Origin: Dysgonomonas sp. HDW5A
GTDB lineage: Bacteria > Bacteroidota > Bacteroidia > Bacteroidales > Dysgonomonadaceae
NCBI RefSeq assembly: GCF_011299555.1
Contig: NZ_CP049857.1
Coordinates: 930,001 to 994,000, forward strand
Direction: 5' to 3'
Length of the DNA: 64,000 nucleotides
The notes below the pieces were generated by a model. The model did no database searches, was not told where the DNA came from, and saw only the letters and a program-made list of their open reading frames with translations. Of this stretch, positions 1-64,000 are shown in pieces (within the stretch, counting starts at the first letter, position 1; the number at the start of each line of letters is the position of its first letter). Position numbers and translations under genes: made by a program.

Positions 1-1296
1 CACCTCAATATCTTCTTTTTGCTGTAGCAAATCTAATAATTCTTCTTTCTTACAAAGAGTTTTTTTACAAGTAACTTTCTCGAAAATTATTTCGGAGGTT
101 ACTCCTTCAATCGGTTTTTCGCGAGCCGGATAAATATCCAACAAAATTAATTCATCTAATAAGGATAAACTTCTAGCAAACTGATCTACAAAATCTCTGG
201 TTCTTGAGTATAAATGAGGTTGAAAAATCCCCAATACTTTTTTGTCTGGATATAATTCTTTTACAGAAGATATGCTTGCCGACAGCTCATCGGGATGATG
301 TGCATAATCATCAATCATCACCAGATTTTCGGTTTTCAAAAGAAAATCGAAACGGCGTTTTGCCCCTTGAAAGGTAGCCATTGCACGGCGTAACTCTTCA
401 TCTGTAGCTCCATTTAACCAGGCTAGAGCCATAGAGCCTATACCATTTTCGACATTAATACGAACCGGAACTCCTAATTCGATATTTCGAATTGTCGTTT
501 TAGGTGTCACAAAATCAAAGCGAATGGTACCATCTCCTACTTTGACATTTTCGGCATGAAAGTCTCCTCTATCAATAGAGTAAGTGTATAGCCTAACACC
601 TTCAGCTAATTGAGGTGAAAGGTTTATATTGTGCTTCATTACCAAAGCTCCTCCGGGTTGGATTAAGCTGGTAAATTTTTCGAAACTTTTCAAATATTCG
701 GCTTCCGTTCCATATATATCCAAATGATCTGGATCTACAGAAGTTATCAGAGCCATATAGGGATGCAACCAATGGAAAGATCGGTCATATTCATCGGCTT
801 CTACTACTGTTAACTCACTTGTATCGGACAGCATCAAATTACTGCTGTAATTCTTTAGAATTCCTCCTAAAAAAGCATTGCAATCGAGATGAGAACCTTT
901 CAGAATATGAGCAAGCATACTCGATGTAGTCGTTTTACCATGAGTACCTGCACAACACAAGGCTTTACTGCTTTTAGTTATCAGCCCCAGTACCTCTGCC
1001 CGTTTTTTAAGATCGAAATTATTCTTTTGAAAATATTGTAGTTCATCACTTTCGGCAGGTAAAGCAGGAGTATATACAACTAACGTTGAGTCTTTAGCTG
1101 TAAAATCAGCAGGAATATTATTTACATTATCATCATAATGGATACTTGCTCCTTCTTCGACTAAAGTCTGTGTCAGCAAAGTTTCCGTTCTATCGTATCC
1201 GGCAACCTTTTTTCCTTTAGAAAGAAAGTAACGAGCGAGATTACTCATACCGATACCACCTATGCCTAAAAAGTATACTGACTTTATATTTTCCAT
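1..1296 (-). CDS. murC: UDP-N-acetylmuramate--L-alanine ligase, 3' end cut by the window
   Basis: Cytoplasmic ATP-dependent ligase that adds L-Ala to UDP-MurNAc, the first step of stem-peptide synthesis. I translated 432 codons from the ATG at 1296 to position 1 with no stop, so about 20-30 C-terminal residues lie outside the window. Visible motifs are the N-terminal nucleotide-binding GIGGIGMS (residues 11-18), the Mur ligase P-loop GTHGKTTT (117-124), EADEYDRSF in the central domain and a HHPDE motif in the C-terminal half. It begins 7 bp after the murG stop and is the most distal dcw gene here; ftsQ, ftsA and ftsZ would be expected further left in Bacteroidetes, but they are not visible. 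Confidence 0.95.
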   Translation of the reverse strand, partial: MENIKSVYFLGIGGIGMSNLARYFLSKGKKVAGYDRTETLLTQTLVEEGASIHYDDNVNNIPADFTAKDSTLVVYTPALPAESDELQYFQKNNFDLKKRAEVLGLITKSSKALCCAGTHGKTTTSSMLAHILKGSHLDCNAFLGGILKNYSSNLMLSDTSELTVVEADEYDRSFHWLHPYMALITSVDPDHLDIYGTEAEYLKSFEKFTSLIQPGGALVMKHNINLSPQLAEGVRLYTYSIDRGDFHAENVKVGDGTIRFDFVTPKTTIRNIELGVPVRINVENGIGSMALAWLNGATDEELRRAMATFQGAKRRFDFLLKTENLVMIDDYAHHPDELSASISSVKELYPDKKVLGIFQPHLYSRTRDFVDQFARSLSLLDELILLDIYPAREKPIEGVTSEIIFEKVTCKKTLCKKEELLDLLQQKEDIEV

Positions 1297-1303
1297 AATT
1301 TTC

Positions 1304-2419
1304 CTATTGTTTGCCTTTGTTTACCAGTTTTTCTATCTCATCTACAATGTGCTCCGAAGCATTGGGGCGTGCCATTGTTTTTATATTCTTTGCCAACATG
1401 GCAAGGATATTATCATCTTTAACAATTTGCAATGCAGTTTTCAAAAGTTCATTTGGAGCATCTGCATCTTTTACCATTATTGCTGCATTCTTCTCTACAA
1501 GAGCCATCGCATTTTTAGTCTGATGATCTTCTGCAACATTAGGCGAAGGTATCAAGACTGTTGGTTTTCCTAATATGCTGAGTTCAGAAATAGAACTGGC
1601 ACCCGCTCTCGAGACAACCATATCGGCAGCTCGATACGCAAGATCCATCCTATTAATAAAATCATGCAAATAAATATCTTTAGCCTGAGGTTTATTTGAC
1701 AATTCGATAGTTAGATCGTATTGATAACGCTCGCCACACTGCCAAAGAATCTGTACTGCTGAGTCATCTAAAAGAGACAGATTCCTCATTATACTCTGAT
1801 TCAAAGTACGTGCACCTAAACTACCTCCAAGAACAAGAATCGTTCTTTTCATAGGATCAAGCTTGAAGTAACGATACGCTTCTTCTTTTGATACCTCAGA
1901 AAGTAGATCCTGACGACAAGGGTTACCTGTTAACACAATCTTCTCCTTAGGGAAGAATGCTTCCATTCCTTCGTATGCGACACAAATTTTAGATGCTTTT
2001 TTCGCCAATAATTTATTGGTTACTCCGGCATACGAATTTTGCTCCTGAATAAGTGTCGGTACACCTTTTCTGGCTGCCACTTTTAATAAGGGACCACTAG
2101 CGTATCCACCTACACCAATCGCAATATCGGGATTAAATTTCTTTACTACACTATTTGCCTTAAAAAGGCTCGTAATCAATTTCTTTACTACTGAAATATT
2201 TTTGAATAAGTCTTTCCTGTTGAAACCTGCTACAGGAAGACCTACAATTTCGTATCCGGCTTTCGGTACACGGGTCATTTCCATTCTATCTTCTGCTCCA
2301 ACAAAAAGAATAGCTGCATCGGGATAACGCAATTTTATAGCATTTGCTATAGATATGGCTGGAAAAATATGTCCTCCCGTACCTCCCCCACTTATAATTA
2401 CCCTCATTTGTCGTTCCAT
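1304..2419 (-). CDS. murG: UDP-GlcNAc:lipid I N-acetylglucosaminyltransferase MurG
   Basis: Peripheral inner-membrane GT28 enzyme that converts lipid I to lipid II. The 371-residue product shows the diagnostic GGGTGGH loop (residues 11-17), a second glycine-rich loop GGSLGAR near residue 197, and the C-terminal SRAGASSISE donor-binding segment. Length is normal for the family (about 355-375). I kept the upstream ATG because other Bacteroidetes MurG proteins have a few residues before the RVIISGGG segment; an internal ATG at 2407 is the alternative. It starts 12 bp after ftsW, consistent with cotranscription across the dcw cluster. Confidence 0.96.
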   Translation of the reverse strand: MERQMRVIISGGGTGGHIFPAISIANAIKLRYPDAAILFVGAEDRMEMTRVPKAGYEIVGLPVAGFNRKDLFKNISVVKKLITSLFKANSVVKKFNPDIAIGVGGYASGPLLKVAARKGVPTLIQEQNSYAGVTNKLLAKKASKICVAYEGMEAFFPKEKIVLTGNPCRQDLLSEVSKEEAYRYFKLDPMKRTILVLGGSLGARTLNQSIMRNLSLLDDSAVQILWQCGERYQYDLTIELSNKPQAKDIYLHDFINRMDLAYRAADMVVSRAGASSISELSILGKPTVLIPSPNVAEDHQTKNAMALVEKNAAIMVKDADAPNELLKTALQIVKDDNILAMLAKNIKTMARPNASEHIVDEIEKLVNKGKQ

Positions 2420-2431
2420 AGATGCCCCCTT

Positions 2432-3637
2432 TTACTCGTATTCTACATTTGCAATATCTTCATCTACATCTTCATGCTGATCTTCTTTGGCATTAGAACA
2501 TGCTAGTATTATCCCAAAGTAAATACATGTAATGATAGTAGATGTTCCTCCTCGGCTAATAAGCGGCAAAGGTTGCCCCGTAACCGGAATAAGATTTACC
2601 GCAACAGCCATATTGGCTAATGCTTGTACTGTTATGATCAATCCCGCCCCCAAAAGGAGGTAACGGGGAAATAATTTCTCACATTTAGATGCTAAAACAC
2701 CTGCACGAATCATCAGTGCTACATACAAAAGTAGTGTAAACAGGCCACCCAACAATCCCATCTCCTCAAGAATTATGGCAAAAATGAAATCCGAATAGGC
2801 CTGAGGTAGAAAATCACGTTCATTTCCACTACCCGGAAGACCTATTATCTCTCCATTAGCTATTGCAATTTTTGCATGTGATACCTGATAATTATCATCT
2901 GTTATCTTATATTCTCCGGGAGAATTAATATTACTTTCATCCTCTTGCTCTGCAGAGTGTCTGTCGATACGGGCTTGCCATGTTGCAAAACGATCGGGCA
3001 GATAATCTTTCACCGTTGATTTAGGTATAAGGGTTAGAGAGCCTATTAACAGAACTAAAGCCCCAATTCCAAATAAGGCTATCATTCCCAACTTCTTAAA
3101 GCTAACCTGTCCAATAAACATCATTAGATAGCATACGCCAAACAATAGACAGGCGGTAGATAAGTTTTCGGTAATAATAAGGGCACAGGTTATTAATATG
3201 CCACCCATTAATATTTTAAATAGAAACGACTCATTCTCAGGTTTCAGTTTACTCAGAAAAAAAGCGACAAAACCCACCAAAGCCAACTTGGCAAACTCCG
3301 ATGGCTGAATGGTAAATGCTCCAACACCTAACCATCGTTGTGCTCCATTCACATCCGTACCCATAAACATCGTCATTACCAGTAGCACCCACGAAACGGG
3401 CAGTAATAACAACAATGCTGCAAAATATCTTGTTGCCACTCTCTGAAGAAACATTACCGCACCAAAACCGATCAAAAGAAATACGGCATGACGCAAGATA
3501 GGTCCCCAGTGATTGTGCTGGCGATAAACAATAGTACTGGATGCACTAAATACTTCCAGCAACGATATAATGCATAATGCTATAAATATGCACCAGATTG
3601 TTTTATCCCCTTTAAATATCCTATCAAAGACGCTCAT
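2432..3637 (-). CDS. ftsW: SEDS-family septal peptidoglycan glycosyltransferase FtsW
   Basis: Polytopic SEDS protein of 401 residues that polymerises lipid II at the septum together with the transpeptidase FtsI, encoded four genes upstream. The sequence has about ten hydrophobic segments, a long extracytoplasmic loop (roughly residues 215-265, rich in charged residues) and the conserved C-terminal PVTGQPLPLISRGGTS motif typical of FtsW/RodA/SpoVE. Position between murD and murG in the dcw cluster favours FtsW over RodA. The C-terminal tail (about 20 residues) is acidic. The 57-bp gap to murD holds no obvious terminator. Confidence 0.95.
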   Translation of the reverse strand: MSVFDRIFKGDKTIWCIFIALCIISLLEVFSASSTIVYRQHNHWGPILRHAVFLLIGFGAVMFLQRVATRYFAALLLLLPVSWVLLVMTMFMGTDVNGAQRWLGVGAFTIQPSEFAKLALVGFVAFFLSKLKPENESFLFKILMGGILITCALIITENLSTACLLFGVCYLMMFIGQVSFKKLGMIALFGIGALVLLIGSLTLIPKSTVKDYLPDRFATWQARIDRHSAEQEDESNINSPGEYKITDDNYQVSHAKIAIANGEIIGLPGSGNERDFLPQAYSDFIFAIILEEMGLLGGLFTLLLYVALMIRAGVLASKCEKLFPRYLLLGAGLIITVQALANMAVAVNLIPVTGQPLPLISRGGTSTIITCIYFGIILACSNAKEDQHEDVDEDIANVEYE

Positions 3638-3694
3638 AAATTTATAGTTACAAGTTACAAGCTTAGTATACTCATTAACTCCTTTTTTGCTTTT

Positions 3695-5029
3695 CTAAAG
3701 TTTTCTGACCCAATATTTAAATTGGTCTCCCCTATCTTCGTAATTTTTAAACAAATCGAAACTTGCGCAACAAGGCGACAAAAGAACCGAATCTCCTTCA
3801 GTTGCCAATGCATAGGCTTTGTTCACAGCCTCTTCCATAGAACCGGCATCAACAATTGTTTCGATTTTTCCATCAAAAAATCTATGCAATTTAGAATTGT
3901 CTACTCCTAAGAAAACCAAAGCATGTACTTTTGTTTTCACAAGCTCCTCTATTTCTCGGTAGTCATTTCCTTTGTCTTTTCCTCCTAAAATAAGGACAAC
4001 CTTTGTTTTCATGCTCTTTAAAGCATACCAACAAGAGTTTACATTAGTTGCTTTAGAATCGTTTATAAATTGAATCCCTTTTACAGAAGCAACTTTCTCT
4101 AAACGATGCACAACTCCTTTAAAATCACTCAACGATTGTCTTATCTTTTCATCTTTAATATCCAGCAACTTAGCTGCAATAGCCGAAGCCAACGAATTAT
4201 ATAAGTTGTGAGTACCCGTTAAAGCCAATAAATCTTGCTCCATGGTGAATACTGATTTTGATGTATTAATTACTATCTGATCATTATCTGCATAAGCCGA
4301 CACACCGTCCGCCTTATGCTCCGAGAATGTAAACAACCTTGCTTTGGGTTGCTTCTTGCTCACTTCTTTACTTACCACAGGGTCTTCCGCCCAGTAAATA
4401 AAAGCATCTTCTGCTGTTTGATTTTGAGTAATACGCATCTTTGCGTCTACATATTTCTGAAAATCGTGATCGTACCGATCCAGATGGTCGGGTGTTATAT
4501 TGAGTAATATAGCAATGTCCGCTTTAAAGTCGTACATATTGTCTAACTGAAAACTACTCAGCTCCAATACATAATAATCGAAACTATTTTCGGCAACCTG
4601 TCTTGCAAAGCTTTTCCCAATATTACCTCCTAATCCGACATTTAAACCTGCCGATTTAAGTATGTAATAGAGTAAGCTTGTAGTAGTGGTTTTTCCATTG
4701 CTTCCTGTTATACATATTTTTTTTGCATTGGTATATCTGCCTGCAAATTCAATTTCCGAAATGATCGATATTCCCTTCTGCTTTGCTTCCTGAATCAAAG
4801 GAACTTCATCAGGGATACCCGGACTTTTAATTATTTCGTCGGCGGAAAGTATATTCTCTTTGGTATGTCCTTTTTCTTCAAAAGGGATATTCTTATCGAC
4901 TAATTCAGCCTTGTATTTATCTTGCAAAGCTCCATTATCAGATAAAAAAACCTCAAATCCTTTCGCTTGAGCAAGTATAGCCGAGCCGACTCCGCTTTCG
5001 CCACCTCCGAGTATTACTATCTTTTTCAT
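3695..5029 (-). CDS. murD: UDP-N-acetylmuramoylalanine--D-glutamate ligase
   Basis: Cytoplasmic Mur ligase adding D-Glu to UDP-MurNAc-L-Ala. The 444-residue product begins with a Rossmann-like GGGESGVGSA loop (8-17), has the P-loop GSNGKTTTT (109-117), the Mur ligase central-domain segment LNITPDHLDRYD, and the C-terminal NDSKATN and LSPCCASFDLF motifs characteristic of MurD. Length fits the family. It lies between mraY and ftsW, as is usual for dcw clusters. Confidence 0.96.
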   Translation of the reverse strand: MKKIVILGGGESGVGSAILAQAKGFEVFLSDNGALQDKYKAELVDKNIPFEEKGHTKENILSADEIIKSPGIPDEVPLIQEAKQKGISIISEIEFAGRYTNAKKICITGSNGKTTTTSLLYYILKSAGLNVGLGGNIGKSFARQVAENSFDYYVLELSSFQLDNMYDFKADIAILLNITPDHLDRYDHDFQKYVDAKMRITQNQTAEDAFIYWAEDPVVSKEVSKKQPKARLFTFSEHKADGVSAYADNDQIVINTSKSVFTMEQDLLALTGTHNLYNSLASAIAAKLLDIKDEKIRQSLSDFKGVVHRLEKVASVKGIQFINDSKATNVNSCWYALKSMKTKVVLILGGKDKGNDYREIEELVKTKVHALVFLGVDNSKLHRFFDGKIETIVDAGSMEEAVNKAYALATEGDSVLLSPCCASFDLFKNYEDRGDQFKYWVRKL

Positions 5030-5085
5030 TTCATCTAAAATCTTTATTCTTTAAATATCCAACGAACGTAATTCTTCTTTATGAA

Positions 5086-6348
5086 TTATCGCATTTTCAA
5101 TGTCGCTAAAGTTACAGCAGCCAAAATAATTCCTATGATCCAAAAACGAACCACAATTTTTGATTCCGGAACGGGATTAAATGGTTTCTGTATTAGTGCC
5201 TGTATTCCCGAATTACCTGCTTTTTGGAAATGGTGATGCAAAGGTGTCATTTTGAATATACGACGACCTTCACCGTATTTCTTCTTAGTAAATTTAAAGT
5301 AAAATACCTGCATCATTACCGACAAACTTTCAACAAAGAAAACACCGCACAATATAGGCAATAGTAACTCCTTATGAATAATAACAGCAAAAACTCCAAT
5401 GATTCCACCTAGCGTTAAACTTCCTGTATCACCCATGAACACTTGGGCTGGAAAAGAGTTATACCAAAGAAAACCGATTGTTGCCCCCACAAAAGCGGCA
5501 GCATATACCACCAACTCTTCGCTACCGGGGATAAACATTATATTCAGATACGAAGCAAATTCCACATGACCCGATACATATGCCAGAATACCCAGTGTAA
5601 CACCTATAATGGCAGAACTACCGGCAGCCAAACCATCCAATCCATCTGTCAAATTAGCTCCATTAGATACCGCTGTTACAATAAATATAACGATAAATAC
5701 AAATAATATCCATGCGGCAGGAGTTGTATATTCTCCAAGAAAGGATACGAATGATTCGTAATCCAGATTGTTATTCTTTAAGAAAGGGATTGTTGTTTGA
5801 GTAGATTTCACTCCCTCTACGGTATATGTAACTCTCTCAATTACATTATCCTGATTTCGTATTTCAGTATTTTCACGGACAATTACGGTTGGACTTAGAT
5901 ACAGCGTTAATCCTACAATTAAACCCAATCCAACTTGTGCTATGATTTTAAATTTACCTTGTAATCCGTCTTTATCCTTCCTGAAAACTTTGATATAATC
6001 ATCTAAAAAGCCAAGTGTTCCTAGCCATAAAGTGGTTATCAGCATTAATATAATGTAAACATTCTCGAGACGTGCCAACAATATAACCGGTACTATAATT
6101 GCTATGATTATTATAATACCTCCCATGGTTGGAGTACCCTTTTTGCTTAACTGTCCCTCAAGTCCGAGATTCCGCACAGTCTCTCCAATTTGCAGAACTT
6201 GCAATTTATCAATAATCCGACGACCTATAACGGTGGATATACCTAAAGAAAGTATAATAGTTATTACGGCTCTAAAGGATACATATCTAAACATCCCCGC
6301 ACCGGGAAAGTCTAAGGAATCCAAATAATTAAAAAGATAGTATAGCAT
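5086..6348 (-). CDS. mraY: Phospho-N-acetylmuramoyl-pentapeptide-transferase MraY
   Basis: Integral membrane enzyme that transfers phospho-MurNAc-pentapeptide to undecaprenyl phosphate to form lipid I. Recognisable are KKGTPTMGG near residue 70, the DDYIK aspartate pair near 117, the [10 protein letters not shown] motif, and MGDTGSL plus the MTPLHHHFQ segment near the C-terminus. At 420 residues it is longer than the E. coli enzyme (360); the extra sequence is a hydrophilic insertion at roughly residues 160-205 between membrane helices, which I recall as common in Bacteroidetes MraY. Start is a standard ATG 56 bp after murE. Confidence 0.96.
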
Positions 6349-6404
6349 TATATAATATATTTTTATCGACTTTATCTGGTCGTTTATTAATTCTTAATCT
6401 TTAC

Positions 6405-7865
6405 TTATAATCCAAGTAAGTTTTTGACAATCTCTCTATCATCAAAGTGATGTTTCACACCTTTTACATCTTGATAATCTTCGTGTCCTTTGCCCGCAAT
6501 CAATATCACATCACCCGACTTTGCAAAAGTGCAAGCCGTTTTTATAGCCTGCTCACGATCTACAATGCACAAGGCTTTTTTCATTTGTACAGGGTCTAGT
6601 CCCGCCACCATATCATCTACTATTGACTGAGGTTCTTCGAATCGTGGGTTATCAGAAGTCAGAATCACCTGATCGCTTAATGATACAGCTTCACGAGCCA
6701 TTATCGGGCGTTTTGTCTTATCACGGTTACCACCGCAACCAACCACTGTTATTACGCGACCTCCTCCCTCGAGCACATCATGTATAGCATTCAAAACATT
6801 TGTTAAAGCATCGGGCGTATGAGCATAATCTACGATAGCCGTAAATCCGTCTTTGGAGCGAATTGTTTCGAAGCGACCGGCAACCGATCTTAATGTGCTT
6901 AATACAATCAATACCTTTTCAATATCCTGACCCAGTAAAACTGAAGCACCGCATACTGCCAGAAGATTATACACATTAAAGACTCCGACAAACTGAACTT
7001 CGAGTTCTTTTCCATTTATTTCGATTGCAGTACCGTCAAAATGTTTTTCGAGAATACGAGCTTTGAAATCCGCTAAAGTTCTCAAAGAGTATGTATATTT
7101 TTTAGCTTTGGTATTCTGCAACATCACCAAGCCATTTTTATCATCTACATTTGTTAAAGCAAAGGCAGAAGAAGGCAGATTATCAAAAAATGCTTTTTTA
7201 GCTTTCAGATATTCCTGCATGGTATGATGATAATCCAAATGGTCTTGAGTCAGATTCGTAAATATTCCTCCTTTAAATTCCAGACCACTTATTCTTTTCT
7301 GATGAATAGCATGTGAACTAACTTCCATAAAGGCATACTCGCAACCTGCTTCAACCATCTTCGCTAAAAACTCATTCAACGAAATTGGATCAGGAGTTGT
7401 ATGGGTTGCCGGATATTGATCTTCGTTCACATAATTACATACCGTAGAAAGTAATCCTGCACCATATCCTAATTTACGAAAAACATTATACAAAAGAGTA
7501 GCTGTAGTGGTTTTGCCATTTGTTCCGGTAACTCCTACCAGATTCAATTTCTGCGAAGGGTTACCATACCATGCTGAAGCTATTTTCCCGATAGCATCTG
7601 CCGCATCTTTTACTTTTATATAAGTAACCGACGAGTCAGATGTATCTATGTTTTCTTCAAAAACAATAACTTTTGCCCCCGATTCTATTGCTTTACCAAT
7701 AAATTCGTGACCATCCACCTGCACACCTTTTAGTGCTATAAACGCATAACCTGAGGTTACTTTGCGTGAATCGGAAGTAATACCTGTTACATCTATATCT
7801 TTATGCCCAAGTATTTCTACTATATCTTCCGATAGTATATTTGATATCAATGCCTGCAATTCCAT
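6405..7865 (-). CDS. murE: UDP-N-acetylmuramoyl-tripeptide synthetase (meso-DAP-adding) MurE
   Basis: Cytoplasmic ligase adding the third stem-peptide residue. The P-loop GTNGKTTT is at residues 114-121 and the lysine-carbamylation region and Mur central domain follow. The C-terminal domain carries DNPR at residues 405-408, the signature associated with meso-diaminopimelate rather than L-lysine, so the cell wall is predicted to be of the DAP type. Length (486) is typical. It lies between ftsI and mraY with a 40-bp gap to ftsI. Confidence 0.96.
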
Positions 7866-7905
7866 ACTCTTTTTTTATTAAGTATCTTCTACTATATTTA
7901 TTCCT

Positions 7906-10113
7906 TTATTTCAGACTTAATGTAACTTGTGAACCTTTAATCACCCTGCTTCCTGCCGGAATAGACTGAGAGGTTACCGAACCATACCCTTGCAAAGAGA
8001 CACGAAGACCTGCTTTTTCCAATAAAAACAACGCGTCTTTGGCTCCCATTCCACGTACATCGGGTACTAATCCGTTTTGAACTACATTTTTACTTAACTC
8101 TATCTTATTCTGCAATGTACTAGCCATTACCCACTCTGCATCTCCTACAGGAAGCGTAAATGGTATATTTAATTGTGTAAAAACTGTTTGCATATCTTTC
8201 AATGATCCATTCTTCACGTAAGGCATAAGTGCGAGTACTGAGTCGGGCTTACATTGATCAGGAGATACGAAAACATTTCGGGCATACACTTCTTCTGCTA
8301 TTCTTTTAAATACTCCACCCGGCATAAGCCCTCCCGAAGGAATACCTCTGGGTCGTCTGATACCGACAAAGCATGTATATAATGGTTTTTCAGCCGGAAA
8401 ATATCCGCAAAACGAAACAAAGTGCCCATTGGCGTAATTACCTCCGCTTGCTATCTGAGCCGTTCCTGTTTTACCTGCAATCTGAAACGAAGAAGATGCC
8501 ACCGCTTTACCTGTTCCCTCATTTACAACTCCTATCAACATTGATTTGATTTCTTCCAATGTTTTAGATGAACATAAAGACGGATTGATTATTTCTGTTT
8601 CGAACTCCTTCTCAACAGTTCCGTCTTTAATGAAAGCTTTGGTGATAAAAGGTTTTATCATCTTGCCTCCATTGGCGATACCGTTATAAAACATGAGGAT
8701 ATAAATAGGCGGAATTTGAGTCTCATATCCAAATGACATCCATGGAAGTGTAGTTCTCGACCAAGGGTTCGATTTATCATTCGGATGGCGAATAACCGCA
8801 GTTCCTTCTTTTCCGCTCAAAGGCACATCCCATTCTATTTTTTTTGTAATCCCGAGATCATACAAACGTTGTACATATTTTTCGGGGTTATTCTCATAGC
8901 CTTTCAATATTGTTTTTGCGACCACAATATTAGACGATATATACATACCTTCGGCTACTGTCAGGTCTCCTCTATCTTGTCCTTTTTGCCAGTAATGATC
9001 GCGAATCCAACTCTTTCCATATTGAAACAACCCATTTCCTACATGAAATTTATCCGTCGGAGTTACCACTCCATCTTCCAAAGCAATCATAATAGAAAGT
9101 GTTTTGAAAGTCGATCCCGGCTCATTCATATACGAAAATGCATTGGGGTTACCTTCTGCATAAACGCCTTCTGAGATTCTATCGAGATTCGAGATTGCTT
9201 TGATTTCACCCGTAGCAACTTCCATTATGATAGCCGTCCCTGACTCTGCATCTGTTTCCACCAGTTTAGAATACAATGCCCGTTCGGTTATATCCTGAAT
9301 ATCTACATCCAGCGTTGTTTTCACATCCCACCCGTCTTCGGCCGGAACTTCAACAATATCAATCCAACGACCTTGTACTTTCTGACGGCTCTTAACTCCC
9401 GGCTTACCTCTAAGTATCGAATCGTATTTCATCTCGATACCACTGGCTCCACCCTTTGCCATATCTTTATAGATAGACCCCACGGTACGTCCGGCAAGTC
9501 TTCCAAAAGGTTTTTCACGCATCGTTCTTTCCTCAACGATCAGCCCCGTTTTATTGGATCTCTGATTAAGGAATGGATAAGTACGTAATTCTTTCAGTTC
9601 TATATAGTTTACATCCCGCTTTATAATTCGAACATAACGACTTTTAAGTGTAATCTTCTTTTTAGAACCGCTTTCTTTATTTCGTTCTATTTCGGCAAGC
9701 TCCCTGCGACTTAACTCCCAGCCATTAAGGATAATATTTTTATATTGAGCTGCGGTTCTATCCGGAAATTTCTTAGATAAAGCAACAGACAAGTCACCTA
9801 CATACTTCATCAGGGTATCTTTGCGTATACCCTCCGACATAAAATCCATATACACTCCATATAGAGGTTCACTCGTTGCCAACAAGCGACCATCGTCAGC
9901 ATATATATTCCCCCGATTGGGCTTAATCTCTCGATCTTTCTTTACAGTTTCTTTTATACCTAAAGCCCGCCATTGTTCGCCTTCAACAAACATTATACGG
10001 ATGATATAACCGAAGATAACAATAAAAACAATCAGAAACAGAATCACGATCAATCCATATCGATTGATTATCGTACTCTTTTTCTTCTTGATGTTATCCG
10101 CATCTTTTGACAT
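7906..10113 (-). CDS. ftsI: Septal penicillin-binding protein (FtsI/PBP3 type) with C-terminal PASTA domain
   Basis: Class B PBP, the division-specific D,D-transpeptidase partnering FtsW. The 735-residue protein has a single N-terminal membrane anchor (about 20-42), a PBP dimerisation domain, and a transpeptidase domain with the active-site STFK (334-337), SSN (393-395) and KTG (548-550) motifs in the correct order. Residues about 672-735 form one PASTA repeat (VPDVRGMGAKDA...). PASTA-bearing FtsI is known in Bacteroidetes but absent from the E. coli enzyme. It sits 27 bp downstream of the FtsL-like gene. Confidence 0.95.
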   Translation of the reverse strand: MSKDADNIKKKKSTIINRYGLIVILFLIVFIVIFGYIIRIMFVEGEQWRALGIKETVKKDREIKPNRGNIYADDGRLLATSEPLYGVYMDFMSEGIRKDTLMKYVGDLSVALSKKFPDRTAAQYKNIILNGWELSRRELAEIERNKESGSKKKITLKSRYVRIIKRDVNYIELKELRTYPFLNQRSNKTGLIVEERTMREKPFGRLAGRTVGSIYKDMAKGGASGIEMKYDSILRGKPGVKSRQKVQGRWIDIVEVPAEDGWDVKTTLDVDIQDITERALYSKLVETDAESGTAIIMEVATGEIKAISNLDRISEGVYAEGNPNAFSYMNEPGSTFKTLSIMIALEDGVVTPTDKFHVGNGLFQYGKSWIRDHYWQKGQDRGDLTVAEGMYISSNIVVAKTILKGYENNPEKYVQRLYDLGITKKIEWDVPLSGKEGTAVIRHPNDKSNPWSRTTLPWMSFGYETQIPPIYILMFYNGIANGGKMIKPFITKAFIKDGTVEKEFETEIINPSLCSSKTLEEIKSMLIGVVNEGTGKAVASSSFQIAGKTGTAQIASGGNYANGHFVSFCGYFPAEKPLYTCFVGIRRPRGIPSGGLMPGGVFKRIAEEVYARNVFVSPDQCKPDSVLALMPYVKNGSLKDMQTVFTQLNIPFTLPVGDAEWVMASTLQNKIELSKNVVQNGLVPDVRGMGAKDALFLLEKAGLRVSLQGYGSVTSQSIPAGSRVIKGSQVTLSLK

Positions 10114-10140
10114 GCTTCTACTTTAATATATATGGTTATC

Positions 10141-10479
10141 TTACTCTTGTTTCTTTATTTTATATGCAGGCACAGATGGTGTCTGTAAATCGAGCCCGTT
10201 TTTATCTATAAGCGTTTGCACCTGAGTCTGCCGGCTGACCCCTGTCAAGTCTGACGAAATAGTCAGCGATTCGTATTTGACATCCTTTAGCTCCTTTTTC
10301 AAAGACTCTATTTCTGCCATTTTAGATATGCAACTATAACGATTACTGATATAAAACACCATGATAATAAACACTACGAGCATAAAGCGGGTATTTTTCA
10401 GGAAGAAATCTTCCGTGAGAATAGTCCCACCTAATACGTGCATTATATTTTTCTTTATGTCTTTGATATTGACACGCAT
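10141..10479 (-). CDS. ftsL: FtsL-like bitopic division protein
   Basis: A 112-residue protein with a short cytoplasmic N-terminus, one membrane helix at about residues 30-46 and a predicted coiled-coil extracytoplasmic part with heptad-like leucine/lysine spacing (residues 50-85). This architecture, plus its position between rsmH and ftsI, is that of FtsL, which links FtsB and FtsQ to the FtsW-FtsI synthase. Sequence identity to characterised FtsL is not something I can judge by eye because the family is very divergent, so the name rests on topology and synteny. Confidence 0.8.
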   Translation of the reverse strand: MRVNIKDIKKNIMHVLGGTILTEDFFLKNTRFMLVVFIIMVFYISNRYSCISKMAEIESLKKELKDVKYESLTISSDLTGVSRQTQVQTLIDKNGLDLQTPSVPAYKIKKQE

Positions 10480-10570
10480 ACTTCAAGTAATATTAAATAT
10501 TCATTGCTATATTTCTAAATGTAACGACCTACCATTACTATATTTGCGAAAGCAATAAAGAGGCATGATC

Positions 10571-11506
10571 TTACTTTTTCTCAGCAATTCGCAACTTTGC
10601 ACTCCGAGACCGCGGATTCGCATCCTGTTCTTCCAGAGATGGAGTTATTACCCTGTTATTTACCAATACAAAAGGAGTATTGATATTGCCATAAAAATCC
10701 TTATCCACCTCTCCTTCAAAATTTCCGGTTTTAAAGAAGTTCTTAACTAAACGATCTTCCAGCGAATGATATGTAATAACAGACAATCGTCCCCCCGAAA
10801 CCAAAACCTCCAATGCCTGAGTCAACATATCTTTCAAAGTCTGCATCTCTTGATTTACTTCGATACGAAGAGCCTGAAAAGCCTGAGCCAACACTTTCTT
10901 TTCTTTCCCCCCTTTAGTATAAGGAGTTAAAATAGGCAGCAAATCCTTCACTTTCTCGAAAGCCTTTTCTTTACGCTGACGAACAACAGCTGCTGCAATC
11001 TGCCTCGATGGCTTTAACTCACCATACAGATATAGAATATTTGCCAAATCTTCTTCAGCATATTCATTCAATATTTTAGCCGCCGTAAGATCCGATTTCT
11101 GATTCATTCTCATATCAAGATATCCTTCTTCGAAGCGAAAAGAGAATCCACGTTCGCTATCATCAAAATGATGAGACGAAACTCCCAGATCAGCTAGAAC
11201 CGAATTTACCTTTGTTACATTATGATACTTAAGGAATGTCTTCAAGAAACAAAAGTTACTACGAATAAACGTTTGTTTCTTATCATCTGCAATATTCTGA
11301 ATTGCATCTTCATCCTGATCAAACACATACAAATGTCCTCCTGCTCCCAAACGGGATAAAATCTCACGGGAATGACCGCCACCACCGAAGGTTACATCCA
11401 CACAAATATCGTTTGCCTGGATATTCATACCATCAACACTCTCCTTTAACAGAACAGGCACATGGTAACCATCAGCCGTCACTACATTTTTTTTATCTTT
11501 AGCCAT
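10571..11506 (-). CDS. rsmH: 16S rRNA (cytosine(1402)-N(4))-methyltransferase RsmH
   Basis: SAM-dependent methyltransferase (formerly MraW) acting on C1402 of 16S rRNA in the decoding centre. The SAM-binding loop FGGGGHSREIL, the LGVSSHHFD segment and the C-terminal ITYHSLEDR and NPRSRSAKLR motifs are family hallmarks. I place the start at the ATG at 11506, one base after the mraZ stop (TGA-T-ATG), giving 311 residues; a GTG at 11521 would create a 14-bp overlap. Tight coupling to mraZ indicates one transcript. Confidence 0.95.
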   Translation of the reverse strand: MAKDKKNVVTADGYHVPVLLKESVDGMNIQANDICVDVTFGGGGHSREILSRLGAGGHLYVFDQDEDAIQNIADDKKQTFIRSNFCFLKTFLKYHNVTKVNSVLADLGVSSHHFDDSERGFSFRFEEGYLDMRMNQKSDLTAAKILNEYAEEDLANILYLYGELKPSRQIAAAVVRQRKEKAFEKVKDLLPILTPYTKGGKEKKVLAQAFQALRIEVNQEMQTLKDMLTQALEVLVSGGRLSVITYHSLEDRLVKNFFKTGNFEGEVDKDFYGNINTPFVLVNNRVITPSLEEQDANPRSRSAKLRIAEKK

Positions 11507-11507
11507 A

Positions 11508-11957
11508 TCAATCTTCTCCACTCATTATACGTTGAATCTCCACTCCGAAATCTTCGGGAGTAACCAGAGTTTCATTCAATTGATTTTTACCCCAGATTTC
11601 TATTGTATTATCTACACCCAGAAACTGAATTTCGGACACTACACCAATCATCTGCAAATAACGTCTGGGGATAAGAATACGCCCGCTTGCATCGATCTCC
11701 AATCTCTCGGCATCAACTACAAATTGACGAAAAAGTTGCTGTTGCGATTTATCCCAACGACTCAATCGCTGACGCAACCTTTGCACTTCACCATCCCAAA
11801 CTTCTATCGGATACAATACAAGGCAGTCCTGAAAAATATCTTTACGCAATATCAATACAGATTGAGCTTCTGCTTGCAAAACCTTCCGGAAATTCGCAGG
11901 CACAAACACACGCATTTTTGCGTCAATCTTTGCATCTATACTACCTAAAAACTGCAT
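11508..11957 (-). CDS. mraZ: Transcriptional regulator MraZ
   Basis: First gene of the dcw cluster, a DNA-binding protein of the AbrB/SpoVT-like fold. The 149-residue product contains two MraZ half-domains; the second shows the conserved DAERLEIDASGRILIP segment near residue 85-100 with its DxxGR turn. MraZ represses its own dcw promoter in E. coli by binding TGGG-type repeats, and matching boxes lie upstream here (12081-12105). The start ATG at 11957 follows an inferred 5' leader of roughly 100 nt. Confidence 0.95.
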   Translation of the reverse strand: MQFLGSIDAKIDAKMRVFVPANFRKVLQAEAQSVLILRKDIFQDCLVLYPIEVWDGEVQRLRQRLSRWDKSQQQLFRQFVVDAERLEIDASGRILIPRRYLQMIGVVSEIQFLGVDNTIEIWGKNQLNETLVTPEDFGVEIQRIMSGED

Positions 11958-12064
11958 TCTTTTTCAATTAAGGCATGAGCCATTTGTTAATCTCGCGGAT
12001 ATAAAACACCTTGATCACACTCTAAAACCACACTTACACTCCTTGTACTCTATATAATAGTGCG

Positions 12065-12072
12065 TAAAGGTA
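12065..12072 (-). promoter_or_regulatory. Probable -7 element of the dcw (mraZ) promoter
   Basis: Read on the minus strand this is TACCTTTA, seven of eight bases to the Bacteroidetes -7 consensus TAnnTTTG with only the last base deviating. It lies about 108 bp upstream of mraZ and immediately downstream of the putative MraZ boxes. No clean TTTG -33 element is seen at the expected distance. A perfect alternative -7 (TATATTTG, minus strand) lies at 12205-12212. Confidence 0.5.
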
Positions 12073-12080
12073 TAAAATTA

Positions 12081-12105
12081 TCCACTTTCCCCCACTTTTA
12101 AACAC
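12081..12105 (-). promoter_or_regulatory. Putative MraZ operator: three boxes at 10-bp period
   Basis: On the minus strand the pentamers GTGTT (12105-12101), GTGGG (12095-12091) and GTGGA (12085-12081) are spaced exactly 10 bp start to start, with 5-bp spacers. Known MraZ sites are TGGG-type direct repeats separated by about 5 bp, one per helical turn. Their location directly upstream of the inferred mraZ -7 fits autorepression. The assignment is by pattern only. Confidence 0.55.
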
Positions 12106-12297
12106 AAAGTTTTAGTAAAAAGTTTTCAACATACTCATTTATATTAAAATCAAGCTATTACAACGAAGTAAATCGAGACTAAATAATAGCCCCCACAAAC
12201 CATTCAAATATAAAATTGAGAATAATAAGACGACTAAATCGTGACTTTGTATAAAATAAATTATCTTTACGGTTTCAGGAAATTCAGAGTGTAAGTA

Positions 12298-13146
12298 ATG
12301 GGAGAAGTAGTAGAAAAGAATACTCCAAATTTAATAGATTTGGACAAGGTGTTTATGGATAAGGCTCCTAAGCTTTATGCCAAAACGCCTGCTTTTGCTC
12401 TCAACTACATAAAAAGGAAAATTCATCTGAATGAACTGAATGAAATCCTGACGATTTACGCTGACAAATATGGTGTAGATTTTATGGATTCGGTGGTTCA
12501 GTATTTCGATTTACGACTTGAGGTCAACGGACTGGATAACATCCCGAATGATAACCGATATATATTTGTATCAAACCATCCATTGGGAGGACTTGATGGC
12601 ATTTGCCTGTCATCTATCATTGGAAATAAATTTGATAAGAAGATAAAATATCTCGTAAATGATGTACTTTATTTCATCAAAAATCTACGTCCAATATTTC
12701 TTCCGATCAACAAATATGGAGCCCAAGCAAAAGAAAAAGCTGCTCAATTAAACGAGGCTTATGCTTCGGACGATCAAATTATTACATTTCCGGCAGGTTT
12801 GTGTTCCCGAAAAATAAACGGGCGAATATATGATCTGCAATGGCAAAAATCGTTCATTCAAAAAGCTATACAAACCAAGCGTGACGTTGTTCCTATTTAT
12901 TTTGACGCTAAAAACTCAAATTTCTTTTATAGATTTGCAAATCTCAGAAAGAAATTAGGTATAAAATTCAATATAGAAACATTTTTTCTACCCGACGAAA
13001 TGTTTAAAAATAAGCATCAGACATTTTCTGTTACCTTTGGGAGTCCTATACCATGGGAATCTTTTGACGAGACAAAATCTCATCAACAGTGGGCAGAAAC
13101 AGTAAAAGATATAGCATATAATTTAGCGGAAAGCAATTCGAAATAA
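12298..13146 (+). CDS. glsA: PlsC-like O-acyltransferase, probable glycine-lipid synthase subunit GlsA
   Basis: A 282-residue lysophospholipid acyltransferase-type protein. The catalytic block is NHPLGGLDG near residues 96-104, with one more residue between His and Asp than the usual HX4D motif; the FPAGLCSRK segment near 160 is the second conserved block. Together with the downstream GNAT-like gene it matches the glsA/glsB pair of Bacteroides thetaiotaomicron, where GlsB N-acylates glycine and GlsA adds the second, ester-linked acyl chain. The substrate is inferred from pairing and family; a general 1-acylglycerol-phosphate acyltransferase is the alternative. Confidence 0.75.
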   Translation: MGEVVEKNTPNLIDLDKVFMDKAPKLYAKTPAFALNYIKRKIHLNELNEILTIYADKYGVDFMDSVVQYFDLRLEVNGLDNIPNDNRYIFVSNHPLGGLDGICLSSIIGNKFDKKIKYLVNDVLYFIKNLRPIFLPINKYGAQAKEKAAQLNEAYASDDQIITFPAGLCSRKINGRIYDLQWQKSFIQKAIQTKRDVVPIYFDAKNSNFFYRFANLRKKLGIKFNIETFFLPDEMFKNKHQTFSVTFGSPIPWESFDETKSHQQWAETVKDIAYNLAESNSK

Positions 13147-13228
13147 GGTCGCAAATTGCTCTAAAGCTTCGTTAGCAGAATAACGATAAATCGGTATTCT
13201 TTTTTAAATAAATATTTGACGTTACTTA
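13147..13228 (+). repeat. Degenerate copy of the GGTCTCAGACC dispersed element between glsA and glsB
   Basis: The element begins directly on the glsA stop codon (TAA then GGTCGCA) and ends with ATAAATATTTGACG plus TTACTTA at 13208-13228, four bases before the glsB ATG. The left palindrome is degraded, but the right module is very close to those at 40024-40044 and 62253-62273. It fills almost the entire 86-bp gap between the genes. Confidence 0.55.
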
Positions 13229-13232
13229 AAAT

Positions 13233-14258
13233 ATGGAAAGTATTATTCCGGCAATCGATAAGAAACTTTTAATAGCTGAACTTACAAAAGATAAATTCTT
13301 GCGTAAAACAAATAAAGCTAATAATGAAATTTACATTATCACTCACCATAACTCCCCTAATGTTATGCGTGAGATTGCACGTTTGCGCGAAATTGCATTC
13401 CGTTATTATGGTGGGGGAACAGGTAAGGAAATAGATATTGACGAATACGATATGATGGACAACCCATACAAACAACTAATTGTATGGAATCCTGAAGCTG
13501 AAGAGATATTGGGAGGTTATCGCTTTATTTGCGGCCCCGACATTAAATTCGATAAAAACGGAGAGCCCGAATTAGCGACATCACATCTTTTTCACTTTTC
13601 TCCTAAATTCATCAACGAATATCTTCCTTATACCATTGAATTGGGTAGATCGTTCGTTTCACTGGAATACCAAAGTACGCGAGCAGGCTCGAAAGGTATT
13701 TTTGCCCTCGACAATCTTTGGGACGGATTAGGTGCATTATCCGTAGCTGAACCAACGATGAGGTACTTCTTCGGTAAAGTAACTATGTACGATACATATG
13801 ATGCTAAAGCCAGAGACATGATCTTATACTTCATGTTTAAGCACTTTCCTGATCCTGACAAATTAGTTTATCCAAAGAAAAGTCTGAACATCACTACAGA
13901 TAGCAAAGTTTTGAAAAAGCTTTTCACCGAGGATGACTTGAAAACCGATTATAAAATATTGAATACGTCAGTCAGAAGATTGGGTATTAATATTCCTCCA
14001 TTGGTGAATGCTTATATGGGCTTATCTCCTCAAATGAAAGTTTTTGGAACAGCCGTAAATGATACATTTGGTAATGTAGAAGAAACCGGGATACTTATTG
14101 ACAAAGATGAAATTCTGGAAGAAAAACGCAAACGCCATATAGAGTCATATATTCTGGACAAACCATCCAAGCGCTTCTTAAAAAGACTACGCCAGATGAT
14201 TAACTGGAACTGGAGTACATACCGTACTAAATCTACCAGAAGAGCAAATTCAAAATAA
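13233..14258 (+). CDS. glsB: Hemolysin-related GNAT N-acyltransferase, probable glycine-lipid synthase subunit GlsB
   Basis: A 341-residue protein of the acyltransferase family related to OlsB, which N-acylates amino acids with 3-hydroxy fatty acids. Features seen are MREIARLREIAFRYYGGGTG in the N-terminal third, the EILGGYRFICG beta-strand region, IELGRSFVSLEYQ and the basic C-terminal tail (about 25 residues, many Arg and Lys). The B. thetaiotaomicron homologue is required for commendamide and glycine lipids. It is separated from the PlsC-like gene by 86 bp in the same orientation. Ornithine as the substrate cannot be excluded from sequence alone. Confidence 0.75.
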   Translation: MESIIPAIDKKLLIAELTKDKFLRKTNKANNEIYIITHHNSPNVMREIARLREIAFRYYGGGTGKEIDIDEYDMMDNPYKQLIVWNPEAEEILGGYRFICGPDIKFDKNGEPELATSHLFHFSPKFINEYLPYTIELGRSFVSLEYQSTRAGSKGIFALDNLWDGLGALSVAEPTMRYFFGKVTMYDTYDAKARDMILYFMFKHFPDPDKLVYPKKSLNITTDSKVLKKLFTEDDLKTDYKILNTSVRRLGINIPPLVNAYMGLSPQMKVFGTAVNDTFGNVEETGILIDKDEILEEKRKRHIESYILDKPSKRFLKRLRQMINWNWSTYRTKSTRRANSK

Positions 14259-14338
14259 TAAAAAGTTCCGAGAACTTAACTTAACTTTAATATTTATAAA
14301 CTTTGATTTAAGCGAGCTTACCCAAGCAGGCTTTTTCA

Positions 14339-14346
14339 TATCTTTG
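14339..14346 (+). promoter_or_regulatory. Putative -7 element upstream of aroA
   Basis: TATCTTTG is an exact match to the Bacteroidetes TAnnTTTG consensus, 25 bp before the aroA ATG, giving an inferred leader of about 20 nt. Confidence 0.6.
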
Positions 14347-14371
14347 TAATACAATATATTTATAAATACGC

Positions 14372-15598
14372 ATGAAATATAAAATTACAGCACCCAAGAA
14401 TCCGATATATACAGATATAAAACTTCCTGCCTCAAAAAGCATCAGTAATCGAGCTCTTATATTAAAGGCGCTTAGCAACAGTTCTTTTCCTATCGAAAAT
14501 TTATCCGATTGCGATGATACACGAGTAATGGTAGAAACATTTGCTTCTAAAGGCAATATTTTCGACATCGGCGCAGCAGGTACTTCGATGCGCTTTCTGA
14601 CTGCCTATCTCTCCAAAAAACCGGGAGAGTGGATAATTACCGGAAGTGAAAGAATGCAACAACGCCCGATAAATACTTTAGTAGAAGCTCTTAATACTCT
14701 TGGTGCACATATTGAGTATTTAAAAAACCAGGGATTTCCTCCTTTGAAAATCAAAGGAAGTGCTCTGGATGGAGGTGATATCTTTCTGTCGGGAGGAATA
14801 AGCTCTCAATTTATTTCGGCGCTGCTAATGATTGCTCCAACAATGGAGAAGGGTTTAACCCTGCACCTCGAAGGAAATATTATTTCGATTCCTTATATCA
14901 AGCTAACGCTTCGTATGATGGAGCAGTTTGGTGTAAAATGCGATTGGGAAGGTAATGTTATTAAAATATTCCCCAATGAATACAGACCGATACCCTATCT
15001 AGTTGAATCTGATTGGTCTGCTGCATCTTATTGGTATTCGATTGCCGCATTAAGCACAGATGCCAGGATTGAATTAAAAGGATTATTTAAAGAGAGTGGA
15101 CAGGGAGACTCCAAGGTTGCCGATTTATTTCTGGATCTGGGTGTTGAAACCGAGTTTACAAAAGAAGGTGTTATTCTGACTAAGACCGACAGGATTGCCA
15201 AAAAACTATTCCATAATTTCATCAATGAGCCCGATCTTGCCCAAACATTTGTGGTTACATGCTGCATGATGGCTGTACCTTTCCTTTTTACAGGACTTCA
15301 AACTCTTAAGATAAAGGAAACCGATAGAATAGAGGCTCTAAAGGCTGAAATGAAAAAACTAGGTTACGTCATTACGGATAGTCAAAACAGTATTCTTGAA
15401 TGGGATGGAGAAAGATGCGAACCCGACTCAACTCCTATCATAGCAACCTATGAAGATCACCGCATGGCAATGGCTTTTGCTCCGGCAACACTAAAGCTTG
15501 AGAATTTATTAATAGCCGAACCGATGGTTGTTACCAAATCTTACCCTTACTTCTGGGAAGATTTACGTAAAGCCGGGTTCTCGGTAGAAGAACAATAA
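14372..15598 (+). CDS. aroA: 3-phosphoshikimate 1-carboxyvinyltransferase (EPSP synthase)
   Basis: Cytoplasmic shikimate-pathway enzyme joining phosphoenolpyruvate to shikimate-3-phosphate. The 408-residue protein carries PASKSISNRA (residues 18-27), GAAGTSMRFL (residues 67-76, in place of the common GNAGTAMR), KETDRIEALKAE in the C-terminal domain and DHRMAMAFA near the end. Length is slightly short of the 427-residue E. coli enzyme but the two-lobe motif order is complete. Ser after GAAGT is also seen in class II-like enzymes; glyphosate class cannot be assigned by eye. Confidence 0.95.
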   Translation: MKYKITAPKNPIYTDIKLPASKSISNRALILKALSNSSFPIENLSDCDDTRVMVETFASKGNIFDIGAAGTSMRFLTAYLSKKPGEWIITGSERMQQRPINTLVEALNTLGAHIEYLKNQGFPPLKIKGSALDGGDIFLSGGISSQFISALLMIAPTMEKGLTLHLEGNIISIPYIKLTLRMMEQFGVKCDWEGNVIKIFPNEYRPIPYLVESDWSAASYWYSIAALSTDARIELKGLFKESGQGDSKVADLFLDLGVETEFTKEGVILTKTDRIAKKLFHNFINEPDLAQTFVVTCCMMAVPFLFTGLQTLKIKETDRIEALKAEMKKLGYVITDSQNSILEWDGERCEPDSTPIIATYEDHRMAMAFAPATLKLENLLIAEPMVVTKSYPYFWEDLRKAGFSVEEQ

Positions 15599-15656
15599 AT
15601 CATACAAATTATGTGAGGTGTTTTATACCCTATACACCCAAACACCCCAAACTTAA

Positions 15657-16487
15657 ATGGATTTTTTCGAACTGTTTCGATACGATTTTTTCACCAACGC
15701 ACTTATAGGTGGAATATTTGCGAGCATTGCCTGTGGTATAATAGGAACTTACATAGTAGTAAAACGCCTTGTCTTTATCAGCGGAGGTATTACCCATGCT
15801 TCATTGGGAGGATTAGGCATTGGCTTTTATTTTGGTTTCAATCCTATTTTATCGGCAATGGTATTTTCGATATTCTCAGCCTTTGGCATAGAATGGTTGT
15901 CGGGCAGAAAAGGTGTACGCGAAGATTCTGCTATTGCATCCTTCTGGTCATTCGGAATGGCTATAGGTATTATATGCATTTATCTGAAAGCCGGATTTGC
16001 ACCTAACTTATCGGAATACCTTTTTGGTAATATACTAACCATTACAACAGCCGATATATATGCTTTTGCTGCATTGTCAGTGGTATTAGCTGCCATATTT
16101 TTCTTCTTTCACCGTGAGATTCTATATGTAGCTTTTGATTCTGATTTTGCTAAAACCCGTAATTTCCCTGTTAAGTTTATAGAATATGCTATGATGTTTT
16201 TCATCGCAGTATCTATTGTTTTAACTATACGCTTAGTAGGCGTCGTTTTATTAATGTCGTTACTTACAATGCCTCAAATGACTGCCAATTTATATACTGC
16301 CAATTTCACCAAGATGATTTTTCTTTCTATCATTTTCGGATTGGTAGGATGTATCTCAGGGCTTATTCTTTCAGCATTCATCAACGTTCCTTCAGGAGCC
16401 TTTATTATATTTGTACTTATTGCAATCTATTTTATTTGTCGATTAATCAATCTGATATTTAAAAGAGATACTATCACGGCAAAATAA
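15657..16487 (+). CDS. Metal-ion ABC transporter permease (ZnuB/TroC family), orphan
   Basis: An inner-membrane permease of 276 residues with about eight hydrophobic segments. The segment GTYIVVKRLVFISGGITHASLGGLGIG (from about residue 30; shown here as key family region) and the later RLVGVVLLMSLLTMPQMTA are typical of zinc/manganese ABC permeases. It follows aroA by 58 bp in the same direction. Neither an ATPase nor a periplasmic metal-binding protein is encoded nearby, so its partners must be elsewhere. Zn versus Mn specificity is not readable from the permease. Confidence 0.85.
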   Translation: MDFFELFRYDFFTNALIGGIFASIACGIIGTYIVVKRLVFISGGITHASLGGLGIGFYFGFNPILSAMVFSIFSAFGIEWLSGRKGVREDSAIASFWSFGMAIGIICIYLKAGFAPNLSEYLFGNILTITTADIYAFAALSVVLAAIFFFFHREILYVAFDSDFAKTRNFPVKFIEYAMMFFIAVSIVLTIRLVGVVLLMSLLTMPQMTANLYTANFTKMIFLSIIFGLVGCISGLILSAFINVPSGAFIIFVLIAIYFICRLINLIFKRDTITAK

Positions 16488-16548
16488 GGCTTCACTTGCC
16501 CAAACACTATATTGAAAAGAAAAGCTGTTAACCATCAGCTTTATATTA

Positions 16549-16578
16549 AAGCAGGGATGTCGTCCGACATCCCTGCTT
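16549..16578. terminator. Perfect 14-bp inverted repeat, likely bidirectional terminator or REP-like hairpin
   Basis: AAGCAGGGATGTCG and its exact reverse complement are separated by only TC. It lies in the convergent gap between the ABC permease (ends 16487) and the lipoprotein gene (ends 16662). T-rich flanks are modest, so it could also be a dispersed repeat of the type at 35839 and 42309. Confidence 0.6.
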
Positions 16579-16661
16579 CACACAACTTTGTTTGCTTCAC
16601 ACTAAAAAAAGAACATAAACACAATAAAACTATATTACTTTTTGCTTCCTTTTTTCTTCAA

Positions 16662-18539
16662 TTAAGGGCGTCCTCCACCGAGGATTGTACTCACATTACC
16701 GACTGTAGTAACCATTGAGGTTGGTGTAAATGTTCCCGCTGATGTACCCTTCGTATAAGCTGCTCCGGTAAACAATCCATGAAAGTCTGTTCCTCCAGAG
16801 ATACTACCACCTGTATAAATCGTATAAGTTGCACCTGACACCAAACCTGGACTACTAAATAACAAAGTCATTTGGCTATATGCCCGAGGTATCTTAAACG
16901 TCAGCACTCCTGTTCCATCACCGGATGCAATATGTATAAACTGATTGGATGAACTCGAACCCCCATATATTACAGTTCGTTGTGTACTTACATTTGATGT
17001 TGGTGTACTTGTACTCCCTCCGATTCCGATTAAAGTTCCACCTGTTATTTTGAAAGTATTGTTATCACAATCTAAACCTTCTTCGGGTGCAGTAGATCCT
17101 GATGACACCACTGTTCCTCCGGTTATAGTCAATGTTCCGTTAGAGTCTATCCCATCGTTCGTTTCACTGTAGCAATATATTGAACCTCCATTAATCTGAA
17201 TATGCTTAGATGCATTAATACAATCGTCATACGCTTCTATTTCTATCTTTCCGTCATTTATCGTCAGCGTGGTTTTACTCTCCAGTCCTTCGGCTTCTGT
17301 TTTAGAAGTCTTAATTGTAATTGTTCCACCATTTACAGTCAAATCACCATCGCTCTTTATGGCTTTAGCAGCTGTATCATTACTACCATATTTAAACTGA
17401 TCCCCTGTTGTTACAACCGAGATGGTTCCACCATTAACCGTAAGCGTTCCATCGATATTAATTCCTTTTCCTCCCGCTCCCGAACTTGTGATAACTAGAT
17501 TGCCTTTCTCCATCAGGAAGTTCCCATCGGCTTTTAGGCCTGCCGATGAAGAGATATCCGCATCCTCAGTATCATAATACGCACTCCCTGTAGTAGCCAA
17601 TTCAACATCACCATCAGCGATTGTAATATCACCCTTCGATTTTAAACCTTTCGAACCTTCACCTGTAGTTGTAATATCAATTGTTCCGCCACTGATCGTT
17701 ATATAAGGTAATATAGATGTATCAGTACCACTGTATGAAGTTTTGATTGCGTCTCCCACACTATTGATATCTATCGCCCCTCCATTTACGGCAATATACC
17801 CTTCCTCACATTCTATACCATCACCTGAGGTTGTAATAGTCAATTGTCCATTATCGATACATACATAATCATTGGCATGAATACCATCTTTGACAGCTGT
17901 TTTGACAGTTATATTCCCACCGTTTATTCTTATGTAATCATCACTCACTATACCGTGCTTATTATAACCGTAAACTAAAAGGCTACCATTGCCATCAAAG
18001 TTCAGTTGACCTTCGCTAAATAGAGTCCCTTTCATATCTTCATCTCCACTAGCCGTGTAAGTCGCAGCATCAACCAATCTATTTGAAGTACCTCCAACCA
18101 ATACAATCGACACCTTTTTACCTGACTGGATATTTATAGCCGGACCGTCTCCATTTACAATGCTGACACCATTCAGACCCACCCCAAACTTATAGTCACT
18201 GTATATCTTAAATGATCCGTCTTTAGTTGTTCCCGATAATACATAATTCACCTCAGTATCTACAAGTGTAGAAGTCACAACCACGTCCGCTCCATTTGTT
18301 GCTATAGATACGCCCTTATCTGCATAAGGGTTTGTTATTGTAACAGCATCCGACGAGTAAGCTATAACAACAGCATTTGAGAATGTAGTATCTTTGGTGT
18401 TAGTCGTAAAATCGTCACCCACTATAACACCTCCACCTTCGCTACCTCCATCGTCTGTATTATCATCATCGCTGCTACACGAAACTGCACATAAGGAGAC
18501 TATACACATAAAACCAACTAAAAACCGATTATAACCCAT
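16662..18539 (-). CDS. Surface lipoprotein with beta-helix carbohydrate-binding domain (Cthe_2159-like)
   Basis: A 625-residue protein with a lipoprotein signal: hydrophobic residues 5-19, then LCAVSC with Cys21 as the lipid-attachment residue, followed by SSDDDNTDD, an acidic stretch like the Bacteroidetes lipoprotein export signal. From about residue 150 to 500 it consists of repeated units of the form I-N-G-G-x-I-x-I-x-T/S with DGI/DGIE turns, the pattern of a right-handed parallel beta-helix. Cthe_2159 of Clostridium thermocellum, with the same pattern, binds polygalacturonate and cellulose. No catalytic residues can be claimed. No operon partner is adjacent (220 bp gap, with a terminator, to the S46 gene). 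Confidence 0.7.
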
Positions 18540-18699
18540 ATCCTATAAATTTTATTATTAATACAAAATCTTGTGATACTATTACCACTAAGACTTCAAA
18601 AAACATATTCCAATATTAAGACCTTTCTTTTTCTTATACAATTATATTCTACAAAGACGCACGTACAATCGACTAATCGAGATATTTGTCCGATAAAAG

Positions 18700-18732
18700 A
18701 AATAGCCTTACAGTATTCCTGCAAGGCTATTT
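18700..18732 (-). terminator. Rho-independent terminator of the S46 peptidase gene
   Basis: AAATAGCCTT pairs with AAGGCTATTT around an inner CAG/CTG stem and a five-base loop, one mismatch in between. On the minus strand it is followed by TTTCTTTTATC and begins 27 bp after the S46 stop codon. Confidence 0.7.
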
Positions 18733-18758
18733 TATGAATAGAAAGAATTATCCTAAGA

Positions 18759-20888
18759 TTATCTTGTAATGCTTAGTTCTTCGATTAAGCGTGGACAGTT
18801 CATAATCTTGTCGATAGTGTAAAGTACATAACGAATGTCGACACTAATGGTACGTTGCAATTGTGGTTCAAAAACAATATCACCGCTCAATGCCTCCCAA
18901 TTACCATCGAATGCTAGACCGATCAATTCTGCTTTACCGTTAAATACAGGACTTCCCGAATTACCTCCGGTAATATCATTATTAGAAAGGAATCCCACAT
19001 GCATAGTTCCGTCAGCGTCAGCATACTGACCCCACTTCTCTGCACGAAGATTATCTAATATATAACCCTGTACTGCAAATTCAGGATCGTTTGGATTTTC
19101 TTTTTCCAGAATACCTTTACTGGTTGAGTAATAATCATACTCAATAGCATCAGCAGGACTATAACCGCCTACCGAACCGTAGCTAAGACGTTGAGTAAAA
19201 TTGGCATCAGGAGAGAAAGCTTTATCAGGTTGCATTTCCATCAAAGCAGCCATGTATTTACGAGCATTCTTATCTATTATCGGATAGATTGGCGACAAAT
19301 CATCGACCAATTTCAGACGACCGTCCGCTACCGATTTTGCTAAAATCATTGCCGGATCTTTATCTAAAGCCTTTAAGCCTCCTTCACTTATAGTAGAAGC
19401 CAGATCATCTATGTTTGTAAACTTCGTGTTTTTGTAAACCCACTCGGCATATTTGTCATAGTCGCCTTTAAATTTCTTATCAATAGTCTGATAAATACTT
19501 GGCAGATATTCAACAGGTACTCTTTCTCTGTAAAGTTCAAGCAAAGCAGGCATCAACTGTTTGTCAAGTTCGGGCACATAGTCTTTGTAAGTATCAGTCA
19601 GTTTTGCTCTTACAAACGCCATCAACTCTTCTTTATCTGCAATATTAGCATTATTTACAGTATTGGCTAAACGGATAATTTCTATTCCATTATTAAATGT
19701 TTCGCCAAAATATGTTCCTATTTTCACCGACTCCATAGAGTTCGTATAAGCTGATTGAAGGCTAGGTAAAACATCTGCATATTTTTCGGTAGATGCAGGA
19801 GTGCTTAATATCCAGTCTGCCAATTGAGATTCCAAAGCTTGTTTTTCTTCTACCACATTCAGTTTCTTTAATGCAGCATTCATACCCATTGCATTTTTCC
19901 AATAATTGGAGCTTCTGCTGAATTTCACCGAATACTTGATACGCACTGCATCATCGGCATTCATCGCTTTTCTCCAGATATCTTGTTTCACGGTACGAAC
20001 CTCAATACGGGGAATGTTTTCAGATTCCATCATTTGAGTAATTCCCCAAGAAGACAAATAACGCTCCGTACTTCCCGGATAACCGATAGTCATTGCATAA
20101 TCTTTATCCTGATATCCTTTCAACGAAACCGGAACCGAGTATTTAGGCTGGTAAGGAACATTATCAGCACTGTAATGTGCAGCTTGGTTATCTTTATTGG
20201 CATATACTCTGAATACCGAGAAATCGCCTGTATGACGTGGCCATTGCCAGTTATCGGCATCGCCTCCGAATTTACCGATTGACGACGGTGGAGCAAAAAC
20301 CATTCTCACATCTTTAAACACCTCATACACCACTAAATAAAACTTATTCCCTGTATAGAAAGGAACTATACGTGCATTCAAGAACTCATTATTCTTGTAT
20401 TGGCTCAAAATTTGAGTAGATAATGAATCAATGATATGATTTCTACCCTCTTCCGAAGTAGCATCGGTTACACCTACAGTTACCTGATCGGTAACATCTT
20501 CGGTTTTTTGAAGGAAAGATACAGTCAAGCCTTCAGTATATAATTCTTCTGGTTTCGACTGGCTTACAAATCCATCTTTCAGATAGTCGTGTTCTACCGA
20601 GCTGTGTTTTTGGATAGCATCGTATCCGCAATGGTGATTCGTAAAAATCAACCCTTCCTGAGATACGGCTACACCTGTACAACCACCTCCGAATATAACT
20701 ACTGCATCTTTTAACGATGCATTTTTTTCACTATAAATACTATCAATAGGAAATGTAAATCCCAGCTCTTTCATACGAGCTGCACTTTGTCTGTTTAGCT
20801 CTTTCAACAGCCACATACCCTCATCTGCCTGAACAGAGGACAGCGAGAGTAAAACGCCTAGCAATAAAAAGATTTTCTTCATTTTCAT
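18759..20888 (-). CDS. dpp7: S46 family dipeptidyl-peptidase, DPP7 type
   Basis: A periplasmic/exported serine peptidase of 709 residues that removes N-terminal dipeptides, feeding amino-acid metabolism in asaccharolytic Bacteroidetes. The signal peptide is residues 1-21 (ends SVQADE). The chymotrypsin-like triad is visible: TNHHC with His86, an Asp in the FGGDADNWQWPRHTGDF region, and GNSGSP with Ser644. The residue 18 after the serine is Gly662 in AFDGNWEALSGD; Gly at this site defines the hydrophobic-preferring DPP7 group, whereas Arg defines the Asp/Glu-specific DPP11. It is monocistronic, flanked by a terminator and a 306-bp upstream region. Confidence 0.9.
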   Translation of the reverse strand: MKMKKIFLLLGVLLSLSSVQADEGMWLLKELNRQSAARMKELGFTFPIDSIYSEKNASLKDAVVIFGGGCTGVAVSQEGLIFTNHHCGYDAIQKHSSVEHDYLKDGFVSQSKPEELYTEGLTVSFLQKTEDVTDQVTVGVTDATSEEGRNHIIDSLSTQILSQYKNNEFLNARIVPFYTGNKFYLVVYEVFKDVRMVFAPPSSIGKFGGDADNWQWPRHTGDFSVFRVYANKDNQAAHYSADNVPYQPKYSVPVSLKGYQDKDYAMTIGYPGSTERYLSSWGITQMMESENIPRIEVRTVKQDIWRKAMNADDAVRIKYSVKFSRSSNYWKNAMGMNAALKKLNVVEEKQALESQLADWILSTPASTEKYADVLPSLQSAYTNSMESVKIGTYFGETFNNGIEIIRLANTVNNANIADKEELMAFVRAKLTDTYKDYVPELDKQLMPALLELYRERVPVEYLPSIYQTIDKKFKGDYDKYAEWVYKNTKFTNIDDLASTISEGGLKALDKDPAMILAKSVADGRLKLVDDLSPIYPIIDKNARKYMAALMEMQPDKAFSPDANFTQRLSYGSVGGYSPADAIEYDYYSTSKGILEKENPNDPEFAVQGYILDNLRAEKWGQYADADGTMHVGFLSNNDITGGNSGSPVFNGKAELIGLAFDGNWEALSGDIVFEPQLQRTISVDIRYVLYTIDKIMNCPRLIEELSITR

Positions 20889-20900
20889 TATTTAAATTAA

Positions 20901-20911
20901 GGTCTGAGACC
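20901..20911. repeat. Palindrome-only copy of the dispersed element (GGTCTGAGACC)
   Basis: Perfect 5-bp-arm odd palindrome located 13 bp upstream of the S46 start codon, inside its inferred leader. The following CCATTTGTTA matches the sequence next to a degraded version (AAGGCATGAGCC) upstream of mraZ at about 11970-11989. Confidence 0.55.
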
Positions 20912-20947
20912 CATTTGTTATTTCGAGATACGTACCAAATCAAAAAG

Positions 20948-21090
20948 TGACAATAGATGACAATAAACTCACCACCCGGTTACAAAACTAACATCCGACA
21001 GCCTGGCAGTGTACATTTTTGTCATTTTCACAAACCACTGTAAATCAAACCATAAAACAGAAAAACATTACAAAAATGACAAAAGTGACA
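20948..21090. promoter_or_regulatory. S46 upstream region: TGACA box cluster and -7 element
   Basis: The 306-bp gap 20889-21194 has no gene. It contains TGACA at 20948-20952, 20958-20962, 21077-21081 and 21086-21090, and its complement TGTCA at 21021-21025, the last forming an inverted pair AAAATGACAAAA/TTTTGTCATTTT. Between them, minus-strand TAGTTTTG at 20984-20991 matches the -7 consensus. The clustering suggests an operator set for the S46 gene. Confidence 0.4.
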
Positions 21091-21194
21091 CTTCTTTTTA
21101 TGTTTTATTCTTTCGTCTGTTTATATCTATTTTGTACAACTACTGTACTCGCCTACAGCTTCATGGTATAGATAAATAGCCACAGTAAAAAACA

Positions 21195-22688
21195 TTATTT
21201 TTTCTTTAGCACTTTACCTATAATCGGAATTTCGGACAAAGGCAAGTCACGCTTGATAAGGACAAAAAAGAATATACCGAATAGAACCGTATTAAAGGCT
21301 AAACGTAAGGCTTCGGAGTCGAAGCGTACATAACAACTTATCGCATACAGAACTATAGCCAAACCAAAGTACAAACCGATTGCTTTAAAGTCGTAAGGCA
21401 GAGGTCTGTATTTTCGTTCGAAATAATACGAAAGAAGCATCATCACCAGATTACAGATCAAGGTAGCCCATGCACTTGCCATATATCCGTAAATAGGAAC
21501 AAATATAATATTCAGCACAATGGTAATTACACAACCGGCAATAGAAAATATAGCTCCAAAATAGGTTTTATCGACCATCTTATACCAGAAAGACAGATTG
21601 AAGTAAATTCCAAACAGAATATATCCCATCATGACGATAGAAACCACATCCAATCCCTCATAAAAGTCTTTACCTATAAAATGTTTTATTATATCCATGT
21701 AAAACATAACACCGAGGAAGATAATCAACGAGAAGATAATAAAGAACTTCATCGCCTCAGTATATGCTTTATCATTATTAGCATCCTTATTTTTCGCAAA
21801 AATAAATGGTTCGTAAGCAAAACGGAATGCTTGGGTAAACATCATCATAATGATGGCTACTCGCGAACATGCTCCGTAAATACCCAATTGACGGAAAGCC
21901 TCTGCCTTGTCTTCAAATAAGAAAGGATATATTATCTTATCGACCGTTTGATTCAATATACCTGCTATACCAAGTATCAAGAGAGGAAAGCAATATTTAA
22001 GCATCCTTCTTAATAAATTAGTGTCCACAACATATTTAAAGCCTGTCAACTCGGGAAGTAACAATACAAGTGTTATTGCCGAACCTATCAGATTAGCCAC
22101 AAATACATATCCTTCTTTATAGTGAGGATTGTAAAACCAGTCGATTAACGAAGGATTTGAGGTATAAATTTTAGGACAGATAATCAGAAAGAATATAGTA
22201 AATGCGATGGTTATAAAAATACTCAACAACCGAAGTGTTGCAAATCGAATAGGACGTTTTTTATACCTCAGATAAGCAAACGGAATAGTCATTACGACAT
22301 CTATTCCGACCACCACAGCCATAATTGCAATATAGTCAGTATGCTGCCCATAGTCAAGAAACCCGGAAATTGGAGTCAAAAAGCTAAAGCAAAATCCAAC
22401 AAACAGAATAGAGGTTGCAGTAATTGACAATAAAGTGGTCGAATATACCCGCATAGGGTCATCCTCTCCTTTATTTACAAAACGGAAGAAACCTGTCTCC
22501 ATACCATAAGTAAGAATAACAGCCAACAAAGCCGTATAACTATACACATTGGTCATCACGCCGAACTCTCCGGTGGTCAAAACCCGTGTATAAATTGGTA
22601 CAAGACACCAATTTATGAATTTACCCAAGATACTACTCACACCATAAATGGCGGTATCCTTGGCCAGACTTTTCATCCCTCCTGCCAT
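21195..22688 (-). CDS. Polysaccharide/O-antigen flippase (Wzx-like, MOP superfamily)
   Basis: A polytopic inner-membrane protein with 12-14 hydrophobic segments, of the polysaccharide biosynthesis family that flips undecaprenyl-linked oligosaccharides. The conserved N-terminal region KDTAIYGVSSILGKFINW with VPIYTRVLTTGEFG is typical. I choose the ATG at 22688 (497 residues) because a -7 element (22709-22716) lies just upstream; a longer frame open to 22760 would start upstream of that promoter. It is not in a visible capsule operon. Substrate unknown. Confidence 0.88.
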   Translation of the reverse strand: MAGGMKSLAKDTAIYGVSSILGKFINWCLVPIYTRVLTTGEFGVMTNVYSYTALLAVILTYGMETGFFRFVNKGEDDPMRVYSTTLLSITATSILFVGFCFSFLTPISGFLDYGQHTDYIAIMAVVVGIDVVMTIPFAYLRYKKRPIRFATLRLLSIFITIAFTIFFLIICPKIYTSNPSLIDWFYNPHYKEGYVFVANLIGSAITLVLLLPELTGFKYVVDTNLLRRMLKYCFPLLILGIAGILNQTVDKIIYPFLFEDKAEAFRQLGIYGACSRVAIIMMMFTQAFRFAYEPFIFAKNKDANNDKAYTEAMKFFIIFSLIIFLGVMFYMDIIKHFIGKDFYEGLDVVSIVMMGYILFGIYFNLSFWYKMVDKTYFGAIFSIAGCVITIVLNIIFVPIYGYMASAWATLICNLVMMLLSYYFERKYRPLPYDFKAIGLYFGLAIVLYAISCYVRFDSEALRLAFNTVLFGIFFFVLIKRDLPLSEIPIIGKVLKKK

Positions 22689-22708
22689 ATTTCTGATTTT
22701 TTCGGATG

Positions 22709-22716
22709 CAAAGGTA
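22709..22716 (-). promoter_or_regulatory. Flippase promoter -7 element
   Basis: Minus-strand TACCTTTG is an exact TAnnTTTG match, 20 bp from the chosen flippase start, and supports that start over the upstream one. Confidence 0.6.
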
Positions 22717-22848
22717 ATACAAATCATATGTATATTGTAGTTAATATTAACGAAATACAAGACTTTTTCATGCTCCCGTTATCACGACAACTAATGTGTA
22801 GGCAATTATAAAAATCGAGCTATTAACATCAATTTATGATTTATTAGC

Positions 22849-22856
22849 TAACTTTG
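22849..22856 (+). promoter_or_regulatory. Acyl-CoA synthetase promoter -7 element
   Basis: TAACTTTG matches the consensus exactly. It lies 163 bp before the ATG at 23019, so the transcript would begin at about 22862 with a leader of roughly 155 nt that contains a degenerate dispersed element. The whole 330-bp divergent gap 22689-23018 otherwise contains nothing I recognise. Confidence 0.5.
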
Positions 22857-22859
22857 TAA

Positions 22860-22943
22860 GATCTCAGATATTTTTATTGCATTAGCTTGTAAAACAGTGA
22901 CAGTAAGTTGCCTGAGAACATAGTATTAAATATCAGCTTCTAC
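22860..22943 (+). repeat. Degenerate copy of the dispersed element in the acyl-CoA synthetase leader
   Basis: GATCTCAGATA followed by TTTTTATTGC and ATTAGCTTGT, then at the far end ATTAAATATC and TTCTACTG. Order, spacing and length (84 bp) match the clearer copies, though few blocks are identical. It starts 3 bp after the -7 element. Confidence 0.4.
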
Positions 22944-23018
22944 TGTCATACCACTAAAGCCTGAGAGAACTTTATATATGACATCCGGAAGACCTTACCA
23001 GAAGTAAAAAACATCGAA

Positions 23019-24833
23019 ATGAGTTACTACCATTTAGCCGAATTGGTGCACAAAAGAGCAGCCAAATACAAATCAAGTACAGTTCTTAAGTATAGAGATG
23101 CCAATGAAAAACGTTGGAAAACCATTTCTTGGACCCGTTTTTCTGAATACGTCATGAAAACGGCATGGGCTATGGCTGAGGCAGGAATAGATACTCAGGA
23201 GAATATCGGTATCTACTCTCAAAACATGTATCAATACTTATTCGCCGAATTTGGTGCTTTTGCAAACAGGGCCGTTGTGGTTCCCATATATGCGACAGCA
23301 TCGCCACATCAGGTAGAGTACATTGTTAATGATGCACAAATTCATACTTTATTTGTAGGTGAGCAATTTCAATATAATAATGCATACAAAGTACAGCAGC
23401 AATCTGAAACTTTAAAAAAGCTGGTAATATTCGATCCGAATGTAAAACTTCACCCCGAAGATCATACTTCGGTATATTTCAGCGACTTTATAGCTACGGG
23501 TGAAAACTCCGATGCCGAAGTGAAAGTTACAATCAGAATGAAAACAATCCGCGAAACGGACATTGCCTGTATTATTTACACCTCCGGAACTACAGGTGAA
23601 CCTAAGGGTGTTGTCCTGCTACATTCGTCGTTCCTTGAGGTTTTCAGAATCCACGACGAGAGGTTGCCTCAGCTATCGAACAAAGATGTATCTATGAACT
23701 TCCTTCCTTTGGCACATATCTTCGAAAAAGCATGGACATACTATGCCATACATAAAGGTATGACAATAGCTATCAATACCGATGCCAAGGAAATACAAAA
23801 ATCCATCAAGCAGGTAAAACCTACAGTTATGTGTAGTGTACCTCGATTCTGGGAAAAAGTATATCAGGGAGTTTTCGAAAAGATAGAAAGCTCTAAAGGC
23901 TTAATGAAGTGGCTATATACTGATGCTATTAAGACCGGAAAGAAATATAATCTCGATTATAAAAATAACGACATAAAGCCTCCGATTGGCAATGCCCTGA
24001 AATTCCACTTTTATAATAATACCATATTCCGTGTATTGAAAATGGTAATCGGTATAGAAAAAGGAATATTATTCCCATGTGCAGGCTCTCCATTATCCGA
24101 CGAAATAAATATATTCCTAAAATCGGTAAATATTCCAATCATAATAGGATACGGTCTTACCGAAACTACAGCTACAGTAAGCTTTTACCCTCCCGTACAC
24201 TTTAAAATTCATTCGGTAGGCTCGGTAATGCCCGGCTTGGAAGTAAGAATAGACCCATCAAATGACGAGATATTAGTCAAGGGTCGCACTATAATGAAAG
24301 AGTACTACAAGAAACCCGAAGAGACGGCTAAAGTATTTACCGAAGACGGCTTCTTCAGAACAGGAGATTCCGGCAAGCTATTAGATGGTAATGTGATTGT
24401 ACTTACCGAGAGAATTAAAGACTTATTCAAAACCTCTAACGGGAAATACATTGCTCCGCAAGCTATAGAGACTATCATTGCAAATGATAAGTTTATAGAT
24501 ATGATTGCCGTTATTGGCGATGAAGTGAAATTTGTAAGTGCATTGATCGTCCCTAACTATGATGCCATCATCAAATGGGCTGAAGAGAATCAGATACCCT
24601 ACAATAAGACGGAAGATTTACTCCAAAACAAGGATGTTAACTCTATGATATCAGGACGTATAGAAATGCGTCAGGCTGATTTAGCTCCTTATGAAAAAGT
24701 AAAACGTTTTACTCTTTTACCGGAACCATTCACTATGGAATCGGGAGAACTTACCAATACATTGAAAATAAAGAGAAAGGTTGTTGTAGAAAGATACAAA
24801 GACCTGATCGAGAAAATGTACGCCGAGCAATAA
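23019..24833 (+). CDS. Long-chain acyl-CoA synthetase (AMP-forming)
   Basis: Activates fatty acids with ATP and CoA. The 604-residue protein has the AMP-binding P-loop IIYTSGTTGEPKG (residues about 186-198), the VPRFWEKVYQG and AHIFEKAWTYYA regions of the FAA1/FadD15 subgroup, the YGLTETTATVSF motif, and the hinge FRTGDSGK followed by ERIKDLFKTSNGKYIAP. The length and motifs match the AMP-dependent synthetases annotated as FAA1-like in Bacteroidetes. Its stop codon is directly abutted by the hemW start. Confidence 0.92.
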   Translation: MSYYHLAELVHKRAAKYKSSTVLKYRDANEKRWKTISWTRFSEYVMKTAWAMAEAGIDTQENIGIYSQNMYQYLFAEFGAFANRAVVVPIYATASPHQVEYIVNDAQIHTLFVGEQFQYNNAYKVQQQSETLKKLVIFDPNVKLHPEDHTSVYFSDFIATGENSDAEVKVTIRMKTIRETDIACIIYTSGTTGEPKGVVLLHSSFLEVFRIHDERLPQLSNKDVSMNFLPLAHIFEKAWTYYAIHKGMTIAINTDAKEIQKSIKQVKPTVMCSVPRFWEKVYQGVFEKIESSKGLMKWLYTDAIKTGKKYNLDYKNNDIKPPIGNALKFHFYNNTIFRVLKMVIGIEKGILFPCAGSPLSDEINIFLKSVNIPIIIGYGLTETTATVSFYPPVHFKIHSVGSVMPGLEVRIDPSNDEILVKGRTIMKEYYKKPEETAKVFTEDGFFRTGDSGKLLDGNVIVLTERIKDLFKTSNGKYIAPQAIETIIANDKFIDMIAVIGDEVKFVSALIVPNYDAIIKWAEENQIPYNKTEDLLQNKDVNSMISGRIEMRQADLAPYEKVKRFTLLPEPFTMESGELTNTLKIKRKVVVERYKDLIEKMYAEQ

Positions 24834-25964
24834 ATGGCAGGTATATATATACATGTTCCCTTCTGTAAAACAAGATGCATATACTGCGACTTTTTTACAA
24901 GAACCGACATGAAGCAAAAGAATCCGTACGTATCATCGATATGTAAAGAATCTGTTCTTCGTGCCGATTACTTGGGTGGAGAAACTATCGAAACTATCTA
25001 CTTTGGAGGAGGAACACCTTCGCAATTAGCAATAGAAGATTTACAGTTAATACTTCGTACGCTTCAAAATACCTTTGAGATAAGCCCACAAGCCGAGATA
25101 ACTCTTGAGGCTAATCCCGACGATCTGAATGCAACCTATATAGGTCAGCTCTTAACATCGGGGTTCAACCGATTAAGCATGGGTGTACAAAGTTTTGATG
25201 ATGCGCAACTAAAGTTTCTAAACAGACGGCATTCTGCCCAAAGAGCAGTGGAGGCTGTAAAACTGGCTCAGGAAGGTGGCTTTAAGAATATAAGCATAGA
25301 CCTTATGTATGGTCTGCCCGAGCTGACAATGGATATATGGAGAGATACGCTTAACCAAGCAATAGAACTGAATATACAGCATATATCGTCTTATCACCTT
25401 ATATATGAAACGGGAACTAAATTGTATCGATTACTGCAAAAAGGAGACGTAAGATCGGCTGATGAGGAATTAAGCCTTGATATGTTTTCTCTATTAATCG
25501 AAAAACTGAAAGAGGCCGGTTTTATTCATTACGAAATATCAAACTTCGCCAAAGACGGACTGGTTTCACGTCACAACAGCTCGTACTGGCTCGACAAAAA
25601 ATATCTGGGATTAGGTCCTTCGGCACATTCTTACAATCAGATAAACAGATGCTGGAACATAGCCTCCATACCCAAATTCATTGAAGGAATAAAGGCTGGC
25701 AAGCCTGATATTGAAGAAGAAATTCTCGATACTCAATCTCGTTACAACGATTTTATTTTGACAGGCATGCGCACCATGTGGGGTATTGATCTTTCTGTTT
25801 TAAAAGAAAAATTCGGACAAGAAATGCTCGATTATTGTGAAGACAATCTTAAAAAGCATTTACAATCAGGCAATGTAATTCTCTCTGACAATCATTATAA
25901 GATAACACCACAAGGAATATTTATTTCTGACAGTATAATGAGTGACCTCATGTATGTCGAATAA
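24834..25964 (+). CDS. hemW: Radical SAM heme chaperone HemW
   Basis: Formerly annotated as oxygen-independent coproporphyrinogen III oxidase; HemW proteins bind and deliver heme. The 376-residue protein carries the radical SAM cluster motif Cys11-X3-Cys15-X2-Cys18 in CKTRCIYCDF, YFGGGTPSQL, EANPDDL and the HNSSYWLDKKYLGLGPSAHS region. HemW lacks the fourth N-terminal cysteine of genuine HemN (CXXXCXXCXC), and here the residue after Cys-X-X-Cys is Asp-Phe, fitting HemW. The ATG immediately follows the acyl-CoA synthetase TAA, so translation is probably coupled. Confidence 0.92.
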   Translation: MAGIYIHVPFCKTRCIYCDFFTRTDMKQKNPYVSSICKESVLRADYLGGETIETIYFGGGTPSQLAIEDLQLILRTLQNTFEISPQAEITLEANPDDLNATYIGQLLTSGFNRLSMGVQSFDDAQLKFLNRRHSAQRAVEAVKLAQEGGFKNISIDLMYGLPELTMDIWRDTLNQAIELNIQHISSYHLIYETGTKLYRLLQKGDVRSADEELSLDMFSLLIEKLKEAGFIHYEISNFAKDGLVSRHNSSYWLDKKYLGLGPSAHSYNQINRCWNIASIPKFIEGIKAGKPDIEEEILDTQSRYNDFILTGMRTMWGIDLSVLKEKFGQEMLDYCEDNLKKHLQSGNVILSDNHYKITPQGIFISDSIMSDLMYVE

Positions 25965-26002
25965 AAAAGCACCTTAGCTGATATCAGCTAAGGTGCTTTT
26001 TT
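25964..26002. terminator. Bidirectional Rho-independent terminator
   Basis: A long perfect hairpin with arms AGCACCTTAGCTGAT and its complement, flanked by A6 and T6. It overlaps the hemW stop codon and serves the convergent outer-membrane protein gene (ends 26020) as well. Confidence 0.9.
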
Positions 26003-26019
26003 ATAGATATCTTTTTGTA

Positions 26020-26850
26020 TCAAAAATCAAAACCAATTTTGAACGTTATAGCGCCTAGATTAACTTTTGACTTCTCCCAACTGTAATCATTTTTAAAAAT
26101 AAACCCATCTACATAATAATTTGTAAACCCTAAAATCAAATTAACACCTCCTCCAGAACGTTGAGCAAATCGTAAACCAAAACCCGAAAATGTATAAACA
26201 CCTCTTAAGCTTTCTTCTCCAAGAGCATATCCAATCTTAAAATCAATCAAATAACCCATCTGTTCATTATTATTAAAATTGAATCTTGGATGTATGAACA
26301 CAGGGTAAGACCCTCCTAACGACTCATAAAAGTAATTGTATCCCGCACCTGCTCCCAAATAAAAGAGATCATTAAACTGGTTACCTACAGAAAAAGACAT
26401 CTCTATTCTATTCAGCTGTGATGATTCTACATTTATAAACTCTCGTGTATTTAATGAAAAACCTAAATCAAAAAAAGCACGAAAGCCTTTATCTAATGCA
26501 TATTGATTATGATTCGTAGGATAATAATCATAATCCGGTTCGGAAGTAACTCTTAAAGGTTTTCTATATGTATTAGAACTCTCCGACTCCTCAACAACAT
26601 TATTCGACACAGCTGGGGGGGTTACCTTTTTATACGCCGGATTCTCTTCAATACTCACAACTTCACTCATAAGATAAGTGTATAACTTACCATCCCCTGA
26701 TTTTATTATTAAAAAATCATTTGGTACTATTTTGGTAATCCTACCACGAATAAAGTTTCCATTCTTGAGATGAACTATTTCAGGTAAATCTTGAGCATTT
26801 ACGAAAATACTTACAAATAAAATTAATGTTAATAAGATTAGTTTATTCAT
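26020..26850 (-). CDS. Predicted outer-membrane beta-barrel protein of unknown function
   Basis: A 276-residue protein starting MNKLILLTLILF with a signal peptide ending VNAQ (residue 19). Residues about 22-65 (VHLKNGNFIRGRI... and IIKSGDGKLYTYLMSEVVSIEE) look like a small beta-rich domain often seen before barrels in Bacteroidetes; residues about 125-276 alternate polar and hydrophobic strands with aromatic ends and finish with Phe (KIGFDF), as in outer-membrane barrels. I reject an in-frame ATG at 26940 because that 30-residue extension crosses the dispersed repeat. Function unknown. Confidence 0.7.
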   Translation of the reverse strand: MNKLILLTLILFVSIFVNAQDLPEIVHLKNGNFIRGRITKIVPNDFLIIKSGDGKLYTYLMSEVVSIEENPAYKKVTPPAVSNNVVEESESSNTYRKPLRVTSEPDYDYYPTNHNQYALDKGFRAFFDLGFSLNTREFINVESSQLNRIEMSFSVGNQFNDLFYLGAGAGYNYFYESLGGSYPVFIHPRFNFNNNEQMGYLIDFKIGYALGEESLRGVYTFSGFGLRFAQRSGGGVNLILGFTNYYVDGFIFKNDYSWEKSKVNLGAITFKIGFDF

Positions 26851-26873
26851 TTTTTTTAGTGTTGTTAGTTTAA

Positions 26874-26963
26874 GGTCGCAGACCTTTTTATTGCTTTGGC
26901 AAGTATTACAGATATAGATTGTTATAACTATAAAATACACCCATAAATTTTATTCTTTACTTA
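26874..26963 (+). repeat. Full copy of the dispersed element, inverted relative to the adjacent gene
   Basis: GGTCGCAGACC (26874-26884), TTTTTATT, GCTTTGGCAAG (26893-26903), central GTTATAA and terminal ATAAATTTTATT plus TTTACTTA: 90 bp. It lies in the gap between the outer-membrane protein gene and prfB but points away from the start codon it sits in front of, so it is not simply a 5' leader. Confidence 0.65.
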
Positions 26964-26991
26964 ATATCCACATAAAACATTACAATTTCAC

Positions 26992-27033
26992 AAGAAAAAG
27001 GTCATCCATAATAATATGAATAACCTTTTTCTT
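26992..27033 (-). terminator. prfB terminator
   Basis: Long hairpin with arms AAGAAAAAGGT and ACCTTTTTCTT extended by ATxAxCAT pairs. The two mismatches are G-U compatible only in the minus-strand RNA, which assigns it to prfB, ending at 27050. Confidence 0.75.
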
Positions 27034-27049
27034 ATATATTATTACAATG

Positions 27050-28163
27050 TTACACTTCGGCACCAAATTCCATTAAGAAGGCTTTGATGAAACCATCAAT
27101 ATCGCCATCCATAACAGCATTTACATTCGATGTCTGGTAATTCGTTCTGTGATCTTTTACACGACGGTCGTCAAAAACATAACTGCGGATTTGTGATCCC
27201 CACTCTATCTTCTTCTTTCCGGCTTCTACTTGCGATTGCATACGGCTTCGCCTCTCTAACTCCATATCATAAAGTTGCGATTTCAATAGGCGTATCGCAT
27301 TGTCTTTATTTCCGAACTGAGAACGACTTTCCGTATTTTCAATTACAATTTCCTTTTCTTCTCCAGTTTCCTCATCTTTGTATTTATAGTGTAGACGAAC
27401 TCCCGTTTCTACCTTATTTACATTCTGACCTCCTGCTCCACTCGAACGGAAGGTATCCCATGTAATGCTTCCCAAGTTAACATCAATCTCAATTGTATCG
27501 TCAACCAAAGGCACAACAAAGACCGAAGCAAAAGAAGTCATACGTTTACCCTGTGCATTGTAAGGAGATACACGTACTAAACGATGTACACCGTTCTCAG
27601 ACTTAAGATATCCATAAGCAAAATCACCTTCAACCTGAATCGTTGCAGTTTTGATTCCTGCCTCATCACCTTCCTGAAAGTTGGTGATAGTTACCTTGTA
27701 GCCTTTTGATTCGCACCAGCGTTGATACATACGGAAAAGCATCGAAGCCCAATCCTGACCTTCGGTACCTCCTGCACCACTATTCACTTTTAGTACAGCA
27801 CCGAGCTTATCTTCTTCCCGACGAAGCATGTTTTTAAGTTCCATCTCCTCCAATACTTCTATTGTCTGGCTATAAACTTCGTCTACTTCTTCTTCGGAGG
27901 TGATTCCTTCTTTATTGAAATCGAAAGCCAACTGCAATTCTTCAACCGCAGCCTTTACTTTATTATAACCCGAAAGCCATCCTTTCAAACCTCTGATTAT
28001 TTTCATCTGCTCTTCGGCAGCTTTATTATCAGACCAAAAGTCGGGATCCTGAGTTCGTATTTCTTCTTCTTCTAATTGGATTATTTTTGCATCGACGTCA
28101 AAGGTACCCCCTCAACGCTTGCTCGCGCTCCAACACTTCTTTGAGTTGGTCTACAGTAATCAT
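27050..28163 (-). CDS. prfB: Peptide chain release factor 2, programmed +1 frameshift
   Basis: Recognises UGA/UAA stops and hydrolyses peptidyl-tRNA. Zero-frame translation begins at the ATG at 28163 and runs 21 codons (MITVDQLKEVLE... GYL) to an in-frame TGA at 28100-28098. The slip site reads AGG GGG TAC CTT TGA C: a Shine-Dalgarno-like AGGGGG three bases before CTT-TGA. A +1 shift continues DVDAKIIQ... into the downstream frame, giving about 370 residues, the normal RF2 length. The GGQ peptidyl-hydrolase loop is in SSGAGGQNVNK. The tripeptide aligning with RF2 SPF reads SPY (VSPYNAQGKR). Autoregulation by RF2 level follows from the mechanism. Confidence 0.95.
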
Positions 28164-28233
28164 ATGCTATGATTGTTTAGTTATTATTCTTAAATTTTTC
28201 AGTTGGCAAAGATAACCAATTAATCCTAAAATC

Positions 28234-29880
28234 TTAATTCAATTGTTCTATCAAGTTTGCAGGTAGATAAAATGTATCATTTTTATCGATATAAACAGTT
28301 ACCGAACCCAAATCGATTTCTTTACCATTAAGATATGCAACCGATTTAAACGCAGGAACAACCAATGTATTCTTACCCTTTTTCACTGTTAATTGAGCAA
28401 AATCTGTAGATTTATCAATTGTATATTTAAGTCCTGCAAAAACATCCTGATGTTTGGCAAAAACTTCTTTCGTCATTTCAGGCAGACTCTCATCGAGTCC
28501 TAAAACATCTGACAGATAATTATTGATTTGAACATTGGTATTCATCCCCAAAGGCACATCTCCCTGAGGATGGTAAGCCGCTAAGAAAACCTCCTCACCG
28601 GTATGTCCCCCGGTTGTAAAACCAAAATAAGTACGACTATTCATAATATCAACAATAGCATGTCCCATATTGGGGCTGTCAGCTTTTTTCATATAATCGG
28701 CTTCTTTGTAGTTCTTAGAACTCAATAAACTTGCCAATTCATCTTCGGTAAGATCTATATCAGTATACTTTTTAAATACCGCTTTAAAATTTTCGGGTTT
28801 TTCTTGTAAAAGGATTCTCTCCAACCCCTCTCCTGTTCGCTTGTATTTCGATACACTTCCGAAAAGTTGATCTATAGTAGCCTTATCGTAACTCTTCAAA
28901 TCTCTGCGGCCGATAGTAAATCCGCTATTTCCATGATCGGGAAGTATAATAACCGCAGTTTCACCATCTTTCTTGGCAAACTCAATAGCTGCACCTACCG
29001 CTCTGTCAAAAGCCAGGTATTCGGTAATGCAACCAACTGCATCATTCCCGTGTGCCACCCAATCGACTTTACTACCCTCTACCATAAGAAAGAACCCGTT
29101 ATCGTTTTCGGATAAATGATCTATTGCTTTCTTAGTCATCTCTTCCAGTGAAGGAATCACAGAAGGGTCTCTATCTAAATCATAAGGCAGTTCGCGGTCT
29201 TGGAACAATGCCCAAACCTTATTATCTCCATCAAATGATCGGAAAGCATTTATATCATTCTGAATCAATGTTGTATTATTCTTTTTAAAATGGTCTTTGA
29301 TATCATCAGTCAATATAGAATTACCTCCTCCAAACATCACATCGAGATTATTGTACGCAATTTGAGGAGCAATATATTCGTATTTACCACGTGCATAATA
29401 ATGTGACGAGCAATCAGCTGGTGTAGCATGAGGAAACTCTACAGTGACGACCATTCCTACAGCTTTGTTTTTTTGAATCTTCGCTGCTTCCAGAATAGTA
29501 ACCAGAGGTTGATAAGCCATTGCAGGATCAACCTTCACCAAATCATTTTCAGGGTCGGCTACAGGATAAATCGCTACATTGCCCGTACGCTGAGGCATCC
29601 CCGTCATGTATGCAGAAGTAGTCGGAGCAGAATCTCCGATAGGAGCATTAGATGAAAATGTTTTTACCGTCCCGCAAATATAAGGGTCGATATTTAAGTT
29701 CTCACCACCTAATTTATTGTATATCTGATACCATCGGGCAGCAGAAACTACACCGATAGAAGTTCCATCGGGAATCATTACAATGACATTTTTTACAGGT
29801 TTTACCGGTCTGTGATATTGCTGAGACCAAACCAAGCCGCACGAAAGAATCAGAAGTAAGGAACAAATCGTTTTTTTCAT
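28234..29880 (-). CDS. Secreted alkaline phosphatase (PhoA superfamily)
   Basis: Periplasmic phosphomonoesterase. The chosen ATG at 29880 gives 548 residues starting MKKTICSLLL with a signal peptide ending LVWSQQ; an ATG 18 bp upstream is the alternative. Metal and nucleophile sites are visible: MIPDGTS near residue 36, IGDSAPTTSAYMTGM with the Asp-Ser nucleophile pair, VEGSKVDWVAHGND, ILPDHGNSG and the late TGGHTGEEV histidine motif. It is longer than E. coli PhoA (471), with a C-terminal domain of about 70 residues. A -7 element at 29938-29945 precedes it. Confidence 0.93.
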   Translation of the reverse strand: MKKTICSLLLILSCGLVWSQQYHRPVKPVKNVIVMIPDGTSIGVVSAARWYQIYNKLGGENLNIDPYICGTVKTFSSNAPIGDSAPTTSAYMTGMPQRTGNVAIYPVADPENDLVKVDPAMAYQPLVTILEAAKIQKNKAVGMVVTVEFPHATPADCSSHYYARGKYEYIAPQIAYNNLDVMFGGGNSILTDDIKDHFKKNNTTLIQNDINAFRSFDGDNKVWALFQDRELPYDLDRDPSVIPSLEEMTKKAIDHLSENDNGFFLMVEGSKVDWVAHGNDAVGCITEYLAFDRAVGAAIEFAKKDGETAVIILPDHGNSGFTIGRRDLKSYDKATIDQLFGSVSKYKRTGEGLERILLQEKPENFKAVFKKYTDIDLTEDELASLLSSKNYKEADYMKKADSPNMGHAIVDIMNSRTYFGFTTGGHTGEEVFLAAYHPQGDVPLGMNTNVQINNYLSDVLGLDESLPEMTKEVFAKHQDVFAGLKYTIDKSTDFAQLTVKKGKNTLVVPAFKSVAYLNGKEIDLGSVTVYIDKNDTFYLPANLIEQLN

Positions 29881-29912
29881 AAAAATAATATTTAGCAAAA
29901 TACTGTATTTAA

Positions 29913-29945
29913 GGTCTCAAACCTTAGATCAATTACACAAAAGTA
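29913..29945 (-). promoter_or_regulatory. Alkaline phosphatase promoter with palindrome at the transcript start
   Basis: Minus-strand TACTTTTG at 29945-29938 is an exact -7 match. A near-perfect palindrome GGTCTCAAACC (plus strand, 29913-29923) sits 14 bp downstream, close to the predicted first transcribed bases. Confidence 0.5.
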
Positions 29946-30027
29946 CAGATTTCAGATCAATATTCCACTCGAAAAATAGTAACTAAGTCTTTTATTAATC
30001 ACTTATATCTCTACTGAAATATTTCTG

Positions 30028-30035
30028 TATCTTTG
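30028..30035 (+). promoter_or_regulatory. surE promoter -7 element
   Basis: TATCTTTG matches TAnnTTTG exactly and lies 33 bp before the surE ATG. Confidence 0.55.
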
Positions 30036-30068
30036 TAATTCAATGTAAAAATATAGAAATTATAAGAT

Positions 30069-30851
30069 ATGTCTGGAAAGAAACCATTAATACTCATCAC
30101 TAATGACGACGGCTATAAAGCCAAAGGTATAAAAGCGTTAACACAATCATTAATCGGACTCGGAGAAATAGTAGTTGTAGCACCCGATGGACCTCGTTCG
30201 GGAATGTCAAGTGCTATTACATCGATACAACCCATAAGGTACTATTTAGCAAAAAAAGACATAGAAAATGACATTACTATTTATGCTTGTACCGGAACAC
30301 CTGTAGACTGTGTAAAGTTGGGTATAAGTGAAATATTGGACAGAAAACCCGATCTTGTAGTTTCGGGAATCAATCACGGCTCCAATGCTTCGATCTGTGT
30401 TATATATTCGGGAACAATGGGAGCTGCTATCGAAGGATGCCTTTACAAAGTACCATCTATCGGGTTTTCGCTATTAGACCACCATTATGATGCTGATTTT
30501 TCTCACACCAACAAGATAACCCGCACTCTGAGTGAAAGCGTATTGAAAACCGGATTGCCTAAAGGCGTTTGCTTAAATGTAAACATACCTCATTCAACAA
30601 AAGAATTGAAAGGAATCAAAGTTTGCAAACAAGCTCCCGGTCAGTTTGTCAAAGAATTCAAAAAATCGGCAGACGGTGCTGATAACGAAATATATTGGTT
30701 AACAGGATATTTTGAGAATGATGAGCCTAATGATACTTCTACCGACGAATGGGCTTTAGCAAATGGCTATGCTTCCATCGTTCCTACGAAGGTTGATTTA
30801 ACCGCTCATGAGTTAGTAGAGCAAATGAAAGGTTTGGAGAACCTAATCTAA
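30069..30851 (+). CDS. surE: 5'/3'-nucleotidase SurE
   Basis: Metal-dependent nucleoside monophosphatase of 260 residues. The N-terminal ILITNDDGYKAKGI provides the two metal-binding aspartates (13 and 14), RSGMSSAIT the conserved serine, TGTPVDCVKLG the middle motif and VSGINHGSN the metal-binding asparagine. The gene is 39 bp upstream of lpxB in the same orientation, a pairing I recall as common in Bacteroidales genomes. Confidence 0.95.
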   Translation: MSGKKPLILITNDDGYKAKGIKALTQSLIGLGEIVVVAPDGPRSGMSSAITSIQPIRYYLAKKDIENDITIYACTGTPVDCVKLGISEILDRKPDLVVSGINHGSNASICVIYSGTMGAAIEGCLYKVPSIGFSLLDHHYDADFSHTNKITRTLSESVLKTGLPKGVCLNVNIPHSTKELKGIKVCKQAPGQFVKEFKKSADGADNEIYWLTGYFENDEPNDTSTDEWALANGYASIVPTKVDLTAHELVEQMKGLENLI

Positions 30852-30890
30852 GATTCCGAATACTTTTATCATACAACATAATATAACTAT

Positions 30891-32033
30891 ATGAAATATT
30901 TTCTTGTTGCGGGAGAAGCTTCGGGCGATTTGCATGCTTCTAATCTTATGGCGGCATTAAAGGTCACAGATCCTGAGGCAGAATTTTGCTTTTTGGGAGG
31001 AGACCTCATGCAGGCTCAAGGAGGCAAGCTTATTAAACATTACAGGGAGATGGCTTTTATGGGTTTCATTCCTGTTTTGCTCAACTTGAGGACTATTCTC
31101 CGCAATATGAAAATGTGTCAACAAGCCATTGTAGATTATCAACCCGATGTAGTTATATTAATAGACTATCCGGGATTTAATCTTAAAATTGCGAAGTTTG
31201 TTAAAACCAAAACCAATATCCCTGTTTACTATTACATTTCACCCAAAGTATGGGCTTGGAAAGAATACAGGGTAAAATCTTTCAAGAAATATGTAGACGA
31301 AATGCTCTGCATATTACCTTTTGAGGTTGATTTCTTTAAGAAACACAATTACAAAGTAGATTACGTAGGCAATCCTACCGTAGATGCAATAGCCGATTTT
31401 AAAGAGAGAAGTAAAGACGACTCTCGTGAGAAGTTTATACAGGAAAATAATTTAGCGAAAAAACCTTTCATTGCCCTATTAGCAGGAAGCCGCAAGCAGG
31501 AAATAAAAGACAATCTTCCTACCATGCTGGAAGTAGTCAAAAAGTTTCCCGATTATCAAGCCGTTATAGCAGGAGCACCGGGTATGGATCCTGATTATTA
31601 TAATACTTATATAGCCGGCAGTAATTGTAAAATTATTTTTGATCAGACCTATCGTTTACTGTCCTATTCGAATGCAGCACTCGTGACATCGGGTACGGCA
31701 ACTCTCGAAACCTCTTTATTCAGAGTTCCACAGGTAGTTTGTTACAGAATGCCTGTACCTCACCTTGCACACTGGGCATTCAAAAACATTTTACATACAC
31801 CTTACATCTCTCTTGTAAATCTGATTGCAAATAAAGAAGTGGTAAAAGAATTATTTGCCAAATACTTCTCGAAGGAAAACATCGAAGATGAAGTAGACAG
31901 ACTTCTAAATGACAAAGCATATAGAAATAATATGCTGGAGGGATACGACCGTATTATCAATATACTAGGAGAGGCAGGAGCTTCTAAAAAAGCGGCAAAT
32001 ATTATTGTGAAAAAACTACACACTCACCAATAA
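30891..32033 (+). CDS. lpxB: Lipid-A-disaccharide synthase
   Basis: GT19 peripheral membrane enzyme joining UDP-2,3-diacylglucosamine and lipid X in lipid A synthesis. The 380-residue protein starts MKYFLVAGEASGDLHASNL, with the GEASGD motif at residues 8-13; VWAWKEYR, YVGNPTVD, LLAGSRKQEI and TSGTATLETSLF are the other conserved blocks in order. It ends 10 bp from the convergent Stealth gene with no room for a separate terminator. Confidence 0.96.
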   Translation: MKYFLVAGEASGDLHASNLMAALKVTDPEAEFCFLGGDLMQAQGGKLIKHYREMAFMGFIPVLLNLRTILRNMKMCQQAIVDYQPDVVILIDYPGFNLKIAKFVKTKTNIPVYYYISPKVWAWKEYRVKSFKKYVDEMLCILPFEVDFFKKHNYKVDYVGNPTVDAIADFKERSKDDSREKFIQENNLAKKPFIALLAGSRKQEIKDNLPTMLEVVKKFPDYQAVIAGAPGMDPDYYNTYIAGSNCKIIFDQTYRLLSYSNAALVTSGTATLETSLFRVPQVVCYRMPVPHLAHWAFKNILHTPYISLVNLIANKEVVKELFAKYFSKENIEDEVDRLLNDKAYRNNMLEGYDRIINILGEAGASKKAANIIVKKLHTHQ

Positions 32034-32043
32034 GTTCTTACCA

Positions 32044-33045
32044 TTAATACTTCTCAAAAGCAGATTTTTGAGGAAATACCTCCTTAAAGCTTCGGCGAAG
32101 AGTATTCTTGGCTCTTTTGAAGTCCAAAATCTCTACACTATCATTTAAACACATGATATCGTACTCCTGACGTACAATCTGGTCACATATATGAAGTAGC
32201 GAATGGTCTGTCAGATCCACACAGGTAGTATCTTTTACGGTATTATATGGGTGAAATTTTCCCGCAGCCAACTGCCAGTAACGGATCAACCATTGATTTA
32301 CATCCGAATTAGATCTGAATTTCGAACGACAGGTAAGATGCAATTTAGAGGTTGCCTGCGACCAAACATCATCATAAGTAGATTTCAAAAACGCATTAGG
32401 CAAATGAGGATCGACAAAACCCGAAAAATCACGCCAAGGGTATAGCAATATATTGCTTAACAGCTTCAAGCCATAATTAGGAGAAAACCACTTCTGCCAA
32501 TACTTCCTAATCTGCTGATGTTTATCAAAATATGAATCAAGCACATCCAGGTCATTGATAGCCATATGAATAATACCTCCGCTAGAAGGCTTGGCAGTCA
32601 TCACACCATAATCGCAAGGCAAGCCTTTCTTGAAGAAGCGCGACGGTTTCAGAGGATTCAAAACATACAAATCGTCATTGAAATAGATGAAATGCTCTGA
32701 CAGTGCTTCTATACGATGCAGATTCAACTCTATGGTGTTTGCACTGAATGTAGGCAGGTATTCGCCGGGAATAAAGTCTTCGTGCTTCACCCAATTCAAT
32801 TGGGGATGGTCGAGATTGAGCCATTCAGGGATATGCCCCGATGTTACAAAGTGAATTTTATTGACCCATGGCATAAACTTCTCTATCCCTCTGAACCAGT
32901 AACGTAGCAAATCCCAATCCCTAAAACGAATTGCATGAGTATCTCCTATAAGTGATTGACTGGCATATTGCCGAAAGCTTTGCTGCCACACTTTATCCTG
33001 TCCATCCACCCAAGGCAATACAATATCGATACCTGATGTATTCAT
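32044..33045 (-). CDS. Stealth-family sugar-phosphate transferase
   Basis: A 333-residue cytoplasmic enzyme of the Stealth family, which transfers hexose-1-phosphate units in capsule or LPS assembly. CR1 is IDIVLPWVDGQDKVWQ (residues 6-21), CR2 contains RFRDWDLLRYWFRGIEKF and FVTSGHIPEWL, CR3 follows the conserved FIYFNDDLYVLNPL, and a late NQWLIRYWQ region resembles CR4. It is convergent with lpxB and divergent from a glycosyltransferase, so a role in surface glycan modification is plausible; the donor and acceptor cannot be read from sequence. Confidence 0.85.
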   Translation of the reverse strand: MNTSGIDIVLPWVDGQDKVWQQSFRQYASQSLIGDTHAIRFRDWDLLRYWFRGIEKFMPWVNKIHFVTSGHIPEWLNLDHPQLNWVKHEDFIPGEYLPTFSANTIELNLHRIEALSEHFIYFNDDLYVLNPLKPSRFFKKGLPCDYGVMTAKPSSGGIIHMAINDLDVLDSYFDKHQQIRKYWQKWFSPNYGLKLLSNILLYPWRDFSGFVDPHLPNAFLKSTYDDVWSQATSKLHLTCRSKFRSNSDVNQWLIRYWQLAAGKFHPYNTVKDTTCVDLTDHSLLHICDQIVRQEYDIMCLNDSVEILDFKRAKNTLRRSFKEVFPQKSAFEKY

Positions 33046-33194
33046 TTATTTTTTGTAAACTATCTTAATAAGCATATTTTATTATTACACCCCTTATTTA
33101 TAACCTATAATGTTATTGCATTTTCTATAGCAACAAAAGGTCTGCGAGCATTATTCTGCTATAAATATAAACAGAATAATTTTATAAAAGTTTA

Positions 33195-33202
33195 TACCTT
33201 TG
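33195..33202 (+). promoter_or_regulatory. Glycosyltransferase promoter -7 element
   Basis: TACCTTTG in the Stealth/glycosyltransferase intergenic region matches the consensus exactly; the predicted leader of about 110 nt contains an inverted dispersed element. Confidence 0.55.
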
Positions 33203-33210
33203 TTTACATA

Positions 33211-33301
33211 TCAAGCAATGCCAAATATTAATTGCTATATTTAAAAATTATAACAACTTATTGGCATTACACTTACCATAAGAATAAAAAGGTCTGAGAC
33301 C
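33211..33301 (-). repeat. Full copy of the dispersed element, inverted relative to the following gene
   Basis: Read on the minus strand: GGTCTCAGACC, TTTTTATT, CTTATGGTAAG, central GTTATAA and an AT-rich end, 91 bp. The palindrome (33291-33301) lies 15 bp upstream of the glycosyltransferase ATG. A separate partial palindrome, GGTCTGCGAGC, lies at 33139-33149. Confidence 0.6.
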
Positions 33302-33316
33302 TCAATGCTATTTTGA

Positions 33317-34426
33317 ATGAAAATTCTTTTATTAGGAGAATACAGCAATGTTCACTGGACTTTAGCTCAAGGATTACAAGCTTTGGGACATTCGGTTGTG
33401 GTGGCTTCTAATGGAGACCGTTACAAAAACTATCAGCGAGACATTGATATTACCCGCAACAGCAATAATTTAATTGATACAGTTAAATACATTTATCTTC
33501 TCAGTAAAAATTTCAGACAGTTTAAAGGATTCGATATTGTACAAATTATAAATCCTTTTTTTCTGGATCTCAAAGCAAATAAAAATCTCGCTGCATTTAA
33601 TTATCTCAAAAAGCATAACGGAAAAGTATTTATGGGAGCATTCGGCAACGATGCTTATTGGCTGAAAGCTTGTTTAGATAAAAAAACTTTTCGCTACTCC
33701 GAGTTTGACATTCCAAACAGAACAGAATATCTAGACCCTGCCAAAGAATTAATCAAAATTTGGTCTGATAAAGATAAAGTAAAAGTAAACCGTGAGATAG
33801 CCGAAAATTCGGATGGTATCATTGCCTGCTTATATGAATATTTTGTTGCTTATCAACCTGAGTTTAGGGAGAAACTCACTTACATACCCGCCCCTATCAA
33901 CACATCTGAAATAACCTTCAAGCAAAGAAGCAAAGACACTTCTAAAGTCGCTTTTTTCATTGGAATACAAAAACTCAGAAACGAGATCAAAGGAGCTGAC
34001 ATTTTGTACAATTGTTTAAAAGAAATACACTCTAAATATCCGAATGAATGCGTTGTCAACAAAGCTGAATCGGTACCTTATCATGAATACATAACGATGA
34101 GAGACCACTCGGACATATTATTAGATCAGTTATACTCATATACCCCCGGGATGAATGCCCTCACGGCAATGGCTCAGGGTTTAGTTGTAGTTGGGGGAGG
34201 CGAACCGGAGATGTACAACCTCTTAAATGAAAAAGATAATCACCCCATTATAAATGTGCTTCCTGATGAAAAAGATGTTTTTGAGAAACTCGAAAATCTG
34301 ATTCTAAACAAATCGAAAATTGCCGATTTATCGAGTAACAGTCGACTGTTTATCGAAAAACATCATGATTATATAAAGGTAGCACAGCAATATTTAGATA
34401 TATGGTCAAAAGAAAAACTCTTTTAA
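33317..34426 (+). CDS. Glycosyltransferase, GT-B fold (GT4-like)
   Basis: A 369-residue protein starting MKILLLGEYSNVHWTLAQGL, with a glycine-containing nucleotide-binding loop at the N-terminus and a C-terminal GT-B half that includes SYTPGMNALTAMAQGLVVVGGGEPEMYN, reminiscent of the GT4 acceptor/donor region with its EP motif. No signal peptide or membrane helix is visible. It lies in a neighbourhood of envelope genes (lpxB, Stealth protein, waaA) but is preceded by its own promoter. Sugar specificity is unknown. Confidence 0.75.
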   Translation: MKILLLGEYSNVHWTLAQGLQALGHSVVVASNGDRYKNYQRDIDITRNSNNLIDTVKYIYLLSKNFRQFKGFDIVQIINPFFLDLKANKNLAAFNYLKKHNGKVFMGAFGNDAYWLKACLDKKTFRYSEFDIPNRTEYLDPAKELIKIWSDKDKVKVNREIAENSDGIIACLYEYFVAYQPEFREKLTYIPAPINTSEITFKQRSKDTSKVAFFIGIQKLRNEIKGADILYNCLKEIHSKYPNECVVNKAESVPYHEYITMRDHSDILLDQLYSYTPGMNALTAMAQGLVVVGGGEPEMYNLLNEKDNHPIINVLPDEKDVFEKLENLILNKSKIADLSSNSRLFIEKHHDYIKVAQQYLDIWSKEKLF

Positions 34427-34458
34427 GATAAAAAAGACAAAATTAAACCTTATTTCTT

Positions 34459-34466
34459 TACCTTTG
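34459..34466 (+). promoter_or_regulatory. Peptidase C1B promoter -7 element
   Basis: TACCTTTG, exact consensus. The dispersed element starts 10 bp downstream, so the palindrome would lie within the first transcribed bases. Confidence 0.6.
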
Positions 34467-34475
34467 TGACATTAA

Positions 34476-34562
34476 GGTCTCAGACCTTTTTATTGCTTTG
34501 GCAAGCTTAGTAACAATTGTTAGTTCTAATTAAGAAACATAGCAATAAAGTAATCGTATCTA
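34476..34562 (+). repeat. Dispersed element copy upstream of peptidase C1B
   Basis: The clearest left half in the window: perfect palindrome GGTCTCAGACC at 34476-34486, then TTTTTATT and the small palindrome GCTTTGGCAAGC at 34495-34506. The right half (ATAAAGTAATC and CTAATTTA) is diverged. It ends 16 bp before the ATG at 34579. Confidence 0.65.
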
Positions 34563-34578
34563 ATTTAAATAACATAAA

Positions 34579-35772
34579 ATGAAAAAACTTTTTGTCGCAT
34601 CGGTTGCTCTCTTGATGGCTGTATCAGCATGGGCACAAAAAGACAGCACGGCATCATCCGGCTATCAGTTCTCGGTAGTAAAACAGAATCCCATAACTTC
34701 TATAAAAAATCAGGGAAGCAGCGGTACATGCTGGTCATTCTCGGGTGTCGGCTTTTTAGAGTCTGAACTATTGAGGATGGGAAAAGGCGAACAAGATCTT
34801 TCTGAAATGTATATCGTACGCCGCAATTATGAAGATAAAGCAGTAAAATATATCCGTTTGAACGGAAGCCTTAACTTTGCACAAGGCGGTTCGTTTGCCG
34901 ATGTTATTGAAACAATTAATGAGTACGGAGTTGTACCTGACGCTGCTATGCCCGGACTCAGCTATGGAGAAACGGGACACAAACACGGCGAAATGGCTGA
35001 TGGTCTTACCGGATACATCAACGGGGTAATGAAAAACGGTAACAAAAAGCTTTCAACAGCTTGGTACAACGGCTTTACAGGTATCCTTGATGCTTACTTA
35101 GGAGCAAAACCTGAGAGCTTCACATACAAAGGAAAAAATTATACTCCTCAAAGCTTTGCTCAGGAGTTAGGCTTAAACAGCAATAACTATGTGTCATTCA
35201 CATCATTTACACACCATCCGTTTTACGTACCTTTTGCAGTAGAGGTCCCCGACAACTGGCGTTGGGCATTGTCGTACAATGTTCCTTTGGATGATATGAT
35301 AAAAATCATAGACAACGCCCTCGAAAAAGGCTACACTGTAGCTTGGGCTTCGGATGTAAGCGAAATTGGTTTTTCGCGCAACGGAATAGCTGTCGTTCCT
35401 GATGACAGTGCTCCCGAAAACATCGGTTCAGATCAAGCACATTGGTTAGGTTTATCTGCTACAGAAAAAACCTCAACTATCAAAAAGAAAATTGAACAAG
35501 GTCCTGTTAAAGAACTTGCCATCACGCAAGAACTACGTCAAAAGGGCTTTGACAATTACGAAACGACCGATGACCATGGTATGCAGATTTTCGGTCTCGT
35601 AAAAGATCAAAATGGAACTAAATACTATTTGGTAAAGAACTCTTGGGGTGAAGCCGGTGCTTACAAAGGGATATGGTATGCATCCGAAGCTTTTGTAAAA
35701 TACAAAACAATCAGTTTTGTTGTAAACAAAGAAGCTGTACCTAAAGACATTGCCTCGAAATTGAAATATTAA
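34579..35772 (+). CDS. Exported aminopeptidase C / bleomycin hydrolase-type cysteine peptidase (C1B)
   Basis: A 397-residue papain-fold aminopeptidase. The N-terminal 20 residues form a signal peptide ending AWAQ, so this form is exported, unlike the cytoplasmic PepC of lactic acid bacteria. Catalytic residues are visible as Cys51 in QGSSGTCWSFSG, His333 in DDHGMQIFG and Asn354 in VKNSWG. It probably acts in periplasmic peptide breakdown, alongside the S46 peptidase in the same window. It is monocistronic with its own promoter. Confidence 0.9.
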   Translation: MKKLFVASVALLMAVSAWAQKDSTASSGYQFSVVKQNPITSIKNQGSSGTCWSFSGVGFLESELLRMGKGEQDLSEMYIVRRNYEDKAVKYIRLNGSLNFAQGGSFADVIETINEYGVVPDAAMPGLSYGETGHKHGEMADGLTGYINGVMKNGNKKLSTAWYNGFTGILDAYLGAKPESFTYKGKNYTPQSFAQELGLNSNNYVSFTSFTHHPFYVPFAVEVPDNWRWALSYNVPLDDMIKIIDNALEKGYTVAWASDVSEIGFSRNGIAVVPDDSAPENIGSDQAHWLGLSATEKTSTIKKKIEQGPVKELAITQELRQKGFDNYETTDDHGMQIFGLVKDQNGTKYYLVKNSWGEAGAYKGIWYASEAFVKYKTISFVVNKEAVPKDIASKLKY

Positions 35773-35838
35773 GAGTTTAGACTGTAAGTAAAGTTTGACG
35801 AAAACATATATAGGAGTGATAAAAATCACACCGCAGGC

Positions 35839-35868
35839 AATAGGGGCGTATAATCATACGCCCTTATT
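35839..35868. repeat. REP-like hairpin downstream of peptidase C1B
   Basis: AATAGGGGCGTAT pairs with ATACGCCCTTATT around AATC, with one G-T pair. The GGGGCG/CGCCC core resembles widely seen GGGGCG-type intergenic hairpins. It has no T-run, so a terminator role is uncertain. The rest of the 239-bp gap to gltX shows only a promoter. Confidence 0.6.
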
Positions 35869-35961
35869 CGTACCTATCTAAATTAATCAGCCACATTCGG
35901 CACTTGAACCTGCCAGTTCTACATTTCGACCTTTTTCTATCTTTTATTGATATTTTTTGCC

Positions 35962-35969
35962 TATTTTTG
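35962..35969 (+). promoter_or_regulatory. gltX promoter -7 element
   Basis: TATTTTTG, exact TAnnTTTG match, 42 bp before the chosen gltX ATG. It supports that start, since the longer frame open upstream to 35904 would begin before the promoter. Confidence 0.5.
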
Positions 35970-36011
35970 TATCCATTTTTTCAAATTCGATTCACAGATA
36001 TTTTTATCATT

Positions 36012-37526
36012 ATGAGTTCAAAAGTAAGGGTGCGTTTTGCTCCCAGCCCCACAGGTCCATTACACATCGGAGGTGTACGCACAGCACTGTATAACTATCT
36101 TTTTGCTAAACAGCAAGGTGGAGATTTTATTCTTCGGATTGAAGATACAGATTCGCAACGTTTCGTTCCGGGTGCCGAGGATTACATCATTGAGGCACTA
36201 ACGTGGTTAGGTCTGAATTTTGATGAAGGAACTCACATTGGTGGAAAATATGGTCCATACAGACAATCGGACAGAAAACATATCTACAGAGAATATGTGG
36301 ATATTCTTCTGGATAAAGGTGCTGCTTATATGGCTTTTGACACTCCTGCCGAACTGGATGCCAAAAGAGCTGAAATCGAAAACTTTCAATACGATGCTTC
36401 TACGAGAGGTCAAATGAGAAACTCGCTGACTTTATCGAAAGAAGAAGTTCAGGAATTGATCGACAAAGGCGAAAACTACGTTATTCGTTTCAAAATAGAA
36501 CCCAACGAAAATATTACTGTCGAAGACCTTATCAGAGGTAATGTGGTAATAAACTCATCGGAACTTGACGATAAAGTTTTGTTCAAATCGGCTGACAATT
36601 TACCCACCTATCATCTTGCCAATATTGTAGATGATCATTTAATGGAAATATCGCATGTGATAAGAGGCGAAGAATGGTTACCATCTGCCCCTCTACATGT
36701 ATTGTTATATAGAGCTTTTGGATGGGCGGATACTATGCCTAAATTTACACACCTTGCTTTACTTCTGAAACCTGATGGAAAAGGAAAGCTAAGCAAACGC
36801 GATGGCGACCGTTTAGGCTTCCCTGTATTTCCTCTTCTTTGGACTGATCCTAAAACTCAGGAAGTATCTTCGGGATACAGAGAAAGCGGATATCTGCCTC
36901 ATGCCGTTGTCAACTTCCTAGCCTTATTAGGATGGAATCCCGGTAATGATCAGGAAATTATGTCAATGAAAGAACTTATCAAGCTATTCTCTATCGAGAG
37001 ATGTAGCAAGAGCGGTGCAAAATTTGACTTCGAAAAAGGAAAATGGTTCAACCATCAATATATTCAAGCTACATCAAATGAAGAATTAGCTAAATTATTT
37101 GCCCCTATTTTAGAGAAAGAAGGCATCCATACCAATATTGAATATATCGAAACGGTTGTAGGTCTTATCAAAGAACGTGCAAACTTAATCTCTGACTTAT
37201 GGGATCAATCTTCGTTCTTCTTCAAAGCACCTGATAGCTACGATGAGAAAGTAGTCAAAAAACGTTGGAAGGAAGATTCATCGGCTCAGATAGGTGAACT
37301 GTGTGACGTATTAAATGGAATTTCCGACTTCTCGGCACACAATCAGGAAGAAATTGTAAAGCAATGGATCGAAGATAAAGGATATCATCTAGGTAATATA
37401 ATGAATGCTTTCAGACTGGCTATCGTAGGCGAGTCGAAAGGTCCTCATATGTTCGACATCACAGCTACAATAGGCAAGGAAGAAACTCTTGCCCGACTGA
37501 AAACTGCCATATCTAAAATCAAATAA
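36012..37526 (+). CDS. gltX: Glutamate--tRNA ligase
   Basis: Class I aminoacyl-tRNA synthetase charging tRNA-Glu. The ATG at 36012 gives 504 residues starting [21 protein letters not shown], with HIGG as the HIGH-class motif at residues 18-21 and [10 protein letters not shown] as the KMSKS loop. The upstream extension open to a TTG at 35904 encodes a hydrophobic stretch not found in this family and is rejected. The Bacteroidetes-type insertion containing GFPVFPLLW follows KMSKS. The stop codon TAA is directly followed by the dispersed element. Confidence 0.96.
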
Positions 37527-37618
37527 GGTCTCAGACCGTTGTATTGCTTTGGCAGACATAAGAAAACTATAGTCTGTTATAACCCAATAATATATGATTA
37601 AATATTATCTTTTACTTA
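37527..37618 (+). repeat. Dispersed element copy between gltX and waaA
   Basis: Perfect GGTCTCAGACC at 37527-37537 starting on the base after the gltX stop, then TTGTATT, GCTTTGGCAG, central GTTATAA and a terminal ATTAAATATT plus TTTTACTTA: 92 bp. It ends 12 bp before the waaA ATG and so occupies nearly the whole gap. Confidence 0.65.
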
Positions 37619-37630
37619 CAGAGCTTAAGC

Positions 37631-38869
37631 ATGTATAATTTTATAATAGGTCTTTACGCTTTTGTCGTATACATCATATCTCCTTTTCATAAAAAAGCTC
37701 GATTGATGGTGAAGGGACACAGAGATGTATTCAAAAAACTTGAAGCCGAAATAGATCCCACCGCCAAATACATCTGGCTGCATGCCGCCTCTTTGGGTGA
37801 ATTTGAGCAAGGTAGACCCATTATTGAAGATATAAAGGCAAAACATCCACACTATAAGATACTTCTCACATTCTTTTCTCCTTCGGGATACGAAGTTCGT
37901 AAGGATTATAATTTGGCTGACATAGTATGTTATCTGCCATTCGACAGAAAAAGCAAGGTAAAACGTTTCCTTAAGTTGGCTAATCCCTACATGGCAATTT
38001 TCATAAAATACGAATTCTGGTATAATTATGTCAATCAGCTAAACAAAAGAAACACGCCTATTTACATGGTTTCGGCAATCTTTCGCCCCAATCAGATATT
38101 TTTCAGATGGTATGGAAGACTTTATCAAAAGATGCTTCATTTTTACTCGTGCATTTGCGTACAAGACGAAAATTCGAAACAACTGCTCAATAATATAGGA
38201 GTAACTAATGTTGAAGTTTGCGGAGACACTCGCTTTGATCGGGTTCTCGAAATAAAAAACAATGCCAAACCTCTTCCTCTTGCCGAGGCATTCAGCAAAA
38301 ACGAAAAGGGGGAAAAGCATATGACGCTAGTCGCAGGAAGCTCATGGCCAAAAGATGAAGATATATTTGTAAAATATTTCAACGACACTCCGGAGTTGAA
38401 ATTAATCATTGCTCCTCACGAAATACACGAAGCTCATTTAAACTATATCGAAAGCATTTTGAAACGCCCTTCGATTCGTTATTCTAAAGCAACATTAGAA
38501 AATGTGCATCAATATGATTGTCTTATTATAGATTCATTTGGCTTATTATCATCACTATACGGATATGGTAAAATTGCTTATGTAGGCGGTGGATTTGGTG
38601 TAGGAATTCACAATATATTGGAAGCTGCTGTATACAGCATTCCTGTATTTTTTGGACCCAACTTTAAGAAATTCAGAGAGGCTCATCAAATAATCGAAGA
38701 AGGTGGAGGATATCCGATTCAGGATGAAGAAAACTTCTGGAGTCTGATGAATGAATTTGTAGAATACCCTCAGGTCTTAACTTCTGCCGGAAATCATGCA
38801 GGACGATATGTACAGGACAACGCAGGTGTAGTTACAAAGGTAATGCAGATTATTAATCTGAAAGACTGA
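37631..38869 (+). CDS. waaA: 3-deoxy-D-manno-octulosonic acid transferase (Kdo transferase)
   Basis: GT30 inner-membrane-anchored enzyme adding Kdo to lipid A precursor. The 412-residue protein has an N-terminal hydrophobic anchor (residues 2-20), the WLHAASLGEFEQGRP motif near residue 51-65 with the catalytic glutamate, LTFFSPSGYE, FIKYEFWYN, and the C-terminal YGYGKIAYVGGGFGVGIHNILEAA block. Length fits the family. Together with lpxB it shows this strain makes a Kdo-lipid A core. Confidence 0.95.
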   Translation: MYNFIIGLYAFVVYIISPFHKKARLMVKGHRDVFKKLEAEIDPTAKYIWLHAASLGEFEQGRPIIEDIKAKHPHYKILLTFFSPSGYEVRKDYNLADIVCYLPFDRKSKVKRFLKLANPYMAIFIKYEFWYNYVNQLNKRNTPIYMVSAIFRPNQIFFRWYGRLYQKMLHFYSCICVQDENSKQLLNNIGVTNVEVCGDTRFDRVLEIKNNAKPLPLAEAFSKNEKGEKHMTLVAGSSWPKDEDIFVKYFNDTPELKLIIAPHEIHEAHLNYIESILKRPSIRYSKATLENVHQYDCLIIDSFGLLSSLYGYGKIAYVGGGFGVGIHNILEAAVYSIPVFFGPNFKKFREAHQIIEEGGGYPIQDEENFWSLMNEFVEYPQVLTSAGNHAGRYVQDNAGVVTKVMQIINLKD

Positions 38870-38963
38870 TCGTTTCTTCGCAATTTAAATTGCTTAAATA
38901 TACTACTTAGCGATAAGTGACTTACAAACGAGACCAACCAAAACAATTGGGCAACCGTCAACA

Positions 38964-39494
38964 TTAAGAGTGCAGTTGTTTAAAAAAGTCCCAGATAACA
39001 ATTCCGGTAGTTACAGATACATTTAACGAATGCTTTGTTCCATATTGAGGAATCTCAATACATCCATCGCAAGCATCCACTACGGCTTGTTGTACACCTT
39101 TTACTTCATTGCCCATTACTATGGCATATTTCTTTTGAGAATCTAATTGAAGGTCATCTAACATAGTACTGTTCTCGACTTGTTCGATAGCAAAAACAGT
39201 ATATCCATTTTCCCTCAAACTCTCTACTGCCTTTACAGTATCATCAAAATATTTCCATTCCACCGAATGTTCCGCACCTAATGCGGTCTTATGTATTTCA
39301 GGATTGGGAGGTATCGCAGTTATTCCGCACAGATAGATTGCTTCAACAAGGAAAGCATCCGAAGTTCTGAACACTGAGCCTACATTATTCAAGCTTCTGA
39401 TATTATCCAACACAACTACTAAAGGAATCTTAGCAGTCTCTTTAAATTCGTCGGGGGAAATCCTATTTAATTCGGTTATTTTTAACTTTCTCAT
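38964..39494 (-). CDS. TrmH/SpoU-family RNA 2'-O-methyltransferase
   Basis: A SPOUT-fold methyltransferase of 176 residues from the ATG at 39494 (a TTG at 39503 is an unlikely alternative). Motif 1 is LDNIRSLNNVGSVFRTSDAF, motif 2 VMGNEVKGV, and motif 3 IPQYGTKHSLNVSVTTGIV, which together form the knotted SAM site. It lacks an N-terminal L30e-like substrate-binding domain, so the target (tRNA or rRNA) cannot be named. It follows folB with a 24-bp gap that contains a palindrome-only repeat copy. Confidence 0.9.
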   Translation of the reverse strand: MRKLKITELNRISPDEFKETAKIPLVVVLDNIRSLNNVGSVFRTSDAFLVEAIYLCGITAIPPNPEIHKTALGAEHSVEWKYFDDTVKAVESLRENGYTVFAIEQVENSTMLDDLQLDSQKKYAIVMGNEVKGVQQAVVDACDGCIEIPQYGTKHSLNVSVTTGIVIWDFFKQLHS

Positions 39495-39506
39495 AATTTG
39501 CAAACA

Positions 39507-39517
39507 GGTCTGCGACC
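39507..39517. repeat. Palindrome-only copy (GGTCTGCGACC) between folB and the methyltransferase
   Basis: A one-mismatch version of the odd palindrome filling half of the 24-bp gap, 12 bp upstream of the methyltransferase ATG. Confidence 0.5.
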
Positions 39518-39518
39518 T

Positions 39519-39872
39519 TTAATCGATGATCATTACACTAGCATACTCGACCTGACCTCCAACGGGTGGATTTCGTTTAGAGATTTTTAGTTCTATTTGT
39601 TCAATTTTAGGGAATGTCTTTTTTAACACTCTGACGATGCGTCCGGCAACATGTTCTAGCAGCTTAGACGGAATAGACATTTCTTTTTTTACGAGATCAA
39701 AAACCTCAGCATAGCTGATAGTTTCATCCAAATCATCTGACTTAGAAGCACTTTCAAAATCGACTTTCAGTTTCAAATTGATAATAAAGAGATTACCAAC
39801 GAGTGTCTCCTGAGGAAAGACTCCATGATTGGCATACATCTCAACGTTCTCAAGCAATATGTAAGTTTCCAT
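39519..39872 (-). CDS. folB: Dihydroneopterin aldolase
   Basis: Folate pathway enzyme that releases glycolaldehyde from 7,8-dihydroneopterin. The 117-residue protein shows LLENVEMYANHGVFPQETLVGN at the N-terminus (active-site region), SYAEVFDLVKKEM, LEHVAGRIVRVLKK and the C-terminal KRNPPVGGQVEYASV. Typical length. Its promoter at 39906-39913 is divergent from the bactofilin promoter. Confidence 0.94.
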   Translation of the reverse strand: METYILLENVEMYANHGVFPQETLVGNLFIINLKLKVDFESASKSDDLDETISYAEVFDLVKKEMSIPSKLLEHVAGRIVRVLKKTFPKIEQIELKISKRNPPVGGQVEYASVMIID

Positions 39873-39905
39873 ATCCTAATATATATTAGTAGAAAAATAG
39901 AGGTG

Positions 39906-39932
39906 CAAAGCTAAGTTTTTTTTTTACATTTG
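39906..39932. promoter_or_regulatory. Divergent promoters for folB and bactofilin
   Basis: Minus-strand TAGCTTTG at 39913-39906 (folB) and plus-strand TACATTTG at 39925-39932 (bactofilin) are exact -7 matches only 11 bp apart, back to back around a T10 run. Confidence 0.55.
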
Positions 39933-39955
39933 TTATCTCATATAATCTCAATTAA

Positions 39956-40044
39956 GGTTTCAGTCCTTTTTAATAGTTTGGTAAGCATAGTAACCAGAGA
40001 CCATTATGGGGTAAAATCCAACTATAAATATTTAATGTTACTTA
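39956..40044 (+). repeat. Dispersed element copy upstream of bactofilin
   Basis: Left palindrome slightly degraded (GGTTTCAGTCC, 39956-39966), then TTTTTAATAGTTTGGTAAGC, and the right module ATAAATATTTAATG plus TTACTTA at 40024-40044. The right module matches the copy at 62253-62273 in all but one base. Length 89 bp; ends 11 bp before the ATG. Confidence 0.65.
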
Positions 40045-40055
40045 TAATTTGAAAT

Positions 40056-40406
40056 ATGCTAAATCGTAAGGAAATTGCACCGGCCCCCAGTGGCATGCAT
40101 AATGTATTGTCAGCAGGAACTGTCCTGACTGGAAACCTTGTAACACAGGATGACATTCGTATCGATGGAGTTATTGAAGGTAATATCATCAGTCGCGGAA
40201 AAATCATCATTGGCAACAATGGTCATGTTTCGGGCGATGTTGAATGCCAAACTCTCGACTTACTAGGCAAGGTATCAGGCAATATATTATGTGAAGATAC
40301 AATTGTACTTAGAGTTACAGCAAACCTCATCGGAGATATAACTACACAAGTTATAGAGATAGAGCCCGGAGCCCGCTTTACGGGATCCTGCAAAATGAAG
40401 AGCTAA
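40056..40406 (+). CDS. Bactofilin
   Basis: A cytoskeletal beta-helix protein of 116 residues (DUF583/bactofilin). After a short disordered N-terminus (residues 1-15) the sequence repeats short strands: GTVLTGNLVTQDDIRIDGVIEGNI, GKIIIGNNGHVSGDVECQ, LDLLGKVSGNILCED and IGDITTQVIEIEPGARFTGSC. Such proteins polymerise on the membrane and act in cell shape or wall synthesis; the wall genes at the left of the window are not adjacent, so no specific role is claimed. Confidence 0.9.
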   Translation: MLNRKEIAPAPSGMHNVLSAGTVLTGNLVTQDDIRIDGVIEGNIISRGKIIIGNNGHVSGDVECQTLDLLGKVSGNILCEDTIVLRVTANLIGDITTQVIEIEPGARFTGSCKMKS

Positions 40407-40411
40407 ATACT

Positions 40412-40478
40412 CAGTTAACAGTTATCGGCCAATAGCTAGCAATAAAATTGTTAAATGCTAACTGTTGCTTGTCAACTG
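40412..40478. repeat. Imperfect inverted repeat between bactofilin and aminopeptidase P
   Basis: CAGTTAACAGTTA at the left and TAACTGTTG...GTCAACTG at the right form a discontinuous stem with a roughly 30-nt interior. A related AACAGTTATC string lies at about 53640 between the YjbR and YraN genes. No T-run follows. Confidence 0.35.
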
Positions 40479-40510
40479 ATATAATTTCACTACATAAAAG
40501 AATACAAATC

Positions 40511-42295
40511 ATGGCAAACCCAATACAACGCCATCTGGCTTCTCTAAGAAAGTTTCTTGAAGAAAAACAATTACATGCGTTTATAATCCCAAGTACCGAC
40601 CCACATCTGAGTGAATATCCGGCTGCGCATTGGGCTTCGAGGGAATGGATTAGCGGATTTACAGGATCGGCGGGTACTGTCGTGGTTACACGAGATAAAG
40701 CCGGTTTATGGACTGACTCACGTTACTTTCTTCAAGCAGCAAAACAACTCGATAACACGGGTATCGACCTATTTAGAGAAGGCTTACCTACAACTCCAAC
40801 TATTGAAGAATGGTTAATATCGGAACTCTCCGAAGGAAATAGTGTTGGTATAGACGGTAACGTATATGCTGCGAGCGAAGCTTTCCAATTAAACGTCAAA
40901 TTAACAATGAACAGATTGCATCTGATAACAGACTATGATCCTTTTGCTGAAATTTGGAAAGACAGACCTCAGATCCCAACAAATACTATTTTTGAACTTC
41001 CTGTAAAATACAGCGGAGTTAAAGCATCTAAAAAAATAGCACAAGTTTGCTCTACAATAGAGAAACAAGGAGCAGACTCGCTTCTGGTAGCATCGCTCGA
41101 TACTATTGCATGGTTATTTAATATCAGAGGCAATGATGTAAAGTGTAACCCCGTAGCTGTTTGCTTTGCTTATGTTTCAAAAAAGGAGACGGTAATATTT
41201 ATCAATCCAAAGAAATTGACTCAGGAAATGGGTCAGTATTTCAAACAAGAAAATATACAGGTAGCCGATTACGATAAGATTTTCGATTATGTAAGCTCAA
41301 TTCCTGCACATACCAAGATTTGCTTACAAGGTTCTAAAGTATCTTTTGCTTTATATAATAAAATACCGAAGATGAGTCGGATAATAGATGTTCTTTCTCC
41401 TGCCGATCTTATGAAAAGCAAAAAGAATGAGACTGAGCAAGAAGGCATTCGCAATGCTATGCAACGAGATGGTGTTGCTTTAGTTAAATTCCTCATGTGG
41501 TTCGAAAAGGCTGTACCAACAGGCGAAGTCGAAGAAATGACTATTGTAGACAAGCTAACCGAATACAGAAGTCAACAAGACTTATATGTAGGCGAAAGCT
41601 TCGATACCATTGCAGGATATGGACCTAATGGAGCTATTGTTCACTATCATGTAACGCCCGAAAGTTCGGCAAAAGTTAAACCCGAAGGACTTCAATTGAT
41701 AGATTCAGGGGCACAATACTTTGATGGAACTACCGATATTACGCGTACTGTTGCTGTAGGTGCTTTAACAGAGCAAATGAAAAAAGACTATACGATGGTA
41801 CTTAAAGGTCACATTGGTATAGCTACTTGTAAATATCCCGAAGGAACACGAGGTAGCCAGATTGATATATTAGCAAGAAAAGCCTTATGGGATAACGGAC
41901 TCAATTATTTACATGGAACAGGACACGGAATAGGTCACTTCCTCAATGTACATGAAGGTCCTCAAAGCATACGGATGAATGAAAATCCAACTACATTACA
42001 ACCAGGCATGGTAACATCCAACGAGCCGGGATTGTATCGGGCTAATCAATACGGTATTCGTATCGAGAATCTAGTATTAACAAAAGAAGATTGTGTAACC
42101 GAGTTCGGAGCATTCTATTCTCTTGAAACGCTTACACTTTGCCCGATAGATACTACACCGATAATTAAAGAAATGTTGACTAAAGATGAGATATCTTGGT
42201 TTAATAATTATCATCAATATGTATACGACCGTTTATCGCCCAGTCTTTCTACTGAAGAAAAAGAATGGCTGAAAGATAAAACAAAAGCAATATAA
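40511..42295 (+). CDS. Xaa-Pro aminopeptidase (aminopeptidase P, M24B)
   Basis: Dinuclear-metal peptidase removing residues N-terminal to proline. The ATG at 40511 gives 594 residues starting MANPIQRHLASLRKFLEEK; the frame is open upstream to 40448 but that stretch overlaps the inverted repeat. Two creatinase-type N-terminal domains precede a C-terminal pita-bread domain with metal ligands in DSGAQYFDGTTDITRTV, GTGHGIGHFLNVHEGP, SNEPGLYR and YGIRIENL. The size and three-domain layout match the eukaryote-like APP1 type found in Bacteroidetes. No signal peptide. Confidence 0.93.
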   Translation: MANPIQRHLASLRKFLEEKQLHAFIIPSTDPHLSEYPAAHWASREWISGFTGSAGTVVVTRDKAGLWTDSRYFLQAAKQLDNTGIDLFREGLPTTPTIEEWLISELSEGNSVGIDGNVYAASEAFQLNVKLTMNRLHLITDYDPFAEIWKDRPQIPTNTIFELPVKYSGVKASKKIAQVCSTIEKQGADSLLVASLDTIAWLFNIRGNDVKCNPVAVCFAYVSKKETVIFINPKKLTQEMGQYFKQENIQVADYDKIFDYVSSIPAHTKICLQGSKVSFALYNKIPKMSRIIDVLSPADLMKSKKNETEQEGIRNAMQRDGVALVKFLMWFEKAVPTGEVEEMTIVDKLTEYRSQQDLYVGESFDTIAGYGPNGAIVHYHVTPESSAKVKPEGLQLIDSGAQYFDGTTDITRTVAVGALTEQMKKDYTMVLKGHIGIATCKYPEGTRGSQIDILARKALWDNGLNYLHGTGHGIGHFLNVHEGPQSIRMNENPTTLQPGMVTSNEPGLYRANQYGIRIENLVLTKEDCVTEFGAFYSLETLTLCPIDTTPIIKEMLTKDEISWFNNYHQYVYDRLSPSLSTEEKEWLKDKTKAI

Positions 42296-42308
42296 TATTA
42301 CGCATGAT

Positions 42309-42365
42309 GTAGGGTCGAACCTATGTGTTCGCCCGAATAGGACAGACACACAGGTCTGCCCCTAC
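42309..42365. repeat. REP-like double hairpin
   Basis: An outer pair GTAGGG/CCCTAC encloses two smaller hairpins: GGGTCGAAC with GTTCGCCC and GGACAGAC with GTCTGCCC. It lies 14 bp after the aminopeptidase P stop codon. The GTAGGG core recalls GGGGCG-type intergenic repeats seen in many genomes and the element at 35839. Confidence 0.6.
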
Positions 42366-42414
42366 GATAAAATGCAGTAATAATTTTCAGATTACTTAAA
42401 ATGGAATTAAAAAA

Positions 42415-42936
42415 ATGGCTTTAATAAAAGAAGTTAGAGGATTTACACCTCAGATAGGAAAAAATGCTTTTTTGGCAGATAATGCAACAATTATAGGAGA
42501 TGTAATCATGGGTGACGATTGCAGCGTTTGGTTTAATGCTGTACTTCGTGGTGATGTAAACTCAATCCGCATAGGCAATCGTGTGAATATTCAGGATGGT
42601 ACGGTTTTACATACTCTCTATCAAAAGTCAACTGTTGAAATTGGCGATGATGTATCCATAGGTCACAATGTAGTAATACACGGCGCTAAAATAGAAAGCG
42701 GTGCTTTGATCGGTATGGGAGCCATTGTTCTCGATCATGCAGTGGTAGGCGAAGGTTCTATCGTAGCTGCCGGATCGGTAGTACTGAGTGGAACAATCAT
42801 CGAACCGGGAAGTATTTATGCCGGAGTTCCTGCTAAATTCGTAAAGAAAGTAGACGCTGAACAGGCTAAAGAAATGAATCAAAAAATAGCTAAGAACTAT
42901 CTGATGTATTCGGGTTGGTTCAAAGATGAAGAGTAA
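42415..42936 (+). CDS. Gamma-carbonic-anhydrase-family left-handed beta-helix protein
   Basis: A 173-residue trimeric hexapeptide-repeat protein of the YrdA/PaaY group. Hexapeptide turns run through IIGDVIMGDDCSVWFNAVLRGDVNSIRIGNRV (about residues 25-55), and metal-binding-type histidines appear in VLHTLYQ and IGHNVVIHGAKI. Many members bind zinc, some with no proven carbonic anhydrase activity, so the enzymatic name is tentative. A short upstream frame (ATG at about 42401, six codons) is probably not translated. Confidence 0.88.
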   Translation: MALIKEVRGFTPQIGKNAFLADNATIIGDVIMGDDCSVWFNAVLRGDVNSIRIGNRVNIQDGTVLHTLYQKSTVEIGDDVSIGHNVVIHGAKIESGALIGMGAIVLDHAVVGEGSIVAAGSVVLSGTIIEPGSIYAGVPAKFVKKVDAEQAKEMNQKIAKNYLMYSGWFKDEE

Positions 42937-42972
42937 AGACTCATATCTTAATTATAGCAAAACATAAATACA

Positions 42973-43007
42973 AAACGGAGCTTTTTTATTAAATTAGTTC
43001 CGTTTTC
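42973..43007 (+). terminator. Possible terminator after the gamma-CA-like gene
   Basis: AAAACGGA and TCCGTTTT form an 8-bp stem around a 19-nt AT-rich loop, followed by CTTC. Weak on its own but correctly placed 36 bp after the stop. Confidence 0.4.
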
Positions 43008-43037
43008 TTCACAAATAAAACACTAAACTGATAAACA

Positions 43038-43901
43038 ATGAAAGCTAAATTTTTACTCATACTCTGTATACTAAGCTGTTCATATTTTATGAACGCCCAA
43101 ACAATGACTGTGGCAACATACAACATTCGTAATGATGCCAATTCGGACGATGCCAAAAACGGAAACGGATGGAAACAACGTCTACCCGAAGTTTGTAATC
43201 TGGTAAAATACCATAATTTCGATATTTTCGGTACACAAGAAGGGTTATATCATCAATTGGAGAATATGAAAGAACAATTGCCTGAGATGGACTATATCGG
43301 TGTAGGTCGTGACGATGGTAAGCAGGCAGGAGAATATTCTGCTATATTTTACAAAAAAGACAAGTTTAAGTTACTCGATTCGGGTAATTTCTGGTTAGCC
43401 AATAATTCTTCGAAACCCAATATGGGATGGGATGCCGTATGTATCCGCATCTGTTCATGGGGTAAATTTAAAGAAAAAACATCCGGAAAAGAATTCTACA
43501 TCTTCAATGTACACACCGATCATGTAGGAGTTAAAGCACGCAAAGAAGGAGCTAAACTGATTCTCGAAAAGATAAAAAAAATAGCTGGTAAAAAACCTGT
43601 TATATTGACGGGCGATTTCAATGACGATCAAACCAGCGACAGTTATTTGTTATTGAACACCACGCATCAGATACGTGATACTTACGAACTATCGCCTATT
43701 AAGTATGCTAACAACGGAACTTTTAACTCTTTCAATTTAACCCGAAAAACAGATGAGCGTATAGACCATATATTTGTCAACAACGACTTTAAAGTTATAC
43801 GCTATGGTATTTTGACCGATATTTATTGGGATAAAAACAGCCTGCCCCGTATCCCTTCGGATCATTATCCGGTAGCAGCCGAAGTTGAATTCAAAAAGTA
43901 A
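43038..43901 (+). CDS. Exported endonuclease/exonuclease/phosphatase-family hydrolase
   Basis: A 287-residue protein with a signal peptide (residues 1-20, ending MNAQ). EEP-fold motifs are in order: ATYNIRND, FGTQEGLYHQ with the metal-binding glutamate, FNVHTDHVG, LTGDFNDDQ and the C-terminal PSDHYPVAA with catalytic Asp-His. Substrates in this superfamily range from phospholipids and inositol phosphates to DNA; export argues against DNA repair. It lies 15 bp before pbpC and is probably cotranscribed. Confidence 0.88.
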   Translation: MKAKFLLILCILSCSYFMNAQTMTVATYNIRNDANSDDAKNGNGWKQRLPEVCNLVKYHNFDIFGTQEGLYHQLENMKEQLPEMDYIGVGRDDGKQAGEYSAIFYKKDKFKLLDSGNFWLANNSSKPNMGWDAVCIRICSWGKFKEKTSGKEFYIFNVHTDHVGVKARKEGAKLILEKIKKIAGKKPVILTGDFNDDQTSDSYLLLNTTHQIRDTYELSPIKYANNGTFNSFNLTRKTDERIDHIFVNNDFKVIRYGILTDIYWDKNSLPRIPSDHYPVAAEVEFKK

Positions 43902-43916
43902 AGGTTATAACCATCC

Positions 43917-46286
43917 ATGAAACAGAAGATCAAAGAGTGGATAAACAGATATAAAACTGCCAAACTTAAATATAAGATAGCCATTCCGGCATGTACTATT
44001 TTAGTTATCTGGTATATCTTTTGTCTACCCTCTCCACTCTTTGATGTTCCATACAGCACCGTTGTTTCCGATAGAGAAAACGAACTCTTAGGAGCACGTA
44101 TCGCCAACGATCAGCAATGGCGTTTTCCTTCGGTCGATTCCGTACCTGAAAAGTACCGCGTTTGCGTAACTCAATTCGAAGACCAATACTTCAAATACCA
44201 TTGGGGAATCAATCCGGTTTCTCTTTTCAGAGCTATTAAGCAAAATATCACTCAAAAACGTATCGTAAGCGGAGCTAGTACCATTACGATGCAAACAATC
44301 CGCCTATCGAGAAAGGAGAAACGAACTTTCGGCGAAAAGCTTATCGAAATGATATTGGCTACCCGTCTCGAATTTTCGTATTCAAAAGACGAAATCATCA
44401 GCCTATACGCCTCTCATGCCCCTATGGGCGGTAATGTAGTTGGAATAGAAGCCGCATCGTGGCGATATTTCGGACATCAATCTTCTACCTTGTCATGGGC
44501 AGAAGCTGCCACTCTAGCCGTGCTGCCTAATTCTCCTGCAATTATGCACTTTGGTCGCAACAGAGAGAAACTCTTAAACAAACGAAACAACCTACTTAAA
44601 CATCTAAAGGAAAAGGGTATCATTGACGAAGTCGATTATGAGCTTTCGATAGCTGAACCACTACCCTTCGAACCTTATGCTTTACCTCAAATTGCACCTC
44701 ACCTTGTTACTAAAATATATGTGGAACAAGGCGGTAAACACATACGTTCCACCATCGATAAACGTCAGCAGTTACTTGTTGAAAATATTCTATCAAGATG
44801 GAATGCCGAATTCGCACAGAATGAAATAAACAATATTGCAGCTGTAGTTATTGATATTGAGAAAAACGAAGTGGTTGCTTATTGTGGAAACGTCAATTTC
44901 GACAAAAGCATCTCAGCCAATCAGGTGGATGTTATTCAGGCACCACGAAGCACCGGAAGTATATTAAAACCATTTCTTTATTGTGCAATGCTTCAGGATG
45001 GGCAAATACTCCCCAACCAACTATTAGCTGATATACCAATCAATATAAATGGCTTTAGTCCTAAAAATTTCAGTTTGAATTATGACGGAGCTGCACCAGC
45101 ATCCGAAGCATTGGCTCGTTCGTTGAATATTCCTTTTGTTGTATCACTGCGTAAATACGGAATACCTAAATTTTATACTTTATTGAAAGATGCAGGTATG
45201 ACAACTTTGTCACGTTCGCCTGATACTTACGGACTTTCGCTTATTCTGGGAGGTGCCGAAGGTAAATTATGGGACATTACCTCGATGTATGCTCATATGG
45301 CACAATCTTTGAACGATTACAATCGGGAACAGCGTTACTGGAAGCACAAACCGATCTCGTATATCTACAACGAGGATAATAATGAACCGATTGAACGTAT
45401 TACGAGACCATTATTCGAAGCCGGTGCTATCTGGCTGACCTTTGATGCTCTGACGAATGTAAATCGTCCTGAGGAGATCGACTGGAGGTCAATACCATCT
45501 ATGCAAAAAATTGCATGGAAGACCGGTACAAGCTTTGGCTTTCGCGACGGTTGGGCAGTAGGAGTCAATCCCAAGTATGCCGTAGGCGTATGGGTGGGAA
45601 ATTCTGACGGAGAAGGTCGTCCGGGATTAACAGGAGCACGTACTGCCGGAATGGTAATGTTCGATATATTCAATTCATTACCTGCCTCCCGTTGGTTTGT
45701 TACTCCGGAAAATGATCTTACAAAAGTCGAAGTGTGTAAAGAAAGTGGTATGTTGACGGGAGTAAATTGCCCCGAAACATCTGCCGATACAATATGGATT
45801 ACTAAAAAAGGAACGGAAACCGATGCTTGTAATTTCCATATCAGGATAAATGTATCCGAAGATTATAAATACAGGGTATATGAAAATTGTGCCGGAAACA
45901 GAGGTATAATACAGACTTCGTGGTTTGTTTTACCACCTTCGTGGGAATGGTTTTATAAGGAACAGCATCCGTCTTATCAGATGCTTCCGCCATTTTCGCC
46001 CGAATGTATGGATGAAGACCAGACCAAAACAATGGAGTTTATATATCCGTTTGCCAATGGTGTAATAAGCATACCCAAACAATTGGACGGATCGCCCGGT
46101 AAAGTGGTTTTTGAGTTGGCACATCGCAACCCGCAGACCAAAGTATTCTGGCATCTGGATGATACTTATGTAGGCGAAACTCAAAATTTTCACAAAAAAG
46201 AGTTAGCACCGGCAATAGGTAAACATAAATTGACTGTGGTAGATGAAACTGGTAGTTCGCTGGTTCTGAACTTTACTGTAAAATAA
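43917..46286 (+). CDS. pbpC: Penicillin-binding protein 1C
   Basis: Bifunctional class A PBP with 789 residues. A short cytoplasmic tail and membrane helix (about residues 21-38) precede a GT51 glycosyltransferase domain with the catalytic glutamate in QFEDQYFKYHWGIN and GASTITMQTIRL. The transpeptidase domain has SILKPF in STGSILKPFLYC as the SxxK motif and WKTGTSFGFRDGW as KTG. Residues beyond about 690 form the BiPBP C-terminal domain characteristic of PBP1C. The alpha-2-macroglobulin gene that often accompanies pbpC is not adjacent. Confidence 0.95.
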   Translation: MKQKIKEWINRYKTAKLKYKIAIPACTILVIWYIFCLPSPLFDVPYSTVVSDRENELLGARIANDQQWRFPSVDSVPEKYRVCVTQFEDQYFKYHWGINPVSLFRAIKQNITQKRIVSGASTITMQTIRLSRKEKRTFGEKLIEMILATRLEFSYSKDEIISLYASHAPMGGNVVGIEAASWRYFGHQSSTLSWAEAATLAVLPNSPAIMHFGRNREKLLNKRNNLLKHLKEKGIIDEVDYELSIAEPLPFEPYALPQIAPHLVTKIYVEQGGKHIRSTIDKRQQLLVENILSRWNAEFAQNEINNIAAVVIDIEKNEVVAYCGNVNFDKSISANQVDVIQAPRSTGSILKPFLYCAMLQDGQILPNQLLADIPININGFSPKNFSLNYDGAAPASEALARSLNIPFVVSLRKYGIPKFYTLLKDAGMTTLSRSPDTYGLSLILGGAEGKLWDITSMYAHMAQSLNDYNREQRYWKHKPISYIYNEDNNEPIERITRPLFEAGAIWLTFDALTNVNRPEEIDWRSIPSMQKIAWKTGTSFGFRDGWAVGVNPKYAVGVWVGNSDGEGRPGLTGARTAGMVMFDIFNSLPASRWFVTPENDLTKVEVCKESGMLTGVNCPETSADTIWITKKGTETDACNFHIRINVSEDYKYRVYENCAGNRGIIQTSWFVLPPSWEWFYKEQHPSYQMLPPFSPECMDEDQTKTMEFIYPFANGVISIPKQLDGSPGKVVFELAHRNPQTKVFWHLDDTYVGETQNFHKKELAPAIGKHKLTVVDETGSSLVLNFTVK

Positions 46287-46364
46287 TTACGTAAGCATGC
46301 TTATTTTGTGAGCTATTGAACGAATAGGTAACCCAAAATGTTAATAACATAAACTAAATAAAAT

Positions 46365-47291
46365 ATGGCATTTATTGATTATTACAATGTACTAGGGCTA
46401 AAAAAAGATGCCTCAGCTGATGATATCAAAAAGGCATATCGAAAATTAGCACGCAAATTTCATCCTGATTTGAATCCGGATGACAAAGAGGCGCATCAAA
46501 AATTCCAGCAGATAAATGAGGCTAATGAAGTTTTAAGCGACCCCGAGAAAAGAAAAAAATACGATACATACGGCGAACACTGGCAACATGGCGAAGAATA
46601 CGAGAAAGCCCGTCAACAACAAGCTCAAAGCGGAGGTTTTGGTGGAGGATTCGGAGGTTTTGGCGGCGGTGCAAGCTACAGTTATTCCGGCGATGACAGC
46701 GAATTTTCGGACTTCTTTGAATCTCTATTCGGAAACAGAGGAGGCGGTGGTGCACGTTCTGGAAGGTCTCACGGCTTCAAGGGACAAGACTATACAGCCG
46801 AACTGCATCTCAGTCTAAAAGATGCTGCGGAAACCCATAAACAAACTCTTGCCGTAAATGGCAAAAATATACGAATAACCGTTCCTGCCGGTATTGCCGA
46901 CGGACAAGTTATTAAACTACCCAAACAAGGTGGACCGGGTGCAAACGGAGGTCCCGACGGCGATCTGTATATAACATTCGTTATAGCAGAAGACCCTGTA
47001 TTCAAACGTGTAGGCAACGATCTGTATGTAAACGAGTCATTAGATCTGTACACTGCCGTATTGGGTGGTGAAACCCTTATCGACACTTTATCGGGAAAAG
47101 TCAAACTGAAAGTTAAGCCCGAAACTCAAAACGGAACTAAGGTTCGGTTAAAAGGAAAAGGATTTCCTGTATATAAAAAAGACGGGCATTTCGGTGATCT
47201 CTACATCACTTATAATGTACAAGTACCAACAGGTTTGAATGAGGAGCAAAAAGAGCTCTTCAAGAAACTGGCTAGTTATCAATCAAAATGA
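46365..47291 (+). CDS. cbpA: DnaJ-family co-chaperone CbpA
   Basis: Curved DNA-binding protein/J-domain co-chaperone of 308 residues. The J domain occupies residues 4-70 with the DnaK-stimulating HPD at 33-35. A Gly/Phe/Ser-rich linker (about 82-145) follows, then the C-terminal substrate-binding domains starting [17 protein letters not shown]. The cysteine-rich zinc finger of DnaJ is absent, which together with the following cbpM identifies CbpA. It starts about 80 bp after pbpC. Confidence 0.93.
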
Positions 47292-47298
47292 TATCACG

Positions 47299-47613
47299 AT
47301 GAAAACAGAACTAATTATAATACAAGAATATTGCCGTAATTCACAGGTAGAACCATCTTTTATTGATCTGTTGGAAAACGAGGGACTAATAGAATTGGAA
47401 ATCATCGAAGGTGAACAATATATAAGAGAGTCTCAGTTACCCGATTTAGAGCGTTTTGCGAATTGGTATTACGACCTGTCAATCAATATTGAGGGTATAG
47501 ATGTGATACAAAACCTGTTGAAAAAGGTGCAGACTATGGAGCAAGAACTCTATTCTCTACGGAAATTGCATTCGACACGCTTCAGCGATATATGGGAAGA
47601 TATAGACGAATAA
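47299..47613 (+). CDS. cbpM: Chaperone modulator CbpM
   Basis: A 104-residue regulator that binds the J domain of CbpA and inhibits it. MerR-like helical N-terminus (MKTELIIIQEYC...) and a C-terminal coiled-coil segment around QNLLKKVQTMEQELYSLRKLH. I use the ATG at 47299, 7 bp after the cbpA stop; an upstream frame open to 47239 overlaps cbpA and is less likely. Operon pairing supports the name more than sequence alone. Confidence 0.85.
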   Translation: MKTELIIIQEYCRNSQVEPSFIDLLENEGLIELEIIEGEQYIRESQLPDLERFANWYYDLSINIEGIDVIQNLLKKVQTMEQELYSLRKLHSTRFSDIWEDIDE

Positions 47614-47641
47614 AAAAAGGCATCGATTGATGCCTTTTTTT
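47612..47641. terminator. Bidirectional terminator after cbpM
   Basis: Compact hairpin AGGCATC-GATT-GATGCCT flanked by A7 and T7, overlapping the cbpM stop codon and lying 20 bp from the end of the convergent membrane-protein gene. Confidence 0.9.
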
Positions 47642-47660
47642 ATTAAATAGAATGCGGTTA

Positions 47661-48029
47661 TCAGTCCTTATTCGAGAAGTATAATTTTATATTGTCTTCC
47701 AAAAACAAGATCGCAATTAATACTCCAAATATAACCAGAGTACCGATACCTAGTTCTTTTGATATAACAAAACTGGCAATCCATGATCCTGCTACTGCCA
47801 GTATTAAGAGAAAACGCCCTAAGGCTTTACCTTTCAACAATAGCAAACCTGAAATTAAGATCAGCGGTCCTGCAATAAAATTCTCAATTATAAGTTGAGT
47901 TATTAAATTAGGATTTTCATCAAAAAAGCCCCTTAAACCAATCAAGCCTAAGGCTCCGGCAACTAATCTGATAACTCCTAGTACAATCAGTACTATACTT
48001 ACAACTCTTAATGGCTTTGGTATATCCAT
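47661..48029 (-). CDS. Small four-helix membrane protein of unknown function
   Basis: A 122-residue protein with about four hydrophobic helices (roughly 8-30, 44-62, 66-86 and 90-110) and short charged loops; the ends are basic. It begins MDIPKPLRVVSIVLIVLG. No known domain is recognised. It lies 30 bp downstream of pgpH in the same direction and may be its operon partner, although the function cannot be inferred from that. Confidence 0.65.
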   Translation of the reverse strand: MDIPKPLRVVSIVLIVLGVIRLVAGALGLIGLRGFFDENPNLITQLIIENFIAGPLILISGLLLLKGKALGRFLLILAVAGSWIASFVISKELGIGTLVIFGVLIAILFLEDNIKLYFSNKD

Positions 48030-48059
48030 TTCTTCAATACTATTTAGTGTGTTTAAAAT

Positions 48060-50135
48060 CTATATGGTTCCTTTTTCGGCTGCATCTTCAATATTTTTCT
48101 CGGCTTCTTTACTCAACTCCGGATAAGCTATACGGGAGTGATATATGGTCATCAATTTCTCCTTGAATATATTCTTAGCAATCTCAATATCCCTAAAAGT
48201 AATAGGAGCATTTCTTAATAAGCCATCATGCATTTGAGAATCCACAAGTTTGTCTACCAAATGAGAGATGGACTCTTCGGTATATTCCTTCAAGCTGCGG
48301 GATGCTGCTTCTACTGTGTCAGCCATCATTAAGATAGCAGTTTCTTTGGTAAACGGATTAGGACCCGGATACGAAAAATCGGCTTCGCTTACATCCTCAT
48401 CCGGATGTTCATTTTTATATGAATTATAAAAATATTTTACTTTTCCCGTTCCGTGATGAGTCGCTATAAAGTCTATTATCTGTTGTGGTAAATTATATTT
48501 ACGGGCAATCTTTATTCCCTCAGGTACATGGTTTATTATTATTCTAGCACTCTCTTTATAAGAAAGTCCCACATGGGGATTCATTCCCGGAATCTGATTT
48601 TCAGTAAAGTAAGCAGGATTTGTCATCTTACCGATATCATGATACAAAGCTCCTGTACGTACCAGCGGTGCATTTGCTCCGATACGGGTAGCCACTGCCG
48701 CCGCCAAATTGGATACCTGCATAGAGTGCTGAAACGTACCCGGTGCCACTTCCGACAGTTGTTGCAGAAGGGGTTTATTGATGTTGGATAACTCGATCAT
48801 ACTTACTCCCGAAATAAAACCGAATACTTTTTCGCAGATATAAACCAATAAGTATGCAAACATTACAAACATAAAGTTAATCGCAAAATACAGGAACATC
48901 AAAGGATCTATCTGCTTAATATCGCCCTTAAGAGCCAAAGTAACACCGATATAAAGAGAGGCGTATGTGAGTAAAATGAAGAACGAAGATTTAATCAATT
49001 GTGATCTTTCAGATAAATCTTTCAAACTAAAGATACACATAAAGCCTACCGGAATCTGTAATAAAAGAAATTCCTGAGGAAAGGGCACCATCAACGAACA
49101 GATAATAGCCGTTATCAAGTGTATAAGCATGGCTGTACGTGAATCGATAAATGTACGTACCATTATTGTCGCCATAGCATACGGAATGATATATACATTG
49201 AATCCTAATTTGACAAATACTCCAGTCAGCACACATAGTACAACAATCATTGTCAACATAAAGAGGACGTTACGCCGATCGTAATACTCTCTGGGACGGA
49301 AAAATATCAGATACGTCATGAATGCCATTATAAGTGCCGCAATGAGTATAACATCTCCTACGACCATCCAATTTTTGCGGGTTCCCGATCCCTCTTTCTG
49401 CTCGGTAATCTTTTGTAAGGAATTAAGGATATGTACTGTTTTTGATGTTACAATTTCACCTCTATCTATAATTTTTTGCCCCGACAGAACATTTCCTTCG
49501 GCAAAAGGAACCTTCATCAATAGTTCGTCCTTTGCTTTCTTCGACAATTCATTATCTGCAATAACATTGTCATATAGATAATTATTTAGATTTAGCGATT
49601 GAATAACATACAATTGCAGGTTGTCAGGGAGGTCATTTATTAGTTTTTCGTAAGCCAGCTTCGAGGTATAAAACGAATTTACATTACGAATAGTGGCCAC
49701 ATTATCTTCATTAATCAAATATAGCTGCTTTAGATTACTGTCTTCCAACTTATCGTAATCTGTGGCAGAAATTAACCCTGCCTGATAAATTTCCTTCATT
49801 TTCCGCTGCACATACTGAATATATGCCGCAGGAGTTTCGGCAGCCTGTGCATCATTCGTGAACAGGGTTATTGCTCGCTCCGACCTGAATTTATCAACAC
49901 TATAATAGGGGATATATTCCTTTAGAATACTATCGCGTTCCTGTTCCAGCTGTGCTTCGTCCTTATAAATAGGAAAATCGAAAGGAGCAGTCACAAGTCC
50001 ATACCTCCAAGGTTTACCTTCGCTTTCATTATAACTTACCTTACTCTCTCTGGGCGAGAAGTATGCAATAAGTATAATTGCAAATATAAAAAAGGTGGGG
50101 GTTGGTATTCTTAGTTTCTTATTTAAATATCCCAT
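48060..50135 (-). CDS. pgpH: 7TM-HD membrane protein, probable cyclic-di-AMP phosphodiesterase PgpH
   Basis: The ATG at 50135 gives 691 residues starting MGYLNKKLRIPTP; an in-frame TTG at 50180 is rejected. One N-terminal membrane helix, an extracytoplasmic domain (7TMR-HDED, about 35-270), seven membrane helices (about 280-460) and a cytoplasmic HD domain follow. The HD motif is ALYHDIGKMTNP with further metal ligands in NHVPEGIKIARKY and THHGTGKVKYFYN. In Listeria the homologous PgpH cleaves c-di-AMP; in Bacteroidetes the same architecture is usual, but the substrate is inferred. Confidence 0.88.
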   Translation of the reverse strand: MGYLNKKLRIPTPTFFIFAIILIAYFSPRESKVSYNESEGKPWRYGLVTAPFDFPIYKDEAQLEQERDSILKEYIPYYSVDKFRSERAITLFTNDAQAAETPAAYIQYVQRKMKEIYQAGLISATDYDKLEDSNLKQLYLINEDNVATIRNVNSFYTSKLAYEKLINDLPDNLQLYVIQSLNLNNYLYDNVIADNELSKKAKDELLMKVPFAEGNVLSGQKIIDRGEIVTSKTVHILNSLQKITEQKEGSGTRKNWMVVGDVILIAALIMAFMTYLIFFRPREYYDRRNVLFMLTMIVVLCVLTGVFVKLGFNVYIIPYAMATIMVRTFIDSRTAMLIHLITAIICSLMVPFPQEFLLLQIPVGFMCIFSLKDLSERSQLIKSSFFILLTYASLYIGVTLALKGDIKQIDPLMFLYFAINFMFVMFAYLLVYICEKVFGFISGVSMIELSNINKPLLQQLSEVAPGTFQHSMQVSNLAAAVATRIGANAPLVRTGALYHDIGKMTNPAYFTENQIPGMNPHVGLSYKESARIIINHVPEGIKIARKYNLPQQIIDFIATHHGTGKVKYFYNSYKNEHPDEDVSEADFSYPGPNPFTKETAILMMADTVEAASRSLKEYTEESISHLVDKLVDSQMHDGLLRNAPITFRDIEIAKNIFKEKLMTIYHSRIAYPELSKEAEKNIEDAAEKGTI

Positions 50136-50257
50136 ATTAATATAATTAAGTTTTCTGACCTGTTTACAGCTTTTTTGCAATAATGAAGTCGTTTTTCGAT
50201 ACTCTAATCGTACTATCTATTGTGATGCATCGTTATAGTAACTATTTACTATAAGCT

Positions 50258-50974
50258 TTAGTTCATATTTACCAGAAAATCGAAGTCGTCTTTTGATGTC
50301 AATTCATAGGGTTCTTTTCCAAACTTGAATATTCGAGCCGAGCGATCACCTATCAACGATAACTTTCCGTTTTCGAAATGTAGAATAGTAGACTCTCTCA
50401 AACCTACCACATAAATATCTGGATTTTCGATAATGAACTCATTTATTCTCATTTCGCGTGTTTCTCCACCATGATTTTCAGGATGAGCATCCAGATAGTG
50501 AGGGTTCAATTGAAAAGGAACTAAATTCAATGTCTCGAAGCTTAAAGGTGCTACAATAGGCATATCATTGGTTGTTCTTAAAGTAGGACACGCAACATTA
50601 GAACCTGCACTCCATCCGATATAAGGCGTACCAGTATTCACCTTTTCACGAATAAGATCTATCAGACCATTTTCCTGAAGCATTCTGGTTAATTTCCAAG
50701 TATTTCCTCCACCTATCATAATGGCATCGGCGGTACGAATAGCTTCTTTTGCATTAACAAAAGTATGTATTCCTTTTACCTGAATTCCGACTTCTTGCAA
50801 ACTGTCATTTACTTTTGCAGCATACTCGTCGTAAGAAAAAGTTACTGCTGCATAAGGTATAAACACTATATTGAGAGGTTTATCTCCTAAAAACTGCTTG
50901 ATTGTTTGTTTAGGATAGCTCAAATATGGCTCTCCCGGATTAGTTGAATTGCTTAGTAATAATAATTTCATCAT
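50258..50974 (-). CDS. pepE: Dipeptidase E (alpha-aspartyl dipeptidase, S51)
   Basis: Cytoplasmic serine peptidase cleaving Asp-Xaa dipeptides. The 238-residue protein has the family motifs IMIGGGNTWKL (residues about 84-94) and the nucleophile elbow YIGWSAGSNVACP, plus the PFQLNPHYLDAHPENHGGE histidine region. An exact -7 (minus strand TAAATTTG at 51005-50998) lies 24 bp upstream of the start, giving a short leader. Confidence 0.92.
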   Translation of the reverse strand: MMKLLLLSNSTNPGEPYLSYPKQTIKQFLGDKPLNIVFIPYAAVTFSYDEYAAKVNDSLQEVGIQVKGIHTFVNAKEAIRTADAIMIGGGNTWKLTRMLQENGLIDLIREKVNTGTPYIGWSAGSNVACPTLRTTNDMPIVAPLSFETLNLVPFQLNPHYLDAHPENHGGETREMRINEFIIENPDIYVVGLRESTILHFENGKLSLIGDRSARIFKFGKEPYELTSKDDFDFLVNMN

Positions 50975-50997
50975 TATAATTATTGGTAATTTCTATA

Positions 50998-51005
50998 CAA
51001 ATTTA
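50998..51005 (-). promoter_or_regulatory. pepE promoter -7 element
   Basis: Minus-strand TAAATTTG, exact TAnnTTTG match, 24 bp from the pepE start. Confidence 0.55.
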
Positions 51006-51125
51006 AGTATAATATGGTTGGCGTAGTGCATATTGCGAAATAAAGTTTAGTGATCTACCTCTATTTAAACTATCAAAGAGTATACAAACACATCAGATTA
51101 AACTCTTCTAATCATTGTTTTTCTA

Positions 51126-51133
51126 TATATTTG
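51126..51133 (+). promoter_or_regulatory. Dabb-gene promoter -7 element
   Basis: TATATTTG, exact match, 29 bp before the Dabb ATG. The Dabb and AlkD-like genes probably form one unit from this promoter. Confidence 0.55.
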
Positions 51134-51161
51134 CTTATTAATTATCCAAAAAAACTAGATA

Positions 51162-51464
51162 ATGGTTAAACATATTGTATTCTGGAAACTCAAAGAGGAA
51201 GCTCACGGAAATGACAAAGCTACAAACGCATCGTTGATCAAAGAAAAGCTCGAAGCTCTTAACGGCAAAATTGAAGGTCTTGTTAAAGTAGAGGTAGGTA
51301 TTAATTTTCTTGAATCTGCCGCAAATTACGATGTAGCCCTTTACTCAGAGGTTGCTTCTAAAGAGGCTTTAGATTTTTATCAAAATCACCCTTTGCATCA
51401 AGCCGTATTACCTTTTGTGAAAGAAGCAGTAAGCAGCCGTATAGCTGTGGATTATGAAATTTGA
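51162..51464 (+). CDS. Dabb (stress-responsive A/B barrel) domain protein
   Basis: A 100-residue dimeric alpha-beta barrel protein. MVKHIVFWKLK at the start and the later YQNHPLHQAVLPFVKEA (with conserved His) match the Dabb family, whose members include plant stress proteins and small bacterial proteins without known activity. It lies 3 bp before the AlkD-like gene. No catalytic role can be claimed. Confidence 0.85.
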   Translation: MVKHIVFWKLKEEAHGNDKATNASLIKEKLEALNGKIEGLVKVEVGINFLESAANYDVALYSEVASKEALDFYQNHPLHQAVLPFVKEAVSSRIAVDYEI

Positions 51465-51467
51465 TAC

Positions 51468-52136
51468 ATGCAGGAAGAAATTATAAGAGATATTCGCAAG
51501 CGATGCCGTATGGCAATGAACGGCATTGCTTCGGCGAGCATGAGAGGTTACGGGCTTAATTACAAGCTCAATTTTGGTGTATCGATACAAAAGATTAAGG
51601 AGATAGCTGCCCGTTATGGATCCGATAGAGATTTGGCTGAAGTTCTTTGGCTAGATGGTACACGTGAATTGAAAATATTGGCAACACTACTCTACCCTAT
51701 TGATTTGTTTACAATAGAAACTGCCAATCGATGGGTTGCACAAATTCCTAATCAAGAGATAAGAGAGCAGATTTGTGTAAACTTGTTTCAAACGACAGAC
51801 TTTGCTGATAATATAGGTATAGAATGGATAAACAGTGAGGATGAAAATGTAAGGTCTACCGGATATTGGCTTATTGTAAGACGTTTGCTTACGAAAGCAT
51901 TCAATCGTACCATACAATTAGATACATTTCAATACATTTGGGAGGATATCTCTTCTGAAAATACATCGTTACGCAATGCTGCAAATCTGTTTTTGAAGAA
52001 TGCAGGAAAGGTTACTCCTCAATTGGCTGATCAAATTCTGGAAAAGGTTATCATCTTTAAAGATTCAGAAAATCCAATCAAAAAAGAGATATACGACAGC
52101 CTGTCATTTGAGTTTGAGTTTTTCTATGGTCACTAA
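51468..52136 (+). CDS. AlkD-like HEAT-repeat protein (DNA alkylation repair family)
   Basis: A 222-residue all-helical protein. The N-terminal MNGIASASMRGYGLNYKLNFGVSIQKIKEIAARYG and following ELKILATLLYPID match the start of AlkD/AlkC-type HEAT-like repeat DNA glycosylase relatives; the rest is helical repeats with SLRNAANLFLKNAG near the end. Catalytic residues of AlkD (Trp and Asp pairs) cannot be placed with confidence by eye, so glycosylase activity is not asserted. It overlaps the convergent birA end by 4 bp. Confidence 0.75.
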   Translation: MQEEIIRDIRKRCRMAMNGIASASMRGYGLNYKLNFGVSIQKIKEIAARYGSDRDLAEVLWLDGTRELKILATLLYPIDLFTIETANRWVAQIPNQEIREQICVNLFQTTDFADNIGIEWINSEDENVRSTGYWLIVRRLLTKAFNRTIQLDTFQYIWEDISSENTSLRNAANLFLKNAGKVTPQLADQILEKVIIFKDSENPIKKEIYDSLSFEFEFFYGH

Positions 52137-52864
52137 AGAATATATCTAATCTCTTTAAAGCCAAACTTACGGATTTCACCTGATTCTAGTCTTAAGACTA
52201 ATAGACCGGAGTCTTCTACATCATATATTTCTGCAAGGAAAGTAGTATCTGCATCTCCAAAAAGGTGAAGTCCCTCTTTTCTAAATAGAGATTGTTTATA
52301 TTGATTTTTTATCACCTCAGGAGATTGTAGTTTCTCATAATAAAACATCAATCGCTCCAGTACTTGCTTTAATATATTTTTTACGAGATAAGAATTACCT
52401 GTGATTTGCTTCAAAGATACGGGATTAGGAGCATTGCTGATAAAAGCGTCCTGATTGAGGTTAATTCCAACTCCTACAATTGCCTTTTCGACCTCATCAC
52501 CCATAATATCATTTTCGATAAGAATACCTGTTATTTTTTTTTCTTTCCAATAGATATCGTTAGGCCATTTTATAGATATATCAGCCGTGTATTGCTCAAG
52601 CACGTCTTTAATAGCCAACGAAATTATCTGAGATACGATAAAAGAACGATCAGCTTTCAAGCCGATAGGATACAGAATCGTGCTGAACATCAAATTTTTT
52701 CCCCTAGCCGATTCCCATGAATTGCCTTTCTGTCCCCGTCCGGCTGTTTGAAAATCAGTATAAACTGTGCTTCCATTTAGTAACGGTTTTACATTACTGA
52801 TGTTTTTCAGATAAAGGCTTGTAGATGTCACTTCTTCCAAGTAAATAAATAAAGGATCTTTCAT
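52133..52864 (-). CDS. birA: Biotin--[acetyl-CoA-carboxylase] ligase
   Basis: Monofunctional class I biotin protein ligase of 243 residues. The catalytic GRGQKGNSWESARGKNLMFS (about residues 43-62) corresponds to the biotin/AMP-binding loop, and IKWPNDIYWKEKKITGILIE is the central biotin-binding block; GVGINLN follows. It has no N-terminal helix-turn-helix, so unlike E. coli BirA it should not repress transcription. It starts 5 bp upstream-relative to the tandem YjbR genes, suggesting one minus-strand unit from YraN through birA. Confidence 0.93.
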   Translation of the reverse strand: MKDPLFIYLEEVTSTSLYLKNISNVKPLLNGSTVYTDFQTAGRGQKGNSWESARGKNLMFSTILYPIGLKADRSFIVSQIISLAIKDVLEQYTADISIKWPNDIYWKEKKITGILIENDIMGDEVEKAIVGVGINLNQDAFISNAPNPVSLKQITGNSYLVKNILKQVLERLMFYYEKLQSPEVIKNQYKQSLFRKEGLHLFGDADTTFLAEIYDVEDSGLLVLRLESGEIRKFGFKEIRYIL

Positions 52865-52869
52865 GTATA

Positions 52870-53241
52870 TTATTTTTCTATTGATGCATACGCTGCTTGT
52901 AACTTTTTCGGTAACTTCCTGATAACCTCATCTACCGAATGTAAGATGAGTTCCTTTATCAAGTCATCGGGGACATCGCTCTCCAAACAAATAGAATTCC
53001 ATTCTAATGCTTTAGTATGCTGACCATTCATAACACCTTCATATTGTTCTCTCAACTCTACCGACTTATCCGGATCGCATTTTATACTCACTCTAAACAA
53101 TGCATCTTTAGGTTCAATATTTACGTAAGCAAACATTTTACCCATTACTTTAAAGACTAATATTCTATCGTCTAAGAAAGGAAATGATTCGTCAGCCCCT
53201 TTAACCGACAAACAAAATTCTCTCAGTTCTTCTATATTCAT
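52870..53241 (-). CDS. MmcQ/YjbR-family protein (copy 1)
   Basis: A 123-residue protein of the MmcQ/YjbR double-wing fold, originally described as DNA-binding-like. It starts MNIEELREFCLSVKGADESFPF and shares with its neighbour the VMGKMFAYVNIE and KCDPDKSVELREQYEGV segments, ending with VDEVIRKLPKK. It is 5 bp from birA and 11 bp from the next copy. Biochemical function unknown. Confidence 0.85.
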   Translation of the reverse strand: MNIEELREFCLSVKGADESFPFLDDRILVFKVMGKMFAYVNIEPKDALFRVSIKCDPDKSVELREQYEGVMNGQHTKALEWNSICLESDVPDDLIKELILHSVDEVIRKLPKKLQAAYASIEK

Positions 53242-53252
53242 ACATCTTGGTT

Positions 53253-53618
53253 TTAATCCATAGCAGCATATTCTGCTTGTTGCTTCTTAGGTAGTTTCTT
53301 AATGACCTCGGCTACTGAATGGTCTATCCAATATTTAAGTTCATCGTCCGGCATATTCTGTTCTATAAAAACAGAATTCCAGTATTTTTTATTGGCATGA
53401 TATCCGGGAAGTACACATTCATACTTCTCTCTTAACTCAACAGCCTTTTCGGGATCACATTTAAGGTTTAGCATAAAGCCTTCGTCTCTTCGCTCCAAAC
53501 TCATATAGGCAAACATTTTACCCATTACTTTAAAGACCAATACCGTCTCGTCAAAAGGAAAACATTCTTCTGCTCCCTTTATCGAGAGGCAATATTCTCT
53601 CACATGCTCTATATCCAT
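53253..53618 (-). CDS. MmcQ/YjbR-family protein (copy 2)
   Basis: A 121-residue paralogue of the adjacent gene: same MDIEHVREYCLSIKGAEECFPF start, VLVFKVMGKMFAYMSLE, KCDPEKAVELREKYE and VAEVIKKLPKK blocks. The two copies resemble each other along their full length with few indels, so they look like a tandem duplication. Function unknown. Confidence 0.85.
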   Translation of the reverse strand: MDIEHVREYCLSIKGAEECFPFDETVLVFKVMGKMFAYMSLERRDEGFMLNLKCDPEKAVELREKYECVLPGYHANKKYWNSVFIEQNMPDDELKYWIDHSVAEVIKKLPKKQQAEYAAMD

Positions 53619-53686
53619 ATTATTATCAATTATCTGTCAACAGTTATCAAAAAAAAGCTCCTCTAATTTTTAGCTGTCCATTATTA

Positions 53687-54052
53687 CTAGTTTAAAGGTG
53701 CAAAAAAAGCGTCTTCTATATGTTCTATATCAATAGATCCTTTATTTATAACGACTGCTATTACATCAAATCTTGCAGGTTTATTTATATTCTTCTCATT
53801 CAGATAAAAGTCTGCCGCTGCAACAATCCTTTTGATCTTTGTAGCCGAAACAGCTTCTTCGGGATTTCCCCAATAAGCCGAAGACCGGGTTTTTACTTCC
53901 ACAAAAATAATATATTCTGAGTTCGAAGCTATTATATCTATTTCATTCCTATCGTATATTGCATTACGTTGAATAATCTGGTAGTTATTTTGAACTAGAT
54001 ACGCTTCAGCTAGCTCTTCACCTTTTTTGCCGAGATCGTTATGTTGAGCCAT
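53687..54052 (-). CDS. YraN family protein (UPF0102), nuclease-like fold
   Basis: A 121-residue protein with a PD-(D/E)XK-like core: LGKKGEELAEAYLVQNNYQI at the N-terminus, then NEIDIIASNSEYIIFVEVKTRS containing the Asp, Glu and Lys positions typical of the fold, and a final RFDVIAVV. YraN proteins are widespread and lack a confirmed biological role. It begins 166 bp from the TonB receptor stop and reads toward the YjbR pair. Confidence 0.88.
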   Translation of the reverse strand: MAQHNDLGKKGEELAEAYLVQNNYQIIQRNAIYDRNEIDIIASNSEYIIFVEVKTRSSAYWGNPEEAVSATKIKRIVAAADFYLNEKNINKPARFDVIAVVINKGSIDIEHIEDAFFAPLN

Positions 54053-54071
54053 TTATTAAATTTTAGAATTA

Positions 54072-54130
54072 AATTCTCAGATCTTATTATCATTTAGGTA
54101 AACATAATCCTATAAACAAGTCTGTGATCT
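54072..54130 (+). repeat. Degenerate dispersed-element fragment upstream of yraN
   Basis: TTCTCAGATC followed by TTATTATCATTTAGGTAAACATAATCC keeps the order palindrome, T-rich stretch, GGTAA, CATAAT of the element but with several changes; the right module is missing. Opposite in direction to yraN. Confidence 0.3.
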
Positions 54131-54142
54131 CAAATATAAATA

Positions 54143-54177
54143 AAACGCCGGAATTATAACCAATAATTCCGGCGTTT
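54143..54177 (-). terminator. Terminator of the TonB receptor gene
   Basis: A perfect 15-bp stem (AAACGCCGGAATTAT and complement) with a five-base loop; on the minus strand it is followed by T-rich sequence and lies 42 bp after the receptor stop. Confidence 0.85.
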
Positions 54178-54218
54178 ACTGTCAGCTATTATTTGATATA
54201 ATAAGTAAGTTTCAGTTT

Positions 54219-56480
54219 TTAGAAATTGTATTTAACACCAAATTCTACAGTGAAGGGGCGAATATATGTTCCCGACATTATCGTATTATATTTAGATTCT
54301 GCGGCCTCTGTTGTAGTAATCAAGTCTCCATCAGGAATAGAACCCGATGCTCCACGTTGATTTAGTAAGTTCACAACAGTTACATTGAAATCCAAAAACT
54401 TGTTCAGTTTATAATTTGCTCCTGCAAAAGTTTCCCAACGACCTTCCAAATCCAATGTATTGGGTTTGTTAAAGTATTGTTTACTAAAATATCTGGCACT
54501 ACCCCATACTCTCAAATTCTCCCATGTGTAACTTGGATCGATTTCCAACAGAACTTTTGACACACCTGTAACAATTTTATCACTAAAATCATATTCTGCA
54601 ATTGTTCCGTCAGGGAATGCGACTTTTCCGGCAAAGTTCTTATACTTTGGCGATTGAACAGTCACCAATAGGTGAAGATTAAACCCTTTGAATGGAGAAG
54701 CAAGAATATCTGTAGTCCAGCCCAAGGTCTGAATATCATAATTTGTAATCTCACGTCTTACATCTGTTGGATTATTGGGGTTCGAGAAGTTTACAGTTGT
54801 TCTGTACTCGTCGCGTTGAATGTAAGTAGCTTTAGAAACCAGGCTGATCATCGGATGATTAAAGTATACTCCAAAACCTGCTCCAGGAATCTTCGATTGT
54901 TTGATTTTAGGATCTTGTCCCACATTATAGTTTTCAAGGTGTCCTCCTTGTTCATTATAATTAACTTCTCCCAATAGTCCGAATGAGCTGGTCATCTTAT
55001 AAACAGCATTCAACATAAAGGCTTTGTTTAGCCAATCTTTATTGATCTTGGTTTTAGTACCATTCAGGTTATCCAGATTTAGCTCACGATCTTGGTAATC
55101 ACCTCTTAAGTTTTGATACTCAAGTCTTGCACCTAAACTTAAAGTGAAGGCATCAGCCACATCCCATTTATCAGTGATAAATAAAGCTGTTTTATTTTCA
55201 GAACCATTGTGATACTCCAATCCTCCCGACATATTGCCATAGTCATTGACCGGCGATCCGGCTTTTATCAGCTTTCGAGGATTCGCTGCAACCTCTTGAT
55301 AATAGATTGCTCCTTCTGTAGCATATTTATTGATTTGGTAGTTCCATTGATTCAAGCCGATATTCCAGTCATGATTACCAGATTTCTTACCTACTTCGAA
55401 GGTAGACATCAATGATTTCAGAGGTCTTCTTTTAGTAGCCAAAACAAGTACCCCTTGTACATCGTTTCCGGCATACGCCTCGCCGGTATCGGCATAGGTA
55501 TACTTATCATCTCCCACAGTATTCACACCTGTCATGATAGGTAAATAATTACCTATTTTTCCAGTATGGTAACGGGAAATCATATTCAGATGCAAGCCAT
55601 TATCCAATGTATTCTTCCAAATAAAATCTAATGTATGAGACTCTGATCCGTAATCTTTTATAACATCACGATTTACATATTCTCCGGTAAAAGCATCTTT
55701 CAACATGATTTTTCCGGTATTTTCATAGTAAGAGTCTCCCCCCATTTTGAATCCGTCAATCTCTTCAATTTTGCCACCCTTTTTATACATGAACGGTGCA
55801 TATGATTGACGAAGCCCTTCTGTATTGGTGTATTTATACATTGCAGTAATAGTACCTGTACCTCCCTGAAAAGAATAATCCTGAGTCAAGGCTCCTTTAT
55901 ACATCTGAGTTTTATCAGAATAATATTTAGGCAAACCTTGTGCTTTAAAAGCTCCCGGATCATAATTCAAGTAAGCTCCTGCTGAGAATTTCAATCCTTT
56001 TTTATTCAATGGACCGCTCAGATTAATATCACCACGCAACAATCCGAAATGATTTGAATTGAGTGTACCTACCCCATGAAATTGGTCGGTACCCAAATTA
56101 TCAAATGTACTTACTGAAAAGCCAACATCTCCAATTTTTATCGCGGTTTGTCCTAAATCAAGCAACTGCACTTTATTGATCATTATATCCTGACGCCACG
56201 CTTTAGTCGGCAGCTCGGGCCAGAAAAAGTAAACTACAGGCAATCCGTTCTCAAGAACAGTTGTACCCCCTACCGAAGCAGGAAGTCCGATATTCACATC
56301 ACGAGGCCCCGTATTGTTAGCTGCATTTAGCATCACATTACGATCACTTTTGTGCTCTTCACTCTTCGTCTTCACTTTTAGAGTATCAGCAACAGCTTTC
56401 TCCTGAGCAAATGCAGTAGTACTACTAAGTAATCCTGCTAGAGCCACTAAAGCTCCTATGTTTCTATAATTTTTATTCAT
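54219..56480 (-). CDS. TonB-dependent outer-membrane receptor
   Basis: A 753-residue outer-membrane receptor. Signal peptide residues 1-25 (ends TAFAQ). There is no N-terminal carboxypeptidase-like domain, so it is not a typical SusC. A plug-like region (about 55-170: DVNIGLPASVGGTTV and LDLGQTAIKIGDVGFSVSTFDNLG) precedes a long barrel of alternating strands ending in VEFGVKYNF with a terminal Phe. No SusD-type lipoprotein is adjacent; the upstream GH3 gene in the same orientation suggests a glycoside-derived ligand, which is inference. Confidence 0.85.
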   Translation of the reverse strand: MNKNYRNIGALVALAGLLSSTTAFAQEKAVADTLKVKTKSEEHKSDRNVMLNAANNTGPRDVNIGLPASVGGTTVLENGLPVVYFFWPELPTKAWRQDIMINKVQLLDLGQTAIKIGDVGFSVSTFDNLGTDQFHGVGTLNSNHFGLLRGDINLSGPLNKKGLKFSAGAYLNYDPGAFKAQGLPKYYSDKTQMYKGALTQDYSFQGGTGTITAMYKYTNTEGLRQSYAPFMYKKGGKIEEIDGFKMGGDSYYENTGKIMLKDAFTGEYVNRDVIKDYGSESHTLDFIWKNTLDNGLHLNMISRYHTGKIGNYLPIMTGVNTVGDDKYTYADTGEAYAGNDVQGVLVLATKRRPLKSLMSTFEVGKKSGNHDWNIGLNQWNYQINKYATEGAIYYQEVAANPRKLIKAGSPVNDYGNMSGGLEYHNGSENKTALFITDKWDVADAFTLSLGARLEYQNLRGDYQDRELNLDNLNGTKTKINKDWLNKAFMLNAVYKMTSSFGLLGEVNYNEQGGHLENYNVGQDPKIKQSKIPGAGFGVYFNHPMISLVSKATYIQRDEYRTTVNFSNPNNPTDVRREITNYDIQTLGWTTDILASPFKGFNLHLLVTVQSPKYKNFAGKVAFPDGTIAEYDFSDKIVTGVSKVLLEIDPSYTWENLRVWGSARYFSKQYFNKPNTLDLEGRWETFAGANYKLNKFLDFNVTVVNLLNQRGASGSIPDGDLITTTEAAESKYNTIMSGTYIRPFTVEFGVKYNF

Positions 56481-56508
56481 GGCTAGGTTTTTTAGGTATT
56501 AAAGAAAG

Positions 56509-56580
56509 AGAGTATCATAGATCGAAGGCAAATAAAAAATCTCTCAATAAAAAGCTACAATCCTGCTCCTATGATACTCT
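56509..56580 (-). repeat. Long-range inverted repeat in the GH3-receptor gap
   Basis: Perfect 12-bp arms AGAGTATCATAG (56509-56520) and CTATGATACTCT (56569-56580) separated by 48 nt. In minus-strand RNA this would form a stem-loop between the GH3 stop (56609) and the receptor ATG (56480). Confidence 0.6.
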
Positions 56581-56608
56581 TTCTGCTTATTTTTTAGTTA
56601 GTATGTAA

Positions 56609-58930
56609 TTATTTCAATCCGTATTTTGCTGTACGGGCATCTTTTATGACTCCTTTCCAATTAAGCCCGTATCCGAAATTATATAAATTGCCTTCCGTAT
56701 CTTTATGGCACTCCATATCAAAAGGTACGTCTTCATATTGTTTTTCAACAGCAGACATACTTGCAGGCATTTGCATAGGCAGTAAGCCCGAAGGTTCTGA
56801 CTTTCCGGATATAATATCCAAAACAGGTTGTTCTGTTACACTGAAACGAACAATAATACCATCCACTTTATCTTCAAATTCATTAAAGATCATACCTCTT
56901 GAGACATTAGCAACAACGATGACCGGTTTATCACCCATCATTTCTTTAGTATCAAGTACCGTTTTCAAATCCATCGTATTGGATGCTGTTACAGTCTTAT
57001 TTTTGTAAGAGCGGTTTGTTATCGTAGGATCTACAACAGGGTCACCTGCGGCAATACTATGCTCACGAGCATCAGTTGCTGTATAAGTTCCATACTGCAA
57101 TGTGATAGGCACATAACCATTACCTCCTGCTTTACGATCGTTCTTATCGTATCCTCCCCCATCATTATTATTATATGGACTGGAAATAAATACAATAGCA
57201 AAATCAGCTTGCGAAGGGTCTTCTGTTACATTGTAATACTTTTTCAGCAATTCAGTATTCACCGGAGTTGTCAATCGTGGTTGTGACCAATTTCCCCACC
57301 AGTCTTTAACAGCCGGAATATATGTTTTTGGAATAAAGACAGTTTTCTTTTCAGTTATAGGTAATACATTATTTTTATTCTTCAGCATTACAATAGATTT
57401 TACCTGAGTATCATATCCCACTTGCATAAACTCGGGATTACCTACTACTTTAGCACTCTCCTGAGGATCCAGGTATGGATTTTCAAATAATCCTAAACGG
57501 AATATATTGCGAAGTAAGCGTACTGCCGATTGTTCAAATCTATTTCTTATGAATGCTTCTCCTTTTTCCTTCTCGCCCATTTTATAGGCTTCCAAGATAG
57601 GAGCAATTTCATTATTTCCTCCAAACTGATCCATTCCGGCCATAAGAGCTAAATAATGTCTCTCTGCAACTGTAAGGGTTTCTGCTCCCCAAGGTTTTCC
57701 TTCAAAATCACCGGGTGTTTTGCCTTCATTTTTTGTAATACCCCAATCGGTACACACAACTCCATCGTACTTATATTTATCTCTTAGCAGATCAGTTATA
57801 ATGTATTTGCTAAAGCCGTTCCCATAGTTAGTTCCGTCTTTCGCTTGATTGTACGATATGGTATAATAAGGCATTACTGCAGAAGCCATACCCGTTTTTC
57901 CATTCAATTTAAACGCTCCTTCTGTAAAGGGTTTTAAATGTGTTTCGAAATTACTGCCCGGATATACTGCAAATTTACCAAAAGCCCAGTGACCATCGCG
58001 ACCACCTTCTTCAGGACCTCCACTTGGCCAATGTTTAACCATAGCATTCACACTCTTATATCCCCAGCCGTCTTTGATTTCATCAACTCCTGTTGATGTC
58101 TGAAAACCATCGATATAAGCACGAGCCATATCAGTTGCCAATTCAGGGCTTTCACCAAATGTCATAGATGCACGATACCAACGAGGCTCTGTTGCCAAAT
58201 CGATTTGAGGTGAAAGAGCTGTGGCTATACCTAAGGCTCTGTACTCCTGTGCTGCAATATGTCCAAATTGTTTCACCAAAGCAGGGTCAAATGTGGCCGC
58301 CATACCAAGACCATCAGGCCATACCGAAATATCTCCTCCGGCTCCTGCATTAAACTCGGCAACAGTAGAACCTGTTACTTGACCCGAGTGGCGTGGGTCG
58401 GAACTATTATTCGCAGGAATACCCAAACCAATACTTTCGACATATGCTTGCATTTCATTATTCCACTTGGCTGCAACTTCAGGGCTCTGCACCCCTACAA
58501 TTAACACATGTCGTAAATTATCGTCTTTTAAAAATTTCTTTTGTGCATCCGATAAAGCCCAAGGCTGAAGGCCACTTTCTTTAAATGTTTTACCATTATA
58601 AGTTCCGGCTGCAAAGCCTTTAGCATTAGCAGGTATTGCCTGATGACCACTATATAGCATCAAACCTGCAATTTGCTCTACCGACATTTGTTTTGCTAAA
58701 TCTTTAGCTCTCACATCAGCAGGCAAGCGCCAATCTTCATACGGATCAAGTTTACCATTTTTATTGAGGTCTTTAAATTTAAGTCCGTTAACGGTTAAAA
58801 TTGTCACCCCCGAATTAGGAGAATATCCCAGAGTAGCTCCTTTTTTATTAGTTACTACCTCATAGCTATTTTGGGAGTAGCCAAGTGCTAACATCGAGAT
58901 ACCCAGAATACTTAGATATAATTTCTTCAT
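56609..58930 (-). CDS. Secreted glycoside hydrolase family 3 enzyme
   Basis: A 773-residue beta-glucosidase-type enzyme. Signal peptide residues 1-19 (ends GYSQ). Residues about 53-66 (DLNKNGKLDPYEDW) form an EF-hand-like calcium loop just before the GH3 N-terminal barrel. The barrel has conserved KHWPSGGPEEGGRD (substrate binding) and GVVCTDWGITKNEG with the likely nucleophile aspartate. The C-terminal sandwich domain carries VVVANVSRGMIFNEFEDKV and ends near VEKQYEDVPFDMECH. Glucose, xylose or other beta-linked sugar specificity is undetermined. Confidence 0.9.
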   Translation of the reverse strand: MKKLYLSILGISMLALGYSQNSYEVVTNKKGATLGYSPNSGVTILTVNGLKFKDLNKNGKLDPYEDWRLPADVRAKDLAKQMSVEQIAGLMLYSGHQAIPANAKGFAAGTYNGKTFKESGLQPWALSDAQKKFLKDDNLRHVLIVGVQSPEVAAKWNNEMQAYVESIGLGIPANNSSDPRHSGQVTGSTVAEFNAGAGGDISVWPDGLGMAATFDPALVKQFGHIAAQEYRALGIATALSPQIDLATEPRWYRASMTFGESPELATDMARAYIDGFQTSTGVDEIKDGWGYKSVNAMVKHWPSGGPEEGGRDGHWAFGKFAVYPGSNFETHLKPFTEGAFKLNGKTGMASAVMPYYTISYNQAKDGTNYGNGFSKYIITDLLRDKYKYDGVVCTDWGITKNEGKTPGDFEGKPWGAETLTVAERHYLALMAGMDQFGGNNEIAPILEAYKMGEKEKGEAFIRNRFEQSAVRLLRNIFRLGLFENPYLDPQESAKVVGNPEFMQVGYDTQVKSIVMLKNKNNVLPITEKKTVFIPKTYIPAVKDWWGNWSQPRLTTPVNTELLKKYYNVTEDPSQADFAIVFISSPYNNNDGGGYDKNDRKAGGNGYVPITLQYGTYTATDAREHSIAAGDPVVDPTITNRSYKNKTVTASNTMDLKTVLDTKEMMGDKPVIVVANVSRGMIFNEFEDKVDGIIVRFSVTEQPVLDIISGKSEPSGLLPMQMPASMSAVEKQYEDVPFDMECHKDTEGNLYNFGYGLNWKGVIKDARTAKYGLK

Positions 58931-58975
58931 GATGTTTGATTTTAAATATTAAGGTTTCATTCAATTACTATGTCG

Positions 58976-59004
58976 CAAATGTATCATTTTATTTGCGTCT
59001 ACAA
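58976..59004 (-). promoter_or_regulatory. GH3 promoter (-7 and -33)
   Basis: Minus-strand TACATTTG at 58983-58976 and TTG at 59004-59002 with an 18-bp spacer fit the Bacteroidetes promoter architecture, 46 bp upstream of the GH3 start. Confidence 0.6.
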
Positions 59005-59104
59005 TACGCATGAGGTGTTATTTTGACGCAACATGTTTTATAACATACAGATTTTAACAAATCATTATAAAACATAAATAAGCACAAACTCCTTATTATT
59101 GCAA

Positions 59105-59198
59105 CTGTAGATAAGCTTTTACAGATTTAGTATGTTATAATCTGACAAAAAGTATTAGTTTTGCAATTATATAGTTACAACGAAGCTGTAGATAAGCT
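59105..59198 (+). repeat. Direct repeat flanking the pyrH promoter
   Basis: CTGTAGATAAGCT occurs at 59105-59117 and 59186-59198 (81-bp period), each followed by a similar GATTT-containing stretch. The -7 element TAGTTTTG (59156-59163) lies between them. The rest of the 324-bp gap 58931-59254 shows no gene. Confidence 0.5.
59156..59163 (+). promoter_or_regulatory. pyrH promoter -7 element
   Basis: TAGTTTTG, exact TAnnTTTG match, 91 bp before the pyrH ATG. Confidence 0.55.
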
Positions 59199-59254
59199 CG
59201 CCGATTTGAGTAAGCCTATTTACAATAATATATTTACGGTACTTAAACAACAAA

Positions 59255-59965
59255 ATGGTAAAATACAACCGAATACTGCTTAAATTAAGCGGTGAATCCC
59301 TGATGGGAGACAAACAATATGGTATAGACGAGAAGCGTCTATCGGAATATGCCACACAAATCAAAGAAATAGCCGAAATGGGTGTGCAGGTCGGTATTGT
59401 TATCGGTGGAGGAAATATTTTTCGCGGATTGAGTGGTGCCTCGAAAGGCTATGATAGGGTCAAAGGTGACCAGATGGGAATGTTAGCAACCGTTATTAAT
59501 AGTTTAGGTTTAAGCTCTGCGTTGACCGCTATCGGGCAAAAATCACGTGTCTTAACAGCTATCCGTATGGAACCTATTGGCGAGTTATACTCTAAATGGA
59601 AAGCTATAGAGGCTTTGGAAAATGGTGAAGTTGTAATTATTTCGTGCGGCACAGGTAACCCGTTCTTTACCACCGATACAGGTTCTGCTTTGCGTGGCAT
59701 CGAAATTGAAGCCGATGTGATGTTGAAGGGCACTCGTGTAGACGGCATTTACACCGCCGACCCCGAAAAAGACCCTACCGCAACTAAGTTCGAAAATATA
59801 TCTTATGATGATGTATACAATAAGGGACTTAAGGTAATGGACTTAACGGCAACAACCATGTGTAAAGAGAATAATCTACCTATTGTGGTCTTTGATATGG
59901 ACACCGTTGGTAATCTCGCAAAAGTAATGAAGGGCGAAAACATAGGAACGTATGTTCACGCCTAA
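59255..59965 (+). CDS. pyrH: Uridylate kinase
   Basis: Phosphorylates UMP to UDP; homohexameric amino-acid-kinase fold. The 236-residue protein begins MVKYNRILLKLSGESLMG with the ATP-binding KLSGESLMG at residues 10-18, IGGGNIFRG, and the UMP-binding CGTGNPFFTTDTGSALR block, then GTRVDGIYTADPEKDP. It is followed by frr with a 66-bp gap that contains a palindrome-only repeat copy; the pyrH-frr pair is conserved across bacteria. Confidence 0.96.
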   Translation: MVKYNRILLKLSGESLMGDKQYGIDEKRLSEYATQIKEIAEMGVQVGIVIGGGNIFRGLSGASKGYDRVKGDQMGMLATVINSLGLSSALTAIGQKSRVLTAIRMEPIGELYSKWKAIEALENGEVVIISCGTGNPFFTTDTGSALRGIEIEADVMLKGTRVDGIYTADPEKDPTATKFENISYDDVYNKGLKVMDLTATTMCKENNLPIVVFDMDTVGNLAKVMKGENIGTYVHA

Positions 59966-60004
59966 TCAGCAATAAAAACAGCAAATAGAAGATAATATTC
60001 AATA

Positions 60005-60015
60005 GGTCTGAAACC
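60005..60015. repeat. Palindrome-only copy (GGTCTGAAACC) before frr
   Basis: A one-mismatch version of the odd palindrome, 16 bp before the frr ATG, in the pyrH-frr gap. Confidence 0.45.
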
Positions 60016-60031
60016 TTAATTTTCACGAAAA

Positions 60032-60592
60032 ATGGCAGATATTAAAGAGTTAGAAAAGAAAGCTGAAGCTAAGATGAAATCGACTATCGAATTCTTAGAA
60101 GAAACTTTGGCTCACATACGTGCAGGAAAAGCAAATCCTCGTATCCTCGATGGCATAAAACTAGATTATTACGGCAGTATAACCGCTCTTACAGGCGTTG
60201 CATCTGTAAACACTCCCGATGCAAGAACCATCGTTATACAACCTTGGGAGAAAAACATGCTTGGTGAGATAGAAAAAGCGATCATTAACTCTGATTTAGG
60301 ATTAAATCCGGACAATAATGGCGAAATGATTCGTTTATCGATTCCTCCATTAACCGAAGAACGTCGTAAGACTTTGGTAAAACAATCGAAACAAGAGGCA
60401 GAAGAAGCTAAAATAAGTGTTCGCAACGCCCGTCGTGATGTTATTGATGCTGTAAAAAAATCAGTAAAAGACGGTACACCCGAAGATGTCGCAAAAGATG
60501 CTGAAGCAAATATTCAAAAAATCCACGATAAATATATCAAAGCGATAGACGAATTGTTTGCTGATAAAGAAAAAGAGATCATGACTGTATAA
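60032..60592 (+). CDS. frr: Ribosome recycling factor
   Basis: Splits post-termination ribosomes with EF-G. The 186-residue protein is mostly charged helix: [20 protein letters not shown] at about 31-50, [47 protein letters not shown] and the C-terminal [23 protein letters not shown]. Normal length. The TAA stop is followed by AAGTCGCAGACTT, a degraded palindrome, then a terminator hairpin. Confidence 0.97.
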
Positions 60593-60603
60593 GTCGCAGA
60601 CTT
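60591..60603. repeat. Degraded palindrome on the frr stop codon
   Basis: AAGTCGCAGACTT overlaps the frr TAA. The rest of the same element may be the fragment at 60720-60786, separated by the frr terminator. Confidence 0.35.
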
Positions 60604-60622
60604 TAATTCTAACATAAAATAC

Positions 60623-60671
60623 AGAGTAAAGAATTTAGAGACTTAATAGCCTCTATTCTTTACTCTTTTTG
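60623..60671 (+). terminator. frr terminator
   Basis: AGAGTAAAGAAT and ATTCTTTACTCT form a 12-bp stem, extended by AGAG/CTCT inside, followed by T5. It begins 31 bp after the frr stop. Confidence 0.85.
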
Positions 60672-60719
60672 TATCTTAGAGAATTGATTCAAGATAATAT
60701 TTTATCAGAACTATTTCTT

Positions 60720-60786
60720 GCTTTGGCAAGCAAAAAAAGCAATAGATAGTATGTTTACTAAATATGTCATTAAATAGTTACCTTAC
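60720..60786 (+). repeat. Partial dispersed element upstream of the DUF1015 gene
   Basis: Starts with the small palindrome GCTTTGGCAAGC (60720-60731) and ends near CTAAATATG...GTTACCTTA. The left palindrome is not adjacent. Same orientation as the following gene. Confidence 0.4.
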
Positions 60787-60841
60787 TCAATTGTCCGTGA
60801 AATAAAAACCATATATCAATACGAACTAAAAACACAAAATC

Positions 60842-62086
60842 ATGGCTACAATAAAACCCTTTAAAGGGCTACGCCCACCAAAAAGCATCGTCAAAGAAGT
60901 GGCTTCTCGACCTTATGATGTCCTCAATTCGCATGAAGCCCGGTTAGAAGCTGAAAGTAATGAGAAATCGCTGTACCGAATCATCAAGCCTGAGATAGAC
61001 TTTGAAGAACAGATAGACGAACATGATCCCAGAGTATACGAACGGGCATTGCAAAACTTCAATAAGTTTCAGAAGAAAGGATGGCTCGTACAAGATGAGC
61101 AAGAAAATTATTATGTATATGCTCAAACCATGAATGGCAAAACTCAGTACGGACTGGTTGTGTGCTCTCATGTGGATGAATACATGTCGGGCAAAATAAA
61201 AAAGCATGAGTTAACACGTAAGGATAAAGAAGAAGACCGCATGCTACATGTCAATATAAATGATGCCAATATAGAGCCTGTATTTTTCGCTTATCCTGAT
61301 AATAAAGAATTAGGAGACATAATCACCCGAGTAATATCGTCACCAACAGAATACGATTTCATAACTCCCGATAATGTAGGGCATCATTTCTGGATCATCG
61401 ATAACGACAAGGACATCCGCGATATAACAAATATTTTCGTCCAAATCCCCTATTTATACATAGCAGATGGGCATCACCGATCTGCGGCAGCAGCATTGGT
61501 ATGTGCTGAAAAAGCCAAAAAGAACCCCAATCATACAGGAAACGAAGAATATAACTACTTTATGTCTGTTTGTTTCCCTGCAAGTCAATTGAACATCATT
61601 GACTACAATCGTTTAGTAAAAGATTTGAATGGATTGACTCCTTCTGAATTTATAAACCGACTCGAGACCTCTTTCATCGTTGAAGAAAAGGGATCTGACA
61701 TCGTTCGTCTAAACTCATTGCATACTTTCTCGGTATATCTTGATGGTAAATGCTACTATTTAACAGCTAAAGAAAACACTTATAATGATAATGATCCGAT
61801 TGAAGGGTTAGATGTTACCGTTTCATCAAAATATATTCTGGATGATATTTTGGATATCAAAGACTTGAGAACTGATAAGAGAATAGATTTCGTAGGAGGT
61901 ATCAGAGGATTAAAAGAACTAAAACAAAGGGTAGACAGCGGAGAAATGGCTTTAGCAATTGTTCTTCATCCCGTTACAATGGAGCAACTGATGCGGATTG
62001 CCGATTCAAACAATATTATGCCACCTAAGACTACTTGGTTTGAGCCTAAACTAAGATCGGGATTGGTGATTCATAAGTTGAGTTAA
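60842..62086 (+). CDS. DUF1015 family protein
   Basis: A 414-residue protein of the DUF1015/SpoU-associated-kinase-like family: it starts MATIKPFKGLRPPKSIVKEVASRPYDVLNSHEAR, the family hallmark, and contains YIADGHHRSAAAALV, where DGHHR is the most conserved segment, and DVTVSSKYILDDIL in the C-terminal third. The family is widespread in Bacteroidetes and some members sit near serine metabolism genes; no function is established that I can assert. Preceded by the partial dispersed element and an approximately 170-bp region with no gene. Confidence 0.88.
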   Translation: MATIKPFKGLRPPKSIVKEVASRPYDVLNSHEARLEAESNEKSLYRIIKPEIDFEEQIDEHDPRVYERALQNFNKFQKKGWLVQDEQENYYVYAQTMNGKTQYGLVVCSHVDEYMSGKIKKHELTRKDKEEDRMLHVNINDANIEPVFFAYPDNKELGDIITRVISSPTEYDFITPDNVGHHFWIIDNDKDIRDITNIFVQIPYLYIADGHHRSAAAALVCAEKAKKNPNHTGNEEYNYFMSVCFPASQLNIIDYNRLVKDLNGLTPSEFINRLETSFIVEEKGSDIVRLNSLHTFSVYLDGKCYYLTAKENTYNDNDPIEGLDVTVSSKYILDDILDIKDLRTDKRIDFVGGIRGLKELKQRVDSGEMALAIVLHPVTMEQLMRIADSNNIMPPKTTWFEPKLRSGLVIHKLS

Positions 62087-62126
62087 GTAATCATACTGGA
62101 ATAAATCATTGTTCGCACTTAATTTA

Positions 62127-62134
62127 TACCTTTA
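62127..62134 (+). promoter_or_regulatory. Weak -7 element upstream of rsgA
   Basis: TACCTTTA differs from TAnnTTTG only in the last base, like the dcw element. It lies 50 bp upstream of the dispersed element. Confidence 0.35.
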
Positions 62135-62183
62135 CAGACGAAAAGAAAAGTATAGACAGAATTTTCAACAGGTAATCATTTAA

Positions 62184-62273
62184 GGTCTCAGACCTATTTA
62201 TAACTTTGGTAAGCATAATAGCAAGAGACAGTTATAGTTATAAAATTCAACTATAAATATTTAATGCTACTTA
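62184..62273 (+). repeat. Dispersed element copy upstream of rsgA
   Basis: Perfect GGTCTCAGACC (62184-62194), TATTTATAACTTTGGTAAGC, a central GTTATAA, and the right module ATAAATATTTAATG plus CTACTTA at 62253-62273: 90 bp. The most complete copy in the window together with the one upstream of bactofilin. Confidence 0.7.
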
Positions 62274-62334
62274 TTTACTTAATTCATCTATACAGAATAC
62301 AAATTTAGGAATAAAAAATAATGAAGAAGTTTTA

Positions 62335-63261
62335 ATGAAAGGATTGGTTATAAAAAATACCGGAAGCTGGTATCTTGTACGCACGGATGAAAACAAAAAC
62401 GTAGAATGCAAGATAAAAGGCAGCTTCAGGCTGAAGGACATAAGAAGTACCAATCCCATAACAGTAGGTGACAGAGTATCCATCATCATGAATGAAGATG
62501 GAACGGGTGTCATTACTGAAATACAAGATCGTAAGAACTATATTATCAGACGATCATCCAACTTATCGAAGCAATCACATATCATTGCTTCGAATTTAGA
62601 CTTATGCTTTCTGATAGTAACAGTCTGTAAACCTATCACGACAACTGTATTTATAGACCGGTTTTTAGCCTCGGCCGAAGCCTATCGTATTCCTGTCAAT
62701 CTGTTATTCAACAAAATAGACATATACGATGAAGCCGAAACCGAATACATGGAGGCTTTAATAAACTTATATGAATATATAGGCTATCCATGTTACAAAA
62801 TATCAGCAAAAAACAGTACAGGGCTAGATATATTAAACAGCAGGCTTAAAGACAAAATAACGCTATTTTCGGGACACTCAGGTGTTGGGAAATCTACTCT
62901 TATAAATGCCATTGTACCCAATTCTACATTAAAGACAGGCGATATCTCGAATTATCACGGAAAGGGTATGCACACTACAACCTTCTCCGAAATGATGGAA
63001 CTTCCCCAAGGTGGTTTTATTATTGATACTCCCGGAATCAAAGGCTTTGGAACAGTAGATATGAATCCTGAAGAAATAAGCCATTATTTTACTGAGATTT
63101 TCAAATTCTCACATAATTGCCGATTCAACAATTGCATGCATACAAACGAACCGGGGTGTGCAGTAAGAGAAGCTGTAGAAAATCATTATATAAGCGAAAG
63201 CAGATATAAATCATACATTAATATCTTAGAAGACGAGACTGATGACAAATACCGAAAATAG
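62335..63261 (+). CDS. rsgA: Ribosome small subunit-dependent GTPase RsgA
   Basis: Circularly permuted GTPase that checks late 30S assembly. The 308-residue protein has an N-terminal OB-fold (about 1-65), then permuted G motifs: [10 protein letters not shown] (G4), SAKNSTG (G5), [14 protein letters not shown] (G1, P-loop) and DTPGIKGFG (G3). The C-terminal zinc site is [14 protein letters not shown] with Cys, His and two Cys ligands. It overlaps the DUF2809 gene by 20 bp, so the two are cotranslated. Confidence 0.96.
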
Positions 63262-63652
63262 GACCACCATAAAATTTAGACTGGATCTTAAATCTTTTTT
63301 ATGTTTTTTGCTTATATTTGTTATTGAGGTTATTATAGCATTGTTTGTAAAAGATAGTATCATTCGGCCTTATGGGGGAGATATCTTGGTAGTTATTCTG
63401 ATGTACTATTTTTTCAAAAGCTTTGTAAAGATGAATCCCCTGCCTCTGGCTTTAGGTGTTCTGCTCTTTGCATACGCTGTAGAAATCGGACAATACTTCA
63501 ACCTCGTAGAAGTTTTAAATATGCAGGATAATGCCATCATGCGAATTGTAATAGGTTCGTCATTTAGTTGGGGCGATATCTTTTGTTACACACTAGGTGC
63601 TATTATATGTTTATTTATAGATAGAAAAGAATTGAAAGCAATTTCGTACTAA
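63242..63652 (+). CDS. DUF2809 family membrane protein
   Basis: A 136-residue membrane protein with four predicted helices. [39 protein letters not shown] and [13 protein letters not shown] match the DUF2809 family, which has no assigned function. Its ATG lies within the last 20 bp of rsgA in a different frame. The stop codon (TAA at 63650) is followed directly by the next gene. Confidence 0.85.
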
Positions 63653-64000
63653 ATGATTCAGCAAAGAAAAAAAGATTATTTACAGAGGCTTATCGAAGAG
63701 TTCTTTGCCAAGTTACATGAACTGGCTAATGAAAATAAGAATTCGGATTCCAACTCGACAGAGAAGAAACGTATCCTAAGCGAGTGTTTTTTTCTTTTCA
63801 ATAATGATTTTAATATCAGTCAGGAAGATTCATCTGAAACCATCGTAATAAAAATTGGTGACAATGATCTAATAGAGCAATATGCCAAACTTTTACAAAC
63901 CAAATATGAAATAAGTGATATAAAAGAGATATATCAACTCCACACAGCTCTTGACCTCATAGAGTATCTGGAAGCTACGGATACAACATATTCATGGAAC
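63653..64000 (+). CDS. Unknown protein, 3' end cut by the window
   Basis: An open frame from the ATG at 63653, one base after the DUF2809 stop, running 116 codons to the window edge without a stop. The product starts MIQQRKKDYLQRLIEEFFAKLHELANEN and is helical and charged, with no hydrophobic segment. Codon use resembles the neighbours. I do not recognise a family; it may be cotranscribed with rsgA and DUF2809. Confidence 0.7.
   Translation, partial: MIQQRKKDYLQRLIEEFFAKLHELANENKNSDSNSTEKKRILSECFFLFNNDFNISQEDSSETIVIKIGDNDLIEQYAKLLQTKYEISDIKEIYQLHTALDLIEYLEATDTTYSWN

Follow-up and report, generated by a model that had tools for sequence, protein, structure and literature searches.

The 64-kb window analysed here, the whole stretch of Dysgonomonas sp. 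HDW5A DNA under study, contains scattered copies of a repeat of about 89 bp without coding capacity, in which a palindromic head with a T-rich box is followed, in full copies, by a plain tail. The copies and the solitary heads lie as follows:

62181..62273, plus strand: full copy, TA + 89 bp + TA, between a DUF1015 gene and an rsgA-type gene
26871..26963, plus strand: full copy with a GGTCGCAGACC head; no spanning empty site found
33212..33304, minus strand: full copy with TG on both sides instead of TA; empty site in Dysgonomonas sp. HGC4
34473..34566, plus strand: copy whose tail has degenerated, with an approximate right border; missing in HGC4
37524..37618, plus strand: full copy with 2 extra bp, lying between gltX and a kdo-transferase gene; empty in three relatives
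39953..40044, plus strand: full copy, 1 bp shorter, just before a bactofilin gene; the empty site is exact in HGC4, with indels in D. macrotermitis
10484..10573, minus strand: copy between mraW- and ftsL-type genes; missing in HGC4 and in the relative G001 (borders inexact)
13144..13228, plus strand: degenerate old copy, at the same place in HGC4 (G005) and G001; its TAA serves as stop codon for the upstream ORF 12298-13146
22857..22944, plus strand: degenerate copy; missing in HGC4 and G001
60705..60790, plus strand: copy with a damaged head, found as a profile match
20899..20919, plus strand: solo head (palindrome + T-rich box), 10.4 bits, 10 bp before the start of an S46 peptidase gene on the opposite strand; common to HGC4 and G001
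14257..14277, minus strand: solo head over the stop of ORF 13233-14258; absent from HGC4 and G001
59997..60017, minus strand: solo head, 10.5 bits vs 8.7 for the best shuffle

The first six copies were found where the original prediction had placed them and score 73.6-81.9 bits with a profile that was trained on these same copies, so that their scores are high by construction. Chance level was taken as 8.7 bits, the highest score reached when the window was shuffled 20 times with a first-order Markov model. Among the weaker copies that had been proposed, those at 60720 (25.3 bits), 22860 (16.5 bits) and 13147 (16.5 bits) stand above this level, whereas the one at 54072-54130 (8.1 bits) falls within the shuffle range and is not retained. 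The same profile added a minus-strand copy absent from the earlier list, at 10484-10573 (37.0 bits), and a few solo heads.

That the repeat is dispersed holds genome-wide. Across the HDW5A genome, which is one contig of 4,298,355 bases, AAGGTCTCAGACC occurs with at most one mismatch 186 and 149 times on the two strands (near-palindromic sites being counted on both) vs 1 and 1 for the reversed control, and the sequence outside the window was absent from the training of the first profile. A sequence-only model of 96 positions, built from 28 copies (24 from the HDW5A genome, inside or outside the window, and at most four from the loci of relatives), gives 152 matches in this genome at E up to 0.1, to be read as at least 150 copies, the weakest among the matches listed scoring 42.5 bits. 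Many intergenic repeats for which there would be no other account are thereby explained. A replichore strand bias was considered and rejected, as the exact-match run of 23/23 sites on one strand over 0-1.86 Mb was an artefact of listing near-palindromic sites; the strand counts of 150 model matches are 48 plus and 27 minus at 0-1.85 Mb (P 0.02) and 31 plus and 44 minus beyond (P 0.17), and we claim no bias from them, the cut-point itself stemming from the artefact.

The genomic setting was assessed in 401 kb of HDW5A sequence, made up of the window and 53 loci picked by head or tail motifs. In this sample, 87.6% of which is ORF, the midpoints of 47 of the 49 copies (48 distinct) lie outside ORFs of at least 100 aa. 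The orientation of the copies to neighbouring genes is unconstrained: among the 46 distinct copies with two neighbours, 20 point along and 14 against codirectional genes (P 0.39), 9 lie between divergent genes and 3 between convergent ones, and when head-only matches are included, 22 point along and 30 against codirectional genes, of 64. An intrinsic terminator, which the head and its T-run resemble, was rejected on the ground that full copies occur in both orientations.

The ends were measured on the 40 best-listed further model matches of the HDW5A genome, each head and each tail being located independently. In 38 of the 40, 89 bp separate the two flanking dinucleotides (two matches, L195 and L222, are shifted by 1 nt and were left out of later counts), a correction to the 82-92 bp proposed originally; over all heads with a recognisable tail within 160 bp, however, the length is less fixed, 15/43 standing at the exact 89-bp spacing and 26/43 within -2 to +4 bp of it, and a fixed length is therefore a property of the best copies only. 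In these the 89-bp body reads 5'-AG[G/T]TC..ACT-3' and has TA on both sides. The flanking dinucleotide is TA on the left in 35/40, on the right in 36/40 and on both sides in 32/40. Contrary to the original prediction, which saw no recognisable transposon ends, the ends can thus be recognised as TA-AG...CT-TA. They also form terminal inverted repeats, as is general for miniature inverted-repeat elements (MITEs): when 48 copies were compared with their own reverse complements, a mean of 11.27 of 21 positions agreed at offset 0 vs 4.60-7.56 at eight other offsets. These repeats are divergent and in register, and comprise the terminal AG together with a TATTTA-TG box that lies 13-21 bases from the end. 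No counterpart of the head palindrome exists at the tail, and the likeness between the two ends falls far short of that in textbook MITEs.

Some flanks are uncoupled. Five copies are without the left TA, and four of these have the right TA, L222 with its indel among them; the copy at 10484 and L198 combine a left TA with a right TG, and a copy of HGC4 that is discussed below reads AA/CA. Later mutation could explain such flanks, and so could a fixed right end. TTA precedes 21 of the 40 copies and ends 36 of the 40, whatever the left flank, and if the right end were always TTA and insertion followed a TTA, the empty sites would look like those of a TA duplication everywhere but at 33.2 kb, so that a TA duplication is a putative reading of the borders. 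The 33.2-kb copy is flanked by TG/TG and its empty site in HGC4 has one TG, just as a 2-bp duplication predicts.

Orthologous stretches of relatives bear directly on mobility. Each copy was deleted in silico together with one flanking dinucleotide, and the resulting sequence was searched against a panel of ten stretches. In the alignment of the window with HGC4, gaps coincide with copies. The 37.5-kb copy has a gap-free empty site in HGC4, D. macrotermitis and D. capnocytophagoides, and the 33.2-kb copy has one in HGC4; the site of the 39.9-kb copy is empty in HGC4 with 3 gaps and an exact junction, and in D. macrotermitis with 5 gaps in a diverged flank. Reciprocally, a copy of HGC4 (18.3 kb of L042) corresponds to an empty site at 43.9 kb of the window, with 1 gap off the junction. 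Precise empty sites were thus obtained for 4 distinct copies, or 5 of 13 full-length rows, the HGC4 copy appearing in two loci (L042 and L176) and so counting as two rows. Two further rows were spanned only with many gaps (22857 of the window with 21, L043 14387 with 6-22), and no spanning empty site was found in the ten stretches for the remaining 6/13 (L043 5742, L173 4376, L175 8571 and window 26871, 60705 and 62181, the orthologous stretches of the last two lying outside this panel). The gain relative to the empty sites is precise and amounts to about 91 bp. These precise empty sites, that of the reciprocal HGC4 copy among them, show mobility directly, and they bear out the suggestion of a non-autonomous mobile element that had first been offered as one option among several.

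Insertions of different ages are present. The copy at 13144 is common to HGC4 and G001 and those at 10484 and 22857 are missing there, which indicates that the family holds both old and young insertions; in the HDW5A genome, pairs of copies differ at as few as 1 to 3 of 89 positions, pointing to recent movement, and the copy at 26871..26963 has relatives elsewhere in the genome that are up to 93% identical to it. In the G001 interval that matches the 22857 copy we observed two GGTCTCAGACC palindromes, inverted and 54 bp apart (L174, about 12166-12235), possibly a second type of element with heads at both ends.

At some loci the insertion has touched the coding sequence. In 9 of the 48 distinct copies, the left TA and the A that follows form the TAA stop of an ATG-initiated open frame that is 80 codons or longer. 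The gltX protein ends in SKIK in the window, in SKIEYKA in HGC4 and D. capnocytophagoides and in STIEYKA in D. macrotermitis; the left end of the 37.5-kb insertion supplied the stop codon of gltX and changed the end of the protein. The family supplies for Dysgonomonas at least 150 insertions across the genome that can be dated and that alter leaders, operon spacers and stop codons, with gltX as a worked example.

Altogether, with at least 150 copies of an 89-bp sequence devoid of coding capacity, terminal inverted repeats and precise insertion polymorphism, the repeat is very probably a family of miniature non-autonomous transposable elements (MITE-like), and it is a new family of a known kind. 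The original prediction had also allowed for a structured RNA or a regulatory repeat. A structured cis-regulatory RNA family of the genus would be in keeping with the near-constant length of the best copies, their conserved blocks and their position close to genes, but the window holds no Rfam family at the gathering threshold, and the 7 matches obtained up to E 10 all fall outside the copies. The consensus folds are small as well: RNAalifold on 28 copies predicts four pairs only, in the head palindrome, at -2.15 kcal/mol, and on 10 copies the consensus amounts to a 3-bp stem. As the copies further occur in both orientations relative to genes and are polymorphic in presence, we regard an RNA family as highly improbable.

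Part of the family carries cargo. Among 20 loci chosen because their tail lacked a listed full copy, 6 hold between them 7 copies (L155, L159, L165, two in L166, L167 and L169, all in the HDW5A genome) with a GTAGGGG...CCCCTAC-like REP-like doublet at one fixed internal place, just after the CTTTGG block or, in L159, a variant of this block. Six cargo copies could be measured, of which four are 124 bp long, one 125 and one 126. Finding this insert at an identical position in copies from different sites indicates that the composite has spread as a unit; mobility would then need no more than about 30 bp of the left end and 35 bp of the right. In L166 (1896-6441), two inverted copies of the cargo class enclose a segment of about 4.3 kb that contains two long ORFs (629 and 682 aa).

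GTAG-type doublets are a substrate of RAYT proteins, and the repeat itself could be conceived as a single-strand (HUH, Y1) element related to IS200/IS605 or REP, which would insert after TTA with a fixed right end TTA and without target duplication, its head hairpin being recognised by a RAYT-like protein. The head is indeed a perfect short hairpin at the very end of the element, solo heads look like REP-like single hairpins, TTA is distributed at the two ends as described above, and Y1_Tnp has 1 match in the HDW5A genome. Nevertheless, Y1_Tnp, which occurs once in each of the genus genomes G000, G001 and G003, has no match in G004 (D. capnocytophagoides) or G005 (HGC4), which are 98% and 99% complete and carry at least 68 copies each, and membership of the repeat in the REP/RAYT systems was rejected on this account. 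The right end is also without a predicted hairpin in the fold of 28 copies, the TATTTA-TG box is symmetric, the copy at 33.2 kb is flanked by TG/TG, and the GTAG-type doublets are a separate sequence nested within some copies only. We therefore consider a single-strand element unlikely. The one Y1_Tnp (RAYT-like) gene of HDW5A (L122:1258-1797, plus strand) is packed between ORFs, near two similar ORFs that we take to be von Willebrand-like, and a weak match to the element (15.0 bits) lies between those two.

Returning to a MITE-like element, its borders make mobilisation in trans by a TA-targeting DDE transposase the likely route, as a best guess. Such a transposase would bind the terminal AG and the TATTTATTG-like box 13-21 bp inside each end, cut at the ends and join them to TA, duplicating it; insertions within genes would then be purged. 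As side effects, the TA+A of the left end would give a TAA stop to some genes, and about 91 bp would be added to leaders and operon spacers. The enzyme was sought by its domain. DDE_3 (IS630) has no match in any of six genomes of the genus, which include that of HDW5A and one that is 62% complete, and an IS630/Tc1-mariner derivative was accordingly rejected; in 20 loci around DDE_3 genes of other genera, the element model reaches at best 10.3 bits, at a solo palindrome of G052, a genome of another family. DDE_Tnp_1 has none in the HDW5A genome, the only genome searched for it. We recognised no autonomous partner or shared ends in stretches covering about a tenth of the genome, and among the ORFs listed for ten tail-only loci and L166, no wider-spaced head-tail pair was shown to hold a transposase. 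The rve domain has 5 matches in this genome, four of them in near-identical copies of one recent IS (L180-L183), three copies being identical over 2478 bp and the fourth 99.9% identical over 2402. This raises the question of what enzyme mobilises an 89-bp element with TA borders if its genome encodes neither DDE_3 nor DDE_Tnp_1. One answer would be a still-active element with asymmetric ends, a palindromic head and a plain tail, that is moved by an enzyme outside the recognised transposase families or by a domesticated host enzyme. This idea follows from copies that differ at 1 position in 89, from the absence of DDE_3 and DDE_Tnp_1 and from a Y1 gene that is dispensable across the genus, and we hold it to be rather improbable.

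The element can be set beside the MITEs of P. gingivalis, which belongs to the same order as Dysgonomonas, and beside NEMIS/Correia and RUP, which target TA, are linked to an IS630-type helper and have long, good inverted repeats. With NEMIS/Correia and RUP it has in common a length of about 100 bp, the absence of genes and of a transposase of its own, an intergenic location, a high copy number and TA borders; it differs from them in that its inverted repeats are divergent and in that DDE_3 is absent from its own genome and five others of the genus. RUP, NEMIS and others are listed as MITEs in PMC3733652, and NEMIS/Correia and RUP are named in PMC2229807. The non-autonomous MITEs of P. gingivalis, BrickBuilt, MITE239, MITE464/PgRS and MITE700, are longer, have 10-20 copies and contain minisatellites in two of the four, and their terminal inverted repeats match IS5-family insertion sequences at both ends, for example GAGACCTTTGCA/TGCAAAGGTCTC (PMC4596501). 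The BrickBuilt ends given there, GAGACC/GGTCTC, resemble part of the Dysgonomonas head palindrome, a likeness that is partial. Unlike the P. gingivalis MITEs as that source describes them, the Dysgonomonas element has GGTCTCAGACC at one end only, and the borders defined by its empty sites lie outside GGTCTCAGACC. An IS5-derived origin as in P. gingivalis was rejected, the HDW5A genome being without DDE_Tnp_1 and the right end showing no match to GAGACC. Dispersed short palindromes and a single Y1 gene in the genome recall the REP/RAYT systems; PMC3733652 deals with REPs that carry a GTAG tag, and relative to those treated there the Dysgonomonas palindrome and its foot differ, both types being present with the REP-like doublet nested in the element.

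Heads without tails fit less well. In the HDW5A stretches, 36 of 79 heads with at most two mismatches have no tail within 160 bp, some of them exact heads, a share that is biased because the loci were mostly picked by an exact head. A simple two-ended element does not predict these 36/79 tail-less heads, and they count against the explanation that we prefer. Solo heads may have arisen by decay of full copies or by insertion of one end, or they may serve a purpose of their own. According to the last possibility, the head palindrome GGTCTNAGACC would be a functional host site, an operator or a short transcript hairpin, that the element has spread and that selection keeps in solo heads. The exact palindrome AAGGTCTNAGACCTT has 64 sites in the HDW5A genome, where the reversed control has 0, and is absent from 143 of 149 order-wide genomes (a draw that included the HDW5A genome as the sole member of its genus); the other five have 1-4 sites each, in G010 no more than the control. 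Three species share the solo head that precedes the S46 peptidase gene, and the head pair reads GG..CC or GT..AC in 51/53 copies, the second form in 23. This paired change, however, tracks subfamilies and may be one event, the flanks of the shared solo head are by eye equally conserved, and the solo head at 14257 is private to the window. We judge a selected host site to be a rather unlikely account.

Beyond HDW5A, the MITE-like family is concentrated in its genus. With stricter filters, 20 of 61 genomes (HDW5A and 60 relatives) have a match at E <= 0.01. All 4/4 near-complete genomes of the same genus carry at least 68 copies each, and a fifth that is 62% complete has 1 match. The element is sparse elsewhere in the family, with 35, 13, 8, 5, 4 and 4 matches in six genomes of other genera, 1 in four and none in the rest, and it is rare and weak beyond, with matches in four genomes, 6 in G052 (best E 1.5e-4) and 1 in each of three. 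No convincing copy was found in the plasmids, phages and viral contigs searched; one phage, in two records, gave a match with 39% coverage at E 0.07. A search of the open-access literature found no paper on a comparable Dysgonomonas repeat, and the papers that contain a head-like string concern other subjects, judging by their titles. Among the best 80 of 466 loci, from which near-identical records may be omitted, the closest match to the window's gltX protein is that of Dysgonomonas sp. HGC4 (89%), followed by other Dysgonomonas. G052 contains four exact palindromes, and in one of its loci (L258, about 1850-1881) a head-like palindrome, TAAGGTCTAAGACCTATTTAATG, occurs together with a weak DDE_3 match.
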